Assembly: GCF_000020485.1 (NCBI RefSeq)
Contig: NC_011899.1
Span: forward strand, 1,148,501 to 1,212,500
DNA length: 64,000 nt
Direction of reading: 5' to 3'
Origin: Halothermothrix orenii H 168
Lineage (GTDB): Bacteria; Bacillota; Halanaerobiia; Halanaerobiales; Halothermotrichaceae
Shown: positions 1-64,000 of the stretch, piece by piece
Layout: each line of letters starts with the position of its first letter
How positions within the stretch are numbered: the stretch's first letter is position 1
Notes under the pieces: generated by a model
The model's input: the letters and a program-made list of their open reading frames with translations, nothing else
Told to the model about the DNA's origin: nothing
Database searches by the model: none
Position numbers and translations under genes: made by a program

Positions 1-1
1 A

Positions 2-121
2 GGCCAGACCTTGATACCTGCTAAAAATAATAAAATTAAAAAGGGGGATAAGTTAGTTATAATCTATGATGTAGATAGGGAAGATAAAGTTATGGGATTT
101 TTTTATGAATTTAGGAATTAA
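2..121 (+). CDS. C-terminal end of a TrkA-C (RCK-C) domain protein, partial
   Basis: The window opens inside a reading frame that ends at a TAA at 119-121. The last 39 residues contain GQTLIPAKN followed by KKGDKLVII, the typical strand pattern of the TrkA-C (RCK_C) ligand-binding domain, which ends regulatory subunits of potassium channels and transporters and some anion antiporters. A TrkH-type potassium pore is encoded 1.5 kb downstream, so this could be its regulatory partner, but two unrelated genes lie between and the N-terminal part is outside the window. The domain call rests on a short stretch only. Confidence 0.55.
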   Translation, partial: GQTLIPAKNNKIKKGDKLVIIYDVDREDKVMGFFYEFRN

Positions 122-208
122 AATACTCTATTTATATTTGTTTAGTATTTAAAAATACATGAATGGCCCTCAGGGGTTAATGGTTATGGCCAGAAGCCAT
201 ATTGTTTT

Positions 209-613
209 TTATCCCCAGTTGACATTAATATTATTGCTGTACTTAATAAAGTTGAAAAGGGGGTCTTTATCCAGTAGTGATTTTTGTAAACTGGCTAACT
301 CATTTATAGTTGTATTGCTGGACATATGTATGTTAATGGTTAAATTTATTAATTTATCAAGTTCATTATTAACAGTACCTTCAATAATTAAATAGAGATT
401 TCTTATGTTTATACCTTTTTCTTCACTGTTTTTTCTAATAGTCATTGTTAAACTCCCACAGAGGGAAAGAGCGAAATATTCAAAAGGGTGAGGATATCTT
501 TTAAAATTATTGAATTCAGTAGTTAAATCGGAATGAAAATGGGGAAAATGTGGAATATTTAAGGTCATATTTTTATTTCCGTTCCATTGTCCTTCTATTC
601 TGAAGGTATCCAA
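209..613 (-). CDS. OsmC-like family protein, second cysteine missing
   Basis: This 134-residue protein starts at TTG behind a strong AAAGGAGGTC site. The block HPFEYFALSLCGSLT fits the core helix of the OsmC/Ohr fold, in which the first cysteine is the peroxidatic residue. Active OsmC/Ohr peroxidases have a second cysteine about 60 residues later in a CP-type motif. Here the matching place reads DKDPLFNF, so only one cysteine remains. It may therefore not be a normal thiol peroxidase. OsmC proteins usually act in the cytoplasm against organic hydroperoxides. It is transcribed alone, divergent from the next gene. Family assignment is by pattern and of moderate certainty. Confidence 0.6.
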   Translation of the reverse strand: MDTFRIEGQWNGNKNMTLNIPHFPHFHSDLTTEFNNFKRYPHPFEYFALSLCGSLTMTIRKNSEEKGINIRNLYLIIEGTVNNELDKLINLTINIHMSSNTTINELASLQKSLLDKDPLFNFIKYSNNINVNWG

Positions 614-825
614 TTTTTGACCTCCTTTTTTAATTTAAACTTAGTTTACCCTTTTTATAAAATATTTATAGCTAAATTCATTATTTATACAGGTAAAATA
701 TCTATTAAAAACTATTTTTAAAAAGATTTATAGAGGATTTTTTGTTTTATTCTAGAAGTAAACTTGTAGTCTACATAATTATTCCATACTTTTATTTTTT
801 TAAATACATATAAGGAGTGGTATGA

Positions 826-1485
826 TTGAAAAGAATAATTGCTATCACATTAATCCTGGTTTTATTAATTTCTTTACCGGTAATGGCTAATGGACAATTA
901 CCGGATGTAGATAGTGAAAATATTGCTCAGATAACTTTAAAAAAGGTTGCTACACGGGAGGAGAGGTCAAGAATAATTGCAGCAGGTACCCTCGGGGCAC
1001 TGGGAGCAGGTACTTTTATTCTGGGATTTACAATGGATGATCCAGATGCCCGGACCGCTCTTCAGGTCAGTGGGGGTGTTCTGGCAGTAATAGGTGGGAT
1101 AAGATATATTTTAAAAGGCCCGGCTGAAAGGGAATTTGAAGAAGTAATGTCGTTTCCTATAAAAGACAGAGAATACGCTGCTGAGGACTCTTTAGATTAT
1201 CTGGCCCAGAATGCTCGAAAAAATAGAATCATTCAGGGTGTTTCCTATGCCGGTATGGCTATATATTATTTGACGGCTGATGAAAATGCATATTCCGATG
1301 ATGCTGATAATACTTATAGTGCTATATTTTGTGCGGGAATGGCTGCATATAGTTTTCTAAACCAAAGTTATGTAGAAAAAGCCAATGAAAAGGTTAAAAG
1401 GGTTAAAGCAGAGTCCCGGGATAATTTGCAGGTTGGTTTTGTTCCGGGGCAGGAACAACGGCTAGTTATTTCTTATAATTTTTAA
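826..1485 (+). CDS. exported hypothetical protein, possible envelope/outer-membrane protein
   Basis: The 219-residue product starts at TTG 826, with TAAGGAG eight to fourteen bases upstream; an ATG at 822 is in another frame. Residues 1-21 form a signal peptide (MKR, long hydrophobic run, VMANG cleavage-like site). Two glycine/alanine-rich hydrophobic stretches follow (about 50-70 and 80-95) and another near 140-180. The last residues alternate in polarity and end with SYNF, a terminal phenylalanine as in beta-barrel insertion signals of diderm bacteria. I do not recognise a family. The gene stands alone, with no clear terminator behind it. Confidence 0.6.
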   Translation: MKRIIAITLILVLLISLPVMANGQLPDVDSENIAQITLKKVATREERSRIIAAGTLGALGAGTFILGFTMDDPDARTALQVSGGVLAVIGGIRYILKGPAEREFEEVMSFPIKDREYAAEDSLDYLAQNARKNRIIQGVSYAGMAIYYLTADENAYSDDADNTYSAIFCAGMAAYSFLNQSYVEKANEKVKRVKAESRDNLQVGFVPGQEQRLVISYNF

Positions 1486-1662
1486 AATACTGCCATAACC
1501 AAATTTTTTATATTTTGATAGCTTTTCAAGCTTCAATTAAATATTTATTTTTTTATTTTTAAATTCTCTTATTATATATAGAGTTTATTGTTGTATTCCA
1601 CCCCTCATATCTATTGTATCTTGAACATAATTATAGTTTAGAAAATTATGGGGTGGAATTAA

Positions 1663-3096
1663 ATGAATTATAAAGCAATACTAAATATTCTGGGGACATT
1701 ATTGATAATAGTGGCTGCGGCCATGATACTTCCTGTTCTTGTTGGGTTATATTACAGGGAAAAGGATATCTTTGCCTTTATAATTACATCTGGAATTACC
1801 TATTTGAGTGGGAAATTATTAAAAAAGTGCACATATGAGGGAAAGGGTTTACAGTATAAGGATGGTTTTGTTGTAGTTACCCTGGGATGGTTTTTGGTAT
1901 CTATTTACGGGGCCCTGCCCTTTTTAATCTCAGGTGTTTTTAAAAACCCAATTGATGCTTTTTTTGAATCTGTATCTGGTTTTACCACAACAGGAGCAAC
2001 GGTGATAATGTCTCTGGAAAGTGTCAGTAAAACCGTTTTATTCTGGAGGAGTTTAACCCACTGGTTGGGTGGTATGGGAATTATTGTGATGACAATGGCA
2101 ATACTGCCTGAGCTGGCAGGTAATATGCATCTATTTAAGGCTGAAGTTCCAGGTCCGCTTCACAACAGAATTCAGCCCCGAATTCAGGATACAGCCAAAA
2201 CGCTGTGGCTGTTATATTTTTTTATAACAATATGTGAAATTATTTTACTGTGGATATCGGGGGTGCCTTTCTTTGAGTCAATAATTCATTCTTTTGGAAC
2301 TGTCTCTACAGGAGGGTTTTCATCCCGGGCTTTAAGTGTCAAGGCCTATAACAGCCTGTTGGTTGATACGATAGTTACTTTTTTTATGTTTGTGGCCGGT
2401 ACCAACTTTAATTTGATTTATGATTTGTTCAGAGGGAAAATAAGGACGTTTATAAAAGATGAAGAATTCAGGTTTTATATCTGGATACTGCTTATTGCTA
2501 TTTTTCTTGTTTCAATTAATTTAATTTTTAATGTTTATGATAATCCTAATGATGCAATCCGATATGCTTCATTCCAGGTGGTTTCCATATCGAGCACTAC
2601 TGGATATGCTACTGTTGACTATGATACCTGGCCTCCTTTTAGCCGCTGGATTTTATTGATATTGATGTTTATCGGGGGAAGTGCCGGGTCAACTGCCGGG
2701 GGAATAAAGGTAATTCGAATTAAGGTATTGTTTAAAAAAGGGTTACAGGAACTTTACTATTTACTCCACCCCCGGGCCATTAAAAAAATAAAAATTAATA
2801 AAATGGTTGTGTCTGAAAGGGTTTCAACAAGTATTCTCGGGTTTTTTTTTCTGTATATTATGGTTTTTGTAATGGTTACCGTAGTCCTGACCTACTTTGG
2901 TATAGATTTGATCAGTGCTATATCAGCAGTGGCTGCTACTCTGGGAAATATAGGACCTGGTCTGGAGCTGGTGGGACCGTTAAATTCATATTTACCATTC
3001 CCCGATTCTGCTAAATTATTATTATCCTTCTGTATGATGTTGGGGAGACTTGAAATCTATACAATCCTGGTGTTTATGTTTATGGACTGGAGGTAA
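1663..3096 (+). CDS. trkH: Trk/Ktr-type potassium uptake protein, TrkH family
   Basis: This 477-residue integral membrane protein is the pore subunit of a Trk/Ktr K+ uptake system. The four membrane-pore-membrane repeats are visible from their filter segments: SGFTTTGATV (about 107-116), GTVSTGGFSS (about 213), SISSTTGYATV (about 308) and ATLGNIGPG (about 428), each with the central glycine that lines the K+ path. The length matches TrkH/KtrB. Trk systems need a cytoplasmic RCK subunit; none is adjacent, although a TrkA-C fragment lies at the window start. Potassium uptake of this type is central to salt adaptation. The start is an ATG behind GGGGTGG. Confidence 0.93.
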   Translation: MNYKAILNILGTLLIIVAAAMILPVLVGLYYREKDIFAFIITSGITYLSGKLLKKCTYEGKGLQYKDGFVVVTLGWFLVSIYGALPFLISGVFKNPIDAFFESVSGFTTTGATVIMSLESVSKTVLFWRSLTHWLGGMGIIVMTMAILPELAGNMHLFKAEVPGPLHNRIQPRIQDTAKTLWLLYFFITICEIILLWISGVPFFESIIHSFGTVSTGGFSSRALSVKAYNSLLVDTIVTFFMFVAGTNFNLIYDLFRGKIRTFIKDEEFRFYIWILLIAIFLVSINLIFNVYDNPNDAIRYASFQVVSISSTTGYATVDYDTWPPFSRWILLILMFIGGSAGSTAGGIKVIRIKVLFKKGLQELYYLLHPRAIKKIKINKMVVSERVSTSILGFFFLYIMVFVMVTVVLTYFGIDLISAISAVAATLGNIGPGLELVGPLNSYLPFPDSAKLLLSFCMMLGRLEIYTILVFMFMDWR

Positions 3097-3252
3097 AATA
3101 TAACATCAGAAAGTTATGTAAACTTTCTCTTGAAATTTTTATATATTTTGGTATAATCAAAAAAGCCAGTATAGGTCGGTTTTTGTCTTATTTTTTGATA
3201 TAATAATATTAAAATAGAGTAGAAATTATAACAGGAAATAGGAGGTTATATT

Positions 3253-3621
3253 ATGTCTAAAAAAATATTAATAGTTGACGATGCTGCATTTATGAGACTA
3301 ACCTTAAAGAATTTGCTTGAGAATGAGGGGTATGATGTAATTGGAGAGGCTTCTAATGGGCAGGAGGCTGTAGAACTTTATCAGGAATTAGAGCCTGATC
3401 TGGTTACTCTGGATATTACTATGCCGGAAATGGATGGTATTTCGGCCTTAAAAGAAATTAAAGGAATTGATCCGGACGCAAAAATTATTATGTGCAGTGC
3501 CATGGGGCAACAATCAATGGTTATTGAAGCAATTGAAGCAGGAGCTAAAGATTTTATAGTCAAGCCCTTTAAAGAGGATAGAGTTAAGAAAGCTGTTAAA
3601 AAAATATTTAATAAAGATTAA
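3253..3621 (+). CDS. cheY: CheY-like single-domain response regulator
   Basis: At 122 residues this is a receiver domain alone, with no output domain. Key residues are all present: acidic pair D9/D10, phospho-acceptor D54 (in VTLDITMPEMDG), switch serine S82, and K104 in the KPF motif. In bacteria such proteins carry phosphate from CheA to the flagellar switch or act in other phosphorelays. No kinase or chemotaxis gene is near, so its partner cannot be named from this window. The ribosome binding site AGGAGG lies just upstream of the ATG. Confidence 0.88.
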   Translation: MSKKILIVDDAAFMRLTLKNLLENEGYDVIGEASNGQEAVELYQELEPDLVTLDITMPEMDGISALKEIKGIDPDAKIIMCSAMGQQSMVIEAIEAGAKDFIVKPFKEDRVKKAVKKIFNKD

Positions 3622-3703
3622 GACAGATGTAATATATTCAATGAGGTAATGAGTATAAGAATTTTTGAGAATTATTATTTTTACAAAATGAGGGGTTGTA
3701 CAT

Positions 3704-4588
3704 ATGTCTATTGAAAGGGATTATTTAGTTAGAGGAACAGCTGCCGGTAATTCGGTACGTTTTTTTGCAGCCACTACAGGTAACCTGGTCAAGGAAGCTC
3801 AACAGCGTCATAGTCTATCACCAACTGCCTGTGCTGCCCTGGGAAGGTTATTAACAGGTGGAGCTATGTTCGGGGTTATGTTAAAAGAAGGAGAAGATGT
3901 AACCCTTCAGATTAAAGGGGATGGTCCTCTGGGCACCCTTATGGTGACAGCTGATAGTCGTGGCCATGTCCGGGGTTATGTGGAAAATCCCTCTGTTCAC
4001 TTACCACTAAATGAAAAGGGTAAGTTGAATGTCGGTTCTGCAATCGGTAAGGGTATGTTATATGTAATAAAGGATTTAAAAATGAAGGAACCCTACCGGG
4101 GATCTACTCCATTAATTTCTGGAGAGATTGGTGATGATTTAACTTATTACCTCACCAGATCAGAACAAATACCCTCTGCTGTTGCCCTTGGTGTTCTCGT
4201 TGATAAAGGAGCCCGGGTCAGGGCCAGTGGAGGATTTATGCTACAATTACTCCCAGATCATGGTGATAATGTTGTCAGTATACTGGAAACAAGATTAAAT
4301 AAACTAAAGGATATTAGCCGTAAAATAGATAATGGTATGACACCCGAAGATATGGTTGATTTGCTGTTAAATGGGCTGGACTGGGACATAAAATCCAGGG
4401 TGGATTTAAAATTTCAGTGTAACTGTTCCCGGGAGAAAATGGAACAAGTAATAGTATCTCTCGGGAAAGATGAAGTTGATGCCATTATAAAAGAACAGGG
4501 TAAAATTGAGGCCCAGTGTCGTTTTTGTAATGAAAATTATATTTTTTCTCCAGAAGAAGTTAGTCAGCTATTTAAGTCGCAATTTTAA
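3704..4588 (+). CDS. hslO: Hsp33 redox-regulated chaperone
   Basis: This 294-residue protein matches Hsp33 along its whole length, including the N-terminal RDYLVRGTAA block. The C-terminal redox switch is complete: C239-x-C241 and C272-x-x-C275, the zinc-binding CXC...CXXC arrangement. Hsp33 is a cytoplasmic holdase that binds unfolding proteins when its zinc cysteines are oxidised. In an anaerobe it would act during oxygen exposure. It follows cheY by about 80 bases and may share its transcript. Confidence 0.95.
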   Translation: MSIERDYLVRGTAAGNSVRFFAATTGNLVKEAQQRHSLSPTACAALGRLLTGGAMFGVMLKEGEDVTLQIKGDGPLGTLMVTADSRGHVRGYVENPSVHLPLNEKGKLNVGSAIGKGMLYVIKDLKMKEPYRGSTPLISGEIGDDLTYYLTRSEQIPSAVALGVLVDKGARVRASGGFMLQLLPDHGDNVVSILETRLNKLKDISRKIDNGMTPEDMVDLLLNGLDWDIKSRVDLKFQCNCSREKMEQVIVSLGKDEVDAIIKEQGKIEAQCRFCNENYIFSPEEVSQLFKSQF

Positions 4589-4641
4589 CGTTATTAGTAT
4601 ATAAAACAATAATATATAACCTAAATGGGGGTTTAATAAAA

Positions 4642-4944
4642 ATGGGTTTTTTTAATTTTATAAATAATCTTTTTAAACCAAAGAAGGATTATAATCTTGT
4701 AACTGTATACCTGAAGGATAATAAATGTGGTAATAAAATGAAATTAGTTTTAAGAAAAAGTTATGATATCCATCGGGTTTATGATAAGAAAAGGGAAGAA
4801 GAATTTAAGTTAACTAAAGTTGTTATATGTGATAAGTGTTATCATAAAATAAAGGTTGAGCTTGGTTTTGATAAATCATACAATATTATAACCAAGGATA
4901 TAAAAGGAGGAACACTAATAACTGAAGAAGAATATAACAGCTAA
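4642..4944 (+). CDS. small hypothetical protein with a possible metal-binding cysteine set
   Basis: The 100-residue product has a basic, hydrophobic N-terminus (MGFFNFINNLFKPKK), then a beta-rich body. It has a cysteine near residue 29 (NKCGNKM) and a CDKC pair near 73, which together could hold a metal ion. I do not recognise the family. It sits between hslO and pgsA with short gaps and the same strand, so it is probably co-transcribed. The ribosome site is GGGGG, ten bases before the ATG. Confidence 0.6.
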   Translation: MGFFNFINNLFKPKKDYNLVTVYLKDNKCGNKMKLVLRKSYDIHRVYDKKREEEFKLTKVVICDKCYHKIKVELGFDKSYNIITKDIKGGTLITEEEYNS

Positions 4945-4969
4945 TTGAATTGAAACGGAGGAGTTTCCG

Positions 4970-5482
4970 GTGAATATACTACCAAATTTACTAACCCTGG
5001 TCAGAATAGTATTAATTCCTGTATATATTAATTATTTTATAAGTGGTGATTATATCACTGCTGCAGTAATATTTTCTATATCAGGATTATCTGATTTTTT
5101 TGATGGTTTTCTGGCGAGAAGATACAATGTAACAAGCAAGCTGGGGAGGATTTTGGACCCTCTGGCAGACAAACTTACTATTATAAGTATTTTGTTTTTA
5201 CTGGTTACGGTTGATATTATCCCTGAACTGGCTGCTATTGTTATTTTAACCAGAGAGATACTGGTATTATTGGGTTCAGGGATAGCATATGTTTTAGGAA
5301 TAGATATGATTAATCCCAGTATCCTCGGGAAAATATCAGTTTTTTTATTATATGTCACCCTGGCCGGTAAGCTTTTTGATATAAAATATATTGATATTAT
5401 TCTTATATACATAGTTATTCCCTTAAATGTAATATCAGCAATAGGATACACCATAACGGCGGTTAAAAAGGTCAGGGCCTAA
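4970..5482 (+). CDS. pgsA: CDP-diacylglycerol--glycerol-3-phosphate 3-phosphatidyltransferase
   Basis: PgsA joins CDP-diacylglycerol and glycerol-3-phosphate to form phosphatidylglycerol phosphate at the cytoplasmic membrane, the first committed step to phosphatidylglycerol and cardiolipin. The CDP-alcohol phosphotransferase signature DG-x2-AR-x8-G-x3-D-x3-D is intact (DGFLARRYNVTSKLGRILDP, followed by LAD; about residues 43-66). Several hydrophobic segments cover the rest of the 170 residues, a normal length. The start is GTG 4970, behind GGAGGAG. Confidence 0.93.
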   Translation: MNILPNLLTLVRIVLIPVYINYFISGDYITAAVIFSISGLSDFFDGFLARRYNVTSKLGRILDPLADKLTIISILFLLVTVDIIPELAAIVILTREILVLLGSGIAYVLGIDMINPSILGKISVFLLYVTLAGKLFDIKYIDIILIYIVIPLNVISAIGYTITAVKKVRA

Positions 5483-5558
5483 AAATTAAAAATGTTTAAA
5501 TCTGGATATTAATTTATATAGAGAATTATGGATAATTGTGGAATATAAATTATGCATT

Positions 5559-5591
5559 AAAGACGGTTTTGGAAAAAACCGTCTTTTTTTG
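5559..5591 (+). terminator. intrinsic terminator after pgsA
   Basis: A perfect 12-bp stem AAAGACGGTTTT / AAAACCGTCTTT with a short GG-containing loop is followed by a T run. It closes the hslO-pgsA transcript. Confidence 0.9.
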
Positions 5592-5716
5592 TTTTTTATA
5601 CTCATAAAAAAATTATTACCCCCGACAAAGGTAGACATTATCTTTAAAGGAAAAAAATATAAATTATAGAAATATATTATGTAAACAGGGATACGTACCT
5701 GAATAGGGGGGATATA

Positions 5717-7810
5717 ATGGCATCAACTTTCAATGCTTATAAAAAGCAAAGTGAAGCAGGTACTTATGAAAACCGATTGCTTAAGGTGTGTTTAAAACTA
5801 TTTAATATTAATCATTATATTAATGGAAAAGGATTTATTGAATTAAACTGGAAGTCAACAAAAAGAAAGGGTTTAATTTTTTTTAGGGAAGATATTGAAA
5901 AAACCCCTGAAATAGACCCTGCTGAATCTGAAATTGATTTTATTGTCACTGTATTACTTCCCGGTGCTAAAATTGATTATAATAATGTTAAAATATCCTG
6001 CAAAGACCAGAGAATAATAACCTGGATCCCGGTTGAAGTAAGTGAAAAAGAATTAGTGTTTATTTTGGATGAATCTGAAAACGAGTTGAAAACAAAAAAA
6101 TTACTTAAGCAGTTATACCTTAAAGGAGTAATTAAAAATTATAAACATGAATATAAAGATTTTAATAAGAATACATGTCATGGTATTTTGGAAGAAGTAG
6201 TGAAAGATGTTCTTGATAAAACCTATTATAGACATCCACCGGGGTCAAAGATGGCTTTTGAAGATATGATTTACAGTGAAATTAAAGAGGTTTTTGAAGA
6301 ATATAAAATTTTTGATGATTTTTATGAAGAGTTGAAAAAAGGTAATTTACATTCAATAGATAGGGAGGTTTATCCCTTTTTCAGGGATAAACCTTATGGC
6401 ATCCCACGTAAAGCAATTAATTATATGATATTAGCTGCCCATGACCGGGGTTTTTGCAGGCTTTATAAAAAAAACGGCCAGATTATTGTCTTAAATAACT
6501 ACAAAGATAATGTGGAAGAAAACCTGGCCAGAATTAAATCTAAAGATATAGAATTTGTAGGAAAAGGAGAAACCGTTGCTGAAAGAGATTGGAAAGAATG
6601 CCAGCTTATATTAAAAGAGTTTGGATACAGTATTACGGGGAATCTTACTTTAAAAAAACAGGATAAATGCTGGGAAATGCTGGTTAATATCCAGAATAAT
6701 ATGAAAGAGGAACTTGAGCATGCCATCAGAATTAATTCTGAACTTTGTTACCTTCTAGAAGAAGCAAAACAGGTTAAAGAAATAAATAAACCTCTATTTA
6801 AACTAAATCATGTGATGGAACAGGATTTTTACAGGTTGGATAATGATTCTTATGATGGAATAAAAAAATTTATAAATCTGTTGTATTCTACATACGGCAA
6901 TGTAAATAGCTTTAAAAAAGAACTAAAAGAGGTAAAAGAGCTTCTTTATTTTGTTCGTATGAAAAATAACAGGGTTCTGGCTGAAGAATACTATTATTTA
7001 AAAAAAATATCATTACCATTACGTGGGTATGAAGATTTAAGGATGGCCCTTATAACCCTTTTAAAAAAAATATCAAATTTGAAAGTGATGGTAAGTAACC
7101 AGGAAAACTTTAAATCATTTCTTGAAGAATTAAGTCAGTTTAAAGATAGATATAAAAAACAGTATTTGAAAGAACACTTGAAATATCAAAGAGAACTGGT
7201 TAGTTTTACTGAGAAGTTACGCTCATTAAAAGAATATGAAGCCCTGAGGTTATTATCCGGTATAAAGGTTATCAGGGTTGCCTATAATATTAAACCAATT
7301 AAAAAATATATTGATACTTTTTTTCCAGGTAAATGTCAGGTCGATAACCTGGATCAGCTCTTAGATAAACAGCCCCGGTGTAATTGTGGTTTTTCCCTGG
7401 GGGAGGTTTCGACAATTCCCTCTTTGCAAAAAATTAAACCAATGCTTTTAAAAGGAGTTAAAGAATATATTAAGAAGTTACATACTCCTAAATTTAAATC
7501 ATTAATTCAAGATTATATTCAGAAAAAACCGGATTCACTTTTAAATACATTTAATAAATGTGAAAAATTATATGACAAAATAGAATTAATAAATCCAACC
7601 CTTATCAAAGAAATTAATAAAGCTCTGAACTGTACTTATACAATTAAGGTTTCATGGCAGGACCTTGGTGAATCTCTGAAGGGCTCCTATCCCGCTAGCA
7701 ATTTAGATACTGTTAAGGATAAATTGGAAGAAAGAGTAATTGAAATCTTAAAACAGAAAGAAAGCTCAAATGACCTTAATTTAGATAATATAATTATAAA
7801 TTTAATCTAA
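5717..7810 (+). CDS. large hypothetical protein resembling the distal part of DUF6079/PglY (BREX-type) proteins, no ATPase domain
   Basis: This 697-residue protein has no Walker A motif and no membrane segment. Three features recall the C-terminal half of DUF6079/PglY-BrxC proteins of BREX phage-defence systems: the segment DKPYGIPRKAINYMILAAHD followed by a short GQIIVLNN strand (about 224-260); a cysteine pair CNCGFSLGE near 553; and a closing region SLKGSYPAS ... IIINLI. Long helical, coiled-coil-prone stretches lie at about 330-520. Normal family members are about 1200 residues with an N-terminal P-loop NTPase, so this would be a stand-alone tail. No other BREX gene is present. The match is from memory of family patterns; function is not known. 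Confidence 0.5.
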   Translation: MASTFNAYKKQSEAGTYENRLLKVCLKLFNINHYINGKGFIELNWKSTKRKGLIFFREDIEKTPEIDPAESEIDFIVTVLLPGAKIDYNNVKISCKDQRIITWIPVEVSEKELVFILDESENELKTKKLLKQLYLKGVIKNYKHEYKDFNKNTCHGILEEVVKDVLDKTYYRHPPGSKMAFEDMIYSEIKEVFEEYKIFDDFYEELKKGNLHSIDREVYPFFRDKPYGIPRKAINYMILAAHDRGFCRLYKKNGQIIVLNNYKDNVEENLARIKSKDIEFVGKGETVAERDWKECQLILKEFGYSITGNLTLKKQDKCWEMLVNIQNNMKEELEHAIRINSELCYLLEEAKQVKEINKPLFKLNHVMEQDFYRLDNDSYDGIKKFINLLYSTYGNVNSFKKELKEVKELLYFVRMKNNRVLAEEYYYLKKISLPLRGYEDLRMALITLLKKISNLKVMVSNQENFKSFLEELSQFKDRYKKQYLKEHLKYQRELVSFTEKLRSLKEYEALRLLSGIKVIRVAYNIKPIKKYIDTFFPGKCQVDNLDQLLDKQPRCNCGFSLGEVSTIPSLQKIKPMLLKGVKEYIKKLHTPKFKSLIQDYIQKKPDSLLNTFNKCEKLYDKIELINPTLIKEINKALNCTYTIKVSWQDLGESLKGSYPASNLDTVKDKLEERVIEILKQKESSNDLNLDNIIINLI

Positions 7811-7877
7811 TAAAAAGGAATTTAATATTTAAATAGTGAATTTATTAGTAGAGAGTATAAAAAGGAGGTAAATACTG

Positions 7878-9173
7878 GTGAAAATATTAATAAAAAATGT
7901 TGATGTTATATATACAGCTGATAGCAACAGAAGTATTATTAAAAATGGTTATATTATAATTCAGGATAATAAAATCAAAGAAATAAATGATATGGATAAT
8001 TTAGTGTATCAGTCTAATGATTTTGATGATGTAATAAGTGGAAAAGGGAAGATGGCTTTACCTGGACTGGTTAATGCCCATACCCATTCAGCCATGACCC
8101 TGTTGCGGGGGTTTGCTGATGATATGCCTTTACATAAGTGGTTGCAGGAAAAAATATGGCCTTTTGAAAAAACGCTAATCCCTGAAGATATTTACTGGGG
8201 TGCAAAACTGGCTATACTGGAAATGATCAAGACAGGTACTACTACTTTTGCCGATATGTATTTTGAAATGGGACAGGTTGCAAAGGTGGTAGAAGAAGGA
8301 GGCCTTCGTGCTGTTTTAAGCCAGGGTCTAATTGAGGCCAATGATGGAGAAGAAGGATTAAACAGGGCTTTAAAATTCTGTCTTGAATGGAATAACCGGG
8401 CTGATGGGCGTATTTTAACAATGCTGGCTCCCCATGCCCCTTACACCTGCTCACCTGATTTTTTCAGAAGAGTGGTTGATTTATCACAGGAATATAACCT
8501 CGGCATACATACCCATATCGCAGAGACAAAGGAAGAGTTTCAGCAGATTAGGGAAAAGTATGATTGTACCCCTTTACAATATTTAGAAAAAACAGGTGCC
8601 CTTAAAAGGCCTGTTCTGGCTGCTCATTGTATTTATATTACAGAAGAAGATATGGATCTTATGGCTCAGAAACCGATCGGAGTGGCCTATAATCCCCAGA
8701 GTAATATGAAACTTGGAAGTGGTATTGCTCCGGTAACCAGGATGTTAAGTAAGGGTATTAAAGTAGGGATTGGAACAGACGGTACCTCCAGTAATAACAA
8801 TCTGGATCTTATTGAAGAAGCAAGGAGTGGCTCCTTTTTACAAAAGGTGAATGACCTTGATTCAACTGCTTTACCTGTTGATACTGTTTTAAAGATGTTG
8901 ACTGTTAATGGGGCGAAAATACTTGGTTTTGATAAACTCGGAGTGTTAAAGGAGGGTTATCTGGCCGATATTATTTTAATAGGATTAAATGAATCAACAT
9001 TCTATTACCCCCACTATAACAATCTTTCAAATCTGTTTTATGCCGGTAGTGGTAATGATGTTACTACGGTAATTGTAAATGGGCGGGTAATCATGAAGGA
9101 TAGAGAAGTTTTAACTATAAATGAGGAAGAAGTATATTATAAGATTGAAGAAATCGCCCGCAGAAAGCTATAA
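7878..9173 (+). CDS. mtaD: 5'-methylthioadenosine/S-adenosylhomocysteine deaminase (amidohydrolase family)
   Basis: This 431-residue metal-dependent hydrolase fits the MtaD/SsnA/TrzN group of the amidohydrolase superfamily. The metal ligands are visible: NAHTHSAMTLLRG (HxH, about 67), HTHIAETKEE (about 211), AAHCIYI (about 250) and GTDGTSSNNN (about 299). These enzymes deaminate methylthioadenosine or S-adenosylhomocysteine to the inosyl forms in purine and methionine salvage. The start is GTG 7878 behind AAAGGAGGT. No other salvage gene is adjacent, so the substrate is inferred from the family only. Confidence 0.88.
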   Translation: MKILIKNVDVIYTADSNRSIIKNGYIIIQDNKIKEINDMDNLVYQSNDFDDVISGKGKMALPGLVNAHTHSAMTLLRGFADDMPLHKWLQEKIWPFEKTLIPEDIYWGAKLAILEMIKTGTTTFADMYFEMGQVAKVVEEGGLRAVLSQGLIEANDGEEGLNRALKFCLEWNNRADGRILTMLAPHAPYTCSPDFFRRVVDLSQEYNLGIHTHIAETKEEFQQIREKYDCTPLQYLEKTGALKRPVLAAHCIYITEEDMDLMAQKPIGVAYNPQSNMKLGSGIAPVTRMLSKGIKVGIGTDGTSSNNNLDLIEEARSGSFLQKVNDLDSTALPVDTVLKMLTVNGAKILGFDKLGVLKEGYLADIILIGLNESTFYYPHYNNLSNLFYAGSGNDVTTVIVNGRVIMKDREVLTINEEEVYYKIEEIARRKL

Positions 9174-9305
9174 AGTTTCCCATGAATTACAACTTATTAC
9201 AGGCAGGAATTACACCTTTTAGAAAGAATTATGTATTAAATTAAGCAGGGAGAAATATAATGTAGTATATTAATTATGAAAACAGGATAGAAGGGAGAGG
9301 AGATT

Positions 9306-10028
9306 ATGATAAACGTATACTGCTGGAGATGTGGTACCAAGGTCAGTAAGAAGGATATTCTGGGTTTAGGTCATTTTGACCAGCAGATTGGTAAGTATCA
9401 GGGAAAGAAGTTTATTGCTTTTAAATGTCCCAAGTGTAAAAAAGCCAGATATCAAATACTCGATACTGACCTCTTTTCATTTCAAAAGAAGACTTCGCAA
9501 AAATTTAAGAATTCTCCCGGGGTAAATAATGAGGCTGGAATTGACATAGATCAGGTTATTGATTTTTATAAAGTATTAAATGATATAGATACAGTAGATA
9601 ACTTTCTTGAAAAATGTGAAATGGCTTCTGATACAATTAGTACTGAACTGGATAAACCAATTGTTCAGCCTTTAGATGTTTATAATCTTTTCTGTGAATT
9701 GAATACAACTAATGACAAGAGACTGATGATTTTAACACTGGATGAAGATAATTATTTGATTACATGGGAATTTCTGGGTGAAGGCACTAATAAGCCAATT
9801 AAACTGGATCCGAAAACTATTTTTCACACCTCGTTTTTACTTGAAGAAAAGACTTCAGTTATAATTGCCGAAAACATGAATGATAATTTTACCAGACCAT
9901 CCCAGAAAGATGTTCTGGTTACAAAACGACTGGTAAAAGCCGGCAAAATTCTGGGAATTGATTTTCTTGATCATATTGTCATTGAGGCTGATGGATACCA
10001 CAGTTATGATCAGTTAAATTTAATTTAG
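9306..10028 (+). CDS. zinc-ribbon protein fused to a degenerate RadC-type JAB domain
   Basis: Residues 1-55 carry two CxxC pairs (CWRC at 6-9, CPKC near 46), a zinc ribbon. Residues about 130-240 follow the RadC/JAB pattern: LTLDEDNYLI, then SVIIAENMND, then DVLVTKRLVKAGKILGIDFL and DHIVIEADGYHSY. In true RadC/JAB proteins the middle block reads HNHPSG and supplies the HxH zinc ligands; here it is ENMNDN, so the catalytic histidines are lost, while the later aspartate in QKDVLVT is kept. Thus it looks like a binding rather than a hydrolytic domain. Typical RadC has an N-terminal helix-hairpin-helix instead of a zinc ribbon. Function unknown. Confidence 0.6.
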   Translation: MINVYCWRCGTKVSKKDILGLGHFDQQIGKYQGKKFIAFKCPKCKKARYQILDTDLFSFQKKTSQKFKNSPGVNNEAGIDIDQVIDFYKVLNDIDTVDNFLEKCEMASDTISTELDKPIVQPLDVYNLFCELNTTNDKRLMILTLDEDNYLITWEFLGEGTNKPIKLDPKTIFHTSFLLEEKTSVIIAENMNDNFTRPSQKDVLVTKRLVKAGKILGIDFLDHIVIEADGYHSYDQLNLI

Positions 10029-10085
10029 AGTAATTATCTGACTTATAAAGGTTTTTTAAAAAAATATTAAAAAATATGATTACTT

Positions 10086-10117
10086 AAAACCTGTCTCTTC
10101 AGAGGCAGGTTTTTTTA
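10086..10117 (+). terminator. intrinsic terminator after the RadC-like gene
   Basis: AAAACCTGTCTC and GAGGCAGGTTTT pair around a TTCA loop (with one G-U pair) and run into a T tract. Confidence 0.85.
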
Positions 10118-10341
10118 ATGTGCAAAAATCATACACAATTTTTTGGGTAGTTAAAAAAAAAAACCATAAAATCTTATTATTAATATGAAATCTATCTTGT
10201 AATAAAAAAATCTAAATATTATACAAGGTTATTGAGGCTTTCGTGTGCCTTTTAAATGATATAGTCGCAGGCCTAACATATTCTTTTGTTCTATTTTATT
10301 AGAGAATGATATATATTTTAATAAAAGGAGGATAAAGTATT
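10118..10341. other. AT-rich intergenic region before the VWA gene
   Basis: This stretch, with the adjoining terminator, makes a gap of over 300 bases between genes. It is AT-rich with A and T runs. A short segment near 10230-10280 is more mixed in composition and contains GAGGC, GTGTGCC and GCAGGCC. I could not fold it into any riboswitch class I know. The last bases hold the AAAGGAGG site of the next gene. Confidence 0.4.
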
Positions 10342-11017
10342 ATGAATAAACAACTGAGGGTGTTACTGGGAATTCTTTTAATAATTGGATTATTTCTGGG
10401 TTCATATGAAGGTATCTGGAAACAGGGGGCAAAAAAAGTTTCAGGACCGGATATTAAAAAGGCAGACAATAATGAAATATACCTTGAAGTCATCTGGGAC
10501 GCCTCCGGTAGTATGTGGGGGAAGGAATATGGAGTTGAAAAAATTATCAGGTCACGGGAAGTATTAAAAACCTTTACTGATAAACTCTCGGGTGAAATCA
10601 ATATGGGTTTAAGGATATTTGGGGCAAGGAGAATAGGGGATTTAAAAGACTCATTTCTGGCAGTCCCCTTTAATGAAAAGAATAAAGATAAAGTCTTAAA
10701 CTTTATAGCCAATGTTAAACCCCTGGGGAAATCACCGATCGGGTATTCATTACTGCAGGCAAAAGGAAGATCTGGCAGGGGTTTATGGAAAAAAATATGT
10801 ACTGCTGGTAAGTGATGGGATAGATAACGGAAAAATACCAACCAGAGAGGTTGTTGAGGATCTAAAGGAAAATAATATAGTCTTACATATTATTCATATC
10901 GGTGATATACAGGATCAGGAACTTAAATCAAAACTTAAAGAAATGGCCAGCATTACCGGTGGTAAGTATTTTACATATAAAGACCATGAAAATGTTATTC
11001 CAACCCTTCAGCAATAA
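10342..11017 (+). pseudogene. von Willebrand factor type A (VWA) domain protein, interrupted by a single-base frameshift
   Basis: The first frame (10342-10815) gives a signal-anchor (MNKQLRVLLGILLIIGLFLG) and the start of a VWA domain with the MIDAS motif DASGS near residue 55. It runs out of frame in the run of four A at 10761-10764. A second frame picks up exactly there (KEDLAGVYGKKYVLLVSDG...) and ends at 11017 with the rest of the domain, including the SDGIDNG metal-site loop. Removing one A joins QAK to EDLAG and restores one protein of about 224 residues. It may be a true pseudogene or a sequencing error in a homopolymer. VWA proteins of this kind are extracytoplasmic, protein-binding or stress-related. 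Confidence 0.75.
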
Positions 11018-11044
11018 ATTTATATTTATTGCTGTTTTTTTTAT
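11009..11044 (+). terminator. intrinsic terminator overlapping the VWA stop codon
   Basis: CAGCAATAAA and TTTATTGCTG form a perfect 10-bp stem around TTTATA, followed by eight T. The stop codon TAA lies in the 5' arm. Confidence 0.88.
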
Positions 11045-11174
11045 TTTTATAGCAGGACATTTAATAAAATAACGGAAATATATAATAAAGGTTTTGTACA
11101 ACTATAAGGGGTATTATTTATTTTAAGCTGGATATTACTATTAATAGGATTGTTATCATTGAGGAGGTAAACAT

Positions 11175-13928
11175 ATGACTAGAAGTTTAAAAATACTGGT
11201 GGCTATAATAACCCTGGTGATATTTGTTTTTTTGATTATTGTTTTTTCGGGATCTAAGATTTATACTGATTGGTTATGGTTTAAAAACCTGGGATTTACC
11301 CATACTTTTTTAACAATGTTTTTTACAAATTTATGGTTAAGATTACTGATTGGTATTATTTTTACAGCTTTTATCTTCATAAACTTATTATTTACCAGAA
11401 AACCCCTGATGGAGTTTTCTAAATTAAAAAATGATGATAATGTTGAATCCCTGTTTACCGGGAGCGGTGACAACCTGATAAACTGGGTCACTAAAAAAAG
11501 GTTAAACTATACATATTTTTTTGGTAGTGTTATTCTGGGGTTTTTATTCAGTTCCATAAGTCAGGATCTCTGGAAGGTTGTTTTGAAATATTTAAATAAA
11601 ACTCCTTTTAATACAGTCGATCCTATTTTTAATATAGACCTTGGTTTTTATATTTTATCTCTACCTTTCTTTAATTTTATCAGGGAAATGGGTATGGTTT
11701 TAGTAATACTGACCTTAATTGTAATTGCCATTATATATACCATTGCTTCTGGTGTCAGGTCTTTAGGAGAAATGAAATTTAAATTATCAAACAGGGCCAA
11801 AGCCCATATTTCCATATTGATAGTTCTCTTTCTCTTTTTAAAGGCCTGGGATTACAAATTGAAAATGTATAATTTGCTTTACTCACCGAGGGGAGTTGTT
11901 TTTGGTGCCAGTTATACAGATATCCACGCAAACTTATTGGGATTAAAAATATTATTCTGGATTGTAATTTTAATTGGGGTTTTATTATTAATTAATCTTT
12001 TCCGGAAAAGTTACAAAATCATACTCTGGAGTCTGGGGATCTGGATTTTGGCTTCATTTATTTTTGGCAGTGTTTATCCAGGTCTTGTTCAAAGGTTTGA
12101 AGTTGAACCCAATGAAGTTGCTAAAGAAAGCAAATATATTAAGTATAATATTGATATGACCTTAAAGGCCTATGGACTTGATAATATCACTATCGAGGAA
12201 TTTAAGTTGTCAAATGATTTAAATCAGCAAATTATTGAAAATAACCGGGAAACAATTGACAATATCAGGTTATGGGATAACCGTCCTTTACTGTCTACCT
12301 ACAGGCAGCTTCAGGAACTCAGACCCTATTATAGATTTCCTAAAGTTGATATAGACCGGTATAATATAAATGGACAATACCGCCAGGTGATGCTCTCACC
12401 AAGGGAAGTTGACCAGAGCAGGTTATCATCAAGGGCCCAGACCTGGATAAATAAAGTATTAAAGTTTACCCACGGGTATGGCCTGGTAATGAATCCGGTA
12501 AATGAAGTTACTGAAGAGGGTTTACCAAGGTTTTTTATTAAAGATATTCCCCCCAAGGTAAATGTAGACCTCCGCCTGGATAATCCTTCTATCTATTATG
12601 GAGAATTAACTAACAATTATGTTATTGCCAATAATAAATCTCAGGAGTTCCATTATCCCCTTGGAGATAAAAATATATACACCAACTATAATGGGTCCGG
12701 TGGTGTTCAGCTCGACAGTTTTTTCAAAAAACTGGTTTATGCTCTCAGATTTAGTAATTTAAAATTTTTACTGGCAGATGATATCACTGCTGAAAGTAGA
12801 ATTATGTATTACCGTAATATAAGGGACAGGGTTCGTCGGGTTGCTCCCTTTTTATCCTTCGACGGGGATCCCTATCTGGTTATCAGCCAGGGACGCCTTT
12901 TCTGGATACAGGATGCATATACAACAACTAACAGATACCCTTACTCCCAGCCAGTTAACCGGTACAACAATTTTAATTATATAAGGAATTCTGTTAAAAT
13001 TGTGATTGATGCATTCAATGGATCTATGGATTTTTATGTTATAAATAAAAATGATCCCCTTGCGGTAACATATCAAAAAATATTCCCTGATCTGTTCAAA
13101 GATGGGGAAGAGATGCCAAAAGACATAAGAAACCATTTACGTTATCCTCAGGATCTCTTTGTCATTCAGTCCCGGATTTACAGCGTTTACCATATGAAGG
13201 ACCCGATGGTCTTTTACAATAAAGAAGAACAGTGGACGATTCCCAATGAGAATTATGCCGGTACCAGTATTACAATGGACCCCTATTATATTATTATGGA
13301 ACTTCCGGGCAAGGATGTATCTGAATTTATTTTAATGTTACCCTTTACTCCGGCAACAAAAAATAATATGATTGCCTGGATGGCTGGTCGTTCTGATGGT
13401 GATAATTATGGGGAATTGATTGTTTATCGTTTTCCCAAAGATACTCTTGTTTATGGGCCCATGCAAATAGAATCCAGGATTGACCAGAACACTGAAATAT
13501 CACAGCTATTGACACTCTGGAGTCAGCGTGGTTCAAGGGTCATAAGGGGTAATCTTCTTGTTATTCCCATTGACAATTCAATCCTTTATGTAGAGCCACT
13601 TTACTTACAGGCTGAAACCAGTGAACTTCCTGAATTAAAAAGGGTCATTGTTTCTTACGGGGACCGGGTTGTTATGGCCAGGACCCTGGATCTGGCCCTG
13701 GAAGGGATTTTTAAAGGTGAACTAGATCTGGTTGATGATGGGGGTATAACAGAGCCTGATGAGGAAGTTATTCCCGGGACCTTACAGGAATTGGCTTCAA
13801 GAGCTTTTGAATTATATACCCTCTCCCAGGAAAGCCTGAAGGAAGGCAACTGGTCTGAGTATGGTAGATTACTGGAAGAACTACAGGAGGTCCTTCAACA
13901 GTTAAGGGATAAAACACAAATAGAATAA
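11175..13928 (+). CDS. UPF0182 family large membrane protein
   Basis: The 917-residue product begins with about seven hydrophobic segments in residues 1-310 (the first at 7-26, then DWLWFKNLGF, a typical UPF0182 block). A long non-membrane part rich in aromatic residues follows (LSTYRQLQELRPYYRF, FTHGYGLVMNPVNE, PFTPATKNNMIAWMAGRSDG). These conserved strings define the UPF0182/DUF PF03699 family of bacteria and cyanobacteria, whose function is not known. The length and full alignment suggest an intact gene. The ribosome site GAGGAGG lies before the ATG. A 37-base gap to the M16 pair allows co-transcription. Confidence 0.92.
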   Translation: MTRSLKILVAIITLVIFVFLIIVFSGSKIYTDWLWFKNLGFTHTFLTMFFTNLWLRLLIGIIFTAFIFINLLFTRKPLMEFSKLKNDDNVESLFTGSGDNLINWVTKKRLNYTYFFGSVILGFLFSSISQDLWKVVLKYLNKTPFNTVDPIFNIDLGFYILSLPFFNFIREMGMVLVILTLIVIAIIYTIASGVRSLGEMKFKLSNRAKAHISILIVLFLFLKAWDYKLKMYNLLYSPRGVVFGASYTDIHANLLGLKILFWIVILIGVLLLINLFRKSYKIILWSLGIWILASFIFGSVYPGLVQRFEVEPNEVAKESKYIKYNIDMTLKAYGLDNITIEEFKLSNDLNQQIIENNRETIDNIRLWDNRPLLSTYRQLQELRPYYRFPKVDIDRYNINGQYRQVMLSPREVDQSRLSSRAQTWINKVLKFTHGYGLVMNPVNEVTEEGLPRFFIKDIPPKVNVDLRLDNPSIYYGELTNNYVIANNKSQEFHYPLGDKNIYTNYNGSGGVQLDSFFKKLVYALRFSNLKFLLADDITAESRIMYYRNIRDRVRRVAPFLSFDGDPYLVISQGRLFWIQDAYTTTNRYPYSQPVNRYNNFNYIRNSVKIVIDAFNGSMDFYVINKNDPLAVTYQKIFPDLFKDGEEMPKDIRNHLRYPQDLFVIQSRIYSVYHMKDPMVFYNKEEQWTIPNENYAGTSITMDPYYIIMELPGKDVSEFILMLPFTPATKNNMIAWMAGRSDGDNYGELIVYRFPKDTLVYGPMQIESRIDQNTEISQLLTLWSQRGSRVIRGNLLVIPIDNSILYVEPLYLQAETSELPELKRVIVSYGDRVVMARTLDLALEGIFKGELDLVDDGGITEPDEEVIPGTLQELASRAFELYTLSQESLKEGNWSEYGRLLEELQEVLQQLRDKTQIE

Positions 13929-13971
13929 TTAAAAACATTAAATATAACAATAGATACAGGGGAAGGTGACT

Positions 13972-15255
13972 ATGAATAGATTAACAGTTTTTTCAGATTA
14001 TAAAACAGTCAGTGATATAGATTTGCATATTTGCCAAAATCAAAAGTTTAAAACCAATTTATTACAGATATATATAACCCAACCCTTAATTAAGGAGACT
14101 GCCAGTGGTACTGCCCTGATACCATATATTCTGTACCGGGGTAGTACTACATACCCGACAAATAGAGAAATAGTACTTAAACTTGATAGTTTATATGGAG
14201 CCAGCCTAAATGTTTCGGTTTTAAAAAGGGGAGAAAACCAGCTTGTTTCTTTCTCCCTTGAGGTTCCGAATGAAAAATATCTTCCTGATAGGGAACCTCT
14301 CTTTGAAAAAGCCCTGGATTTCCTGTATGACATTGTTTTTAATCCCCTGGTGGTAGAGGAGGGTTTTAAAGGGGATTATGTTGATCAGGAAAAAAAATTT
14401 TTAGAAGAAGAAATAAAATCATTAATAAATGATAAATTCAATTATTCCCAGGAAAGATGTTATCAGGAAATGTGTCGTCATGAGCCCTTTGGCATTTATA
14501 AACTTGGAGACATTGAAACACTACCCCAACTGGATAGATACAAAGTTTATAACCTTTATTCAAAACTAATTAAAAATAATCCAATTAATATGTTTGTGGT
14601 GGGGGATATTGACGAAGAAAAAACTTACTACAAAATAAACGAAAAATTTTCTATCAAACGGTATAAAAAAATTGATGATAATAGTACAGAAGTTGTGAAG
14701 GAGATAAATGCTCCCAGGGAAGTAACTGAAGAGTTAAATGTTAATCAGGGAAAACTGGTAATTGGTTTTAGAACAGGTATTACCAGGGGTGATAAATTAT
14801 ATAATGCCCTTCTCTTTTATAATGGTATTTTAGGACGCTTTCCTCATTCAAAATTATTCCAAAATGTAAGAGAGAAGGCCAGTCTGGCCTATTATGCCTT
14901 CTCACGCCTTGAATCTACAAAAGGATTATTGACCATAAATGCAGGGATAGATTTTAAAAATTATGATAAAGCCAGGGAGATTATTTTAAAACAGATGGAT
15001 GAAATATCAAACGGGAATATTTCCAGTGATGAGTTTGAATGGACCAAAAAGGGTATAATTAATAATCTCAAGACTATGGCTGATAGCAATAAAGGTCTGG
15101 TCAGGCACTATCTGCTGGGTTTGATAAATAATAAAGCTGAGTCCATTTCAGATATGATTTACGGTTTAAGAAAAGTGACAGTAGATGATATTGTAGAAGT
15201 ATCGAAAAATATAAAAATTGATACGATCTATTTTTTAAAGAAAAAGGGGGCCTAA
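13972..15255 (+). CDS. M16 peptidase family protein without the HxxEH motif (YmfF/YfmF-like)
   Basis: This is a two-lobed M16 fold protein of 427 residues. The place of the zinc site HxxEH reads TALIPYILYRGSTTYPTN, so it has no catalytic zinc motif. It is directly followed by an M16 protein with an intact site, as in the B. subtilis ymfF-ymfH pair; the two probably form a heterodimer like other M16B peptidases. Such pairs are named in databases as associated with EF-P 5-aminopentanol modification. I chose ATG 13972 because GGGGAAGG is well spaced from it; a GTG at 13966 is too close to that site. Confidence 0.82.
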   Translation: MNRLTVFSDYKTVSDIDLHICQNQKFKTNLLQIYITQPLIKETASGTALIPYILYRGSTTYPTNREIVLKLDSLYGASLNVSVLKRGENQLVSFSLEVPNEKYLPDREPLFEKALDFLYDIVFNPLVVEEGFKGDYVDQEKKFLEEEIKSLINDKFNYSQERCYQEMCRHEPFGIYKLGDIETLPQLDRYKVYNLYSKLIKNNPINMFVVGDIDEEKTYYKINEKFSIKRYKKIDDNSTEVVKEINAPREVTEELNVNQGKLVIGFRTGITRGDKLYNALLFYNGILGRFPHSKLFQNVREKASLAYYAFSRLESTKGLLTINAGIDFKNYDKAREIILKQMDEISNGNISSDEFEWTKKGIINNLKTMADSNKGLVRHYLLGLINNKAESISDMIYGLRKVTVDDIVEVSKNIKIDTIYFLKKKGA

Positions 15256-15257
15256 TA

Positions 15258-16532
15258 GTGAAAGAATTCTATAATGAAATTATCAGAGAATATTTATATA
15301 CAGATTCAATAGATAATGGTCTTAATGTCTATATAATGCCCCGGAAAAATTATAATCGTCAGTATGCTATTTTTGCCACCAGGTATGGCTCCATTGATAT
15401 TAAATTTGTTGATCCTGAAACCGGTCAAAAGACAACGGTTCCAGAAGGCATTGCTCATTTCTTGGAACATAAACTTTTTGAAGGTAAAGATGAGAGTTCT
15501 TTCAATAAATTTGCCCGTCTTGGTGCATCAGCCAATGCATATACGAATTTCACCAGAACAGCATATCTGTTTTCCAGTACCGGTAATTTTGACAGGGCTT
15601 TAATTAATTTAATCGAATTTGTACAGTCACCATATTTTACTGATGAAAATGTAAATAAAGAGAAGGGAATAATAAGCCAGGAAATAAGAATGTATGAAGA
15701 CGACCCTTACTGGCAGGTCTTTTTTAACCTTCTTCAGGGGTTATACCATAATCATCCAGTTAAATACGATATTGCTGGCTCTATCGAGAGTATAAGTAGA
15801 ATTACAAAAAAAGATTTATATACCTGTTACCGCACTTTTTACCACCCTTCAAATATGGTACTGTTTATTACCGGTAATGTTGATGTTAAAGAAACACTTG
15901 ATTTAATCAGGAGAAATCAGAAGGGTAAAAAATTTTCCGATCTCAACCCGATAAAGAGGTTTTATCCTGAAGAGCCCCGTGAGGTTAAAAAAACCAGTAT
16001 TATAAAAACCATGGATGTTTCTAAAACATTATTTACCCTTGGTTTTAAAGAAAAAAATGTTGATGAAGAACATATGGTTAAACTGGAGATAGGGTCCAAT
16101 ATTCTTTTGGAAATGATGGTAGGGAAAGGGACAGAATTATACCAAAAATTATATGAAGAAGGTCTTGTAGATGATGATTATTCATTCAGTTACACAAGAC
16201 AACCGGGTTATGGTTATGCTATGATATCCAGTGAAACGAGGAATTCAGAAGAACTTTATAATAGACTCGTAAATGGTATTGAAAAAGCAGATAAAATATT
16301 GACTGAAGATAATTTTACCAGGGTTTATAATAAATACATGGGAGATTTTGTTGAGATATTTAATTCTTTTAGTGTTACTGGTAATCAGTTTGTTGATTTT
16401 TATTTTAAGGGTGTTAACGTCTTTGATATTTTCAACATTATAAACGATATAGATCTTAATTATATTAAATCACGTTATATTGAATTGTTTACAGATAATT
16501 TGCCGGTCCAGTCAGTTATTAAGTCTAAATAG
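15258..16532 (+). CDS. M16 family zinc peptidase, active subunit (YmfH/YfmH-like)
   Basis: The 424-residue protein has the inverted zinc motif HxxEH (AHFLEHKLFEG, about residues 69-73) and a downstream glutamate in NKEKGIISQEIRMYEDDP, as required for M16 (insulinase-type) peptidases. The starting codon is GTG 15258, two bases after the stop of the inactive partner, behind AAGGGGG, so the two are translated as a pair. The likely role is a cytoplasmic peptidase heterodimer; the natural substrate is not evident from sequence. Confidence 0.87.
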   Translation: MKEFYNEIIREYLYTDSIDNGLNVYIMPRKNYNRQYAIFATRYGSIDIKFVDPETGQKTTVPEGIAHFLEHKLFEGKDESSFNKFARLGASANAYTNFTRTAYLFSSTGNFDRALINLIEFVQSPYFTDENVNKEKGIISQEIRMYEDDPYWQVFFNLLQGLYHNHPVKYDIAGSIESISRITKKDLYTCYRTFYHPSNMVLFITGNVDVKETLDLIRRNQKGKKFSDLNPIKRFYPEEPREVKKTSIIKTMDVSKTLFTLGFKEKNVDEEHMVKLEIGSNILLEMMVGKGTELYQKLYEEGLVDDDYSFSYTRQPGYGYAMISSETRNSEELYNRLVNGIEKADKILTEDNFTRVYNKYMGDFVEIFNSFSVTGNQFVDFYFKGVNVFDIFNIINDIDLNYIKSRYIELFTDNLPVQSVIKSK

Positions 16533-16855
16533 TTCTATTAAAAGTTTTTTAGATAATCTCAGGCCAGACAAAGCAATCAATTTATAATGAGTATCCGGTT
16601 TTCAGACTCCCAGTAGAATTAATTATTATGTGTATAATTAATTATTATGTATTACATTATGAAATTTGCTTAAATATATAAATTGAAAAATATATACTTT
16701 TTATATATAATAAATAATAAGCATTGTTTTACATATTTTTAAACCTCTCAACATACAGGAATCAGGGGGGTGATAATTCAAGAAGGGAGAAGTAAAGAAG
16801 GATTATAAATTTAGTAGAAAGAAAAAAAGAGTATTAAAGAAGGGAGCAGATGACT
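16533..16855. other. intergenic region upstream of the SNF transporter
   Basis: About 320 bases without a gene. It is very AT-rich, holds a 15-base direct repeat (separate entry), and ends in a purine-rich stretch with several GGAG-like strings (16766-16846). The last of these, AGGGAG, serves the transporter start at 16856. No riboswitch or clear terminator was recognised. Confidence 0.5.
16617..16650 (+). repeat. 15-base direct repeat in the leader of the SNF transporter
   Basis: AATTAATTATTATGT occurs twice, at 16617-16631 and 16636-16650, separated by four bases (19-base period, near two helical turns). It could be a regulator site or simple AT-rich duplication. Confidence 0.6.
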
Positions 16856-18366
16856 ATGAAAAGAGAACACTGGAGTAGTAGAACTGCTTTTGTTCTGGCT
16901 GCAATTGGGTCAGCTGCCGGTCTCGGTAATGCCTGGCGCTTTCCCTATGTTGTCTACAAGAATGGTGGTGGAGCCTTTTTAATTCCGTATTTTATTGCCT
17001 TACTGACGGCAGGTATTCCGTTATTAGTGCTTGAGTTCAGTATAGGACAGAAGACACAGCTCGGGGCCCCGGAAGCCCTGGGTAAGGTAAGAAAGAAATT
17101 TGAACCATTTGGATGGTGGACCCTTGCCTGTGCTTTTGTTATTGTCAGCTACTATGCTGGAATACTTGGCTGGATCTGGGATTATATTGTAGGTTCTTTT
17201 AATGTAGCCTGGGGTAATAATGCTGAAGCTTACTTTTATAATAAAGTATTACACATTTCCGGTGGTATCAATGAACTGGGATGGTTCAGTTACCCGGTAT
17301 TAATAGGGTAGTTGTGTCCTGGATAGCTATTTACCTGATTTTAAGAAAAGGGACCGAAAGTGTTGGTAAGGTTGTTCCCTATACAGTTATACTCCCGGTC
17401 GTGTTACTCTTAATTCTGATTATCAGGTCTGTTACCCTTCCGGGAGCCATTGAAGGATTAAACTATTATTTAAAACCTGATTTTACGAAGTTATTAGATA
17501 TAGGTGTCTGGATTGATGCCTATACCCAGGTCTTTTTTACCCTCAGTCTGGGTATGGGGATAATGATTGCCTATGCCAGTTATATGCCCAAAAATTCTGA
17601 TGTTGTCAACAATGCCCTGATTACTGTTTTTGCCAATTCAGGGGTAAGTTTCATGGCCGGTATAGCTGTGTTTGGAACCCTTGGTTATATGGCACAGGAA
17701 CAGGGTGTTGCCATTGCCGATGTTGTTGCTGATGGTGTTATTTTAGCATTTGTTACCTATCCTAATGCTATCAATATGCTACCTGGAGGACCGATTGTAG
17801 CTGGCTTTTTCGGGGTTGTATTTTTTGTAACATTACTAACTCTGGGCATTGATTCTGCTTTTTCACTGGTTGAATCCAATGTGGCCGGTATCGTTGATAA
17901 ATGGGGATTTAACAGGAGAAAAACAACTTTCTGGGTAGTTGTTTTATTACTTGTTACTGGACTAATCTTTGCCACCAGAGCTGGATTATACTGGCTCGAT
18001 CTTATAGATCATTACGTCAATACTTACGGCCTTCTCCTGGGAGGATTGCTTGAAGCCCTGGCAATAGGCTGGTTTTACAATGCTGAAAAACTCAGAAATT
18101 ACTTTAATCCAATTTCAGAGTACCAGTTTGGAAAATGGTGGAATATAATGGTTCAGGTTATTACTCCCATTATTCTTGTCTATCTTTTCGTATTCAACTT
18201 AAGTAAGGATATAGGTGCAAATTACGGCGGTTATGGAAAACTATACCAGTGGATCGGTGGCTGGGGCCTCCTGATAGTTATGGCAATTGTAAGTGTTTTA
18301 TTATCTGCTATTAAAGGTAGAGAAAGTGTTACAGTAGACAGTAGTAGAGGTAACGTAAACCTTTAA
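16856..18366 (+). pseudogene. sodium-dependent SNF-family transporter (MetP-like), interrupted by a single-base frameshift
   Basis: The N-terminal frame carries the hallmark of the neurotransmitter:sodium symporter family (AAIGSAAGLGNAWRFPYVVYKNGGGAF, given here in pieces: AAIGSAAGLGNAWRFPY then KNGGGAFLIPY). It stops at TAG 17309-17311. The neighbouring frame continues at once as VVVSWIAIYLILRKGTESVGK and runs to 18366. A single missing G in the GGG at 17306-17308 explains the break; restoring it gives about 504 residues, a normal bacterial SNF length with 11-12 membrane segments. A tiny MetS-like gene follows, so the intact pair would be a Na+-coupled methionine/alanine importer. ATG 16856 has better spacing to AGGGAG than ATG 16850. 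Confidence 0.85.
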
Positions 18367-18386
18367 AAGAGAAGGGAGAATTGGGA

Positions 18387-18512
18387 ATGAACCTATCTTC
18401 TATAATTATGCTTATTTTTGCCTGTATCGTGCTCTATGGAGGTTTATTTATAACGGTAAATAAAGCAGTAAAAGCCGGGCATCAAAATGAAGAGGAGTTA
18501 GAAGAAAGATAG
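18387..18512 (+). CDS. metS: MetS-type small subunit of an SNF amino acid importer
   Basis: A 41-residue peptide: one membrane segment (SSIIMLIFACIVLYGGLFIT) followed by a charged tail rich in lysine and glutamate. It starts at ATG 18387 behind AAGGGAG, 20 bases after the SNF transporter. Size, topology and position match MetS, the small subunit needed by MetP for methionine/alanine uptake in Corynebacterium. I infer the same role here. It is intact although the large subunit gene is frameshifted in this sequence. Confidence 0.78.
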   Translation: MNLSSIIMLIFACIVLYGGLFITVNKAVKAGHQNEEELEER

Positions 18513-18526
18513 TATCTGGAGAAACC

Positions 18527-18557
18527 AAAGGCCCAGACCTTGAGTCTGGGCCTTTTT
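18527..18557 (+). terminator. intrinsic terminator after metS
   Basis: AAAGGCCCAGAC and GTCTGGGCCTTT form a perfect 12-bp stem with a CTTGA-like loop, followed by T residues. Confidence 0.93.
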
Positions 18558-18564
18558 AAAGTTC

Positions 18565-18594
18565 TTGACATAATAAGTTATGTAGTAATATTAT
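18565..18594 (+). promoter_or_regulatory. probable sigma-A promoter of the MFS gene
   Basis: TTGACA (18565-18570), an 18-base spacer and TATTAT (18589-18594). It lies just after the metS terminator and about 60 bases before the next start codon. Confidence 0.6.
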
Positions 18595-18654
18595 TAATAA
18601 CAGAGATAATACAAGATTCAATAATATAACATGTAAGAAACGGGGTATGATACC

Positions 18655-19791
18655 ATGAACTTTAAATTATTTAATTTTTTCTTTTATATAACAGCAGCTG
18701 CCCTTACTTATATAAATGTTTATTTTAAAAAAATTGGGTTTACTACAGGACAAATTGGTCTTATACAATCTGTTCCTGCAGCAATTTCATTACTCGTAAT
18801 GCCATTATGGGGTATGGCTTCTGATTATTTTAATTCAAATAAGCGACTACTTATTTATGCCATTACCGGGACAATAATTTTAAATCTGGTTTTTTTAACA
18901 ACTGAATACTACTGGTATATATTTATTATAATGGTATTTTTTGTTATATTTCAGAAACCTGTTATTCCTCTGGCTGATGCACTATTATTAAACTATCTCG
19001 GTAAAAGGGGGAATTTATACGGGCGGTACCGGGTATGGGGTTCTATTGGATTTACCATAACTGTCTGGTTAATTGGATATTACCTTGAAAACACAAATCC
19101 AGCAAACCTTTTTTATATAAATGCTGTGGCTCTCCTGGTAGCATTATTATTTATTTTAAAAGTACCGGAAGGCAAAGAGGCAATCAGGGTAAACAGATTG
19201 AAAGAATTTACAGGTCTTTTGAAAAACATGGATTTATTTTACTTCCTTCTTTTTACTTTTTTTATCCAGCTGACACTCTTTTCCAATTATACATTTTTTC
19301 CACTCTACGTGCTCGATAATGGAAGCAGGGAATCCCTTATTGGCCTTGCTTTAACTGTTGGGGCTACCAGTGAGATGTTTATCTTTGTTTATTCAGATAA
19401 TATCTTCAGGAAATTTAAAATTAAATCTATTTTTATGATATCTTCCATAGCCTTTACCCTAAGGTGGTTTTTACTGGCCTATTTTCCGGTATCATCTGTT
19501 TTCATAGGTTCCCAACTTTTGCACAGTTTAACCTTTGGCTTATTCCATGTTACAGCAGTAAATTATATAAATATTATATGTGGAGAAGACTTTAAGGCGA
19601 CCGGCCAGAATTTATATGCTACAATGCTGGGAATAAGTAGTATTGTCGGTAATTATCTCGGTGGTAATATATATGAAAATATGGGTGGCAATAAGCTCTA
19701 CTTTTACTGGGCTTTGATAACTTTAATATCAGGGTTAATTTATTATATAAATCTGTCCCTTAATAAAAATAAAACATATCTAGTAAACTAA
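18655..19791 (+). CDS. MFS transporter of the MFS_1-like / nucleoside-proton symporter type
   Basis: This 378-residue protein has about 12 membrane segments. It includes PLWGMASDYFNSNKRLL after segment 2 (the MFS loop 2-3 motif) and GNLYGRYRVWGSIGFTITVW near 115-135, a string typical of the LacY-like MFS_1_like group (also found in phenylpropionate permeases and NupG relatives). The substrate cannot be read from the sequence. It has its own promoter and no functional neighbour. Confidence 0.8.
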   Translation: MNFKLFNFFFYITAAALTYINVYFKKIGFTTGQIGLIQSVPAAISLLVMPLWGMASDYFNSNKRLLIYAITGTIILNLVFLTTEYYWYIFIIMVFFVIFQKPVIPLADALLLNYLGKRGNLYGRYRVWGSIGFTITVWLIGYYLENTNPANLFYINAVALLVALLFILKVPEGKEAIRVNRLKEFTGLLKNMDLFYFLLFTFFIQLTLFSNYTFFPLYVLDNGSRESLIGLALTVGATSEMFIFVYSDNIFRKFKIKSIFMISSIAFTLRWFLLAYFPVSSVFIGSQLLHSLTFGLFHVTAVNYINIICGEDFKATGQNLYATMLGISSIVGNYLGGNIYENMGGNKLYFYWALITLISGLIYYINLSLNKNKTYLVN

Positions 19792-19900
19792 TTATAATCA
19801 GACTTTTTTATAATTGGTCACAAAACCGGTCTTATAAATTTTCTATTATATGGGGCTTGAAAATTTGGTTATAACAGGAATTTAGATAGGATGGAAAAAG

Positions 19901-21004
19901 ATGGATTTAACTACAATGATAAAAGCAAAAGCCAGGGATATAGGGTTTGATATAGTGGGTATAACTTCTGCCGCTCCGTTACTAAAAGCCCGGGAGGTAC
20001 TGGAAAAGCGGAAGGAGGCCGGGCAATTACCAGGTTTTACTGATGAAGATATTTTATTATCAACCACCCCCCGGATGCACCTGGAGGATGCCAGGTCCAT
20101 CATAGCCCTGGCAATGTCCTATGCCAGTAAAGTAGAGTTTGATGAGGAGGTTTATATTGCCCTTTATGCCCGGGGTAAGGATTATCACACTATTATGAGG
20201 AATAAAATGAATGAGCTTATTGACTTTATAAAAAATATAAATCCAGAGTCTAACTGTAAATCATTTGTAGATACCGGACCATTACTGGATAAAGAAATAG
20301 CAGCCCGGGCAGGCCTGGGATGGATCGGGAAAAATAATTTATTAATCAACCCTGAATATGGTTCATTCCTGGTTTTGGGGGAAATATTAACCAGTCTGGA
20401 GTTAAAATATGATAATCCCATAGAAAATGGGTGTAAAAACTGTCAGGCCTGTATTCAAATGTGCCCAACAGGGGCATTAAAACCCTATTACCTGGATTTA
20501 TCGCGCTGTAGAAGTAATATCACCCAAAAGACAGGTATATTATCTGAAGAAGAAAAAAAGGCTATTGGTGAAAACCTCTGGGGTTGCGATTCGTGCCAGA
20601 TGGTTTGTCCTTATAACGAAAACCTTCCTCTGGACTTACATCCAGAATATAGACCGGTCCTCCCGGGAAAAATAGAAGAAGTCTTAGGTCTGACAAAGAA
20701 AAATATGGGAGATCAATGGAAGAACTCACCCATGATGTGGAGAGGGACTAATATAATTAAAAGAAATGCCTTAATAAACCTGGTCAATTTATATAACAAA
20801 GGAGTAAATATAACAGATGTGCTGGAAATTATTAAAAAGGGGTTAAAGAGTCCTTCTCCGGTTGTCCGAATCACTGCAGCGTGGGCTGCCGGTAAAATTA
20901 AGGCCAGGGAATTAAAGGACTTTATTTTAAAGTTATTGAAATCAGAAAAAGATAAGGTTGTAGAAAATTATTTTAAAAAGGTTATAAAAAGATTAAATCA
21001 ATAA
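19901..21004 (+). CDS. queG: epoxyqueuosine reductase QueG
   Basis: QueG reduces epoxyqueuosine to queuosine in tRNA using cobalamin and two [4Fe-4S] clusters. Both cluster motifs are visible: CKNCQACIQMCPTGAL (about 178-193) and CDSCQMVCPYN (about 229-239). The N-terminal half contains the conserved TGPLLDKEIAARAGLGWIGK block near 126. The C-terminal 80 residues (VVRITAAWAAGK) form HEAT-like helices that in this family help bind tRNA. The length of 367 is normal. The start ATG has AGGATGG 10 bases upstream. Confidence 0.92.
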   Translation: MDLTTMIKAKARDIGFDIVGITSAAPLLKAREVLEKRKEAGQLPGFTDEDILLSTTPRMHLEDARSIIALAMSYASKVEFDEEVYIALYARGKDYHTIMRNKMNELIDFIKNINPESNCKSFVDTGPLLDKEIAARAGLGWIGKNNLLINPEYGSFLVLGEILTSLELKYDNPIENGCKNCQACIQMCPTGALKPYYLDLSRCRSNITQKTGILSEEEKKAIGENLWGCDSCQMVCPYNENLPLDLHPEYRPVLPGKIEEVLGLTKKNMGDQWKNSPMMWRGTNIIKRNALINLVNLYNKGVNITDVLEIIKKGLKSPSPVVRITAAWAAGKIKARELKDFILKLLKSEKDKVVENYFKKVIKRLNQ

Positions 21005-21037
21005 ATATTTTATGGTTATTAGGCCAGGAGGTATATT

Positions 21038-22687
21038 ATGATTGAAGTCTATATTAATGAAAAAAAATACAGTTTTGATAAGGGTATAACCGTTGAGGAG
21101 GTTGTAAAGGAAACATACAATGGAAATTATAGAGAAGTAGTGGGGGCAATTGTAAATAATGAAGTAGAATCGTTAAATTACAAATTAAATAACCGGAGTC
21201 AGGTTTCTTTTCTTACAATTAATGACGAAAGTGGTAACAGAATTTACCGGAGAAGTTTGTTTTTTCTATTGACCAGGGTTATATATTATTTGTATCCCGG
21301 AGCCAAGTTATCCATAGAGCATTCTCTGGGAAATGGAATTTATTGTGAATTAAATAAAAATACACCCATAACCCAGTCAGATCTTATTAAAATAAAAAAG
21401 AGAATGGAAGAACTGGTGAGAAAAGACCTGCCTATCAATAAAATAAAGGTAAACAAAGATAAACTGGAGAAAATTTATACAGAGCAGGATTTTTATGATA
21501 AAGTTAAGCTAGTTAAACAATTAGATATCTCTCAGTGGCCTGTATATGAGCTCGATGGATTTTATAACTATTTTTATAGTATTCTGGTTCCCAGTACCGG
21601 TTATCTGGATAAATTCGATATCCACTTTAAAATGCCGGGATTTATTCTATTATATCCTTTTCCCGGTTCTAATAAAGAGGTTTCAAGGTATGTAGAGCAA
21701 CCAAAACTTGCCAGTATATTTTATGAATATGAAAAATGGGGAGAGATTATAAATGTAAGTAATGTCAGTGAATTAAACGAAGTAATTACTAATAATGATT
21801 ATGGGGATATTATCAGAATTACAGAAGCATTACATGAAAAAAAGATCGCTTTAATTGCAGATGAAATTACAGAAAAAATAGATAATAAAAGGGTTATTTT
21901 GATTGCTGGCCCATCTTCATCCGGGAAAACTACTTTTGCCCAGAGATTATCAATTCAACTCAGGGTAAATGGATTAAGGCCAGTTGCCATTTCCACCGAT
22001 GATTATTTTGTTGACCGTGATAAAACGCCACGGGATGAAGAAGGGAACCTTGATTTTGAAGCTATAGAAGCTATTGATTTGAAATTATTTAATGAACATC
22101 TGGTAAAACTTCTCCAGGGTGAAGAGGTAGAAATACCGATCTATAATTTTAAAAAGGGAAAGAGGGAACCTGTAGGCAGGCATCTAAAGATTGAGAAAGA
22201 CCAGCCAATAATTATTGAAGGAATTCACGGTCTTAATGAAAGGTTAACAGCTGTAATTCCTAAGGAATTAAAATATAAAATATATGTAAGTGCCCTGACC
22301 CAGTTAAATATAGACCGTCATAACCGGATTCCAACTACCGATAATAGATTAATAAGGAGAATTGTTAGAGATTATTATTTCAGGGGCCATGACGCTGCTA
22401 AAACAATTGAATTATGGCCCGCTGTCAGGAGAGGGGAAGAAAAAAACATCTTCCCATACCAGGAAAATGCCGATATTATGTTTAATTCTGCCCTGACCTA
22501 TGAACTTTCTGTATTGAAAAAATATGCCTTTCCTATTTTAAAAGAAATAAAATCAGGTCAGGATGGTTATTTTGAAGCAAAAAGATTACTGGAAATATTA
22601 TCGTGTTTTAATAGTTTACCTGATGAAAAAGATATTCCCAGAACATCTATTTTAAGGGAGTTTATAGGGGGGAGTTGTTTTAAATAA
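21038..22687 (+). CDS. nucleoside (uridine-type) kinase with N-terminal TGS and ThrRS-like domains
   Basis: The 549-residue protein begins with a TGS domain (about 1-60), continues with a region like the second editing-associated domain of threonyl-tRNA synthetase (about 60-230), and ends with a uridine kinase/phosphoribulokinase domain. The Walker A motif is GPSSSGKTTF near residue 290, followed by STDDYFVDRDKTPRDEEG and the IIIEGIHGLNE strand. Such fusions occur in Clostridia, Thermotogales and others; the nucleoside substrate is inferred from the kinase domain only. It follows queG by 33 bases with an AGGAGGT site, so the two are likely co-transcribed. Confidence 0.87.
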   Translation: MIEVYINEKKYSFDKGITVEEVVKETYNGNYREVVGAIVNNEVESLNYKLNNRSQVSFLTINDESGNRIYRRSLFFLLTRVIYYLYPGAKLSIEHSLGNGIYCELNKNTPITQSDLIKIKKRMEELVRKDLPINKIKVNKDKLEKIYTEQDFYDKVKLVKQLDISQWPVYELDGFYNYFYSILVPSTGYLDKFDIHFKMPGFILLYPFPGSNKEVSRYVEQPKLASIFYEYEKWGEIINVSNVSELNEVITNNDYGDIIRITEALHEKKIALIADEITEKIDNKRVILIAGPSSSGKTTFAQRLSIQLRVNGLRPVAISTDDYFVDRDKTPRDEEGNLDFEAIEAIDLKLFNEHLVKLLQGEEVEIPIYNFKKGKREPVGRHLKIEKDQPIIIEGIHGLNERLTAVIPKELKYKIYVSALTQLNIDRHNRIPTTDNRLIRRIVRDYYFRGHDAAKTIELWPAVRRGEEKNIFPYQENADIMFNSALTYELSVLKKYAFPILKEIKSGQDGYFEAKRLLEILSCFNSLPDEKDIPRTSILREFIGGSCFK

Positions 22688-22696
22688 TTCAAATAT

Positions 22697-23302
22697 CTAA
22701 CCGGCCCTCTCTTTATCTTTCTCTATATTAAAGGTTCTGATGATAATTTCATAGGCCCTTTCCCAGTTGTTAACACGATATAATTTTTTATGGTTATTAT
22801 TTAAAGACCTGTTATGATATCTATCAAATACAATTACAGGAATTTTATATTCCAGGATTTCTTTAATATTTTCAGCTTTATCTTCTATAAAAAGATTAAT
22901 TCCCAATTTCCTTACCAGAGGTGCTTTATCACCCTCATGGATAAGGGTATGATAGGGTATATTATGTCTATCAAGCCAGTTTTCAGTCAGTTTCCTGTAT
23001 TTTTCATCCCTGGCTGTTATTAAATAGATATAAAATCCCTTATCTATAAGCCTATTTAGTTTTTCTCCAGCCTTCCGGGCCGGTTTTGCATCCCTATAAA
23101 TTTGTTGTATATTTTTTTCAAGGAATCTTTCAATTATTGATTCTGACAGGTTATAGGCTTCAGTGAAATTATAAGCATCTTTAACCCTTTTTAAGTTTTC
23201 ACCAGTAAAATTACAGAGGGCCTTATGCCAGACATTATAATCATCTGGTCCTTCATCTGTAATGACACCATCTATATCTACTCCGATAATCTTTTTGTTC
23301 AT
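22697..23302 (-). CDS. HAD-family phosphatase, 5'-nucleotidase (NT5C/YqfW) type
   Basis: The HAD nucleophile motif GVDIDGVITDEG lies at the N-terminus; motif II is LITARDEKYR and motif III/IV is LFIEDKAENIKEI. This matches the NT5C-like group that includes deoxyribonucleotidases and B. subtilis YqfW. I start at ATG 23302 (MNKKIIG) because AGGGGGT precedes it; an upstream in-frame ATG at 23356 lacks a site and adds 18 unconserved residues. It converges on the kinase gene with 9 bases between. Confidence 0.8.
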   Translation of the reverse strand: MNKKIIGVDIDGVITDEGPDDYNVWHKALCNFTGENLKRVKDAYNFTEAYNLSESIIERFLEKNIQQIYRDAKPARKAGEKLNRLIDKGFYIYLITARDEKYRKLTENWLDRHNIPYHTLIHEGDKAPLVRKLGINLFIEDKAENIKEILEYKIPVIVFDRYHNRSLNNNHKKLYRVNNWERAYEIIIRTFNIEKDKERAG

Positions 23303-23460
23303 ATAATTTACCCCCTTTGATTTTTCATTTTTTATGTTATAATATATATGCTCCATTAATATTTACCTGGATTTAGTGAAAAATTGTTATTCTAAAATAA
23401 ATATACATCAAAAATATGATAACATTTTTTGGGGCTTAAGTCCAGAGAGGGAGTCTTACT

Positions 23461-24099
23461 ATGGCAAGTTATCCTTATTTACAGGAACTAATAAAATACT
23501 TTGAAGATAGATACCCTGCTCCCGATACTGAACTAAATTTTTCTACTCCCTTTGAATTGCTTATCGCTACAATACTTTCTGCCCAGTCAACGGACAGGCA
23601 GGTTAATAAGGTTACAAAAAAATTATTTAAGAAGTATAAAAACCCCGGGGATTTTGCTTCCCTGGATAGAAAAACCCTGGAAAGAGAAATTAACAGTATC
23701 GGATTATACCGCAACAAAAGTAAATACATTATTGAGGTCAGTAACATTTTGATAAAAGAATATGGAGGTAAAGTTCCTGGTACCAGAAAAGAGCTTTTAA
23801 AATTACCCGGTGTTGGTAGGAAAACTGCCAATGTTGTTCTGGCCTGTGCCTTTAACAAAAAAACTTTTCCGGTTGATACTCATGTCTTCAGGATTTCTAA
23901 CCGGTTGGGACTGGTGAGTGCTAAAAGGACTAACGAAGCTGAAAAGCAACTGATGGAAGTTATTCCTGAAGAGAAATGGGTTGATATGCACCACTGGCTT
24001 ATCTTTCATGGCAGGGAAGTCTGTAAAGCCAGGAATCCCGCCTGTCATTTCTGTGAGCTTAAACCATTCTGCAATTATTATAAAAAGGAGAATGATTAG
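23461..24099 (+). CDS. nth: endonuclease III, DNA glycosylase/AP lyase
   Basis: Nth removes oxidised pyrimidines from DNA and cuts the abasic site. The helix-hairpin-helix LPGVGRKTANVV holds the catalytic lysine (about 120), and FPVDTHVFRISNRLG supplies the catalytic aspartate (about 139). The [4Fe-4S] cluster motif C-x6-C-x2-C-x5-C is complete near the end (CKARNPACHFCELKPFC). The length of 212 is standard. The ATG follows GAGAGGGAG. Confidence 0.95.
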   Translation: MASYPYLQELIKYFEDRYPAPDTELNFSTPFELLIATILSAQSTDRQVNKVTKKLFKKYKNPGDFASLDRKTLEREINSIGLYRNKSKYIIEVSNILIKEYGGKVPGTRKELLKLPGVGRKTANVVLACAFNKKTFPVDTHVFRISNRLGLVSAKRTNEAEKQLMEVIPEEKWVDMHHWLIFHGREVCKARNPACHFCELKPFCNYYKKEND

Positions 24100-24250
24100 T
24101 TTTGGTATAAACACTTTTTAATTCTTTATACCTTAAATGAGAATTAGAAATTGATTTAAATATATAGAAATTAAATATATTTGGTACTTACACAGGTAAA
24201 TATGTGGTATTAAAGATAAATAATACTTTTAATCAGGGAGGTATATATTT

Positions 24251-24988
24251 ATGAAAAAGTTTATATCTAAACTGGGTTTGGTTTTATTGTTGATAATGTT
24301 AGTAACAGCTACTGTCGCTGCAGAAAATTTATTACAGAAAGGAATTAAAGCCTATAATAATAGGGAGTACAATAAAGCCATTGATTATTTAACCAGTTAC
24401 TCAGCTGAACATAAGAATAATCATCTTGGTTATTTTTATCTGGGATTGACGTATTTAAAGATGGATGAATATGACCTGGCTGTAGATTCATTAAAAGTAG
24501 CCAATAAATTGAAGGAAAATAACTATAATATTCTTGTAAATATAGGAAGGGCATATTATTATAATAAAAAATATGATGATGTTATTACATATTTAAATAA
24601 GGCAAAAGAACTGGAAAATAAAGATGATCAGGTCTATAATCTACTGGGGTTAATTTATTTAAACCGTACTGATTATCAGAAAGCTGTTTCTAATTTCAAA
24701 AAGGCGGTAGAACTTGATAGTGATAATTATTATGCTTTGAACAATCTTGGCTTTTCTTTTATCCTTCAGGGTAAATACGAAGAAGCAGAGATTTATTTAG
24801 AAAAGGCTGTCAAGTTGAACCCTCCGGTAGCTTTTATTTATAATAATTACGGTATTACTAAAGAAAACCTGAGTAAATTAAAAGAAGCATTAAAGGCATA
24901 TAAAAAGGCCCTTGAGGTTAACCCCGATTATCAGAAAGCTGCCAGAAATGTGGAGAGGGTTAAAAAACTTATTGAAAAAGGAGAATAA
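24251..24988 (+). CDS. exported TPR-repeat protein
   Basis: Residues 1-25 are a signal peptide (MKKFISKLG, hydrophobic run, TVAAENLL). The rest is about six tetratricopeptide repeats, with the pattern (A)YNN..Y..AI.YL repeated every 34 residues, ending NPDYQKAARNVERVKKL. TPR proteins are scaffolds for protein contacts; here it would act outside the cytoplasmic membrane. No neighbouring gene indicates the partner. The AGGGAGGT site precedes the ATG. Confidence 0.85.
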   Translation: MKKFISKLGLVLLLIMLVTATVAAENLLQKGIKAYNNREYNKAIDYLTSYSAEHKNNHLGYFYLGLTYLKMDEYDLAVDSLKVANKLKENNYNILVNIGRAYYYNKKYDDVITYLNKAKELENKDDQVYNLLGLIYLNRTDYQKAVSNFKKAVELDSDNYYALNNLGFSFILQGKYEEAEIYLEKAVKLNPPVAFIYNNYGITKENLSKLKEALKAYKKALEVNPDYQKAARNVERVKKLIEKGE

Positions 24989-25101
24989 TATTCAACAGAG
25001 GATGAATATTAATACATAAACTGGTTAAAATTTATTATCTAAATAAAATCTGTTTTGCGAAAAAACATGTAAAAAAATAAAACAATGGAAGGTTTTAACA
25101 T

Positions 25102-25136
25102 AATTCCCTGTTTTTAAAAACAGGGAATTTTTTTAT
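25102..25136 (+). terminator. intrinsic terminator after the TPR gene
   Basis: AATTCCCTG and CAGGGAATT pair around TTTTT/AAAAA and run into a T tract. It separates the TPR gene from the ilv operon promoter. Confidence 0.9.
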
Positions 25137-25144
25137 AATTTTTC

Positions 25145-25173
25145 TTGACAATTTCATATCTTGATAATATAAT
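25145..25173 (+). promoter_or_regulatory. sigma-A promoter of the ilv-leu operon
   Basis: A consensus TTGACA (25145-25150), exactly 17 bases of spacer, and a consensus TATAAT (25168-25173). This leaves a leader of about 125 bases before ilvE. Confidence 0.9.
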
Positions 25174-25189
25174 AATTAACTAAATAAAC

Positions 25190-25250
25190 AGGTATATTTA
25201 TTCACCGGGGAGGTGAAAAAATAAACCTACTTTGTATTATGGAGTTGTAA
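25190..25250 (+). promoter_or_regulatory. structured leader with a possible Leu/Ile-rich leader peptide ahead of ilvE
   Basis: Two 17-base arms, 25190-25206 and 25212-25228, form a long hairpin with two mismatches. The loop and 3' arm contain GGGGAGGTGA, an excellent ribosome binding site. A short frame beginning at an ATA codon (25221) would give (M)NLLCIMEL and stop at 25250, rich in leucine and isoleucine. No terminator follows, so any control would be of ribosome access or mRNA stability. The hairpin is seen directly; the peptide and control are inference. Confidence 0.4.
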
Positions 25251-25303
25251 GGGTTTGTTTCCTTTAAGCAAGTAATTAACAATTAAGAGGAGGAGTAGAG
25301 AAG

Positions 25304-26203
25304 TTGAGTAGAAAAATATATGTGAACGGGTGTATTGTAGATGAGAAGGATGCGAAGGTATCGGTATTTGACCATGGTTATTTATATGGAGACGGTATAT
25401 TTGAGGGTATAAGGGCTTACAATGGCCGTGTTTTTAAATTAAAAGAGCATATTGAGAGGTTATATAAATCTGCTAAAACCATCATGCTCGAGATACCCCT
25501 TACCCCTGAAGAAATGGAAGAAGCTATTTTAGAAACAATAAGGGCCAATAATTTAATGGATGCCTATATAAGGGTTGTCATATCCAGGGGGGTCGGAGAC
25601 CTGGGTTTAGATCCCAGAAAGTGTAAGAAACCAACTGTAGTTATTATTGCCAGTAAAATAAAACTGTATGATCAGGAATTATATGAAAAGGGACTTAAGG
25701 TAGTTACCATACCTACCCGGAGAAATGGACCGGAAATGGTTAATCCCAGAGTAAAGTCCCTGAATTATTTAAATAATATTATGGCCAGGATTGAAGCCAA
25801 TCTGGCCGGTGCTCCTGAAGCAATTATTTTGAACGATGAGGGTTATGTAGCTGAATGTACCGGTGATAATATCTTTATTATTGAAGGTGATGAACTTATT
25901 ACCCCACCGAAATATGCCGGTATTTTAAGGGGTATAAAGAGGGATGTGGCTATGGAAATAGCCAGGGACCTGGGTTTAAATGTTAAGGAAGAATTATTTA
26001 CAAGGTATGATGTCTTTAATGCTGATGAATGTTTCCTGACTGGAACTGCTGCAGAAGTAATACCGGTTATTGAAGTTGATGGAAGACAGGTTGGTGAAGG
26101 AAAACCGGGTAAATATACCAAAAAAATAATAGAAGAATTTAGGCGGATTGCAAATTCTACAGGAGTTACCATTTATCCCAAAAATGAAGTCAGGGTATCA
26201 TAG
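25304..26203 (+). CDS. ilvE: branched-chain amino acid aminotransferase
   Basis: This 299-residue fold-type IV PLP enzyme performs the last step of valine, leucine and isoleucine synthesis, moving an amino group between glutamate and the 2-oxo acids. The PLP lysine is K151 in [10 protein letters not shown], and the cofactor-binding segment [10 protein letters not shown] follows near 185. TTG 25304 is the start, behind AGGAGGAG. It is the first gene of the operon after a consensus promoter. Confidence 0.93.
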
Positions 26204-26235
26204 AGAGTAGAAAAGTAGCAAAGGAGGTTGTTTTA

Positions 26236-27891
26236 TTGGGGAGTGAAACAATAACACAAGGTTTTAAGAGGGCCCCCCATAGATCTTTATTATATGCGTT
26301 AGGTCTAGATGAAAAGGAGTTAGAAAAACCAATAATAGGTATTGCCAGCTCTTACAGTGAAATCATACCTGGTCATAAGCACCTTGATAAGATTGCAGAA
26401 GCTGTAAAGTATGGGGTTTACAGTGCCGGTGGGACACCGGTCATTTTTTCTACAATCGGGGTCTGTGATGGTATTGCTATGGGGCATTCTGGTATGAAAT
26501 ATTCACTGGCCAGTCGAGAAATAATAGCTGATTCAGTGGAAACAGTTGTCAGAGCCCACCAGTTTGATGGGTTAGTTTTAGTACCCAACTGTGATAAGAT
26601 TGTTCCTGGAATGTTGATGGCAGCGGCCAGATTAGATATTCCAGCTATCGTTGTCAGTGGAGGACCCATGCTTGCCGGTGATTATCAGGGCAAGTCGCTG
26701 GATCTTCATAATGTCTTTGAAGCAGTTGGTGAAGTGAAAGCGGGTAAAATTACAGAAGGAGAACTGGAAAATATAGAAAAAGCGGCCTGTCCCGGGTGTG
26801 GGTCATGTGCCGGAATGTTTACGGCAAATTCAATGAACTGCTTAACAGAAGTGCTGGGGATGGCTTTACCCGGAAACGGAACTATTCCTGCAGTTTATGC
26901 TGAAAGGATCAGGCTTGCCAAAAAGTCAGGTAGACAGATTATAAATCTTGTCGAAAAAAATATTAAACCTTCAGATATTATGACCCGGGAGGCTTTTAAA
27001 AATGCTATCTGTGTTGATATGGCCCTTGGATGTTCTACCAATACAGCCCTGCATCTACCGGCAATAGCCCACGAGGCTGGTCTTGATTTAGAACTTGATT
27101 TATTTAACGATATAAGTAGGAAAGTACCTCACATTTGTAGTCTGACACCAGCTGGAATTTATCACATAGAAGACTTATACAGGGTTGGCGGTATTCCAGC
27201 TGTTATGAAAGAACTCAGTGAGAAGGATTTAATACAGCTTGATCAGCTTACCGTAACTGGAGATACTGTTGGCACTAACATAAGTAGAGTAGGTTATATT
27301 GATCATAAAATTATACGTCCTGTAAGTAATCCCTATCACAATCAGGGAGGGCTGGCTGTCTTAAAGGGGAATATTGCTCCCGGTGGTTCAGTAGTAAAGC
27401 AGGCAGCAGTAGCTGACAGTATGATGGTCCATAGAGGTCCAGCCCGGGTTTTTAAAGGTGAAGAGGAAGCTGTTGATGCCATCATTAATGGTCAGATCAG
27501 CGAAGGGGATGTTGTAGTTATAACTTACGAAGGTCCCAGGGGCGGACCCGGAATGAGAGAGATGTTAACCCCTACCTCCGCCCTGGCTGGTCTTGGCCTT
27601 GATGATAAAGTTGCCCTTATTACTGATGGGCGTTTTTCCGGTGCTACCCGGGGAGCTGCCATTGGTCATGTTTCTCCTGAAGCAGCGTCAGGTGGACCTA
27701 TTGGAATTATCCAGGACGGCGATATTATAGAAATTGATATTCCTGCTAAATCTCTAAATGTAGACATATCAGAGGAAGAATTTGAGAAGAGAATGAGTAA
27801 TTTTAATCCTGAATTACCTGACATATCAGGTTATCTGGGTCGATATGCTAAACATGTTTCTTCTGCAAGTACCGGAGCAGTTTTAGAATGA
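26236..27891 (+). CDS. ilvD: dihydroxy-acid dehydratase
   Basis: IlvD dehydrates 2,3-dihydroxy acids to 2-oxo acids in valine and isoleucine synthesis. It is an iron-sulfur enzyme; the cluster cysteines are seen in [11 protein letters not shown] (about 122) and [19 protein letters not shown] (about 190-205). [12 protein letters not shown] and [12 protein letters not shown] near the C-terminus are family signatures. The length of 551 is standard. The TTG start lies behind AAGGAGG, 32 bases after ilvE. Confidence 0.96.
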
Positions 27892-27944
27892 TTTATTTAA
27901 TGGTTTATAAAAAGTAAATATTAACGAGTATTAGAGAGTAGGGA

Positions 27945-28022
27945 GTAGTTGAGAAGGGTATTAACAATGCTTATTTTTCTATGTAATAGATAACCCTGGG
28001 TTAACTACACCCAGGGTTTTCT
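27945..28022 (+). promoter_or_regulatory. candidate transcription attenuator between ilvD and ilvB
   Basis: A terminator-like stem AACCCTGGGT (27992-28001) / ACCCAGGGTT (28009-28018) followed by TTCTT lies inside the operon. An upstream GTAGTTGA (27945-27952) can instead pair with TTAACTAC (28001-28008) in the terminator loop, an 8-bp competing helix with one G-U pair. Between them a frame ATG 27967 to TAA 27993 would give MLIFLCNR, with Leu and Ile codons early, preceded by GAGAAGGG. These elements resemble attenuation, but the T tract is short. Confidence 0.5.
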
Positions 28023-28052
28023 TATATTCACAGGAAATGGAGGTGGGATGGT

Positions 28053-29720
28053 ATGTCACTTATGACCGGGGCTGAAATTGTTGTTCAATCTCTCCTTAAA
28101 GAGAAGGTTAAAGATATTTTTGGTTATCCAGGAGGAGCGGTATTACCTATATATGATGTTTTATATGATTCCCCTATAAATCATTATCTTACCAGGCACG
28201 AACAGGGAGCCATACATGCAGCTGATGGTTATGCCCGCAGTACCGGAGAGGTTGGTGTCTGTATAGCTACCTCTGGTCCAGGGAGTACCAACCTGGTTAC
28301 CGGTCTGGCAACAGCTTATATGGATTCTGTACCTGTAGTTGCCTTTACAGGTCAGGTAACTACTAATTTTATAGGAAAAGACGCCTTCCAGGAGGCTGAT
28401 ATAAGGGGAATAACTATTCCTATAACCAAACACAATTACCTGGTTACTGATATTCAAGACCTGGCCAGAACCATAAAAGAAGCCTTTTATCTGGCCAGAA
28501 CGGGAAGGCCGGGTCCTGTATTAATAGATATCCCTAAAGATATTACCAGGGATAAATGTGAATTTGTTTATCCAGATAAAGTTGAGCTTCCGGGTTATGA
28601 TCCAACCTACAGGGGACATAAACTACAGATTAACAAGGCTGCCCATGAAATAAATAAAGCAGAGAAGCCTGTTATTTTTGCCGGAGGTGGAGTAATAGCC
28701 TCAGAGGCCTCAACAGAATTAAGAAAACTGGTTAAAAAGTCCAGTATTCCGATTACAACTTCATTAATGGGGCTTGGTATATATCCTGAAAATGATTTTT
28801 TGTCTCTGGGAATGCCGGGTATGCATGGTACCAGGTATGCCAATTATGCTATATCTGAAGCTGACCTTTTAGTAGCTGTTGGGGTCAGGTTTGATGACAG
28901 GGTTACCGGTAAGATAGAAGAATTCGCTCCAGACGCAAAAATAATTCATATTGATATTGACCCGGCTGAGATATGTAAAAATGTTGAAGCCCATATACCC
29001 ATTGTAGGGGATGCCAGAAATATTTTAAAAGAATTATTACCCCTTATCGAGCATAAAGAACGTGGTGCCTGGCTTCAGCAAATTAAAGAATGGAAGGAAA
29101 AAAATCCATTAAAATATGAACAGAGTGAAACCAATATAAAACCACAATATGTTATTGAAAAATTATATGAACTGACCGGTGGAGAGGCAATAATCTCTAC
29201 TGAGGTAGGTCAAAATCAAATGTGGGCTGCCCAGTATTATAAGTACAGTCACCCTAGAACATTCTTATCATCCGGTGGACTGGGAACCATGGGTTATGGC
29301 TTTCCAGCAGCTATAGGGGCTCAGGTTGGTAACCCGGACAGGGTTGTTATTGATATTGCCGGTGATGGTAGTATCCAGATGAACATCCAGGAACTGGCTA
29401 CTGTTAGTAATTATAATTTACCTGTAAAAATAATTATCCTCAATAATAGTTATCTGGGTATGGTCCGGCAGTGGCAGGAATTATTCTATGATAAAAGGTA
29501 TTCATCCACAGGCCTAAAAAATCCAGATTTTATTAAACTGGCTGAAGCTTACGGTGTCTATGCCCTAAAAATAGATAAAAAAGATGAGGTGAAACCGGCT
29601 TTAGAAAAGATCCTATCGGTTAATGGCCCTGCTTTACTGGATGTCAGAATTGAGGAAGAAGAAAATGTATTTCCCATGGTACCACAGGGAGCAGGAATTA
29701 AAAAAATGATAGGAGGTTAA
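28053..29720 (+). CDS. ilvB: acetolactate synthase, large (catalytic) subunit
   Basis: IlvB joins two pyruvates to acetolactate, or pyruvate and 2-oxobutyrate to acetohydroxybutyrate, using thiamine diphosphate. The cofactor-activating glutamate is in [16 protein letters not shown] (about 50), and the ThDP/metal motif is [20 protein letters not shown] (about 435). The 555-residue length is typical. ATG 28053 has GGAGGTGGG upstream. It forms a holoenzyme with the IlvN subunit encoded next. Confidence 0.95.
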
Positions 29721-29725
29721 CAGTT

Positions 29726-30232
29726 ATGACTCATATACTTTCGGTATCTGTTTTAAATAAGCCGGGTGTTTTAACCAGAATCGCCAGCCTTTTTAGCCGG
29801 AGGAATTTTAATATTGAAAGCCTGAATGTGGGCCATACAGAAAATCCGGAAATATCCAGGATGACAATTGTTGTCAAGGGGGATGACAGGGTTCTGGAGC
29901 AGGTGAAAAAACAGCTCCATAAATTAATAGATGTTATTAAAATTACAGAATTAAATCAGGATTCACTGGTCAGTAGGGACCTGGCTTTAATAAGGGTAAA
30001 CTGTCCCCGGAAACAGAGAACAGAAGTTATTCAGATTGCTGATACTTTCAGGGCCAAGATTGTTGATGTGGCTTATGATAGTATGATGATTGAAACTACA
30101 GGAACTGAAGACAAAATTGAGGCTTTAATTGAAGTCTTAAAGGATTTTGGAATAATTGAGGTAGTCAGAACCGGTTTAGTTGCTTTAAGCCGGGGGCTTG
30201 ACCTCCAGGGTAAAAATCAGAAAATAAGTTAA
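29726..30232 (+). CDS. ilvN: acetolactate synthase, small regulatory subunit
   Basis: At 168 residues this is the full two-domain form: an N-terminal ACT domain ([20 protein letters not shown], about 3-75) that binds valine as feedback inhibitor, then a C-terminal ALS_ss_C domain ([17 protein letters not shown]). It lies five bases after ilvB, within one operon. Valine sensitivity is expected from the family, not shown here. Confidence 0.94.
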
Positions 30233-30248
30233 AGGAGTGGTTATTGTT

Positions 30249-31241
30249 ATGATTCATGTCTATTATGATAAAGACGCCAACCTGGGATTACTTGAGGAAA
30301 AGATGATTGCTGTACTGGGTTATGGGAGCCAGGGTCATGCCCAGGCCCAGAACTTAAAGGATAGTGGTCTAAATGTTATAGTTGGATTAAGGAAAGGTTC
30401 CAGTAGCTGGAAAAAAGCAGAAAGTGATGGGTTTAGGGTATTTAAGACCAGTGAGGCAGTTAAAAGGGCCGATATCATTCAGGTATTGATACCTGATGAA
30501 GTTCAGAGTAGAGTCTATAAAGAGGATATTGAACCATACTTAGAAGAAGGTAATGCCCTGGTATTTTCACATGGATTTAATATTCATTTTGGACAGATAG
30601 TTCCTCCCGATAATGTTGATATTTTCATGGTTGCCCCAAAAAGCCCGGGACACCTTGTCAGGAGAATGTATCTTGAAGGAAAAGGCGTTCCAGGGTTACT
30701 GGCAGTAGAGCAGGATTATTCAGGTAAGGCTAAAGAACTGGGATTGGCCTATGCTAAAGGAATTGGTTGTACAAAAGCTGGTGTAATTGAGACTACCTTT
30801 AAAGAAGAGACCGAAACTGATCTTTTTGGGGAACAGGCAGTTCTCTGTGGTGGTGTTACTTCACTGGTTAAGGCAGGTTTTGAGGTCCTGGTTGAAGCAG
30901 GTTATCAGCCAGAAATAGCATATTTCGAATGTCTCAATGAATTAAAGTTAATAGTTGATCTTATGTTTGAAGGTGGGTTAACAAAGATGAGGCATTCTAT
31001 AAGTGATACGGCCCAGTATGGAGACCTTATGGTGGGGCCGAGGATTGTAAATGATAATGTAAAGGATGAAATGAGAAGCGTATTGAAGGAAATTCAGTCA
31101 GGGGAATTTGCCAAAAAGTGGATTCTGGAAAACAAGGCTAACCGGCCGGTATTTAATGCCTTAACCAGTAAGGATGAAAATCACCTGATTGAAAAGGTGG
31201 GTAAAAAATTAAGGGATATGATGCCCTGGATTAATGAATAG
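30249..31241 (+). CDS. ilvC: ketol-acid reductoisomerase
   Basis: IlvC isomerises and reduces acetolactate or acetohydroxybutyrate with NAD(P)H and Mg2+. The Rossmann motif is [20 protein letters not shown] (about 20-39), and the knotted C-terminal domain carries the metal ligands in [16 protein letters not shown] (about 188). This is the short class I form (330 residues). ATG 30249 is chosen over GTG 30237 because AAAGGAG overlaps that GTG. Confidence 0.95.
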
Positions 31242-31255
31242 AAGGTGTGTTTAAA

Positions 31256-32803
31256 ATGGGTGAGGTTAAAATATTTGATACAACGTTAAGGGATGGCGAG
31301 CAGTCTCCCGGCGTCAGTCTTATTCCTGAAGAAAAACTTGCTATAGCTAAACAGCTCGCCAGGATGAAAGTTGATGTTATTGAGGCAGGTTTTCCAATTT
31401 CTTCACCGGGGGATTTTGAGGCTGTTCAGATTATCAGCGAGAATATCAGAGATGTTGAGGTGGCTGCCCTGGCCCGGAGCAGGAAAAAGGATATAGACCG
31501 GGCCTGGGAAGCACTAAGAAATGGAGGGGATCCTAGAATTCATGTATTTATTGCTACCTCTCCTATTCATATGAAATATAAATTAAAATTGTCTGAGGAA
31601 CAGGTTATAGAAAAAGCAGTTGAGGCTGTAAAATATGCCTCTAAATACACATCCAATATTGAATTTTCTGCTGAGGATGCTTCCCGGAGCCAACCTGTTT
31701 TTTTATATCGGCTCTTTGAAAGGGTTATTAATGCGGGGGCGAAGGTTATTAATATACCTGATACTGTCGGTTATGCGATTCCTGAAGAGTTTGGTAAATT
31801 AATAAGAGATATAAAAGAAAATGTTTCCAATATTGATAAGGTTGATATCAGTGTTCACTGCCATAACGACCTCGGTCTGGCTGTGGCCAATAGTCTGGCG
31901 GCGGTAGAGAATGGAGCCAACCAGATTGAGGTTGCTGTTAATGGTATTGGTGAAAGGGCAGGTAATACAGCACTTGAAGAGATTATTATGGCCCTTTATA
32001 CCCGGAAGGATTTTTACAATATCGGGATAAACCAGGATACAACCCAGATTGCGAGATTGAGCAAACTGGTTTCAAATTTAACCGGGATGACTATCCAGCC
32101 CAATAAAGCTATTGTCGGGGCCAATGCTTTTGCCCATGAATCAGGTATTCACCAGGATGGTGTCATTAAAGAAAGAACTACCTATGAAATTATGGATGCC
32201 CGGACAATAGGTCTTAAGGATAATAAACTGGTTCTGGGTAAACATTCAGGACGACATGCCTTTCGGGAGTTTATTCAAAAACTTGGTTATGATATAGATG
32301 ACGAAACTTTTGAAGAGATTTTTATTGAATTTAAGAAACTGGCTGATAAGAAGAAAAATATTACCCATGTTGAAATTGAAGCACTTATCGATAATCATTA
32401 TCATACTTTTGATAAGGTTTATGAACTGGATTACTTATCGGTTAATACCGGTAACAAAGTTCTACCGACAGCGACAATAAAGCTTAAAAAGGAGAATAAT
32501 ATCATTGAAAAAGCTGCCTGTAGTGGTGATGGACCGGTTGATGCTATTTTTCAGGCTATCAATGAAATTGTCGGTATAGATGATATTAAATTAATTTCAT
32601 ACCATATTAATGCTGTTACTGAAGGTAAGGATGCCCTGGGTGAAGTTATAGTTAAAACTAAAATTGAGGATAACACCTATACTGGACATAGTGCTATGAC
32701 TGATATTACTGAAGCCAGTGCCCTTGCTTATCTCGAAACCATTAATAAATTTTTAACATCAGAACAAACAAGGCAGACAACTTCTGCACAAGAAGGCATT
32801 TAA
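31256..32803 (+). CDS. leuA: 2-isopropylmalate synthase
   Basis: LeuA condenses acetyl-CoA with 2-oxoisovalerate, the first step specific to leucine. The TIM-barrel signature DTTLRDGEQSPGVSL is at residues 8-22, and the metal-binding HCHNDLGLAVANS is near 200. The last ~130 residues are the LeuA regulatory (allosteric) domain, which gives leucine feedback. ATG 31256 has GAAGGTG at proper spacing; an in-frame GTG at 31247 falls within that site. Confidence 0.94.
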   Translation: MGEVKIFDTTLRDGEQSPGVSLIPEEKLAIAKQLARMKVDVIEAGFPISSPGDFEAVQIISENIRDVEVAALARSRKKDIDRAWEALRNGGDPRIHVFIATSPIHMKYKLKLSEEQVIEKAVEAVKYASKYTSNIEFSAEDASRSQPVFLYRLFERVINAGAKVINIPDTVGYAIPEEFGKLIRDIKENVSNIDKVDISVHCHNDLGLAVANSLAAVENGANQIEVAVNGIGERAGNTALEEIIMALYTRKDFYNIGINQDTTQIARLSKLVSNLTGMTIQPNKAIVGANAFAHESGIHQDGVIKERTTYEIMDARTIGLKDNKLVLGKHSGRHAFREFIQKLGYDIDDETFEEIFIEFKKLADKKKNITHVEIEALIDNHYHTFDKVYELDYLSVNTGNKVLPTATIKLKKENNIIEKAACSGDGPVDAIFQAINEIVGIDDIKLISYHINAVTEGKDALGEVIVKTKIEDNTYTGHSAMTDITEASALAYLETINKFLTSEQTRQTTSAQEGI

Positions 32804-32818
32804 AAGGAGGTTAAAATA

Positions 32819-34081
32819 ATGGGTATGACTATGATTGAAAAAATAATTGCGGCCCATACCAATAGAGATAAGGTAAAACCAGGTGATATAGTGAATGCCA
32901 GGATTGACTTTGTCCTGGGAAATGATGTCACCACTCCTGTTGCCGTAAAAGAATTCAATAAGATCGGGATTGATGAGGTCTTTGATCAGGATAGAATAGC
33001 TATTGTACCAGACCATTTTACCCCCAATAAAGATATTAAATCTGCTGAACAGTGTAAATTTATTAGGGAATTTGCCCGGGATAAAGGGATTCATAATTAC
33101 TTTGAAATAGGAGAAATGGGGATTGAACACTGTCTTTTGCCCGAAAAGGGGCTTGCTTTACCAGGTGAAATAATAATTGGAGCTGATTCTCATACCTGTA
33201 CTTATGGGGCCCTGGGGGCTTTTGCTACCGGAGTTGGGAGTACCGATATGGCAGCAGCTATGGCAACAGGTTATACCTGGTTTAAAGTTCCATCGACTAT
33301 CCAATTTGTTTATAATGGGGAACTTAAACCCTGGGTCAGTGGTAAGGATTTAATCCTGTATACTATTGGTGATATTGGTGTTGACGGGGCCCTTTACAGG
33401 GCCATGGAGTTTACAGGGGAAACCATTGAAAATCTTTCCATGGATAATAGAATGACCATATCCAACATGGCCATTGAGGCCGGTGGGAAATGTGGACTTA
33501 TCGCTCCTGACGAAAAAACCTTTAAATATCTAGAAAATAGGGCTCAAAGGGATTATACACCATGTTACAGCGATGATGATGCTGAATATGAAAAGGTTAT
33601 AGAATATGATGTCAGTGATATTGAGCCCCAGGTTGCATTTCCCCATTTACCTGAAAACACCAGGCCTATTAGTGAGGAAGGTGATATAAAAATTGATCAG
33701 GCAGTAATCGGTTCCTGTACAAATGGTAGAATGGAGGATTTAAGGATAGCAGCCGGTATTTTAAAGGAGAAACAGGTCCATCATGATGTCAGGTGTATTG
33801 TAATACCGGGTACTCAGGATATTTATAAGCAGGCTCTCAAGGAAGGACTTATTGAAATCTTTATTGAGGCCGGTGCAGCTGTCAGTACACCTACCTGTGG
33901 TCCCTGTCTGGGAGGTCACATGGGTATACTGGCCCGTGGAGAAAAGGCCATTGCTACAACAAATCGTAATTTTGTGGGGAGAATGGGTCATCCTGAAAGT
34001 GAAGTTTATCTAGCTAATCCTGCAGTAGCCGCTGCTTCTGCTATAAAAGGGTATATAGCCCACCCGGAGGAGGTTTTATAA
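32819..34081 (+). CDS. leuC: 3-isopropylmalate dehydratase, large subunit
   Basis: LeuC with LeuD isomerises 2- to 3-isopropylmalate through an aconitase-type [4Fe-4S] cluster. Cluster cysteines are in [11 protein letters not shown] (about 300) and [13 protein letters not shown] (about 360). At 420 residues this is the short form common in archaea and Clostridia, a group that includes homologues acting on citramalate and homocitrate. Its stop overlaps the start of leuD by one base. Confidence 0.94.
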
Positions 34082-34578
34082 TGAAACTTAAGGGAAGAGT
34101 ACTTAAATATGGTGATAATGTTGATACTGATGTAATTATTCCGGCACGTTACCTGAATACATCAAACCCGGATGAGCTTGCCCGTCATTGCATGGAGGAT
34201 ATAGACCCTGATTTTGCCAGTAAAGTAAAGGATGGAGATATTATAGTTGCTGGAAAAAATTTCGGTTCAGGTAGTTCCAGGGAACATGCCCCCCTCGCTA
34301 TAAAATCGGCTGGGGTCTCCTGTGTTATTGCGGAGAGTTTTGCCAGGATTTTTTATCGAAATGCAATCAACATTGGTTTACCTATTTTAGAATGCAAGGA
34401 TGTTACTGACAGGATAGAAGAGGGGGACTTAGTAGAAGTTGATTTAAATGAAGGTAAAATTAAGTTACCAGAAAAAAATATAAATATTGATTCAACACCC
34501 TTTCCCTCTTTTATGCAGGAAATTATTAAAGCAGGTGGGTTAATTGAAAAAATTAAAGGGGGAATAAAACATGCTTAA
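34081..34578 (+). CDS. leuD: 3-isopropylmalate dehydratase, small subunit
   Basis: The 165-residue swivel subunit has the substrate-loop signature [17 protein letters not shown] (about 58-74) and begins [21 protein letters not shown], as expected for the short-type partner of LeuC. It overlaps leuC by one base and leuB by eight, indicating coupled translation. Confidence 0.94.
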
Positions 34579-35647
34579 AATTGCTGTAATACCCGGGGAT
34601 GGAATTGGAAAAGAGGTTACCGATCAGGGTCTTAAGGTTATGGAATATTTAAATGGTAAAAATGGATTACAGTTAACCCTTGATAAATTCGAACTGGGTG
34701 CTGAAAGGTATCTAAAAAATGGAGAAGTTTTGCCTGAAAAAGTTTTGAAAAAACTTGAAACATATAATTCTATATATCTGGGGGCAGTGGGGGATCCACG
34801 GGTTCCAGCCGGTGTCCTGGAACAGGGTATATTGTTGAAACTTAGATTTTATTTTGACCAGTATGTTAATCTAAGACCGGTTAAACTTTTTAAAGATGAC
34901 TTTTCACCGTTAAAAAACAAAGGGGTTAATGACATTGATTTTACAGTGATCAGGGAAAACACTGAAGGGTTATATGCCGGGGTAGGTGGATTTTTAAAGA
35001 AGAATACCCCTGATGAAGTAGCCATCCAGGAGATGGTTAATACCCGGAAGGGTGTTGACAGGGTTATAAAATATGCTTTTGAATATGCCCTCAAATATGG
35101 AAAAGAACCCAAGGTTACCCTGTGTGATAAGAGCAATGTATTAACCTATGCCCATAATCTCTGGCAGAGGGCCTTTAAGGATATTGCTGTAACTTATCCC
35201 CGGGTTGAAACTGACCATTTTCTGGTTGATGCCATTACCATGAAGATGGTAAGAAATCCTGAAATATTTGATGTTATTGTTACCTGTAATATGTTCGGTG
35301 ATATTATTACAGACCTGGGGGCTGAACTTCAGGGTGGTATGGGCCTGGCCGTTTCCGGAAACATTAACCCAGACAGTGTTTCCATGTTTGAACCCGTTCA
35401 TGGTTCTGCTCCGGATATTGCCGGTCAAAATAAAGCAAATCCACTGGCTGCTATTCTGGCGGTTGGGATGATGTTGAAACATCTCGGTTATTCTAATCTG
35501 GGCGACCGGGTAGAAAAGGCTGTGGAACAGGCCCTGAAGGAAAATCAGGTAACCCCGGATATGGGAGGAAATTTATCGACTGATGAAGTTGGTAATTATA
35601 TTGTAACTTTATTAAAACAGGACAGGGAAGGTGAGGATGATGAGTAG
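34571..35647 (+). CDS. leuB: 3-isopropylmalate dehydrogenase of the archaeal (NTEG) type
   Basis: LeuB oxidises and decarboxylates 3-isopropylmalate with NAD+. The N-terminus [17 protein letters not shown] and the C-terminal [20 protein letters not shown] (substrate and NAD site) are intact in 358 residues. The substrate loop reads [15 protein letters not shown], as in archaeal and HICDH-like enzymes, rather than the bacterial VRELTGG form. Archaeal enzymes of this kind can also use methylmalate from the citramalate route, which fits the next gene, cimA. The ATG lies inside the end of leuD. Confidence 0.88.
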
Positions 35648-37221
35648 TGGGATTAGTCTCACTTTATGATACTACATTAAGGGATGGGGCCCAGGGAGAA
35701 GGTATTTCCTTTTCCCTGGATGATAAATTAAAAATTGTTTATAGACTTGATGAGCTGGGTATAGATTACATCGAGGGTGGCTGGCCCGGATCCAATCCCA
35801 AGGATGAGGAATTTTTTAAGAAAGTTAGAAATCTAAAACTAAATAATGCCCGGATTGTGGCCTTCAGTTCTACCCGGAGACCGGGTATTAAAGTTGAAAA
35901 TGACTCCAATATCTTAAAATTACTGGAAGCAGGGGTTGACACCGTTACCATTTTTGCAAAAAGCTGGGATTTCCATGTAACCCATGCTCTCGAAATAACC
36001 CTCGATGACAATCTGGATTTAATATTTGATACAGTATCATTTTTGAAAGATAAGGGACTTAAGGTGTTTTTTGATGCTGAGCATTTTTTCGATGGTTTTG
36101 AGGCAAATCCTGATTATACTCTTAAAACAATATTAACTGCCCAAGATGCTGGTGCTGATCTAATCGTTTTATGTGATACCAATGGAGGACAATTGACCAG
36201 CCAAATAGAGAATACAATAAAAAAAGTAAAGGAAAAGGTTTCTGTGCCTCTGGGTATTCATTTACATAATGACGGGGGACTCGGTGTGGCTAATTCACTG
36301 GCTGCCTATGAAAATGGGATCTCCCAGATTCAGGGAACAATTGGTGGTATTGGGGAACGATGTGGTAATGCAGACCTATGTAGTATTATTCCTGCCTTAA
36401 AGGTTAAGTATAACGAAGATGTGATAACTGAAGAACAGTTATCTAAATTAAAGTCAGTATACCATTATGTAATGGAAATAGCTAACCTCATTCCTCAGAA
36501 TCAAACACCATATGTAGGCAGGAGTGCTTTTACCCATAAAGGGGGTATTCATGTCAGTGCCCTTCAGAAAAATCCGGCCACTTATGAACATATTGAGCCA
36601 GAAAAGGTTGGAAACAGGAGGCGGGTCCTGGTATCGGAACTTTCAGGGAAGAGTAATTTAAAATATAAGTTAAAAGAACTGGGTTTCAATATTGATAATT
36701 TCACAAAAGCCGAATTATCTAGACTTACAAAAAAAATAAAGTTTCTCGAACATAAAGGTTATCAGTTTGAAGGGGCTGATGCCTCCTTTAATCTTCTTGT
36801 TAATAGAGAATACGGAAACCATAAACCCTTTTTTACTGTTAATGATTTTAAAATAATCAGTCATAACTCCGGTGAAATGACCAATTCAGAAGCTGTTATT
36901 AAGCTTGTTGTGAATAATGAAAAGGTTCATGTTGCGGCTGAAGGTGATGGCCCTGTCAATGCCCTTGATAATGCTTTAAGAAAGGGTCTTAGAACATTTT
37001 TCCCTGAGATTAAAAATATGAAATTAATAGATTATAAAGTACGGGTGTTAAATGGTGACCGGGGGACAGCAGCCAAAGTAAGGGTTTTAATTGAAACATC
37101 AAATGGTGAAGATACCTGGACTACAGTTGGTGTTTCAACAAACATTATTCAGGCCAGCTGGCAGGCTCTGATAGACAGTATTGAATATGGGTTATTAATT
37201 CACGAAAAAAAGCTTGAATAA
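35647..37221 (+). CDS. cimA: (R)-citramalate synthase
   Basis: CimA condenses pyruvate and acetyl-CoA to citramalate, the entry to 2-oxobutyrate and isoleucine without threonine. It has the DTTLRDGAQGEGISFSLDDK start and EGGWPGSNPKDEEFF motif that mark the CimA branch of the LeuA family, plus HLHNDGGLGVANSL near 200. A C-terminal regulatory domain fills residues 390-524. The start GTG overlaps the leuB stop by one base. No threonine deaminase gene is in the window. Confidence 0.93.
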   Translation: MGLVSLYDTTLRDGAQGEGISFSLDDKLKIVYRLDELGIDYIEGGWPGSNPKDEEFFKKVRNLKLNNARIVAFSSTRRPGIKVENDSNILKLLEAGVDTVTIFAKSWDFHVTHALEITLDDNLDLIFDTVSFLKDKGLKVFFDAEHFFDGFEANPDYTLKTILTAQDAGADLIVLCDTNGGQLTSQIENTIKKVKEKVSVPLGIHLHNDGGLGVANSLAAYENGISQIQGTIGGIGERCGNADLCSIIPALKVKYNEDVITEEQLSKLKSVYHYVMEIANLIPQNQTPYVGRSAFTHKGGIHVSALQKNPATYEHIEPEKVGNRRRVLVSELSGKSNLKYKLKELGFNIDNFTKAELSRLTKKIKFLEHKGYQFEGADASFNLLVNREYGNHKPFFTVNDFKIISHNSGEMTNSEAVIKLVVNNEKVHVAAEGDGPVNALDNALRKGLRTFFPEIKNMKLIDYKVRVLNGDRGTAAKVRVLIETSNGEDTWTTVGVSTNIIQASWQALIDSIEYGLLIHEKKLE

Positions 37222-37242
37222 TTATAAATGTTATGGTATACT
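37214..37242 (+). promoter_or_regulatory. promoter of the T-box leader
   Basis: TTGAAT (37214-37219), overlapping the end of cimA, then 17 bases and TATACT (37237-37242). It would start transcription just before the T-box leader. Confidence 0.7.
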
Positions 37243-37254
37243 AATAAAAAATTA

Positions 37255-37486
37255 AAAATTTAAAGACAATGAAGAGGACTAAGCCATCTCGGAGTTGAAT
37301 CCTGAACGGTTTATCTATGTAAATAAACCAAGTAAGGAATTCCGGTTTGATACCGTTATTAATCAAGGTAAATCCTGAATGATACCGGGGGTTTACCTGT
37401 TGAGGTTATTTTCGTGAGAAAATAACAAAGCCGGGTGGTACCGTGTTTATGATAACATCCCTGCCTTCTAGGGCAGGGATTTTTTA
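37255..37486 (+). promoter_or_regulatory. T-box riboswitch leader of the aminotransferase gene
   Basis: The conserved T-box GGGTGGTACCGTG (37433-37445) is followed by a strong terminator (ATCCCTGCC / GGCAGGGAT, 37457-37480, plus T6). A hairpin GTTATTTTC / GAAAATAAC, just before the T-box, fits stem III, and AATGAAGAGGAC near 37267 fits the stem I base. Uncharged tRNA would stabilise the antiterminator and allow transcription. The usual apical AG/GNUGG signals of stem I are not evident, and I could not fix the specifier codon (GUA or GGU next to AATCCTGA at 37367 are candidates). Confidence 0.82.
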
Positions 37487-37514
37487 ATGTCCATAAAAAA
37501 AGGAGGTTTATAAA

Positions 37515-38699
37515 GTGGATAGAGGTTTTTTTGCCAGCAGGTTAAAGAGGATGGAAAACAAAGAATTAAGTGAATTTATGAGCCTTATCGGTAGAGATGA
37601 TATAATTTCATTCGCTGGAGGTATTCCAGATGAAAAAATTTTCCCGGTAAAGGAACTAAAACAACTCATTAATAAACTTATAAATATAAAAGGGCACAGC
37701 CTTTTTCAGTACAGCAGTACTGATGGAAAAAAGAATCTTAAAGAATATCTTGTTAATTACCTTAAAGGGCAGGAAATTACGGTCAATGAAAACCAAATTT
37801 TAATTACAACAGGTTCCCAGCAGGGTCTTGATCTTCTGGCAAAACTATTTTTAAACCCGGGGGATACAGTTGCCGTTGAAGACCCAGGTTATGTAGGGGG
37901 AATCGGAGCAATTAATAGTTATGAGGCCAGGATAATGGGGATTGAAGTTGATGAAAATGGACTCAGGATTGATATATTAGAGAAGTTATTGAAAGAGGGG
38001 GAGAAAATAAAATTTCTTTATCTGGTGCCAGACTATTCTAATCCGTCAGGGATGACCCTCTCCTTAAAACGGCGTTATAAGTTGCTGAAGCTGGCTAACA
38101 GGTATAACTTTTATATTATTGAAGATACCCCGTACCGGGAATTGAGTTTTTATAATAAACCCCTTCCTGCTTTAAAGAGTATTGATAATAATGAAAAGGT
38201 AATATACCTCGGTAGTTTTTCAAAATATTTTATGCCAGGTTTCAGGATTGGCTGGATATGTGGACCTGAAAAAATCATTGAATTACTGACCACTGCCAAG
38301 CAGAATACCGATCTGGCGTCAAATACCCTGGGACAGGAACTTATTGCCTATGCCGGCCAGGAAGGGATAATTCAGGAACAGATAAAAAAAATAAGACCAT
38401 ATTACCGTCAAAAATTAGTAAAAATGGAAGAAGGTTTAACAAAATACTTTCCGGAATGCTGTTCCTGGAAAAGACCTGAAGGGGGATTTTTCTTCTGGGT
38501 AAAACTACCGACTGGAATAAAGAGTAAAAAGTTATTAAAGCAGGCGATAAAAAACAGGGTTGCCTTTGTTACCGGCAATTCATTCTGTTCAGATTATAGA
38601 AGAGGGGATAATTATATCAGGTTATCTTTTTCAAATAATACCCTGTCTGAAATTGATAAGGGGTTGAGTATACTGGGAAAAGTTATTAATAATTTTTAA
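37515..38699 (+). CDS. class I/II PLP-dependent aminotransferase (LysN/2-aminoadipate type)
   Basis: This 394-residue enzyme matches the MocR-like aminotransferase group without the DNA-binding domain (ISFAGGIPDEKIFPVKEL near 30; YLVPDYSNPSGMTLS near 175). The PLP lysine is in GSFSKYFMPGFRIGWI (about 238). Relatives act on 2-aminoadipate, aromatic or branched-chain substrates. T-box control shows that it serves synthesis of the amino acid sensed by the leader. Its position after the ilv-leu operon suggests a branched-chain role, but this is inference. GTG start behind AAAGGAGG. Confidence 0.85.
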   Translation: MDRGFFASRLKRMENKELSEFMSLIGRDDIISFAGGIPDEKIFPVKELKQLINKLINIKGHSLFQYSSTDGKKNLKEYLVNYLKGQEITVNENQILITTGSQQGLDLLAKLFLNPGDTVAVEDPGYVGGIGAINSYEARIMGIEVDENGLRIDILEKLLKEGEKIKFLYLVPDYSNPSGMTLSLKRRYKLLKLANRYNFYIIEDTPYRELSFYNKPLPALKSIDNNEKVIYLGSFSKYFMPGFRIGWICGPEKIIELLTTAKQNTDLASNTLGQELIAYAGQEGIIQEQIKKIRPYYRQKLVKMEEGLTKYFPECCSWKRPEGGFFFWVKLPTGIKSKKLLKQAIKNRVAFVTGNSFCSDYRRGDNYIRLSFSNNTLSEIDKGLSILGKVINNF

Positions 38700-38791
38700 A
38701 TCAGGATATAATACAGAAGGAAAATATTTATTAATCAAGAATTATTCAAGTATACAGAAGATTTTATAATACCAGGAAAGGAGTAGACGTA

Positions 38792-39214
38792 ATGGGTGAA
38801 TATACTAAGGGACGAACTTTCCTCGGAAGATTACCGAAAGGTGGTGACCTTTTACAGGAATTAACGAAAGTTGTTAGGGAAAATAATATTGAAACAGGTG
38901 TTTTTATGTTAATCGGAGCAGTGGAAAAAGCAAAATTCGGTTATTATTTACAGGATGAGAGGGAGTTTTTTTTTAAAGAAATAGATGAACACCTTGAGAT
39001 AGTTAGCTGTAAGGGAAATATTTCATTATTGAATGGAGAACCCTTTGTTCATGCCCATATTATTGTATCAGACGAAAATGGAAATACCTATGGGGGGCAT
39101 CTGTCAGAGGAAACAACTATTTTTGCAGCTGAATATTTTATTCAGGAATTAATAGGAGAAAAACTTGAGAGAACTTTTGATAAGAAAACAGGTCTCTCAT
39201 TGTGGTCAATGTAA
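38792..39214 (+). CDS. PPC/DUF296 domain protein
   Basis: The 140-residue protein is a single PPC (plant and prokaryote conserved, DUF296) domain. The signature is PFVHAHIIVSDENGNTYGGH (about 86-105), with the conserved histidines that form a metal site in trimeric bacterial members. Plant AT-hook proteins use this fold; the bacterial role is not established. The gene lies upstream of phoH, whose frame starts 25 bases after this stop, so the two may be co-transcribed. Confidence 0.85.
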   Translation: MGEYTKGRTFLGRLPKGGDLLQELTKVVRENNIETGVFMLIGAVEKAKFGYYLQDEREFFFKEIDEHLEIVSCKGNISLLNGEPFVHAHIIVSDENGNTYGGHLSEETTIFAAEYFIQELIGEKLERTFDKKTGLSLWSM

Positions 39215-39239
39215 GGTTCTAAATGAAGGGAGGGGAGTT

Positions 39240-40559
39240 ATGGCCAGTAAAATATTTGTACTTGATACCAATGTATTATTAATGGACCCGATGGCTATTT
39301 ATTCTTTTGACGAACATGAAATAGTTATTCCCTTACCGGTAGTGGAAGAGATAGATAATTTAAAAAACAAGAATAATTCAATCGGGTATAATGCCCGGGA
39401 GACTTCCAGGATTTTAAATGACCTGAGGAGTAAAGGTCGCCTTAATGAGGGAGTAGAACTTCCTGATGGAGGTTTATTAAGACTAGTGATAGATTTTAAT
39501 GATATGGTTTTACCTAAAGGTTTAAGTTTTACCAAAATGGATAACCGTATCTTATCTACTGCTATTAATATAAAAAAAGAAGAACCCGGGCGGGAAGTAA
39601 TTCTGGTATCAAATGATATTAATTTAAGATTAATAGCCGATGCCTTTGGTTTAAAAGCTGAAGAACATAAATCCAGCAGGTTAAAAGATGAAGATATATA
39701 TACAGGAATTAAAGAAATTGATGTTCCTTCTAAAGTAATAGATTTATTTTTTAGTAATGAGGGTATTCCCCCTGAGGATATAAATAATGAGAATATAGAA
39801 CTATATCCCCAGGAAATGGTTCAGTTTAATGCAATTGATGTTGAAAACAAACATGCCCTCGGGAGATATGATGGTAACAGGGTGGTACCCTTTAAATTTT
39901 TGCGAAAACAGGCCTGGGGTATTAAACCAAGAAACAGGGAACAGTCCATGGCCTTTGAATTGTTACTCAATGATGATATTAAGTTAGTAACCCTTGCTGG
40001 AAAGGCAGGGACCGGGAAAACCCTGTTAGCCCTTGCCTGTGGCCTGGCCAAAGTGACTGATGAAGGAAGGTATAACCGTCTTCTGGTTGCCAGACCGGTT
40101 GTTCCCATGGGTAATGATATAGGTTTTCTTCCGGGGAGCAAAGAAGAGAAGTTACAGCCCTGGATGCAACCAATATTTGACAACCTTGAATATATCCTGG
40201 GGCAACCCGATAATAGTTCCGATTATTCTTTTGAATATCTGGTTGATAAAGATTTAATTCAGGTGGAGGCATTAACCTATATTAGAGGTAGATCTATTCC
40301 CGGTCAGTTTATAATAATTGATGAGGCCCAGAATTTATCCAGTCATGAGATAAAAACAATTATAACCAGGGTTGGTAAGGGTAGCAAGATAGTTTTAACC
40401 GGAGATCCTTACCAGATAGATAACCCTTATTTAGATTTACACAATAATGGCTTAACCCATCTGGCACACAAATTTCATCAGGAGAAAATAGGAGGTCATG
40501 TTACCCTTGTTAAAGGGGAAAGGTCAGAGCTTGCCGAAATAGCAAGTAAAATTTTATAA
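39240..40559 (+). CDS. phoH: PIN-PhoH family ATPase (YlaK-like)
   Basis: Residues 1-150 form a PIN nuclease-like domain (FVLDTNVLLMDP with the first acidic residue, later LVSNDINLRLIADAFG). Residues 230-439 are a PhoH P-loop NTPase: Walker A TLAGKAGTGKTLLAL and Walker B QFIIIDEAQNLS. PhoH2-type PIN-PhoH fusions are linked to RNA unwinding and cleavage. ATG 39240 has GGGAGGGGAG upstream; an upstream in-frame start at 39165 overlaps the previous gene and adds unconserved residues. Confidence 0.9.
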   Translation: MASKIFVLDTNVLLMDPMAIYSFDEHEIVIPLPVVEEIDNLKNKNNSIGYNARETSRILNDLRSKGRLNEGVELPDGGLLRLVIDFNDMVLPKGLSFTKMDNRILSTAINIKKEEPGREVILVSNDINLRLIADAFGLKAEEHKSSRLKDEDIYTGIKEIDVPSKVIDLFFSNEGIPPEDINNENIELYPQEMVQFNAIDVENKHALGRYDGNRVVPFKFLRKQAWGIKPRNREQSMAFELLLNDDIKLVTLAGKAGTGKTLLALACGLAKVTDEGRYNRLLVARPVVPMGNDIGFLPGSKEEKLQPWMQPIFDNLEYILGQPDNSSDYSFEYLVDKDLIQVEALTYIRGRSIPGQFIIIDEAQNLSSHEIKTIITRVGKGSKIVLTGDPYQIDNPYLDLHNNGLTHLAHKFHQEKIGGHVTLVKGERSELAEIASKIL

Positions 40560-40636
40560 CTCTGAAATATAATAGCTTCCAGGGGATTTTTATAATTCTG
40601 GTTGTAAAAAACTGGACGCGACTTCTGTTATAAAAC

Positions 40637-40680
40637 AAATGCCTCTCCATTTCCTTTAATGGGATTTAGAGAGGCATTTA
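40637..40680. terminator. bidirectional terminator between phoH and the MerR gene
   Basis: AAATGCCTCTC and GAGAGGCATTT form an 11-bp stem with a CCAT/ATGG inner pair, flanked by A and T runs. It serves the two convergent genes. Confidence 0.8.
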
Positions 40681-40685
40681 TTTAT

Positions 40686-41210
40686 TCATTTATCAGACCA
40701 GGGTAATAATCTTTTTAATAAGTTTTTATTATTTTCCTCCTTCCGCTGGTCCAATCTTTTGCGAATCTCTTTAATAAGCTCTCTGTCCCGTCTTTCAAAG
40801 GTAATATTTAATAACTTTATTGCCTGCAAGTATTCAGTCTTTAAATTCTGTTGTCCTTCTTTTAATTCTTTAATACCATTTTCTACCCCATCAATCTTAT
40901 CAATAAGAATAGAAACAAGGGAACTAACCCGTTCATCTGTTTCTCCAACCAGTGTTGCTGCTACATCCTGTTTACTTTCCTCAAGGTTAAGTATTTCCCT
41001 TACCTGTTTTATGGAGAATTTTCGTTCATATAAATATTCCTTTATCTTCTTAAGGGTTTCAATATTGTCAGGAGTAAACTTTCTGTAGCCATTTTTATCC
41101 CTTGGGATTTTTAAGTAATTACCAAGTTCTGATTCCCAGTATCTTAATGTTGATGGGGCTACATTTAAAATTTCAGCTGCTTCTGAGGTAGTATAGTCTT
41201 TCTTTTCCAT
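40686..41210 (-). CDS. MerR-family transcriptional regulator
   Basis: The N-terminal winged helix-turn-helix is clear: YTTSEAAEILNVAPSTLRYWESEL (residues 6-29) followed by GYRKFTPDNIETLKKIKEYL. Residues 90-170 are charged and helical, probably a dimer coiled coil, ending KNLLKRLLPWSDK. No cysteine effector site as in metal-sensing MerR is present. The target is not evident. AGGAGG precedes the ATG. Confidence 0.85.
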   Translation of the reverse strand: MEKKDYTTSEAAEILNVAPSTLRYWESELGNYLKIPRDKNGYRKFTPDNIETLKKIKEYLYERKFSIKQVREILNLEESKQDVAATLVGETDERVSSLVSILIDKIDGVENGIKELKEGQQNLKTEYLQAIKLLNITFERRDRELIKEIRKRLDQRKEENNKNLLKRLLPWSDK

Positions 41211-41294
41211 GCCATACCTCCTTTCTCTGTTATCAGCGTTTTTATAAGTATTTTTTATACTAAAAATAAGGAAAAAAACAGGCTTTAAGTTTCC

Positions 41295-41324
41295 TTGCTT
41301 AAACCATTGTCCAGCTGTTATAAT
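41295..41324 (+). promoter_or_regulatory. possible promoter of the SpoIID gene
   Basis: TTGCTT (41295-41300), 18 bases, TATAAT (41319-41324), in the divergent region between the MerR gene and the SpoIID gene. The -10 is consensus and the -35 only partial. Confidence 0.45.
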
Positions 41325-41464
41325 GAAGTTACTATATAGGTTAAAGTTATTTACTTTATATGTATTATTCTATGTAAACAAGTAAAATCCTGCAAGAATA
41401 GAATAATATACCAAATATGTAATCACTATAAATTTATTTTTGTTTAATACAGGGGGAATAGAGA

Positions 41465-43591
41465 ATGTACCATTTTAGTTATAAAAATACCTTAATTATA
41501 TTAGTTGCCATGATAACATTTGTTACAATGCTGATCAGTATTGACGGAGAAAGGGTTAGTGGTCTAACAAAGTTGCTTGAGACTGATTTAACTGATTTTG
41601 AAATACATAATTTATATAAAAAAGCCAGAACAGAATATTATAACGGTAATCCCCTTAAAGCATATGATTTATATAAAACTATTCATGGGGCCCGGAGTAA
41701 AGACCTTAGGAGCCTTAAAAACCTTGTTACGCTTTCAGAAGAGCTGGGTCAATACGAAGATACCCTCTTTTACTTGAACAGGTTAATCAACCTTGAACCG
41801 GAGAACATTTACTGGAAATATAAAAAAGGACAGGTTTTTTACCAGTCTGCCAGATATGAAAGTGCTTATAAATTACTTTATGATACCTATCAATTACTTA
41901 ACCAGAATAATAATAAAAATGGACAAATCCTCTCAAATAAAGAGAAATCACTGCTAAACTACTATCTGGGGAAGATACATCAGTTAAAAGGTGAAACAGA
42001 TAAAGCTAAAAAGCATTTCCAGAATGGGATTAAATTATATTCTGATTTACCCTTGAATTATATGGGCCTTGCCGGGGTTTTTAAAAATGAAAGACAATAT
42101 AAAAAAGCAGTATATCATTATAAATTATCCCTGAGCAGGGATTACAGTCTTTCTTTTATATATCCAGAACTGGCAATCTTAATGGAGAAACTGAATAATT
42201 ACGAAGATGCCTATTATTACTGGAAGAAAAGTCTGGCAACCGGTAATAGTACCAACAGGGCCAGAAAAAAGATAACTTTTTACGAAGAAAACTACCCAGC
42301 TATCATCAAAAAAGAGGAATCTGAAAAAGAAAAAAAAAGGGAGAATATATACTGGCGCCGTGTAGAACCGGTTTATGGAGAGAATATACCTGAATTAAGG
42401 ATAGGACTGGTTGAAGGCGTTAAGTCAATTTCCTTTCAGGCTTCATCTGATTTTGCCTTTGTTCTTAAAGGAAATAATAAGCCTTTACTACAGGGTAATG
42501 CCAATACAGAGTGGAGTGTAAAAAGGGAAGAGGGGACATATTTTATTTTCAAAGAAAAGAAACTTATAAGGAAGTATAAATCAAATAAACCTTTAGTTAT
42601 AAAATCAAATAAACATGGATTATTTTTATTATATGACCTTGCCTATGGTAAAGGTTATTTCTGGGCAGACAATGAAGACCGTCAGTTCCGCGGTGCCCTG
42701 GAAGCCTATCCGGTCAATGATGGTTTCAACCTTATAAATATTGTTAATGTGGAAGCATATCTTTTATCAGTTGTACCATCTGAGATGCCGGCCTGGTGGC
42801 CACATGAGGCTTTGAAAACACAGGCCGTTGCTGCCAGGAGTTATGCCCTGGCCCATTTGAACAGACATAAGGATGACGGATATAATTTATGTGCTGAAGT
42901 ACATTGTGCTGCTTACAGGGGGGTTGAGAAAGAAAGCCCACGGACAACAAAAGCTATTCTGGAAACAATGGGTGAGGTTATTACCTACCATAATAGAATT
43001 ATTGATGCAGTTTTCAGTAGTAATAGTGGTGGGTTTTCCGAGAGTAGTTATGATATCTGGGGTAGTAAACTACCTTATTTACCGGGGTCCAATAATATGA
43101 TTGATAATAATATTGAATTCCCTCTTGACCCCTATAAACTTGAAAGATGGTTAATCACAGACACACCTTCTTATTCAAATAACCCCCGTTATTCACCTAA
43201 CAATAGTTATCGTTGGGTAAAATATTTACCGATAGGAGTCCTTGAAGAGAAGTTAAATATAAAAGATATAATAAATATAATCCCCCTTGAAAAAAGCAAA
43301 GGGGGAAGTGTCTTGAAACTAAAGATTACTGGTAGGAATAAAAGCCTGACCTTATCGGGGGGAAGGATTAGAAGTTATCTCGGGGGATTGAGGAGTAGTA
43401 GATTTTTAATAAAAAAAATATATAGTCCTGAGGGGACCATATCTTCATTAATACTATATGGAGGTGGTTGGGGGCATAATGTTGGCCTCGATCAAACGGC
43501 AGCTGCCAGTATGGCTGATGAAGGTTTTAATTATAAACAGATTTTAAAACATTTTTATAAAGAGACCGAGATAAAAAAATTATATGAGTAA
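41465..43591 (+). CDS. SpoIID/LytB-domain protein with N-terminal TPR repeats
   Basis: The 708-residue protein has an N-terminal membrane anchor (about 9-28), TPR repeats in about 45-280 (YYLGKIHQLKGETDKAKKHF and similar), and a C-terminal SpoIID domain: YLLSVVPSEMPAWWPHEALK, AQAVAARSYAL-type (here TQAVAARSYALAHL), SSNSGGFSE and GGGWGHNVGLDQ. SpoIID enzymes are lytic transglycosylases acting on peptidoglycan, known from engulfment in sporulation, with LytB relatives in vegetative cells. The normal SpoIID is about 340 residues, so the TPR half is an added module. Extracytoplasmic location is inferred. Confidence 0.88.
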   Translation: MYHFSYKNTLIILVAMITFVTMLISIDGERVSGLTKLLETDLTDFEIHNLYKKARTEYYNGNPLKAYDLYKTIHGARSKDLRSLKNLVTLSEELGQYEDTLFYLNRLINLEPENIYWKYKKGQVFYQSARYESAYKLLYDTYQLLNQNNNKNGQILSNKEKSLLNYYLGKIHQLKGETDKAKKHFQNGIKLYSDLPLNYMGLAGVFKNERQYKKAVYHYKLSLSRDYSLSFIYPELAILMEKLNNYEDAYYYWKKSLATGNSTNRARKKITFYEENYPAIIKKEESEKEKKRENIYWRRVEPVYGENIPELRIGLVEGVKSISFQASSDFAFVLKGNNKPLLQGNANTEWSVKREEGTYFIFKEKKLIRKYKSNKPLVIKSNKHGLFLLYDLAYGKGYFWADNEDRQFRGALEAYPVNDGFNLINIVNVEAYLLSVVPSEMPAWWPHEALKTQAVAARSYALAHLNRHKDDGYNLCAEVHCAAYRGVEKESPRTTKAILETMGEVITYHNRIIDAVFSSNSGGFSESSYDIWGSKLPYLPGSNNMIDNNIEFPLDPYKLERWLITDTPSYSNNPRYSPNNSYRWVKYLPIGVLEEKLNIKDIINIIPLEKSKGGSVLKLKITGRNKSLTLSGGRIRSYLGGLRSSRFLIKKIYSPEGTISSLILYGGGWGHNVGLDQTAAASMADEGFNYKQILKHFYKETEIKKLYE

Positions 43592-43924
43592 AATGGATCT
43601 GTCTGTACTGCTTAAATCTACCTTCCATTTTCCATTTATATTGTTTAACTTTAATTTTATTGTTTTATTGTTAATATAGTATTCATCCCCCAGGACTTCA
43701 AAACTACCCTTTAATTTGAGGGTTGCGAAAGCTGAATTATTATTGTAGTCTAAATTTAAAATGTTATAGCTTAATTCCCTTATATCTGTTTTAGCCAGGC
43801 CCAGTTTCCAGAACAGGGGCCTGTTAATAGTATTTTTTTCTATTTTATCATAATTTTTTTCTTTGATTCCACTTATTAATTGTGTAATTGTATCTCTAAT
43901 TCTGGAATAACGTTCGGTATTCAT
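43580..43924 (-). CDS. hypothetical protein, NTF2-like fold possible
   Basis: This 114-residue protein has no signal peptide. It begins with helices (RYSRIRDTITQLISGIKEKNYDKIEKN) and then strands ending NNINGKWKVDLSS, an order like small NTF2/SnoaL-type proteins, but I cannot assign a family. The ribosome site TGGAGG stands before ATG 43924, which supports a real gene. Its 3' end overlaps the convergent SpoIID gene by 12 bases. Confidence 0.6.
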   Translation of the reverse strand: MNTERYSRIRDTITQLISGIKEKNYDKIEKNTINRPLFWKLGLAKTDIRELSYNILNLDYNNNSAFATLKLKGSFEVLGDEYYINNKTIKLKLNNINGKWKVDLSSTDRSILLI

Positions 43925-44033
43925 ACTTAACCTCCATTTAATACTTGTTATCGTTACAAATCTAAGTTATAATATGATATGTAAATTAGCAATAAATTGA
44001 TACAAATTAAACTATAGAAAAGGAGAATGTAAA

Positions 44034-44591
44034 ATGAGGGATACTAATAAATTAACAGCAATCGGTGTACTGAGTGCTCTATCCTTATTGCTTATGGTAT
44101 TAATAAAATTTCCCTTGATTCCTACGGCTCCGTATTTAATTTATGAGCCAGGGGATGTACCGATTTTAATTATTAGCTTTGCCTATGGCCCGATTCCAGC
44201 TTTAATTGTGACTTTTATTCTGTCTATTCTGATGGCCCTTTTTACTGGATTAGGGGGTTTATTTGGTGCAATTATGCATTTCCTGGCTACCGGAACTCTG
44301 ACTTTGGTAGCTGGAGTTATATATAAGAGGAAGCATAACAGGAGTGGTGCTATAACAGGTCTACTGATGGGTTCGGTGGCCATGACAGTAGTTATGGTTA
44401 TAGCCAATGTTTTACTTGACCCCTACTTTATGGGTTTCACACGTGAACAGATTATAGCCATACTTGCCCCGGCCATTATTCCTTTTAATATTGTTAAATC
44501 ATTATTAAATTCTTTTATAACTTTTATTATTTATAAAAAGATATCCTATTTTCTTAAAGATAAGGGTCTTAAAGGGTTTAAGAGTGCCTGA
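44034..44591 (+). CDS. ECF transporter S component, RibU (riboflavin) type
   Basis: This is a 185-residue membrane protein with five to six hydrophobic segments. The stretch KFPLIPTAPYLIYEPGDVPILIISFAYGP (split: KFPLIPTAPYLIYEPGD and VPILIISFAYGP) matches the RibU-type substrate-binding loop. S components bind a vitamin outside and pair with the shared EcfA-A'-T energy module, which is not encoded here. No FMN riboswitch was found upstream, so the riboflavin assignment depends on the protein pattern. Confidence 0.8.
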   Translation: MRDTNKLTAIGVLSALSLLLMVLIKFPLIPTAPYLIYEPGDVPILIISFAYGPIPALIVTFILSILMALFTGLGGLFGAIMHFLATGTLTLVAGVIYKRKHNRSGAITGLLMGSVAMTVVMVIANVLLDPYFMGFTREQIIAILAPAIIPFNIVKSLLNSFITFIIYKKISYFLKDKGLKGFKSA

Positions 44592-44652
44592 GTTTTATCA
44601 GTAGTCTAAATTTATTATTATATAACTAAAAATAAAAGTATTTTAACAATCT

Positions 44653-44678
44653 CCAGCAGTTTACTGCTGGTTTTTTTT
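44653..44678 (+). terminator. intrinsic terminator after the ECF S gene
   Basis: CCAGCAGT and ACTGCTGG pair around TT and are followed by eight T. Confidence 0.9.
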
Positions 44679-44771
44679 TAGGAATTGTGAATTACCTCCT
44701 ATGTATATAATTTTTAAGTAATGGAAAAAATACATATAAATAAAATCTGTACTGTCTGGAGGTAACGGCAC

Positions 44772-45596
44772 ATGAAATTACTTAAAAATATAATTGTTTT
44801 ATTTGTTTTCATTGTATTTCTTACCAGTCTGGTTCAGGCTGCTGAAACAACGGTGTATACTGTAAAAAGGGGAGATACTTTATCTAAAATTGCTCATTAT
44901 TTTGATGTTAATATAGAGAAAATCATCAGTTTAAATAAAATAAACAATCCAGATGTAATAAGGATTGGTCAAAAGATAAAAATTCCTGTAAAAAAAGTTA
45001 CTTATCAGGTTAAAAGAGGCGATTCCCTATGGGAAATAGCAAAAAAATTCAGGGTTAACATAAAAACATTAATTAAAATTAATCAAATAAAAAACCCCAG
45101 GGTTATTTATGCAGGACAGAAAATAATGATTCCAACAAATTCAGGTGAGGTCCGGTATACACTGGCTTCCCGTTCTTATGATTCCCATTTTATCTGGCCG
45201 GTTCAGGGGAGGCTTACTTCTGAATTTGGCTGGAGAATACACCCTATCAGGAAAGAAAAACACTTTCATACCGGAATAGATATAGCTGTTCCCATAGGTA
45301 GTCCTGTTTATGCGGCAGAAGAGGGTATTGTTATTTATAGTGGGTGGAAGAATGGTTATGGTAACCTTGTCATCATAAAACACCGGGATAATAAACTAAC
45401 ATATTATGCCCATAATTTAAGACTCCTTGTAAAAAAAGGGGAGAGGGTCAAACAGGGAAGAATAATTGCTTTAAGCGGTAATAGTGGTGATTCAACAGGA
45501 CCTCATTTACACTTTGAAATAAGGGTAGGTAATCGGGTAGTAAACCCACTTCAGTATTTAAATAAAAGGTATTTGTTAAATGGTTTCCGGGTCTGA
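44772..45596 (+). CDS. LysM-M23 peptidoglycan peptidase
   Basis: A signal peptide (1-23) is followed by two LysM domains (YTVKRGDTLSKIAHYF near 29 and YQVKRGDSLWEIAKKF near 78) that bind cell-wall glycans. An M23 (LytM/lysostaphin-type) metallopeptidase comes next: WRIHPIRKEKHFHTGIDIAV holds the zinc H and D, and STGPHLHFEIRV has the HxH pair. All catalytic residues are present, so it should cut peptide cross-links of peptidoglycan. ATG 44772 follows TGGAGGTAA. Confidence 0.92.
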   Translation: MKLLKNIIVLFVFIVFLTSLVQAAETTVYTVKRGDTLSKIAHYFDVNIEKIISLNKINNPDVIRIGQKIKIPVKKVTYQVKRGDSLWEIAKKFRVNIKTLIKINQIKNPRVIYAGQKIMIPTNSGEVRYTLASRSYDSHFIWPVQGRLTSEFGWRIHPIRKEKHFHTGIDIAVPIGSPVYAAEEGIVIYSGWKNGYGNLVIIKHRDNKLTYYAHNLRLLVKKGERVKQGRIIALSGNSGDSTGPHLHFEIRVGNRVVNPLQYLNKRYLLNGFRV

Positions 45597-45608
45597 AAGG
45601 GGGTTAGC

Positions 45609-45812
45609 ATGAATAGAAAAGAAAAAATAGATACAATAGCTAAATTTGTTGCCGCCTATCCAGAATCTACTGCCAGCCGCACTATACTAAAGAGGTATTA
45701 TCTTTTTAATAATAATCTGGAAACCAGTGAAGAACTTGGTATTGTATTGAAATCTGTTTTAAAAGACAAAAAGGATGACGAAATTGATTTTTGTTACTAT
45801 TTAGTTAAATAA
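45609..45812 (+). CDS. small hypothetical protein
   Basis: The 67-residue product is acidic-basic mixed and helical (KIDTIAKFVAAYPESTASRTILKRYY...). No cysteine motif or membrane segment defines a family. AAAGGGGG stands ahead of the ATG, and the gene begins 12 bases after the LysM-M23 gene, which suggests co-transcription. A promoter for the next gene overlaps its end. Confidence 0.55.
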   Translation: MNRKEKIDTIAKFVAAYPESTASRTILKRYYLFNNNLETSEELGIVLKSVLKDKKDDEIDFCYYLVK

Positions 45813-45813
45813 G

Positions 45814-45842
45814 TTGACAAATAAACTCCCCTCTTATAAAAT
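45814..45842 (+). promoter_or_regulatory. promoter of the PhnP-like gene, flanked by an inverted repeat
   Basis: TTGACA (45814-45819), 17 bases, TAAAAT (45837-45842). An inverted repeat CCCCTCTT (45828-45835) / AAGAGGGG (45852-45859) straddles the -10 and likely start point, so it could be an operator. Its right arm is also the ribosome binding site. Confidence 0.6.
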
Positions 45843-45866
45843 CCAATTAGAAAGAGGGGATTTTCT

Positions 45867-46625
45867 ATGGAGATAGTATTTCTGGGAACAGGAACCTCTC
45901 ATGGAGTTCCGGTCATTGGGTGTAACTGTAAAACCTGCCAGTCCAAAAATCCAAGGAACAAACGGACCCGTTCCTCTATTTATGTTAAATTTGAATCTTT
46001 TTCTATTCTGGTAGATACTCCCCCCGAACTCCGTTTACAGCTTCTCAATAACGGAATACATAAAGTAGATGCTATTCTATATACCCATTCCCACGCCGAT
46101 CATATTATGGGCTTTGATGATATCAGGGCCTTTAATTTAATTAATAAAAGACCGCTGCCCTGTTATGGTAACAGTTCTACAATTAAAGATATCAAGAGAA
46201 CCTTTAATTATATTTTTAACGCTGTACAGATGGGTGGAGGGTTACCTCAGGTTCAACTCATTGAGGTTAATTCTACTTTTTTTATTGAGGACATAAAAAT
46301 CATCCCCCTTCCTGTCAAACATGGAAAACTTGATATCCTGGGTTACCGCTTTGGGCGAATAGCCTATATAACTGATTGTAGCCACATTCCTGAATCAACC
46401 TATGATAAGTTAGAGGGGCTGGATATACTGATAATAGATGCGTTAAGATACCGGCCTCACCCTACTCACATGAATATATCAGAAGCCCTGGAAGTTATTG
46501 AGAAAACAGGGGTTAGCAGGGCTTATTTAACTCACCTTTCCCATAGTGTTGAACATGAGGAGCTAAAAAAGAATTTACCTTCATGGGTTAGACCTGCCTA
46601 TGATGGTTTAAAGATAATAATATAG
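45867..46625 (+). CDS. MBL-fold metal-dependent hydrolase, PhnP-like
   Basis: The metallo-beta-lactamase motif THSHADHIMGFDD (about 72-84) with later metal ligands (AYITDCSHI near 170, HLSHSVEHEEL near 228) is intact. The N-terminal GTGTSHGVPVIGCNCKTC is typical of the PhnP/YcbJ-type subgroup, whose known member PhnP cleaves phosphoribosyl cyclic phosphate. There are no phosphonate genes nearby, so the substrate is open. The 252-residue length is normal. Confidence 0.85.
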   Translation: MEIVFLGTGTSHGVPVIGCNCKTCQSKNPRNKRTRSSIYVKFESFSILVDTPPELRLQLLNNGIHKVDAILYTHSHADHIMGFDDIRAFNLINKRPLPCYGNSSTIKDIKRTFNYIFNAVQMGGGLPQVQLIEVNSTFFIEDIKIIPLPVKHGKLDILGYRFGRIAYITDCSHIPESTYDKLEGLDILIIDALRYRPHPTHMNISEALEVIEKTGVSRAYLTHLSHSVEHEELKKNLPSWVRPAYDGLKIII

Positions 46626-46721
46626 ATCAGGGAATGGTATTATATCAATCTATTATTAAAAAATTAATTATTATAATATTTGTTTATATAATAAATTTAA
46701 CCATGAAAGGAGGATAAAACT

Positions 46722-47210
46722 TTGAATATAGTCCTCGTTGAACCTGAAATACCGCAAAATACTGGTAACATTGCCAGGACATGTGCTGTAACCGGATCAA
46801 GTCTTCATTTAATAGAACCCCTTGGCTTTTCAATTGATGACAGGTACCTGAAAAGGGCCGGCCTTGACTACTGGGATAAACTTGATATATATTATTATGA
46901 TTCCCTGGAAGAGCTAATGAAAAAATATAAAGATTCCAATTTTTATTTTGCTACTACCAAAGCACCAAAGTCATATGATATTGTTTCATATCAGGAGAAT
47001 GATTTCATTGTTTTTGGTAAGGAAACAGCCGGTCTGCCGGAATCTTTACTTAAGAATAACATTGAGAATTGTATTAGAATTCCCATGAAGGACAATACCA
47101 GGTCTTTAAATCTATCAAATTCGGTTGCCATTATTCTCTATGAGGCATTAAGACAGCTTAATTTTCCAGGATTAAAACATGAGGGTAAATTTATAAATAT
47201 AGGCAAGTAG
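46722..47210 (+). CDS. trmL: tRNA (cytidine(34)-2'-O)-methyltransferase
   Basis: This SPOUT (SpoU) methylase of 162 residues has the knot motifs NIVLVEPEIPQNTGNIARTC at the start, FGKETAGLPESLL near 107, and IPMKDNTRSLNLSNSVAI near 125. TrmL adds a 2'-O-methyl group to the wobble base of tRNA-Leu isoacceptors. The start TTG 46722 lies behind AAAGGAGG. Confidence 0.93.
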   Translation: MNIVLVEPEIPQNTGNIARTCAVTGSSLHLIEPLGFSIDDRYLKRAGLDYWDKLDIYYYDSLEELMKKYKDSNFYFATTKAPKSYDIVSYQENDFIVFGKETAGLPESLLKNNIENCIRIPMKDNTRSLNLSNSVAIILYEALRQLNFPGLKHEGKFINIGK

Positions 47211-47338
47211 TATGGAATAAATTACAAATAAATGGATGCAGGAATTTATTAATATACTGTCGAATATAATAGATACCTATGTTTATTCTAAATGGTATAT
47301 ATAACCAGTTTCTTAAAAGAGGGTGGGGGTGATTTAAA

Positions 47339-48361
47339 ATAAATAAAAAAATTTTTAAGGCAATTATAATATTTATAATTATTACTATGATAATTAGTAG
47401 TCCCGTCCTTGCCACCACCCTGAAGTTGGGTGATAGGGGAAGGGAAGTAAAAAAGGTTCAACAGATTTTAAGGGACCTGGGGTATGACATTGAAGTTGAC
47501 AGTGTCTTTGGTTATAGAACAAAACAGGTTGTGCAGGCTTTTCAGTTAAATAATGGATTGGATGTAGATGGTATTGTTGGTGATAAGACTTTAAATTTAC
47601 TGCATGAAATGGTAGAAGAAACTAAATATATAGTTAACAAGGGGGATACCCTGTCTGAAATCGCCCTGAAAACAGGGTCTACCGTACAGGCAATAAAAGA
47701 TAGAAATAATCTTAAATCTTCTAAGATTTATACAGGTCAAAAATTATATATCCCTAAAACAGGTATTGGTGGCGGTAAGGATGGAATACTCTATGATAGA
47801 ATAATACATGTTGTCCAGCGGGGAGATGCCCTCTATAATCTTGCTAAAAGATATGGGACTGAAGTGGAAACAATTAAACTGGCCAATAACCTTCATAGCA
47901 ACCGTATTTTTGTAGGACAGACCCTGGTTATACCCCACCTTAAAGAAGGAAGGAAACATAATTTCAGGCTTAAAAAGGGAGCTTTTATATGGCCTGTGCT
48001 CGGCCGGATTTCTTCACCATATGGGTACAGGATCCATCCTATAACCAACAAACGTGAATTTCATGGCGGTATAGATATAGCTGTTCCTATTGGTACCAGA
48101 ATTAGAGCTGCTGCCAGTGGTACCGTTATCCAGAGTGGCTGGATAAGGGGGTTTGGGAAAACCATAATTATTGACCATGAAAATGGTATCAGAACCCTTT
48201 ATGCCCATAATTCACGTCTGTTAATAAGAGCCGGTCAAAAGGTGAAACTGGGGGATGTTATTGCACTGGCAGGGAGTACCGGGATGAGTACCGGTCCCCA
48301 TCTGGACTTCAGGATTTATAATAAGGGGAAAACAGTGAACCCGATTAATTATTTACCTTAA
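47339..48361 (+). CDS. exported peptidoglycan-binding, double LysM, M23-type protein with apparent ATA start
   Basis: After a signal peptide come a peptidoglycan-binding domain (KLGDRGREVKKVQQILRDLG), two LysM domains (YIVNKGDTLSEIALKTG; HVVQRGDALYNLAKRYG) and an M23 domain (YGYRIHPITNKREFHGGIDI). The closing zinc motif is GPHLDFRIY, not HLHFE, so a zinc ligand histidine is replaced by aspartate. From ATG 47387 the signal peptide lacks its basic start. In frame at 47339 an ATA codon, six bases after GGGGGTGA, begins (M)NKKIFKAIIIFIIITMIIS, a perfect signal peptide. I therefore prefer 47339; ATG 47387 is the conservative choice. Confidence 0.78.
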   Translation: MNKKIFKAIIIFIIITMIISSPVLATTLKLGDRGREVKKVQQILRDLGYDIEVDSVFGYRTKQVVQAFQLNNGLDVDGIVGDKTLNLLHEMVEETKYIVNKGDTLSEIALKTGSTVQAIKDRNNLKSSKIYTGQKLYIPKTGIGGGKDGILYDRIIHVVQRGDALYNLAKRYGTEVETIKLANNLHSNRIFVGQTLVIPHLKEGRKHNFRLKKGAFIWPVLGRISSPYGYRIHPITNKREFHGGIDIAVPIGTRIRAAASGTVIQSGWIRGFGKTIIIDHENGIRTLYAHNSRLLIRAGQKVKLGDVIALAGSTGMSTGPHLDFRIYNKGKTVNPINYLP

Positions 48362-48416
48362 ATTATATTAGGAAATAAAATAAACTAAAAATTATATAGG
48401 AAATAACATAAACTAA
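48361..48416 (+). repeat. imperfect 28-base tandem repeat
   Basis: The unit AATTATATTAGGAAATAAAA plus TAAACTAA (48361-48388) is repeated as a near copy at 48389-48416 with a one-base deletion and one substitution. It follows the M23 gene stop directly. Confidence 0.7.
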
Positions 48417-48583
48417 GTCTGGAATATAACAATACTTTGTCAGGTTATCTATTATGATATTTTATCTGCTATAATATTTTTTGTTTTTCCTATACTTTAA
48501 CAGGATTATATTTCTTAATTAAGAGAGGGTGAAGAGAGGGTAGAAGGGTAGGTTTTGACAAAAAATTAAAAGTTAATTTTAAA
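48417..48583. other. intergenic region between the M23 gene and the nrd operon end
   Basis: Part of a 308-base gene-free gap. It has a purine-rich run with repeated GAGGGT/GAAGGGT strings near 48520-48552 and a TTGACA at 48555. No reading frame or RNA structure is supported, apart from the tandem repeat and terminator listed separately. Confidence 0.5.
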
Positions 48584-48622
48584 AAACACAGAGGGAACCG
48601 TTGAGTTCCTCTCTGTGTTTAT
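48584..48622 (-). terminator. terminator of the nrd operon (possibly bidirectional)
   Basis: AAACACAGAGGGAAC and GTTCCTCTCTGTGTTT form a long stem with a bulge and a CGTTGA loop. On the minus strand it runs into TTTTTT; on the plus strand the tract is weaker. Confidence 0.88.
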
Positions 48623-48669
48623 ATTTTGTATTTAATTAGAAATAAAATATTAAAGTAAAAAGATTTTAT

Positions 48670-48825
48670 TTATTCTGCAGATGAGATTATATCCCTATCC
48701 AGGATTTTATCATAGGTTAACCTGTCTTTAAATTCTTCTTTTTTTCCCTTGTTCCACTGTGATACCGGGGTTAAAAAACCAACAACCCGGGAATAGACCT
48801 CACATTTCTGTCTCTTTTTTTCCAT
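48670..48825 (-). CDS. separate glycyl-radical domain peptide of anaerobic ribonucleotide reductase
   Basis: A 51-residue protein whose residues 8-40 read CEVYSRVVGFLTPVSQWNKG then KKEEFKDRLTYD. This is the C-terminal glycyl-radical tail normally fused to NrdD (RVxGY-type motif; here RVVGF, with the radical glycine at about residue 16). The nrdD gene upstream stops just before this segment. The peptide has its own AAAAGGAGG site and ATG, begins 14 bases after the nrdG stop, and is followed by the operon terminator. It should dock into NrdD and be activated by NrdG. I know of no such split as the rule, though stand-alone tails may exist in databases. Confidence 0.85.
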   Translation of the reverse strand: MEKKRQKCEVYSRVVGFLTPVSQWNKGKKEEFKDRLTYDKILDRDIISSAE

Positions 48826-48839
48826 TACTATTCCTCCTT

Positions 48840-49535
48840 TTAATTTCTAATTCCCACATTGGATATATAAGGCGATATTTTTGATTTAAAATCCTCAAGT
48901 ACATGAGGTGGAAATCCCTTTTTTGATTTAAAGGCACTATCCAGTGTATTATGTGGTTTAAAGTTCTGGATGAAATAACGACCTGCTCCTTTAATTAATT
49001 CAGCTATTTTTATCAGATCATTTTCTGTATGATAGCCAGGGATTACTGTTGTTCTGAATTCATAGTCTATATTTGAATTAAGCAGAATATTAATACTTTC
49101 TTTTATCTGATTATTATATTTAGAGCTTCCGGCCAGCAACCCATATCTGGAAAAAGGAGCCTTGATATCCATGGCAATATAATCAATTAAATTTTCCTTT
49201 ACCAGTTTGTTTATTAGATCAGGTTTCGTTCCGTTGGTATCAAGCTTTATTTTGAATCCCATTTTTTTTATTTTTCTAATAAAAGGTTCTAACCCAGTCT
49301 GCAGAGTGGGTTCGCCACCGGTTATACAGACACCGTCTATTAATTTTTTTCTTCTCCTGAGAAATTCGAATAATAAATCCAGGGAAATAAAGTCAATATT
49401 TTTGTTGTTGTTTTTAACAAGACCTGAATTATGGCAGTAAGGACACCTTAAATTACAACCATAAGTAAAGACAACAGTTGATATTTTTTCAGGATAATCA
49501 ATAAGGCTTGTTTTCTGTAAACCAGCTATCTTCAT
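48840..49535 (-). CDS. nrdG: anaerobic ribonucleoside-triphosphate reductase activating protein
   Basis: This radical SAM enzyme has the CNLRCPYCHN cluster motif (CxxxCxxC) near residue 29 and an N-terminal KIAGLQKTSLIDYPEKIS typical of NrdG/pflA relatives. It uses S-adenosylmethionine to make the glycyl radical of NrdD. Here the radical glycine is on the next, separate peptide. I start at ATG 49535, which matches the family; a GTG at 49544 overlaps the nrdD stop and is the alternative. Confidence 0.92.
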   Translation of the reverse strand: MKIAGLQKTSLIDYPEKISTVVFTYGCNLRCPYCHNSGLVKNNNKNIDFISLDLLFEFLRRRKKLIDGVCITGGEPTLQTGLEPFIRKIKKMGFKIKLDTNGTKPDLINKLVKENLIDYIAMDIKAPFSRYGLLAGSSKYNNQIKESINILLNSNIDYEFRTTVIPGYHTENDLIKIAELIKGAGRYFIQNFKPHNTLDSAFKSKKGFPPHVLEDFKSKISPYISNVGIRN

Positions 49536-49540
49536 AGACC

Positions 49541-51571
49541 TCACCCGGTTTTCTCTACTTTATATCCAATTTCTGCATCACATTTGGGGCAATATTCATG
49601 CTCTCCTGGTAGATATCCATGGATTGGACATATACTGAAGGTAGGGGTTATTGTATAATAGGGGAGTTTAAAGTTTTCAGCAATTCTTCTGACAAGGAGT
49701 TTAGTACTGGTGGTTGAAGGTAATTTTTCACCTATAAAGCCGTGGAAAACAGTTCCCCCAGTATAACGTGTCTGCAAAGGATCCTGTAATTTCAGGGCTG
49801 TAAAAATATCATCTGTATATCCTACAGGTAAATGTGTAGAATTTGTATAATAAGGATCGGCATTTTCATTACGTACTCTTTCTTCATTTGCTGTAATAAT
49901 ATCACTAAATCTTTCCTTATCAAGCCTGGCAAACCTGTATGAAGTACCTTCGGCAGGAGTAGCTTCCAGATTATAGAGTTGTCCAGTTTCTTCCTGGTAT
50001 TTAACCAGTCTTTCTCTCATCCTGTCCATTATTTCAAGGGCAAATTCTCTTCCTTTCTGACTGCCAATATCTTTGCCTATAAAATTTATGATAGCTTCAT
50101 TCATACCATTAAGACCAATAGTATTAAAGTGGTTTTGCCAGTAGTTGTCAAATCTCTTTTTAATATCCCTGAGATAGAATTTGGAATAGGGGTAAAGACC
50201 GGATTCAGTAAGTTTTTCTAATACTTTTCTTTTGATCTCCAGACTTTTTCTGGCAATATCCATTAGATGAAAGACCCTCTGCATAAATTCTTCTTTATTA
50301 CTGGATAAATAGCCTATCCGTGGCATATTAATGGTGACAACTCCAATTGACCCGGTCATAGGATTAGCACCGAATAGGCCGCCTCCCCGTTTTCTTAATT
50401 CCCGGTTATCAAGTCTGAGGCGGCAGCACATAGAACGGGCGTCTTCCGGGTTCATATCACTATTAATAAAGTTACTGAAATATGGTATTCCGTACTTGGC
50501 AGTCATTTCCCATATAGGTTCAAGAACAGGGTTGTCCCAGTTAAAATCACTGGTAATATTATAAGTTGGAATAGGAAAGGAGAAGACCCTTCCCTTAGCA
50601 TCCCCCTCAAGCATAACTTCGGCAAAAGCACGATTTAACATATCCATTTCTTTCTGGAATTCCCCAAGGGTTTTATCCATGGGTTTCCCCCCTATAATAG
50701 CCGGTTGATCAGCAATGGCTGGAGAGGGTGTTAAATCCATTGTAATATTGGTAAAAGGGGTCTGGAAACCAACCCTGGTGGGGACATTCATATTATAAAT
50801 AAACTCCTGCATGGCCTGTTTAACATCTTTATATGAAAGGTTATCATAATATATGAACGGGGCCAGATAGGTGTCGAAGTTGGCAAAGGCCTGGGCTCCA
50901 GCTGCTTCCCCCTGAAGGGTATAAAAAAAGTTTACTATTTGTCCCAGGGCTGTTCTAAAATGTTTTGGAGGTTTACTTTCTACTTTGGTAGAGACCCCAC
51001 CAAAACCTGTTAGAAGAAGATCCTGCAAATCCCAACCACAACAATAAACGGAAAGATTACTTAAATCATGAATATGTAAATCTCCATTAAGATGATGTTC
51101 TCTAACCTCTTTGGGATAGATTTCCTGTAACCAGTATTGAGCTGTAATTTCCGATGAAATATGGTTATTAAGTCCCTGTAAAGAGAAGCCCATATTACTA
51201 TTCTCATTTACCTTCCAGTCAGATTTATCCAGATATCTATTTATGGTATTAATGGCATCACTGAAGAGCTTTTTAGTATTCCTGAGTTTGGCATGTTGTT
51301 CCCTGTAAAGAATATATGCTTTAGCAGTTTCAGCATAACCCTTTTCTATCAATACTTTTTCAACTAAATCCTGGACCTGTTCTACAGTTGGTACCCCTTC
51401 ATCTTTAAAAAATATATTTAAGTAAGATATAATCTCCCTTGTAATTTCTTCGCCAATTTCTTCTACATCATTCCTCCCTACGGCTTGAGCTGCTTTCATT
51501 ACAGCATTTTTAATTTTTTCATGTTTAAATGGAACCAGACGACCGTCTCGCTTTTTAATCTTACCGACCAT
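49541..51571 (-). CDS. nrdD: anaerobic ribonucleoside-triphosphate reductase, lacking its glycyl-radical tail
   Basis: Class III NrdD reduces ribonucleotides without oxygen. Residues 1-95 are an ATP cone (KRDGRLVPFKHEKIKNAVMK). The barrel includes SVYCCGWDLQDLL and MCCRLRLDNRELRKRGGGLF and TGSIGVVTINMPRIGYL. The protein ends with the zinc-site block SICPIHGYLPGEHEYCPKCD and stops at 676 residues, where the family continues with the RVxGY glycyl-radical segment. That segment is encoded separately after nrdG. Translation starts at ATG 51571 behind AGGAGG. Confidence 0.93.
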   Translation of the reverse strand: MVGKIKKRDGRLVPFKHEKIKNAVMKAAQAVGRNDVEEIGEEITREIISYLNIFFKDEGVPTVEQVQDLVEKVLIEKGYAETAKAYILYREQHAKLRNTKKLFSDAINTINRYLDKSDWKVNENSNMGFSLQGLNNHISSEITAQYWLQEIYPKEVREHHLNGDLHIHDLSNLSVYCCGWDLQDLLLTGFGGVSTKVESKPPKHFRTALGQIVNFFYTLQGEAAGAQAFANFDTYLAPFIYYDNLSYKDVKQAMQEFIYNMNVPTRVGFQTPFTNITMDLTPSPAIADQPAIIGGKPMDKTLGEFQKEMDMLNRAFAEVMLEGDAKGRVFSFPIPTYNITSDFNWDNPVLEPIWEMTAKYGIPYFSNFINSDMNPEDARSMCCRLRLDNRELRKRGGGLFGANPMTGSIGVVTINMPRIGYLSSNKEEFMQRVFHLMDIARKSLEIKRKVLEKLTESGLYPYSKFYLRDIKKRFDNYWQNHFNTIGLNGMNEAIINFIGKDIGSQKGREFALEIMDRMRERLVKYQEETGQLYNLEATPAEGTSYRFARLDKERFSDIITANEERVRNENADPYYTNSTHLPVGYTDDIFTALKLQDPLQTRYTGGTVFHGFIGEKLPSTTSTKLLVRRIAENFKLPYYTITPTFSICPIHGYLPGEHEYCPKCDAEIGYKVEKTG

Positions 51572-51625
51572 TAATAAACCTCCTCTGATATAGAATAACA
51601 GTCTTGAAATAAAATGACAGGGTCA

Positions 51626-51654
51626 ATTGTATCCTATTTTTGTGGTTGTGTCAA
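51626..51654 (-). promoter_or_regulatory. promoter of the nrd operon
   Basis: On the minus strand: TTGACA (51649-51654), 17 bases, TACAAT (51626-51631). The start point would lie about 45 bases before the nrdD ATG. Confidence 0.85.
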
Positions 51655-51672
51655 GGGACTGCATTAATCACC

Positions 51673-51720
51673 TTACAATATATAGTGTGTAAAATAAATT
51701 AAAACCACAATATGTTGTGT
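51673..51720 (-). promoter_or_regulatory. tandem NrdR boxes upstream of nrdD
   Basis: Two 16-base sites, 51673-51688 (TTACAATATATAGTGT) and 51705-51720 (CCACAATATGTTGTGT), each match the NrdR consensus ACACWATATATWGTGT at 14 of 16 positions. They are 32 bases apart, three helical turns, as is usual for NrdR pairs, and lie just upstream of the -35. NrdR represses ribonucleotide reductase genes when dATP is high. Confidence 0.78.
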
Positions 51721-51867
51721 TATATCATTAATTCTCTGGAGAGGCTAAAAATTCCTGCCTGATATTTAAAATAAATATGATTTTTTTAAAATAATTTGTT
51801 ATAATAGTCAAGAAAGTAAGATTATTGTGGAAGGTTAAAATTTATGACCTTTAGAAAGGTGGGGAAT

Positions 51868-52587
51868 ATGAAATTAAAATATATTTTTGGACCGGTTTTA
51901 TCGAGAAGACTGGGAAAATCCCTTGGAATTGATTTAATTCCCTTTAAAACCTGTTCCCTGGACTGTGTTTACTGTGAATGTGGTAAAACAGATAAACTGA
52001 CCCTGGAGAGGAAAGAGTATGTACCGACTGAGGAGGTAATTAATGAACTAAAAAAATATCTGTATAACAGACCGAAGTTAGATTATATTACCTTTTCCGG
52101 TTCTGGAGAGCCGACCCTTCATAAGGGTATCGGAGAAATTATTTCTTTTTTAAAAGATAATTATCCCGAATATAAGGTGGCCCTACTGACCAATAGCACT
52201 CTTTTATACCGTAATCAGGTTATTTCAGAAATTAAAGGGTGTGATTTGATTGTACCTTCATTAGATGCTGTATCAGAAGAGATATTCCAAAAAATAAATA
52301 GACCTGTGTCTGGTTTGAATGCAGAATTAATAGTAAAGGGTTTGATAAACCTCAGGAAAAACTATAACGGTAAAATGTGGCTGGAAATATTCATAATTCC
52401 GGATTTGAATGATAATAAAAAGGAGTTAATGCTATTCAAGGAAGCAATTAATAGAATAAAACCCGATAAGATTCAGTTAAATGTCCTGGACCGACCAGGA
52501 ACAGAAAATTGGGTAAAACGTATACCAGAAGAAAGGCTTATGGAAATAGCTGAATACCTGGGTGATAATGTAGAGGTTATTACTTAA
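51868..52587 (+). CDS. radical SAM protein (UPF0026/YfkA-like, wybutosine-type)
   Basis: KYIFGPVLSRRLGKSLGIDL opens the protein and leads to the cluster motif CSLDCVYCECG (CxxxCxxC, near residue 35). TFSGSGEPTLHKGIGEI near 85 is the glycine-rich SAM-binding part. This N-terminus is typical of a widespread radical SAM group of unknown reaction. ATG 51868 has AAAGGTGGGG upstream and begins at the family start; an in-frame ATG at 51844 adds eight unconserved residues. Confidence 0.82.
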   Translation: MKLKYIFGPVLSRRLGKSLGIDLIPFKTCSLDCVYCECGKTDKLTLERKEYVPTEEVINELKKYLYNRPKLDYITFSGSGEPTLHKGIGEIISFLKDNYPEYKVALLTNSTLLYRNQVISEIKGCDLIVPSLDAVSEEIFQKINRPVSGLNAELIVKGLINLRKNYNGKMWLEIFIIPDLNDNKKELMLFKEAINRIKPDKIQLNVLDRPGTENWVKRIPEERLMEIAEYLGDNVEVIT

Positions 52588-52607
52588 AAAATTTTTTAAT
52601 TTATTGC

Positions 52608-52636
52608 TTGACAACTCAAAATAAAGATGTTAATAT
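52608..52636 (+). promoter_or_regulatory. promoter of the tRNA cluster
   Basis: TTGACA (52608-52613), 17 bases, TAATAT (52631-52636), about 20 bases before the first tRNA. Confidence 0.85.
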
Positions 52637-52657
52637 ATTTAACGTCGTCAACGAGGT

Positions 52658-52733
52658 GGGCCATTAGCTCAGTTGGTAGAGCACCTGACTTTTAATCAGG
52701 TTGTCGGAGGTTCGATTCCTCCATGGCTCACCA
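52658..52733 (+). tRNA. tRNA-Lys (anticodon TTT)
   Basis: A complete 76-base cloverleaf with encoded CCA. The anticodon arm is CCTGA-CTTTTAA-TCAGG, giving TTT. The acceptor GGGCCAT pairs with ATGGCTC (one G-U), and the T arm has GTTCGATTC. First in a three-tRNA operon. Confidence 0.96.
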
Positions 52734-52737
52734 ATAT

Positions 52738-52814
<77 letters not shown>

Positions 52815-52819
52815 TTTAT

Positions 52820-52895
<76 letters not shown>

Positions 52896-52904
52896 GATAT
52901 TATT

Positions 52905-52931
52905 AACCCGGTTAGATACCGGGTTTTTTTT
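52905..52931 (+). terminator. terminator of the tRNA cluster
   Basis: AACCCGG and CCGGGTT pair around TTAGATA and run into eight T. Confidence 0.9.
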
Positions 52932-53122
52932 ATTTATATAAGATTTAATTTCATAAAAATACTTTCATAATAAGAATCTGCAATAATATCTAATAAATAT
53001 TAATTTTTTATACGTTAGTTTTCAATATTTAAGAAACCTTATAATAAACAATAGCTTTACTTTCCAATTTTTTTAAGATAAAATAAAATTAATTACAATT
53101 AGAGAAATGAGAGGAGGTAACA

Positions 53123-53920
53123 ATGAAACTTACATATGTTTTGTGGATTATTTTAATAATCTTATTTATCCTTCCTGTTATAAGAAATAAATTATTGATT
53201 TATCAGCGTATAAAGCTGATAAAAAAACTTGAGAAAGAACGTAATAGCAGGGTTATAACCATGATACACCGCCAGGAAATATTGAGTTTTATCGGAATAC
53301 CCTTTACCAGGTTTATTAATATTGAAGATTCTGAACAGATATTACGGGCTATCAGATCAACACCTGATGAAAAACCCATTGATATTCTATTACATACCCC
53401 TGGAGGGCTGGTCCTGGCAGCAGAGCAAATAGCCATGGCTATAAAGAAACACCCGGCCCCGGTCCGGGTTATTGTTCCCCATTATGCTATGTCAGGGGGA
53501 ACACTGATTGCTCTCGCTGCCGATGAGATTATTATGGATAAAAATGCGGTACTGGGACCAGTCGATCCCCAGATAGGCCAGTATCCAGCCGTTTCAATAC
53601 TTAAAACTGCTTCAACCAAGAACAAAGATGAGCTTGATGACGAAACCCTGATCCTGGCAGATGTAGCCAGTAAAGCAGTCCATCAGCTCCAGAATTTTTT
53701 ATATTTATTACTGGAAGATAGAATGGAAAAAGAAGTTGTTAATCGGGTTGTTAAAAATCTTTCATCAGGAAAGTTTACCCATGATTTCCCCCTCAATTTA
53801 GATGTCCTGGAAGAACTGGGCATTGAAGTTAATACTGAACTTCCCGATGAAATCTATGACCTGATGGAATTATATCCTCAACCAGGCTGGGGACGACCCT
53901 CAGTATATTATGTTAATTAG
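53123..53920 (+). CDS. membrane-anchored SDH-type (DUF114) ClpP-fold serine protease
   Basis: One N-terminal membrane helix (about 4-20) is followed by a ClpP/crotonase-fold protease domain of the SDH_sah family. Visible are IDILLHTPGGLVLAAEQIA (oxyanion glycine turn, about 90), VPHYAMSGGTLIALAADEI (nucleophile serine, about 125), and LGPVDPQIGQYPA. Relatives degrade membrane proteins or act in membrane protein quality control. The length of 265 is normal. The 3' end overlaps the Xer gene on the other strand by four bases. Confidence 0.85.
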   Translation: MKLTYVLWIILIILFILPVIRNKLLIYQRIKLIKKLEKERNSRVITMIHRQEILSFIGIPFTRFINIEDSEQILRAIRSTPDEKPIDILLHTPGGLVLAAEQIAMAIKKHPAPVRVIVPHYAMSGGTLIALAADEIIMDKNAVLGPVDPQIGQYPAVSILKTASTKNKDELDDETLILADVASKAVHQLQNFLYLLLEDRMEKEVVNRVVKNLSSGKFTHDFPLNLDVLEELGIEVNTELPDEIYDLMELYPQPGWGRPSVYYVN

Positions 53921-54849
53921 AAATCCGGAAGTTCCTTTATGGCTTTTTTTCTCTGTTTGACATCGGTATGTGTATATATCTGGGTAGTTGAAATATCGGC
54001 ATGCCCCAGTAAATCCTGCAAAATTTTTAAGTCTTTTGTCTTATGATATAGTAGGGAAGCAAAAGTATGCCTGAGTTTGTGTGGTGTTATTTTATCAGCA
54101 TTTTTTACACCGGCCAGTTTAGCGTATTTTTTAACCATCATCTGAATGGTCCTAACACTTATTCTTTTACCATGTCTGGATAAAAACAGGGCCTTAATAG
54201 CATCTTCATTTTTGGGTTGAATTTCATTACGTTCAGGGAAATAATTTTTAATAGACATAATTACATCAGGATGGAGAGGTACATACCTCTCCTTTTTTCC
54301 TTTTCCATAGAATTTAATTGACTGGTCCTTAAAATCAATATCATCCAGATCAAGTCCAACAAGTTCTGAAACCCGTAAACCTGCATAGAGAAAGAGCTTT
54401 ACTATAGCCAGATCCCTTTTTAAGTTAACCCCTCCGTGCTTTTTTATTGTTTCTATATACTTCTGGGCGTCATTAAGCTTCATATAAATAGGTTCGGCTC
54501 TGACTTCTGTTTTACTGGCTTCAATGGTGGCTGCTGGATTGACTTTTATGTATTCATATTTTACAAGAAATTTAAAAAAGGATCTAATTGAATAGAGTTT
54601 GCGGTTTCTGGTGGTGGGGGCATTGTCATGGACCAAGATAGTATCACCTAAAAATTCAGCTATATGGTATTTATTAATTTTATCTAGAGAAAAGTCATTT
54701 TTAAAGCCCATCTCATTGGTTAGATAAATATAAAAGAGGTTTAAATCCCGTTCATATTCCTTTACAGTTAGAGGGGAATAACCCCTTTCTGTTGCTAAAT
54801 ATTTTTTAAAACTTTTTACTGCATTTAAATATTCAACATTGTTTGCCAT
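53917..54849 (-). CDS. tyrosine recombinase, XerC/XerD type
   Basis: The 310-residue enzyme has an N-terminal SAM-like DNA-binding domain (YSPLTVKEYERDLNLFYIYL) and a catalytic domain with all expected residues: R in YAGLRVSELVGL, HxxR in PHKLRHTFASLL, H in LLGHADISTTQIYTH, and the tyrosine in that same segment. Xer proteins resolve chromosome dimers at dif; related ones integrate mobile DNA. No att repeats or phage genes are near, so a housekeeping role is more likely. CAGGAGG precedes the ATG. Confidence 0.9.
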   Translation of the reverse strand: MANNVEYLNAVKSFKKYLATERGYSPLTVKEYERDLNLFYIYLTNEMGFKNDFSLDKINKYHIAEFLGDTILVHDNAPTTRNRKLYSIRSFFKFLVKYEYIKVNPAATIEASKTEVRAEPIYMKLNDAQKYIETIKKHGGVNLKRDLAIVKLFLYAGLRVSELVGLDLDDIDFKDQSIKFYGKGKKERYVPLHPDVIMSIKNYFPERNEIQPKNEDAIKALFLSRHGKRISVRTIQMMVKKYAKLAGVKNADKITPHKLRHTFASLLYHKTKDLKILQDLLGHADISTTQIYTHTDVKQRKKAIKELPDF

Positions 54850-55047
54850 ATTATTACCTCCTGCGACAAAGTTATCTTTTGCGAAATAACCTGTTTACTA
54901 TATTCAATAAATAATAAAAATATCCTTCTTGAAACTGTATATAATTGAGGGCAAATATTAAACTAACAGGAATAAAATCCCCTCCTGTTTCATAAATAAT
55001 AATACTGCCTGGTTTATATACAATATTTTTAAGGAGGGGATAATAAA

Positions 55048-55584
55048 TTGTATCAAAAAAGAGTTGTCAGTAATAACTATTGCAGGGTAGAATGGAACGG
55101 GGTTATGTTTTATAAAACCCCTGAGCCAATTGAACAATTGATCCAGTCACCGGAGATTTATTTTAGCCAGACAATTTTTTTTAAGGATGATTTACCTAAA
55201 ATAATGGGTAAATTACTTGATTTATTTGGACAGCCTAATGGACGCAAAAGCCATCCCTTAATATCACGGGAATATGATCTTGCCGGTGTTTATAATAATA
55301 ATACATATTATTTTAAAGTTTATGACTGGTGTGCTGACCAGGTAAGAATAAGTTTTGAGCATAGTTTATTACCGGCCGGGGAAGGTTTAACATCATGGAC
55401 CAGAGTTAATAAAAAATATTATATAGCTAAAAAAAACAGGATAGAGAAAATAATTGAGAAAAAATTTGTTGAATTAATTGAAGAACATGGAGATTTATGT
55501 GATTTTAAAGAGAAGTTTAAATATAATGGCATCACCTATGGGGTCAAGAATGGGAAACCGTATTTTAACTATAAAAAAAGCTAA
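55048..55584 (+). CDS. hypothetical protein
   Basis: This 178-residue soluble protein starts at TTG 55048 behind AAGGAGGGG. It has a mid-region YYFKVYDWCADQVRISFEHS and many tyrosines and lysines. I do not recognise a family, and it has no membrane segment or signal. It is a single gene with a shared terminator behind it. Confidence 0.6.
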   Translation: MYQKRVVSNNYCRVEWNGVMFYKTPEPIEQLIQSPEIYFSQTIFFKDDLPKIMGKLLDLFGQPNGRKSHPLISREYDLAGVYNNNTYYFKVYDWCADQVRISFEHSLLPAGEGLTSWTRVNKKYYIAKKNRIEKIIEKKFVELIEEHGDLCDFKEKFKYNGITYGVKNGKPYFNYKKS

Positions 55585-55590
55585 ATATAA

Positions 55591-55626
55591 AAACCCCCCG
55601 CCAGGTGCGGAGGGTTTAATTTTTAT
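55591..55626. terminator. bidirectional terminator between the hypothetical gene and the aminopeptidase gene
   Basis: AAACCCCCCGC and GCGGAGGGTTT pair with one mismatch and a CAGGT loop, with T runs on both strands. Confidence 0.8.
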
Positions 55627-56576
55627 TAGACAAATTGACCATCTTTCATAATAACCTTTCCATCTATTTTCACGGTGGGTTTATTTATAATACCATCCAG
55701 GTGACTATCTACCTGCACATTACCGCCAAAGGTACTGTTATCACCAATGGCAATATGTATAGTTCCCATTACTTTTTCATCTTCAAGAACATTACCGGTA
55801 ATGGTTGCCTTATCATTTGTTCCAATACCGAGTTCAGCAATGTTTCTGGCTTCTTTACCGTGTTTATCCAATAATTTCTTTAGTATTTCAGCTTCATGCC
55901 CACCGCTAATATCTGTGACATATCCATTCTCAACAACAAGCTTAATGGGTTCTTTAAGAATTCCAACCCCGGCCATCGCCCCGTCTACAACGATTACTCC
56001 ATTTGAAGTACCCTCAACGGGTGCAATATAGGCTTCACCGGCAGGTAGGTTTCCAAAGCTGCCTCTTTCCGTATATATACCTGTATCTGGATGACCTTTA
56101 CGACCCTTTATTGACATATTTATTTCAGTACCTGATTTTGTGGTAATTGTAACTTCAGACCCATTATCCAGAATCTTTGAATAGTTGAGGCTACGTTCTT
56201 TGATCATTTCATAATCAGCAGTTAAAGTTCTTTTCATAATGTCTTCAGTGATTCCAGGAAGGGTTGCCCCTCTACAACCGGCTTTATTGGCTTCTTTACG
56301 GGCTTTGGTGTGGGATAAAGACTTTGAAGTTGGGGCAATGAATACATCACAGGATTTCATAAGTTCAGCCACAGGAAGTGGTGGTTCTTCACCGTGGTTT
56401 GACCGTTCAATTATTTCCAAAAAGATAGCCTCTGAACCTATTTTCTTTGCTTCCTCCCAGATGGTTCTCGATATTTTACGGGAGGGTTTATCGGCAATTA
56501 CTACAACCTTTTCATCCTTTTTTACCTGTAAACAATCTTTTACTATAATTCGTGCAGCATCAATTAATGAGGCCAT
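55626..56576 (-). CDS. M29-like (leucyl-type) aminopeptidase
   Basis: The 316-residue protein resembles the group of short M29-like metallo-aminopeptidases: KKDEKVVVIADKPSRKISRT at the start, GTEINMSIKGRKGHPDTGIY near 150, LPAGEAYIAPVEGTSNGVIV near 180, and the metal-binding ends IAELGIGTNDKATITGNVLEDEK and HIAIGDNSTFGG (each given in pieces in the sequence). It would trim N-terminal residues from peptides in the cytoplasm. As the last gene behind an oligopeptide transporter, it may digest imported peptides. Confidence 0.82.
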   Translation of the reverse strand: MASLIDAARIIVKDCLQVKKDEKVVVIADKPSRKISRTIWEEAKKIGSEAIFLEIIERSNHGEEPPLPVAELMKSCDVFIAPTSKSLSHTKARKEANKAGCRGATLPGITEDIMKRTLTADYEMIKERSLNYSKILDNGSEVTITTKSGTEINMSIKGRKGHPDTGIYTERGSFGNLPAGEAYIAPVEGTSNGVIVVDGAMAGVGILKEPIKLVVENGYVTDISGGHEAEILKKLLDKHGKEARNIAELGIGTNDKATITGNVLEDEKVMGTIHIAIGDNSTFGGNVQVDSHLDGIINKPTVKIDGKVIMKDGQFV

Positions 56577-56577
56577 A

Positions 56578-56949
56578 TTATCCCTCCTTTTTTTGTGTTA
56601 ATAATTCATAAGAAATTACTTTACCCCTTGAATGAATTTTAAGCAAACCCCTTTCTACCATTTCATCTAAAATACTATTGGCCAGTTCTTCAGGGTTTTC
56701 AACCTTTATAGACAGATTAGATAAAAAGCCACCTTTTAGTTCAAGACCATCAAGGGAATTTATAATATCTTTAAATTCAATCCTGTTTTTACCTTCAAGT
56801 AAATTCATGACTTTATTCCAGACCATTTTTTTGAACTTTAATTGTAAAACCTGAGGTTTGCGCTGGGCTTTAATAAACCCCCAGGCATAAAGGATAATAA
56901 ATGCCATGGCAAAAAGGACAATACCTATGATTATATCCAATGAAACCAC
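56578..56949 (-). CDS. small membrane-anchored hypothetical protein
   Basis: The 123-residue product has one N-terminal membrane segment (IIIGIVLFAMAFIILYAWGF, about 6-25) and a cytoplasmic domain with winged-helix-like order (NSILDEMVERGLLKIHSRGKVISYEL). I do not recognise a family. It lies between the PqqD-like gene (8-base gap) and the aminopeptidase (1-base gap), so it is surely co-transcribed. The start is GTG 56949; an in-frame TTG at 56940 is another possibility. Confidence 0.6.
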   Translation of the reverse strand: MVSLDIIIGIVLFAMAFIILYAWGFIKAQRKPQVLQLKFKKMVWNKVMNLLEGKNRIEFKDIINSLDGLELKGGFLSNLSIKVENPEELANSILDEMVERGLLKIHSRGKVISYELLTQKKEG

Positions 56950-56957
56950 ATCCTATA

Positions 56958-57299
56958 TTATTTCAGAGTTATTAATCCATTATTCTTTAATATACCTATA
57001 AAAGTGACCAGCCTATCATAAACTGGGGCTGCTTCTTCAGGATATTGTTTTTTTAATTTTTTAGCTATCTGGTTTAAATCCTGATTACCATCACACTCCA
57101 GCCAGACAAAACTTCCTACCTTGTCGAGTTCAAGGGTTGTCTGTTTTGGTGTTTTAAAAACTTTTTGAAAGATCCTGTCTATCCAACCATTACGTTTAAT
57201 TATAAGTGTTAAATTTCCGTCCTCATCTTCCTGCCAATCAATATTTTCTCTTCTTCTGGGTTTCATCTCTAATAGATTTTTTTTCCTAGGCACAAACAA
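56958..57299 (-). CDS. PqqD-like (RRE-fold) protein
   Basis: The C-terminal ~75 residues match the PqqD/RRE pattern: TLELDKVGSFVWLECDGNQD, then LNQIAKKLKKQYPEEAAPVYDRLVTFIGIL and NNGLITL. In peptide-modification (RiPP) pathways this fold binds the leader peptide. No precursor peptide, radical SAM maturase or cyclase is adjacent here; the neighbours are an OPT transporter and an aminopeptidase. It may thus bind peptides in a transport context. N-terminus basic (PRKKNLLEMKPRRRENID). Start TTG 57299 or GTG 57293. Confidence 0.75.
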   Translation of the reverse strand: MFVPRKKNLLEMKPRRRENIDWQEDEDGNLTLIIKRNGWIDRIFQKVFKTPKQTTLELDKVGSFVWLECDGNQDLNQIAKKLKKQYPEEAAPVYDRLVTFIGILKNNGLITLK

Positions 57300-57340
57300 C
57301 TACCCCTTTTTTTAAATTATTTAAGAAAAGGTGTAAATAG

Positions 57341-57371
57341 CTATGGGGGATACATATAATATCCCCCATAG
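57341..57371 (-). promoter_or_regulatory. perfect 12-bp hairpin between the OPT and PqqD-like genes
   Basis: CTATGGGGGATA (57341-57352) and TATCCCCCATAG (57360-57371) pair around a 7-base loop. In the direction of the operon it lacks a T tract, so it is more likely a partial terminator or an RNA-processing/stabilising element that sets the transporter level apart from the downstream genes. Confidence 0.65.
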
Positions 57372-57400
57372 TTTTAATAATTTATCCTTTTAGCTAAATA

Positions 57401-59311
57401 TTATTCTTTTTTGGCCAACCAGGAATACTTAATAAGGCTTAAGACCAGAAGGCCAAAGAAGATCAGGGCCCAGCTACTTCCAAGCACCGGAGAATCTGAT
57501 AAGGCCAGAGAACCCCCGAAGAAGGCAACTATAGCAAGGATAACACCCAGCAGGGCATCTCCAGCAATTAACCCTGAAGCAAATAGAATTCCTTTTTCAC
57601 GTTTTTCCTTCAAGTCTTCATCATTACTGGTGAATTTCTTAAGGAGCCCCCTGATAATTCCACCAATAATAATTGGAGTACTGAGATGAATCGGAAGATA
57701 TAGCCCGACTGCAAAGGGAAGAGACCCTATACCAAAGAGCTCAACAATTAAGGCTGTAAAGACACCTGTTAAGACAAGAGCCCAGGGTAGAGTACCTTCC
57801 ATAATACCTTTAACAACTAAAGACATCAAAGTTGCCTGTGGTGCAGCCAGTTCTTTAGAACCTATGGTATAGGCTTCATGTAACAAGATCAGGGTAAATC
57901 CAATTACAAGGGCAGAAGCAAGTACACCAATTATTTCACCAGTCTGCTGTTTTTTAGGGGTAGCCCCAACCAGAAAACCGGTCTTTAAGTCCTGGGAGGT
58001 ATCACCGGCAACAGCAATAGCAATACATACCAGGGCCCCAACACTTAAGGCAGCAATCATACCAGTTTCTCCTGTCCAGCCAAAAGCCTTAAAGAGTACT
58101 GTAGTAAATAAGAGAGTAGCTATGGTCATTCCTGAAGCAGGGTTGGATGAACTACCAACAATACCTACAATTCTTGAAGATACGGTTACGAAGAAGAAGC
58201 CGAATAAAAGAACAAAAAGGGCACCGAGTCCACCTACAGGAATTTGTGGTGTAAAGGCAATTAAGAGGAATAGTATTACTAATATGGCAATTACCCATTT
58301 AATTGAAAGGTCATCAAAGGTCCTTTTGTTAATATCACCAATGCCTTCTGCAAACCCTGACAGAGCATCTTTAAATGAACTCCAGATGGTGGGAATAGCC
58401 TTTAATAGACTAACTATTCCACCCAGGGCTACAGCGCCGGCCCCTATATACCTGATATAATAGTCCCAGATACCCCAGTAACCCAGTTCAGCTATGGGAG
58501 CAGGGGCAGGGTAGAAGGGTTCAGGTAAGTTGTGACCTAAAGTTGCAATTAGAGGGATAAAGACCAGCCATCCCATAATACCACCGGCCAGCATTAATGC
58601 TGCAATTCTGGGCCCAATAATAAAACCAACACCCAGTAAGGCCGGTAGAACATCCATACCGATAGCTGCTCCCCTTAAACCGGGTAGAGTAGTTTCAATA
58701 GAGGTTGGCCATAATTTAAAGCCGTCGGCAATAAATTTATAAAGGGCACCGATACCGAGGCCTGTAAATACTGTTTTAGCACCACTACCACCTGTTTCAC
58801 CAGCTACCAGAACTTCTGCACAGGCAGTACCTTCAGGATATGGAAGTTTACCGTGTTCACCGACAATTAAATGGCGGCGGAGTGGAATCATAAATAAAAC
58901 CCCGATTAAACCACCAATCAAGGCGATAATAAACATTCTGAAAATACTCGGTTGAATACCCCAGATTATTAAAGCTGGAATTGTAAATATGACACCGGCT
59001 GCCAGGGATTCACCGGCTGAAGCTACAGTTTGTACCATGTTATTTTCTAAAATAGAATCTCGTTTCATAATACCGCGTATAATTGCCATGGAAATAACAG
59101 CTGCCGGGACAGATGCACTGACAGTCATACCTACTTTAAGACCCAAGTAAGCATTTGCAGCACCGAAAATAACAGCCATTAAAATACCTACTATTACTGA
59201 CGTCAGTGTAAATTCTGGCATTACTTTTTCCGCAGCAACATATGGTTGATATTCTTCCCCGGGTATAACTTCATAAGCACTGGGATGGAGTCCCTTTTTC
59301 TTTTCTTCCAT
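57401..59311 (-). CDS. OPT family oligopeptide transporter
   Basis: This 636-residue protein has about 14-16 membrane segments. OPT features include an early AYLGLKVGMTVSASVPAAVI segment (about 60-80), FMIPLRRHLIVGEHGKLPYP followed by EGTACAEVLVAGE (about 140-175), and SSNPASGMTIATLLF near 395. Bacterial OPT proteins move oligopeptides or metal chelates with protons. It is the first gene of a four-gene minus-strand operon with a PqqD-like protein, a small membrane protein and an aminopeptidase, which suggests peptide uptake and breakdown. Confidence 0.9.
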   Translation of the reverse strand: MEEKKKGLHPSAYEVIPGEEYQPYVAAEKVMPEFTLTSVIVGILMAVIFGAANAYLGLKVGMTVSASVPAAVISMAIIRGIMKRDSILENNMVQTVASAGESLAAGVIFTIPALIIWGIQPSIFRMFIIALIGGLIGVLFMIPLRRHLIVGEHGKLPYPEGTACAEVLVAGETGGSGAKTVFTGLGIGALYKFIADGFKLWPTSIETTLPGLRGAAIGMDVLPALLGVGFIIGPRIAALMLAGGIMGWLVFIPLIATLGHNLPEPFYPAPAPIAELGYWGIWDYYIRYIGAGAVALGGIVSLLKAIPTIWSSFKDALSGFAEGIGDINKRTFDDLSIKWVIAILVILFLLIAFTPQIPVGGLGALFVLLFGFFFVTVSSRIVGIVGSSSNPASGMTIATLLFTTVLFKAFGWTGETGMIAALSVGALVCIAIAVAGDTSQDLKTGFLVGATPKKQQTGEIIGVLASALVIGFTLILLHEAYTIGSKELAAPQATLMSLVVKGIMEGTLPWALVLTGVFTALIVELFGIGSLPFAVGLYLPIHLSTPIIIGGIIRGLLKKFTSNDEDLKEKREKGILFASGLIAGDALLGVILAIVAFFGGSLALSDSPVLGSSWALIFFGLLVLSLIKYSWLAKKE

Positions 59312-59458
59312 TAAAAAAATACCTCCCTTTGTAATTTGTTATTTCCCGGTCACTAAAATTAATTAATCATGAAAGTTATTTAAATAAACATCCATGAAAA
59401 TTGTAAATATACACCCCCCTAAGTTAAGGTCCCTTAATTCAACTAATATCCCAATTAA

Positions 59459-59487
59459 ATTATATCTTATGTTTGTTAGAACTTCAA
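59459..59487 (-). promoter_or_regulatory. promoter of the OPT operon
   Basis: On the minus strand: TTGAAG (59482-59487), 17 bases, TATAAT (59459-59464). The leader is about 140 bases long. Confidence 0.7.
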
Positions 59488-59512
59488 GAAAATTGACAAT
59501 ACTTGAAGTATT
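59481..59512 (-). promoter_or_regulatory. inverted-repeat operator overlapping the OPT promoter
   Basis: A perfect 15-base palindrome AATACTTGAAGTATT (59498-59512) lies just upstream of the -35, and ACTTCAAG (59481-59488), covering the -35, repeats its half-site in inverted order. The layout suits a repressor or activator dimer; the protein is unknown. Confidence 0.6.
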
Positions 59513-59716
59513 TACTTATTTGATGTTAATATTATGAAAAATATAATTCTAAAACTCTGTAAAACATTCAGGACCGGGATTTAAACATGTCCTATCCTTA
59601 ATGTATTCTTTTAGCTTTTTAATTATTACGGTAGAAGAAAAATAAATGGAGTTAATAGAGTTAAAAATAATGCACTTTAAAAAAAATTTTCTCTAGAGTA
59701 AATGATTAAATAATAA
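59513..59716. other. gene-free region between the OPT promoter and the hflX terminator
   Basis: Together with its flanks this is part of a 455-base gap (59312-59766). It is AT-rich, with no supported frame or RNA gene. The gap holds the OPT leader and promoter, the palindrome and the hflX terminator, listed separately. Confidence 0.5.
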
Positions 59717-59752
59717 TACCCAGTAAAGTTAAAATTTTAATGGTTACCGGGT
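59717..59752 (-). terminator. terminator of hflX
   Basis: On the minus strand ACCCGGTAA pairs with TTACTGGGT (one G-U pair), followed by ATTATTATTT. On the plus strand the same place has a C-A mismatch, so it acts in the hflX direction. Confidence 0.6.
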
Positions 59753-59766
59753 TTATGAGAATTTAT

Positions 59767-61002
59767 TTAATAGGTATATTTTTTTAACCGGTTTGCCAGT
59801 TCTGTGGGAATTGTTGCCTTTATAATAATAGAGTCATTAACGTATTTTTCTTTCAGTACTAACCCCTGGTGATGTATTGTATTAATCCATCCAGCTTCGT
59901 GGTAAGGAATTTTTAAATGAACTGTTGTCATTTCATTTAACATAATTTCACATATTTTTCCCATAAGATTATCTATACATTTACCCGATAGAGCGGATAC
60001 AGGCACAGCACGTGGATATTTTATACCAAGGTCAAGTAATTGACCTTTTTCTAGTCGATCAATCTTGTTAAGGACCATTATTTTTTCTTTATGAAAGACC
60101 CCAAGTTCCTTTAAGACAGCATTGACAACCTTAATATGGTTTTCAAGTTCGGGTTCACTACTGTCGACTACATGAAGTAAGATATCAGCTTCTTTGATTT
60201 CTTCCAGGGTTGCCTGAAATGAAGCTACCAGTTGGTGAGGTAATTTTTTTATAAAACCAACTGTATCACTAATAATAATCTGTTTACCGAAGGGGAGGGT
60301 TAACCTTCTTAATGTAGAATCAAGGGTTGCAAATAGTTTGTCAGCCACTTCAGTATTTGCATTGGTTAGTGTATTTAACAGGGTAGATTTACCAGCATTT
60401 GTATAACCGACCAGGGCTACAACAGGGTCTTTTCTTGATTTTCTCTGGATTTGACGATTCTTTTTTACATTCTTTAATTCCTGTTTGAGTTTATATATTC
60501 TTTTTTCAATACGACGTCTGTCTATTTCTAACTTTGTTTCCCCGGGGCCCCTGGTACCAATACCACCCCCGAGTCTCGATAGTTCTTCTCCTTTTCCAGT
60601 TAGTCTCGGTAGAAGGTATTGAAGCTGGGCGAGTTCAACCTGGAGTTTACTTTCTCTGGTATGGGCATGTTGAGCAAAAATATCCAAAATTAACTGAGTT
60701 CTATCAACAACTCTGGTTTCCAGGAAATTTTCGAGATTCCTGAACTGGGCTGGAGTTAGTTCATTGTCAAATATTACAAGATTTGCACCATTTTCAAATA
60801 CTAAATGTTTTAGTTCTTTCAGTTTGCCCTTGCCTATATAAAAGGCAGGATTTATAACAAAACGACGCTGCATTAATTTTTTTAATACTTTTACTCCAGC
60901 AGTATCAGCCAGTCGCTTTAGTTCTTCAAGGCTTATTTCATCCTGACCAACCACAATGGCCAGAGTAAATGCATTTCCCCTTAAATCTTCAGTGACGGTA
61001 AT
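59767..61002 (-). CDS. hflX: GTPase HflX, apparent ATT start
   Basis: HflX binds ribosomes, splitting stalled or stressed 70S particles. The HflX domain (LVIFDNELTPAQFRNLENFL), the GGIGTRGPGETKLEIDRRRI linker and the GTPase domain with G1 GYTNAGKS, G3 DTVGFI and G4 NKID are all present. The first GTG (60954) would remove the first conserved beta strand (NAFTLAIVV). The frame is open upstream to an ATT at 61002, seven bases after GGTGGAGGG, giving (M)TVTEDLRGNAFTLAIVVGQ and 411 residues. No ATG, GTG or TTG lies between, so I take ATT as the start. Confidence 0.88.
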   Translation of the reverse strand: MTVTEDLRGNAFTLAIVVGQDEISLEELKRLADTAGVKVLKKLMQRRFVINPAFYIGKGKLKELKHLVFENGANLVIFDNELTPAQFRNLENFLETRVVDRTQLILDIFAQHAHTRESKLQVELAQLQYLLPRLTGKGEELSRLGGGIGTRGPGETKLEIDRRRIEKRIYKLKQELKNVKKNRQIQRKSRKDPVVALVGYTNAGKSTLLNTLTNANTEVADKLFATLDSTLRRLTLPFGKQIIISDTVGFIKKLPHQLVASFQATLEEIKEADILLHVVDSSEPELENHIKVVNAVLKELGVFHKEKIMVLNKIDRLEKGQLLDLGIKYPRAVPVSALSGKCIDNLMGKICEIMLNEMTTVHLKIPYHEAGWINTIHHQGLVLKEKYVNDSIIIKATIPTELANRLKKYTY

Positions 61003-61177
61003 ATTTTATCCCTCCACCTTTTTATATTCTAAGTCAATTATATCCAACCATTTTCTTTTAGTCAAACAACAGTGTTTAAGTAGTACAACATTTTTACATT
61101 TAGTTAATAATAGAGTAACAACCCTTTAACAACTGTATATTATAATAAGATTAACCAAATAAATAGAGGGTGAGAAT

Positions 61178-61708
61178 ATGAATAAACTTACCTATCAATT
61201 AATTTCAAAGGATATTCAATTATTATACATTTTCAATAACAGAATAAAGTGTAAATTTTTAGATTTATTTATGTCTTATATTACCCACCTCGGCGGGGCG
61301 GTAGTTTCTATAACTCTGTGCTTAATTTTAGTAGCTATAAACCCTGCAGGTAATAAATTAGTTGGCTGGGAAAGCCTACTCGTATTATCTTCAAGTCATG
61401 TTATTGTTCATGTGTTAAAGAGGGTGTCAAACCGACCACGCCCTTACAGGGTTATTGAAGAAATAACCAATTATATTATTCCAGTGGAAGGGTATTCATT
61501 CCCCTCAGGCCACTCAACTGCTGCTTTTTCTCTGGCTTTGGTATTATCATTTCATTTCCCAGCATTTAGTCTATTATTTACTACTCTGGCCACAATTGTA
61601 AGTGTATCAAGAATTTATCTGGGAGTTCACTATCCGTCTGATGTTTTTTTTGGTATATTAATTGCAATAGTATTTTCCTTTGGAACTCACCATTTCATTA
61701 TTTTATAA
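61178..61708 (+). CDS. PAP2-family phosphatase, undecaprenyl-diphosphatase type
   Basis: The three PAP2 motifs are complete in 176 residues: KRVSNRPRPYR (about 88), SFPSGHSTA (about 107) and SRIYLGVHYPSD (about 146). Five to six membrane segments surround them. Enzymes of this form (BcrC type) recycle undecaprenyl pyrophosphate for cell-wall synthesis, or dephosphorylate lipid phosphates. It precedes a glycosyltransferase by 14 bases, so a role in envelope lipids is likely. Confidence 0.87.
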   Translation: MNKLTYQLISKDIQLLYIFNNRIKCKFLDLFMSYITHLGGAVVSITLCLILVAINPAGNKLVGWESLLVLSSSHVIVHVLKRVSNRPRPYRVIEEITNYIIPVEGYSFPSGHSTAAFSLALVLSFHFPAFSLLFTTLATIVSVSRIYLGVHYPSDVFFGILIAIVFSFGTHHFIIL

Positions 61709-61722
61709 GGGGGTAAAGACAA

Positions 61723-62874
61723 TTGAAAGTTGCTTTGTTTACAGATACTTTTTCTCCTCAGATTAATGGAGTTACTAAAAATCTTGATAAATTAATAAAT
61801 TATTATGAAAAACATGGTATTAAATATATTGTATTTGCTCCTAAAATGCCTGAGATAAAGGATTATATGGAGAACAATATTATAAGGTTAGCAAGTTTAA
61901 AGTTTATTTTATACCCTGAGTGCCGTGTATCTTTACCAAACTATTTCAAAATTAAAGAAAAGTTGGATAAATTTAAGCCAGATCTTATTAAAGTAATAAC
62001 TCCCTTTAATTTGGGACTCTGCGGTTTAAGATATTCAAAAAGAAATAATATACCACTAATTGCCTCCTACCACACTAATTTTGATAAATACCTTTCATAT
62101 TATAACTTAAGGTTTTTAGAAAAACCGGTCTGGAATTTTTTAAAGTGGTTCCATGGGCAGAGCAGTCTAAATTTGTGCCCCTCAAAAATGACCAAAAGAG
62201 AACTGGAGGAAAAAGGAATAGAAAATATTAGGGTATGGGGGCGTGGTATTGATACAGATTTATTTTCACCTGAAAAAAGGAGTAATAATGTGAGAAAAAG
62301 ATATAATTTTGAAAACAAATTAGCTTTACTATATGTTGGGAGACTGGCTCCCGAAAAGAATCTTAAATTATTAATTAAAGCTGTCAAATTACTCAACAAA
62401 AAGTATAAAAATAAAATATCATTAATTTTAACAGGTGAGGGACCTATGTTTAGTGAATTAAAGGAAATTGCACCTGAAAATACTATTTTCACAGGTTATT
62501 TAACAGGTAAAACTCTGGCATCAATTTATGTTTCAAGTGATGTTTTTGTTTTTCCATCGGTTACAGAAACGTACGGTAATGTAATCCTGGAAGCAATGGC
62601 ATCCGGTTTGCCGGTTGTTGCTTTTGATGCCGGTGGGGTTAAGGAAAATCTGATAGATAGGTATAACGGGCTCGCCTGTTTCCGGAATAATATAGATGAT
62701 TTTGTAAATAAAATAGAAGAAGTAATAAGTAATGAAAGTTTAAGAGAAACACTGGGACAAAATGCCCGTCAACATGCTTTAAATAATACCTGGAATGAAG
62801 TTTTTAATGAGTTATTTGATTATTACAGATCTATACTTGGTAAAATAGATAATAATGTTATTAAATCAGCTTAA
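61723..62874 (+). CDS. GT4-family glycosyltransferase
   Basis: This 383-residue GT-B enzyme opens with KVALFTDTFSPQINGVTKNL, typical of retaining GT4 transferases that act on lipids (mannosyl/glucosyl-diacylglycerol type). YVGRLAPEKNLKLLIKA near 205 and the EX7E motif in PSVTETYGNVILEAMASGLP (about 285) are intact. The start is TTG 61723 behind AAGGGGG. Coupling to the PAP2 gene suggests synthesis of glycolipids or other envelope sugars. The donor and acceptor cannot be read from sequence. Confidence 0.88.
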   Translation: MKVALFTDTFSPQINGVTKNLDKLINYYEKHGIKYIVFAPKMPEIKDYMENNIIRLASLKFILYPECRVSLPNYFKIKEKLDKFKPDLIKVITPFNLGLCGLRYSKRNNIPLIASYHTNFDKYLSYYNLRFLEKPVWNFLKWFHGQSSLNLCPSKMTKRELEEKGIENIRVWGRGIDTDLFSPEKRSNNVRKRYNFENKLALLYVGRLAPEKNLKLLIKAVKLLNKKYKNKISLILTGEGPMFSELKEIAPENTIFTGYLTGKTLASIYVSSDVFVFPSVTETYGNVILEAMASGLPVVAFDAGGVKENLIDRYNGLACFRNNIDDFVNKIEEVISNESLRETLGQNARQHALNNTWNEVFNELFDYYRSILGKIDNNVIKSA

Positions 62875-62982
62875 ATATTTTTGTTCCTGATTTAAGTTCA
62901 GATAAAGAACTGGGAACTTTGAAGCCAATCAGTTAAATATTAAAACAAGCTCCCCGGTTTTTTAATATATACTTCCCTCATG

Positions 62983-63016
62983 GTCCTGCCTAACGGGGCA
63001 GGACTTTTGCCTTTTT
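62983..63016 (+). terminator. terminator after the glycosyltransferase
   Basis: GTCCTGCC (62983-62990) and GGCAGGAC (62997-63004) pair and are followed by TTTTGCCTTTTT. Confidence 0.85.
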
Positions 63017-63098
63017 AAAAATAAAAAGCCAGGGAGGAATTCCTTTTTATTAAAAGAATATACTATATTAGGGTCAGGTTATCAGGGGAGGTTTTAAA

Positions 63099-63335
63099 AT
63101 GCCTGAATTGATTCTTTATTATTTTGAAGAATGTCCTTACTGTCAGAAGGTGCTGGACTATATTAAAAAAAATGAAGTAGAAGTGACCTTGAGAAATACA
63201 AGAAAGGACCATGAGGCAAGGAGAGAACTGGAAATGATAGGGGGTAAGTATCAGGTTCCCTGTTTATTAATTAACGGTTCCCCCCTTTATGAGTCAGATG
63301 ACATTATCAGGTGGTTTCAGGAGAATAATAGTTAA
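63099..63335 (+). CDS. glutaredoxin-like protein
   Basis: A 78-residue thioredoxin-fold protein with the CPYC active site (FEECPYCQKVLDYI, residues 10-22), the cis-proline YQVPCLL near 51, and SDDIIRWF at the end, as in glutaredoxins and GST N-domains. It would reduce disulfides or glutathione/bacillithiol-type mixed disulfides. It precedes a nitroreductase gene by 62 bases. The AGGGGAGG site stands before the ATG. Confidence 0.9.
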   Translation: MPELILYYFEECPYCQKVLDYIKKNEVEVTLRNTRKDHEARRELEMIGGKYQVPCLLINGSPLYESDDIIRWFQENNS

Positions 63336-63397
63336 TAGAAGACCATTAACAGTTCTTACATGTTACATATAATTAATACATTAAAGGAGGTATTTAA

Positions 63398-63928
63398 ATG
63401 GATATATATGAGGCAATTAAAAAGAGAAGGAGTATTCGTAAATACATATCAAAGCCTGTTGAAGAGGAAAAACTGAAAAGGGTGCTGGAAGCAGGGCGGC
63501 TGGCTCCCTCAGGCAAAAATGTTCAGGCCTGGAAGTTTATTATTACCCGTGATGTTGGGTTAAAAGATAAGCTCATAGAAGCCTGTAAAGGTCAAAAATT
63601 CATGAAAGAAGCTGATGCTATTATTACAGTATGTGTTAATGAGGAGGAAGTTTATCAATATCATGGTAATTATATGACGTCCTTTGCTGTAGACGGAGCC
63701 ATTGCCTTACAACAGATGATGTTGGCTGCTACTGCTGAAGGTCTTGGTACCTGCTGGATAGGAGCCTTTTATGAAAAAGATGTAAAAAAGATTCTTGATA
63801 TACCAGCTCCATACCGGGTTATTGGATTAACTCCCCTGGGATACCCTGCTGAACGGGGAAGGGACAGGGGAAGAAAACCCTTAAAAGAAATTGTGTATAA
63901 TGAAAAGTGGGGAAATAGTTACAATTAG
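63398..63928 (+). CDS. nitroreductase-family FMN oxidoreductase
   Basis: The 176-residue protein has the family start YEAIKKRRSIRKYISKPVEE, the FMN-contacting AGRLAPSGKNVQAWKFI (about 32-48) and AEGLGTCWIGAF (about 117). At this size it is the small single-domain type, usually a dimer using NAD(P)H. The natural acceptor is unknown. AAAGGAGG precedes the ATG. Confidence 0.92.
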   Translation: MDIYEAIKKRRSIRKYISKPVEEEKLKRVLEAGRLAPSGKNVQAWKFIITRDVGLKDKLIEACKGQKFMKEADAIITVCVNEEEVYQYHGNYMTSFAVDGAIALQQMMLAATAEGLGTCWIGAFYEKDVKKILDIPAPYRVIGLTPLGYPAERGRDRGRKPLKEIVYNEKWGNSYN

Positions 63929-63967
63929 ATTAACAATATAATAATAGTTATTTAAGGAGGTATGGCT

Positions 63968-64000
63968 ATGGCGAGGATTAAAGTTGAAAGACCATCCCAG
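63968..64000 (+). CDS. start of an unidentified protein, partial
   Basis: The window ends 11 codons into a frame starting at ATG 63968 (MARIKVERPSQ). AAGGAGGT lies at 63954-63961. An in-frame ATG at 63962 touches that site and is less likely. Too little is present to name a family. Confidence 0.6.
   Translation, partial: MARIKVERPSQ

Follow-up and report, generated by a model that had tools for sequence, protein, structure and literature searches.

A zinc-ribbon-like module fused to a RadC-like JAB domain that lacks its zinc histidines in Halothermothrix orenii

One gene of Halothermothrix orenii, here called ZnR-JAB, joins four N-terminal cysteines to a RadC-like C-terminal half in which the zinc-binding H-N-H reads E-N-M, and this raises the question of what such a protein is kept for and whether it descends from an enzyme. 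The gene lies in the window, i.e. the whole stretch of 64,000 nucleotides that was analysed (G000:C1:1148501-1212500), and is an open reading frame with an ATG start, whose parts and neighbours are collected in Table 1. The terminator scan gave 7 terminator-like sites in positions 7700-11300, against a shuffled mean of 1.9.

Table 1. Features of the H. orenii ZnR-JAB locus (positions of the window) and RadC-like frames lacking HxH in family f4 (positions of their own loci)
Feature	Position	Strand	Basis
Amidohydrolase, MTA/SAH-deaminase-like, conserved upstream neighbour	7878..9173	+	structure relative, synteny
Ribosome-binding-like GGGAGAGGAG	9293..9302	+	read from sequence, 5' of ATG
ZnR-JAB gene, 240 aa	9306..10028	+	ORF and Pfam
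N-terminal four-cysteine zinc-ribbon-like domain, residues 1-54 (C6, C9, C41, C44)	9306..9467	+	conservation, model
Linker, residues 55-117, with conserved 'DQVIDFY..L..I.TV..FL..C' stretch	9468..9656	+	conservation; model uncertain here
RadC-like JAB domain, residues 118-240	9657..10025	+	Pfam, structure model
E189-N190-M191 replacing zinc-binding H-N-H	9870..9878	+	alignments
Intrinsic-terminator-like hairpin 3' of ZnR-JAB gene, 12 pairs	10086..10113	+	terminator scan
UPF0182 protein, conserved downstream neighbour	11175..13928	+	synteny
HxH-less RadC-like frames, f4	L082:800-1231, L083:1198-1614, L084:1066-1470, L085:801-1286, L021 (second frame, 144 aa)

At the level of the JAB domain, the C-terminal half belongs to the RadC family and is predicted to adopt a JAB/deaminase-like fold. 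Pfam RadC (PF04002) matches residues 121-236 with E 9e-24 and 84.2 bits against a cut-off of 22.1, covering profile positions 3-118 of 121, and the closest solved sequence is RadC 2qlc (phmmer, E 5e-8). In an AlphaFold2 model built from 8 sequences, residues 111-230 reach ten-residue block means of 62-82, with an overall mean of 62.2, a pTM of 0.49 and no confident modelling of residues 54-112. On this model Foldseek ranked 2qlc first (E 1.1e-7), and so did VIA-align (Z 15.1, rmsd 3.0, 118 aligned), where the next entry was 9ea4 with Z 8.0. The RadC likeness claimed in an earlier note on this DNA is thereby borne out, and the structure prediction that it had proposed as a check returned the JAB fold. 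The NCBIfam RadC equivalogs stay far below their cut-offs and match in the JAB part only (NF000642, 71.2 of 180 bits; TIGR00608, 66.2 of 133.85). RadC (UPF0758; PF04002, NF000642, TIGR00608) has the JAB/JAMM domain and the 2qlc fold in common with ZnR-JAB, but it possesses an HhH N-terminus and the zinc histidines, whereas ZnR-JAB has a zinc-ribbon-like N-terminus and has lost the histidines. ZnR-JAB is a variant within the JAB/RadC kind and not a separate kind.

The CxxC...CxxC of the N-terminus is formed by Cys 6, 9, 41 and 44, the first three of which are kept in all 17 aligned members and the last in 16 (G025 has CPCS). Modelled alone, the N-terminus is three-stranded; its ten-residue blocks as far as residue 50 have a pLDDT of 71-85, and the values fall below 50 from residue 54 on (mean of the model 55.9). 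Pfam zinc-ribbon matches were sub-threshold only, no HhH family occurred among the seven Pfam matches to ZnR-JAB up to E 10, and the best entry in a Foldseek search restricted to the N-terminus was Cren7 at E 0.25, which we count as no match. TerB, the best hit in the profile comparison with solved structures (E 0.027), was not accepted as a relative. With the four cysteines present and HhH unmatched in Pfam, a zinc-ribbon-like module in place of the HhH, as originally suggested, is the description that we retain.

A profile of this N-terminal module had matches in 21 of the 59 class genomes, namely in 13 of the order Halanaerobiales, 6 of family f145 and 2 of family f9, and in 20 of the 21 the module is fused to the JAB half. 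In the remaining genome, G001, the same position between mtaD and UPF0182 is taken by the zinc-ribbon module without a JAB half (L045:2994-3320, 109 aa). G006 gave a weak match (E 0.004), which belongs to a different protein. Of the 38 class genomes without the module, 30 have a completeness of 90% or more and a contamination of 5% or less. In a phylum sample of 398 genomes four matched, all of the same class and the H. orenii genome among them; the profile used there, A2, contained no f9 or f145 sequence and yet found f9. This sample is a better test of spread than the genome_contigs scan with A1, which returned 8 loci, all titled as Halanaerobiales or Halanaerobiaceae MAGs, and which is a weak negative on wider spread because sequences of f9 and f145 would escape its two peptide patterns. 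Two more searches within the class, covering 4 and 22 genomes, gave no match, and such empty results carry no weight. A mobile or phage origin was considered and is not supported, as no place in 50,697 phage records (11 matched) covers 80% of ZnR-JAB; the same holds for a plasmid origin among 72,556 plasmid records (84 matched). The phage and plasmid matches listed concern mainly the JAB part, and a scan of viral contigs with two short patterns found no ZnR-JAB relative.

The zinc site could be read in 17 of the 21 module genomes, since in G028, G432 and G433 the gene is cut by contig ends and G001 has no JAB half. In H. orenii HNHPSG is replaced by ENMNDN, as had been noticed from the sequence, and the change is of the same length, in register and ungapped both where phmmer aligns the protein to 2qlc and where 46 RadC-like frames of the fetched loci are aligned to a profile. 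The protein therefore departs from the catalytic RadC/JAMM motif HxH...S..D in its HNH, now ENM, and keeps the S and D, as well as the middle Asn and the later P-S-x-x-D. Of the 46 rows, 22 are canonical or mobile RadC and 17 are ZnR-JAB; the rest are five further degenerate RadC-like frames, a RadC-like DinG and a domain that lies in a frame of 1145 aa. As counted with a profile that was built from HNHPS-bearing sequences and so leans towards intact ones, HNH is present in 22/22 canonical or mobile RadC, in the DinG and 1145-aa-frame rows, in none of the five other degenerate frames, and in only two ZnR-JAB members, both of family f9, while the other 15 lack both histidines. Because every canonical or mobile RadC frame keeps the HNH, the loss is not a trait of RadC at large in these bacteria. 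Both histidines are gone in all 11 readable members of the order, H. orenii included, so that the loss is conserved among homologues with the same fusion and is neither a local change nor a sequencing artefact.

The two histidines being lost, the JAB half most likely, as judged from sequence, binds no catalytic zinc and carries out no hydrolysis. The term 'dead JAB fold' used in the earlier note can be kept as regards the fold and the loss throughout the order, with inactivity as a prediction, but it does not describe the family from its start, as the f9 members G186 and G434 read HNHF... with the S and D in place and thus combine the same fusion with a JAMM-type motif that is intact. An alternative is that ZnR-JAB is still an enzyme and works through the Asp/Glu that remains, the Asn and new acidic residues, either with another metal bound to them or metal-free. 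Such an enzyme could explain why the middle Asn (N190 in H. orenii) is invariant in 17/17 members and why the RadC Asp position holds an acidic residue in all 15 HxH-less members (D in 12, E in 3); moreover, phmmer aligns E155 of H. orenii with the Glu of RadC, in a column that shifts by one residue among the RadC sequences of the 46-row alignment. However, the histidine positions are variably replaced, the first by Q in 8, D in 4, E in 2 and R in 1, the second usually by a hydrophobic residue (I, V, F, M or L; otherwise T, with an alignment gap in one row), and of 11 order members two have Asp and three have Lys instead of the Glu on the preceding strand, so that we regard a persisting enzyme as unlikely.

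As G186 and G434 keep HNH...S..D on the same fusion, the joining of ribbon and JAB domain most likely predates the histidine loss, and since f9 shares the same ribbon and upstream gene, the pairing is most likely the older event and the loss of catalysis the younger one. In a JAB tree with RadC, for which long-branch warnings concern L085_degRadC and G025, the 17 ZnR-JAB rows form a group of their own, separate from RadC (95/97), and f9, f145 and the order form an open fork, as they do in a quick UPF0182 tree. The unrooted full-length tree splits f9 plus f145 from the order with full support and places two f5 members on long branches. A root between these two sides would mean that the loss happened twice; the histidines were thus lost either once or twice. 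Vertical inheritance is the best reading of this history.

It could also be that the gene is decaying, with a drifting JAB half and a zinc ribbon that alone carries the remaining function. The G001 gene, where about 140 bp to the next gene leave no room for a JAB half, the absence of the module from 38 of 59 class genomes and the two long f5 branches would agree with this. Nevertheless, in 17/17 full-length members the reading frame of the JAB half continues uninterrupted as far as the conserved last residues, and the NG86 dN/dS of this half is low where computable, namely 0.035, 0.013 and 0.082 for the three f145 pairs out of four that gave a value and 0.055 for the f9 pair, which is intact, although these ratios are rough because dS is near or beyond saturation. 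Saturated dS left 6 of 14 domain comparisons undefined, among them the JAB half of H. orenii and G008, so that constraint on the H. orenii copy has to be read from conservation alone. Amino-acid identity in that pair is 65% in the JAB half and 70% in the N-terminal part, and in the f5 pair G027/G030 it is 87% and 65%, respectively. All in all, decay seems improbable.

The neighbourhood of the gene is conserved. All 21 module genomes have an amidohydrolase gene upstream, which is encoded on the same strand and separated from the module gene by no other homologous gene; the distance in G434 is about 470 bp. The amidohydrolase has the MTA/SAH deaminase 4f0r as a solved relative (E 2.5e-81) and remains below the cut-off of every one of the 24 NCBIfam models listed; 'mtaD' is therefore used here as a label for MTA/SAH-deaminase-like genes and does not imply a substrate. 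In G186 the amidohydrolase is preceded by mtnA and ahcY (TIGR00512 and TIGR00936, both above cut-off), which together form a methionine/SAH salvage cluster, and G434 has homologues of the genes of this region in the same order. UPF0182 follows the module gene in 15 of 21 genomes, and in six of the 15 a von Willebrand-A gene intervenes; in the remaining six of the 21, a contig end comes first in four and other genes follow in the two f9 genomes. In H. orenii the von Willebrand-A gene is split over two overlapping frames (10342-11017; 157 and 101 aa), and in relatives (L034-L038, L091, L092) it is one open frame of 230-253 aa; the split is either a real break or a sequencing error. Further upstream, a 697-aa protein (5717-7807) has no Pfam match at E 1e-5 and no NCBIfam match at 1e-10, and shorter homologues occupy the same place in relatives (cluster c6).

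At E 1e-60, 45 of the 59 class genomes have mtaD-like genes, among them all 21 with the module, which leaves 24 that have such a gene without the module (G412 has only a distant match). In all five such loci inspected (L089-L093) the module gene is missing between mtaD and UPF0182; these two adjoin in G023, G037 and G024, and in G022 and G002 nothing but a von Willebrand-A-like gene separates them. The ZnR-JAB gene is therefore dispensable.

H. orenii also possesses a conventional RadC of 240 aa with HNHPSG kept (L001:1492-2214), flanked by maf-like and mreB-like genes (named by eye), and the search for a full-length radC elsewhere in the genome, as once advised, was thus successful. RadC was matched in 59/59 class and 8/14 control genomes, and a separate strong match (E 6.1e-42 or better) exists in 58 of the 59, the exception being G429 (57% complete), whose sole RadC match is ZnR-JAB itself. 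A further RadC-like protein of H. orenii is the RadC-like DinG (L003:1309-), which resembles ZnR-JAB in having a RadC-like JAB domain joined to another domain, but its HNHPSS is intact and the other domain is a DinG-type helicase; such helicases with an N-terminal RadC-like domain are described in the consulted part of PMC11981726. In G034 a RadC-like domain with HNHPSG lies inside a 1145-aa frame (L086:3-3437), to which the polyvalent proteins treated in the sections consulted of PMC5512222 are perhaps akin. Five other HxH-less RadC-like JAB frames of 135-162 aa were seen in four genomes of family f4, which is probably Halanaerobium (Table 1). Two of them, in L082 and L083, share the strand of an intact mobile RadC, start 15 bp past it and are possibly the inactive member of an active/inactive pair; a scan of viral contigs with the L082 copy found no relative.

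MPN-minus proteins such as Rpn8 have a JAB fold without the JAMM ligands and serve as non-catalytic subunits, and in such dead/active pairs Rpn8 steers Rpn11 and KIAA0157 steers BRCC36. Like ZnR-JAB, the eukaryotic MPN-minus proteins Csn6 and Rpn8 lack the JAMM ligands on a JAB fold, but they stand outside the RadC clade and match ZnR-JAB only weakly in structure. For Csn6 this class is given in the portion used of PMC3431379. A dead ZnR-JAB might accordingly pair with an active JAB protein, the canonical RadC, and steer it. The model of ZnR-JAB does match MPN-domain complexes with Z of about 5-6, and the two f4 gene pairs would suit this idea, but a Z under 8 may reflect only a common arrangement, and in the 20 module genomes with a strong RadC match RadC lies on another contig or more than 350 kb away. 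The co-occurrence with a separate RadC in 58/59 genomes carries no weight here because RadC is found throughout the class. We thus consider such a partnership rather unlikely, and we would give equally little credence to the broader proposal that bacteria independently evolved MPN-plus/MPN-minus-style pairs in the RadC clade, with ZnR-JAB and the f4 HxH-less copies as partners that position or regulate an active RadC.

Taken together, we think that ZnR-JAB is probably a pseudoenzyme that derives from an active ZnR-JAMM ancestor and whose JAB half is now a non-catalytic binding module under purifying selection. The ancestor would have consisted of a four-cysteine zinc ribbon, a linker and an intact RadC-type JAMM domain, encoded downstream of an MTA/SAH-deaminase-like gene; the two zinc histidines would then have been lost in Halanaerobiales and in family f145, and the JAB half would have been kept as a folded binding module beside the zinc ribbon. 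A protein without zinc and catalysis in its JAB half may act as a binder or adaptor, with nucleic acid, the products of neighbouring genes or canonical RadC as candidate partners, and the ribbon may carry the core contact, as one relative, G001, keeps the ribbon only. The nucleic-acid or peptide binder guessed at in the earlier note would be a candidate role of this kind. RadC-clade JAB domains are described, in the parts consulted of PMC5512222 and PMC3482391, as missing the ubiquitin-tail groove and as possibly processing nucleic acids; by analogy with these views, a putative nucleic-acid-linked target is somewhat likelier than a ubiquitin-like one.

The activity of RadC itself is unsettled, and a nuclease or nucleic-acid role has been proposed (PMC5512222 and PMC3482391, parts consulted). 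In an open-licence literature library no report that joins RadC, JAB domain and zinc ribbon was found, which is weak evidence of absence. ZnR-JAB appears to be a clean, vertically kept and predicted pseudoenzyme of the RadC clade with natural intact relatives. As its intact and lost-site members occur naturally on the same fusion and beside the same upstream neighbour, they offer a ready comparison for the role of the JAB domain apart from catalysis.
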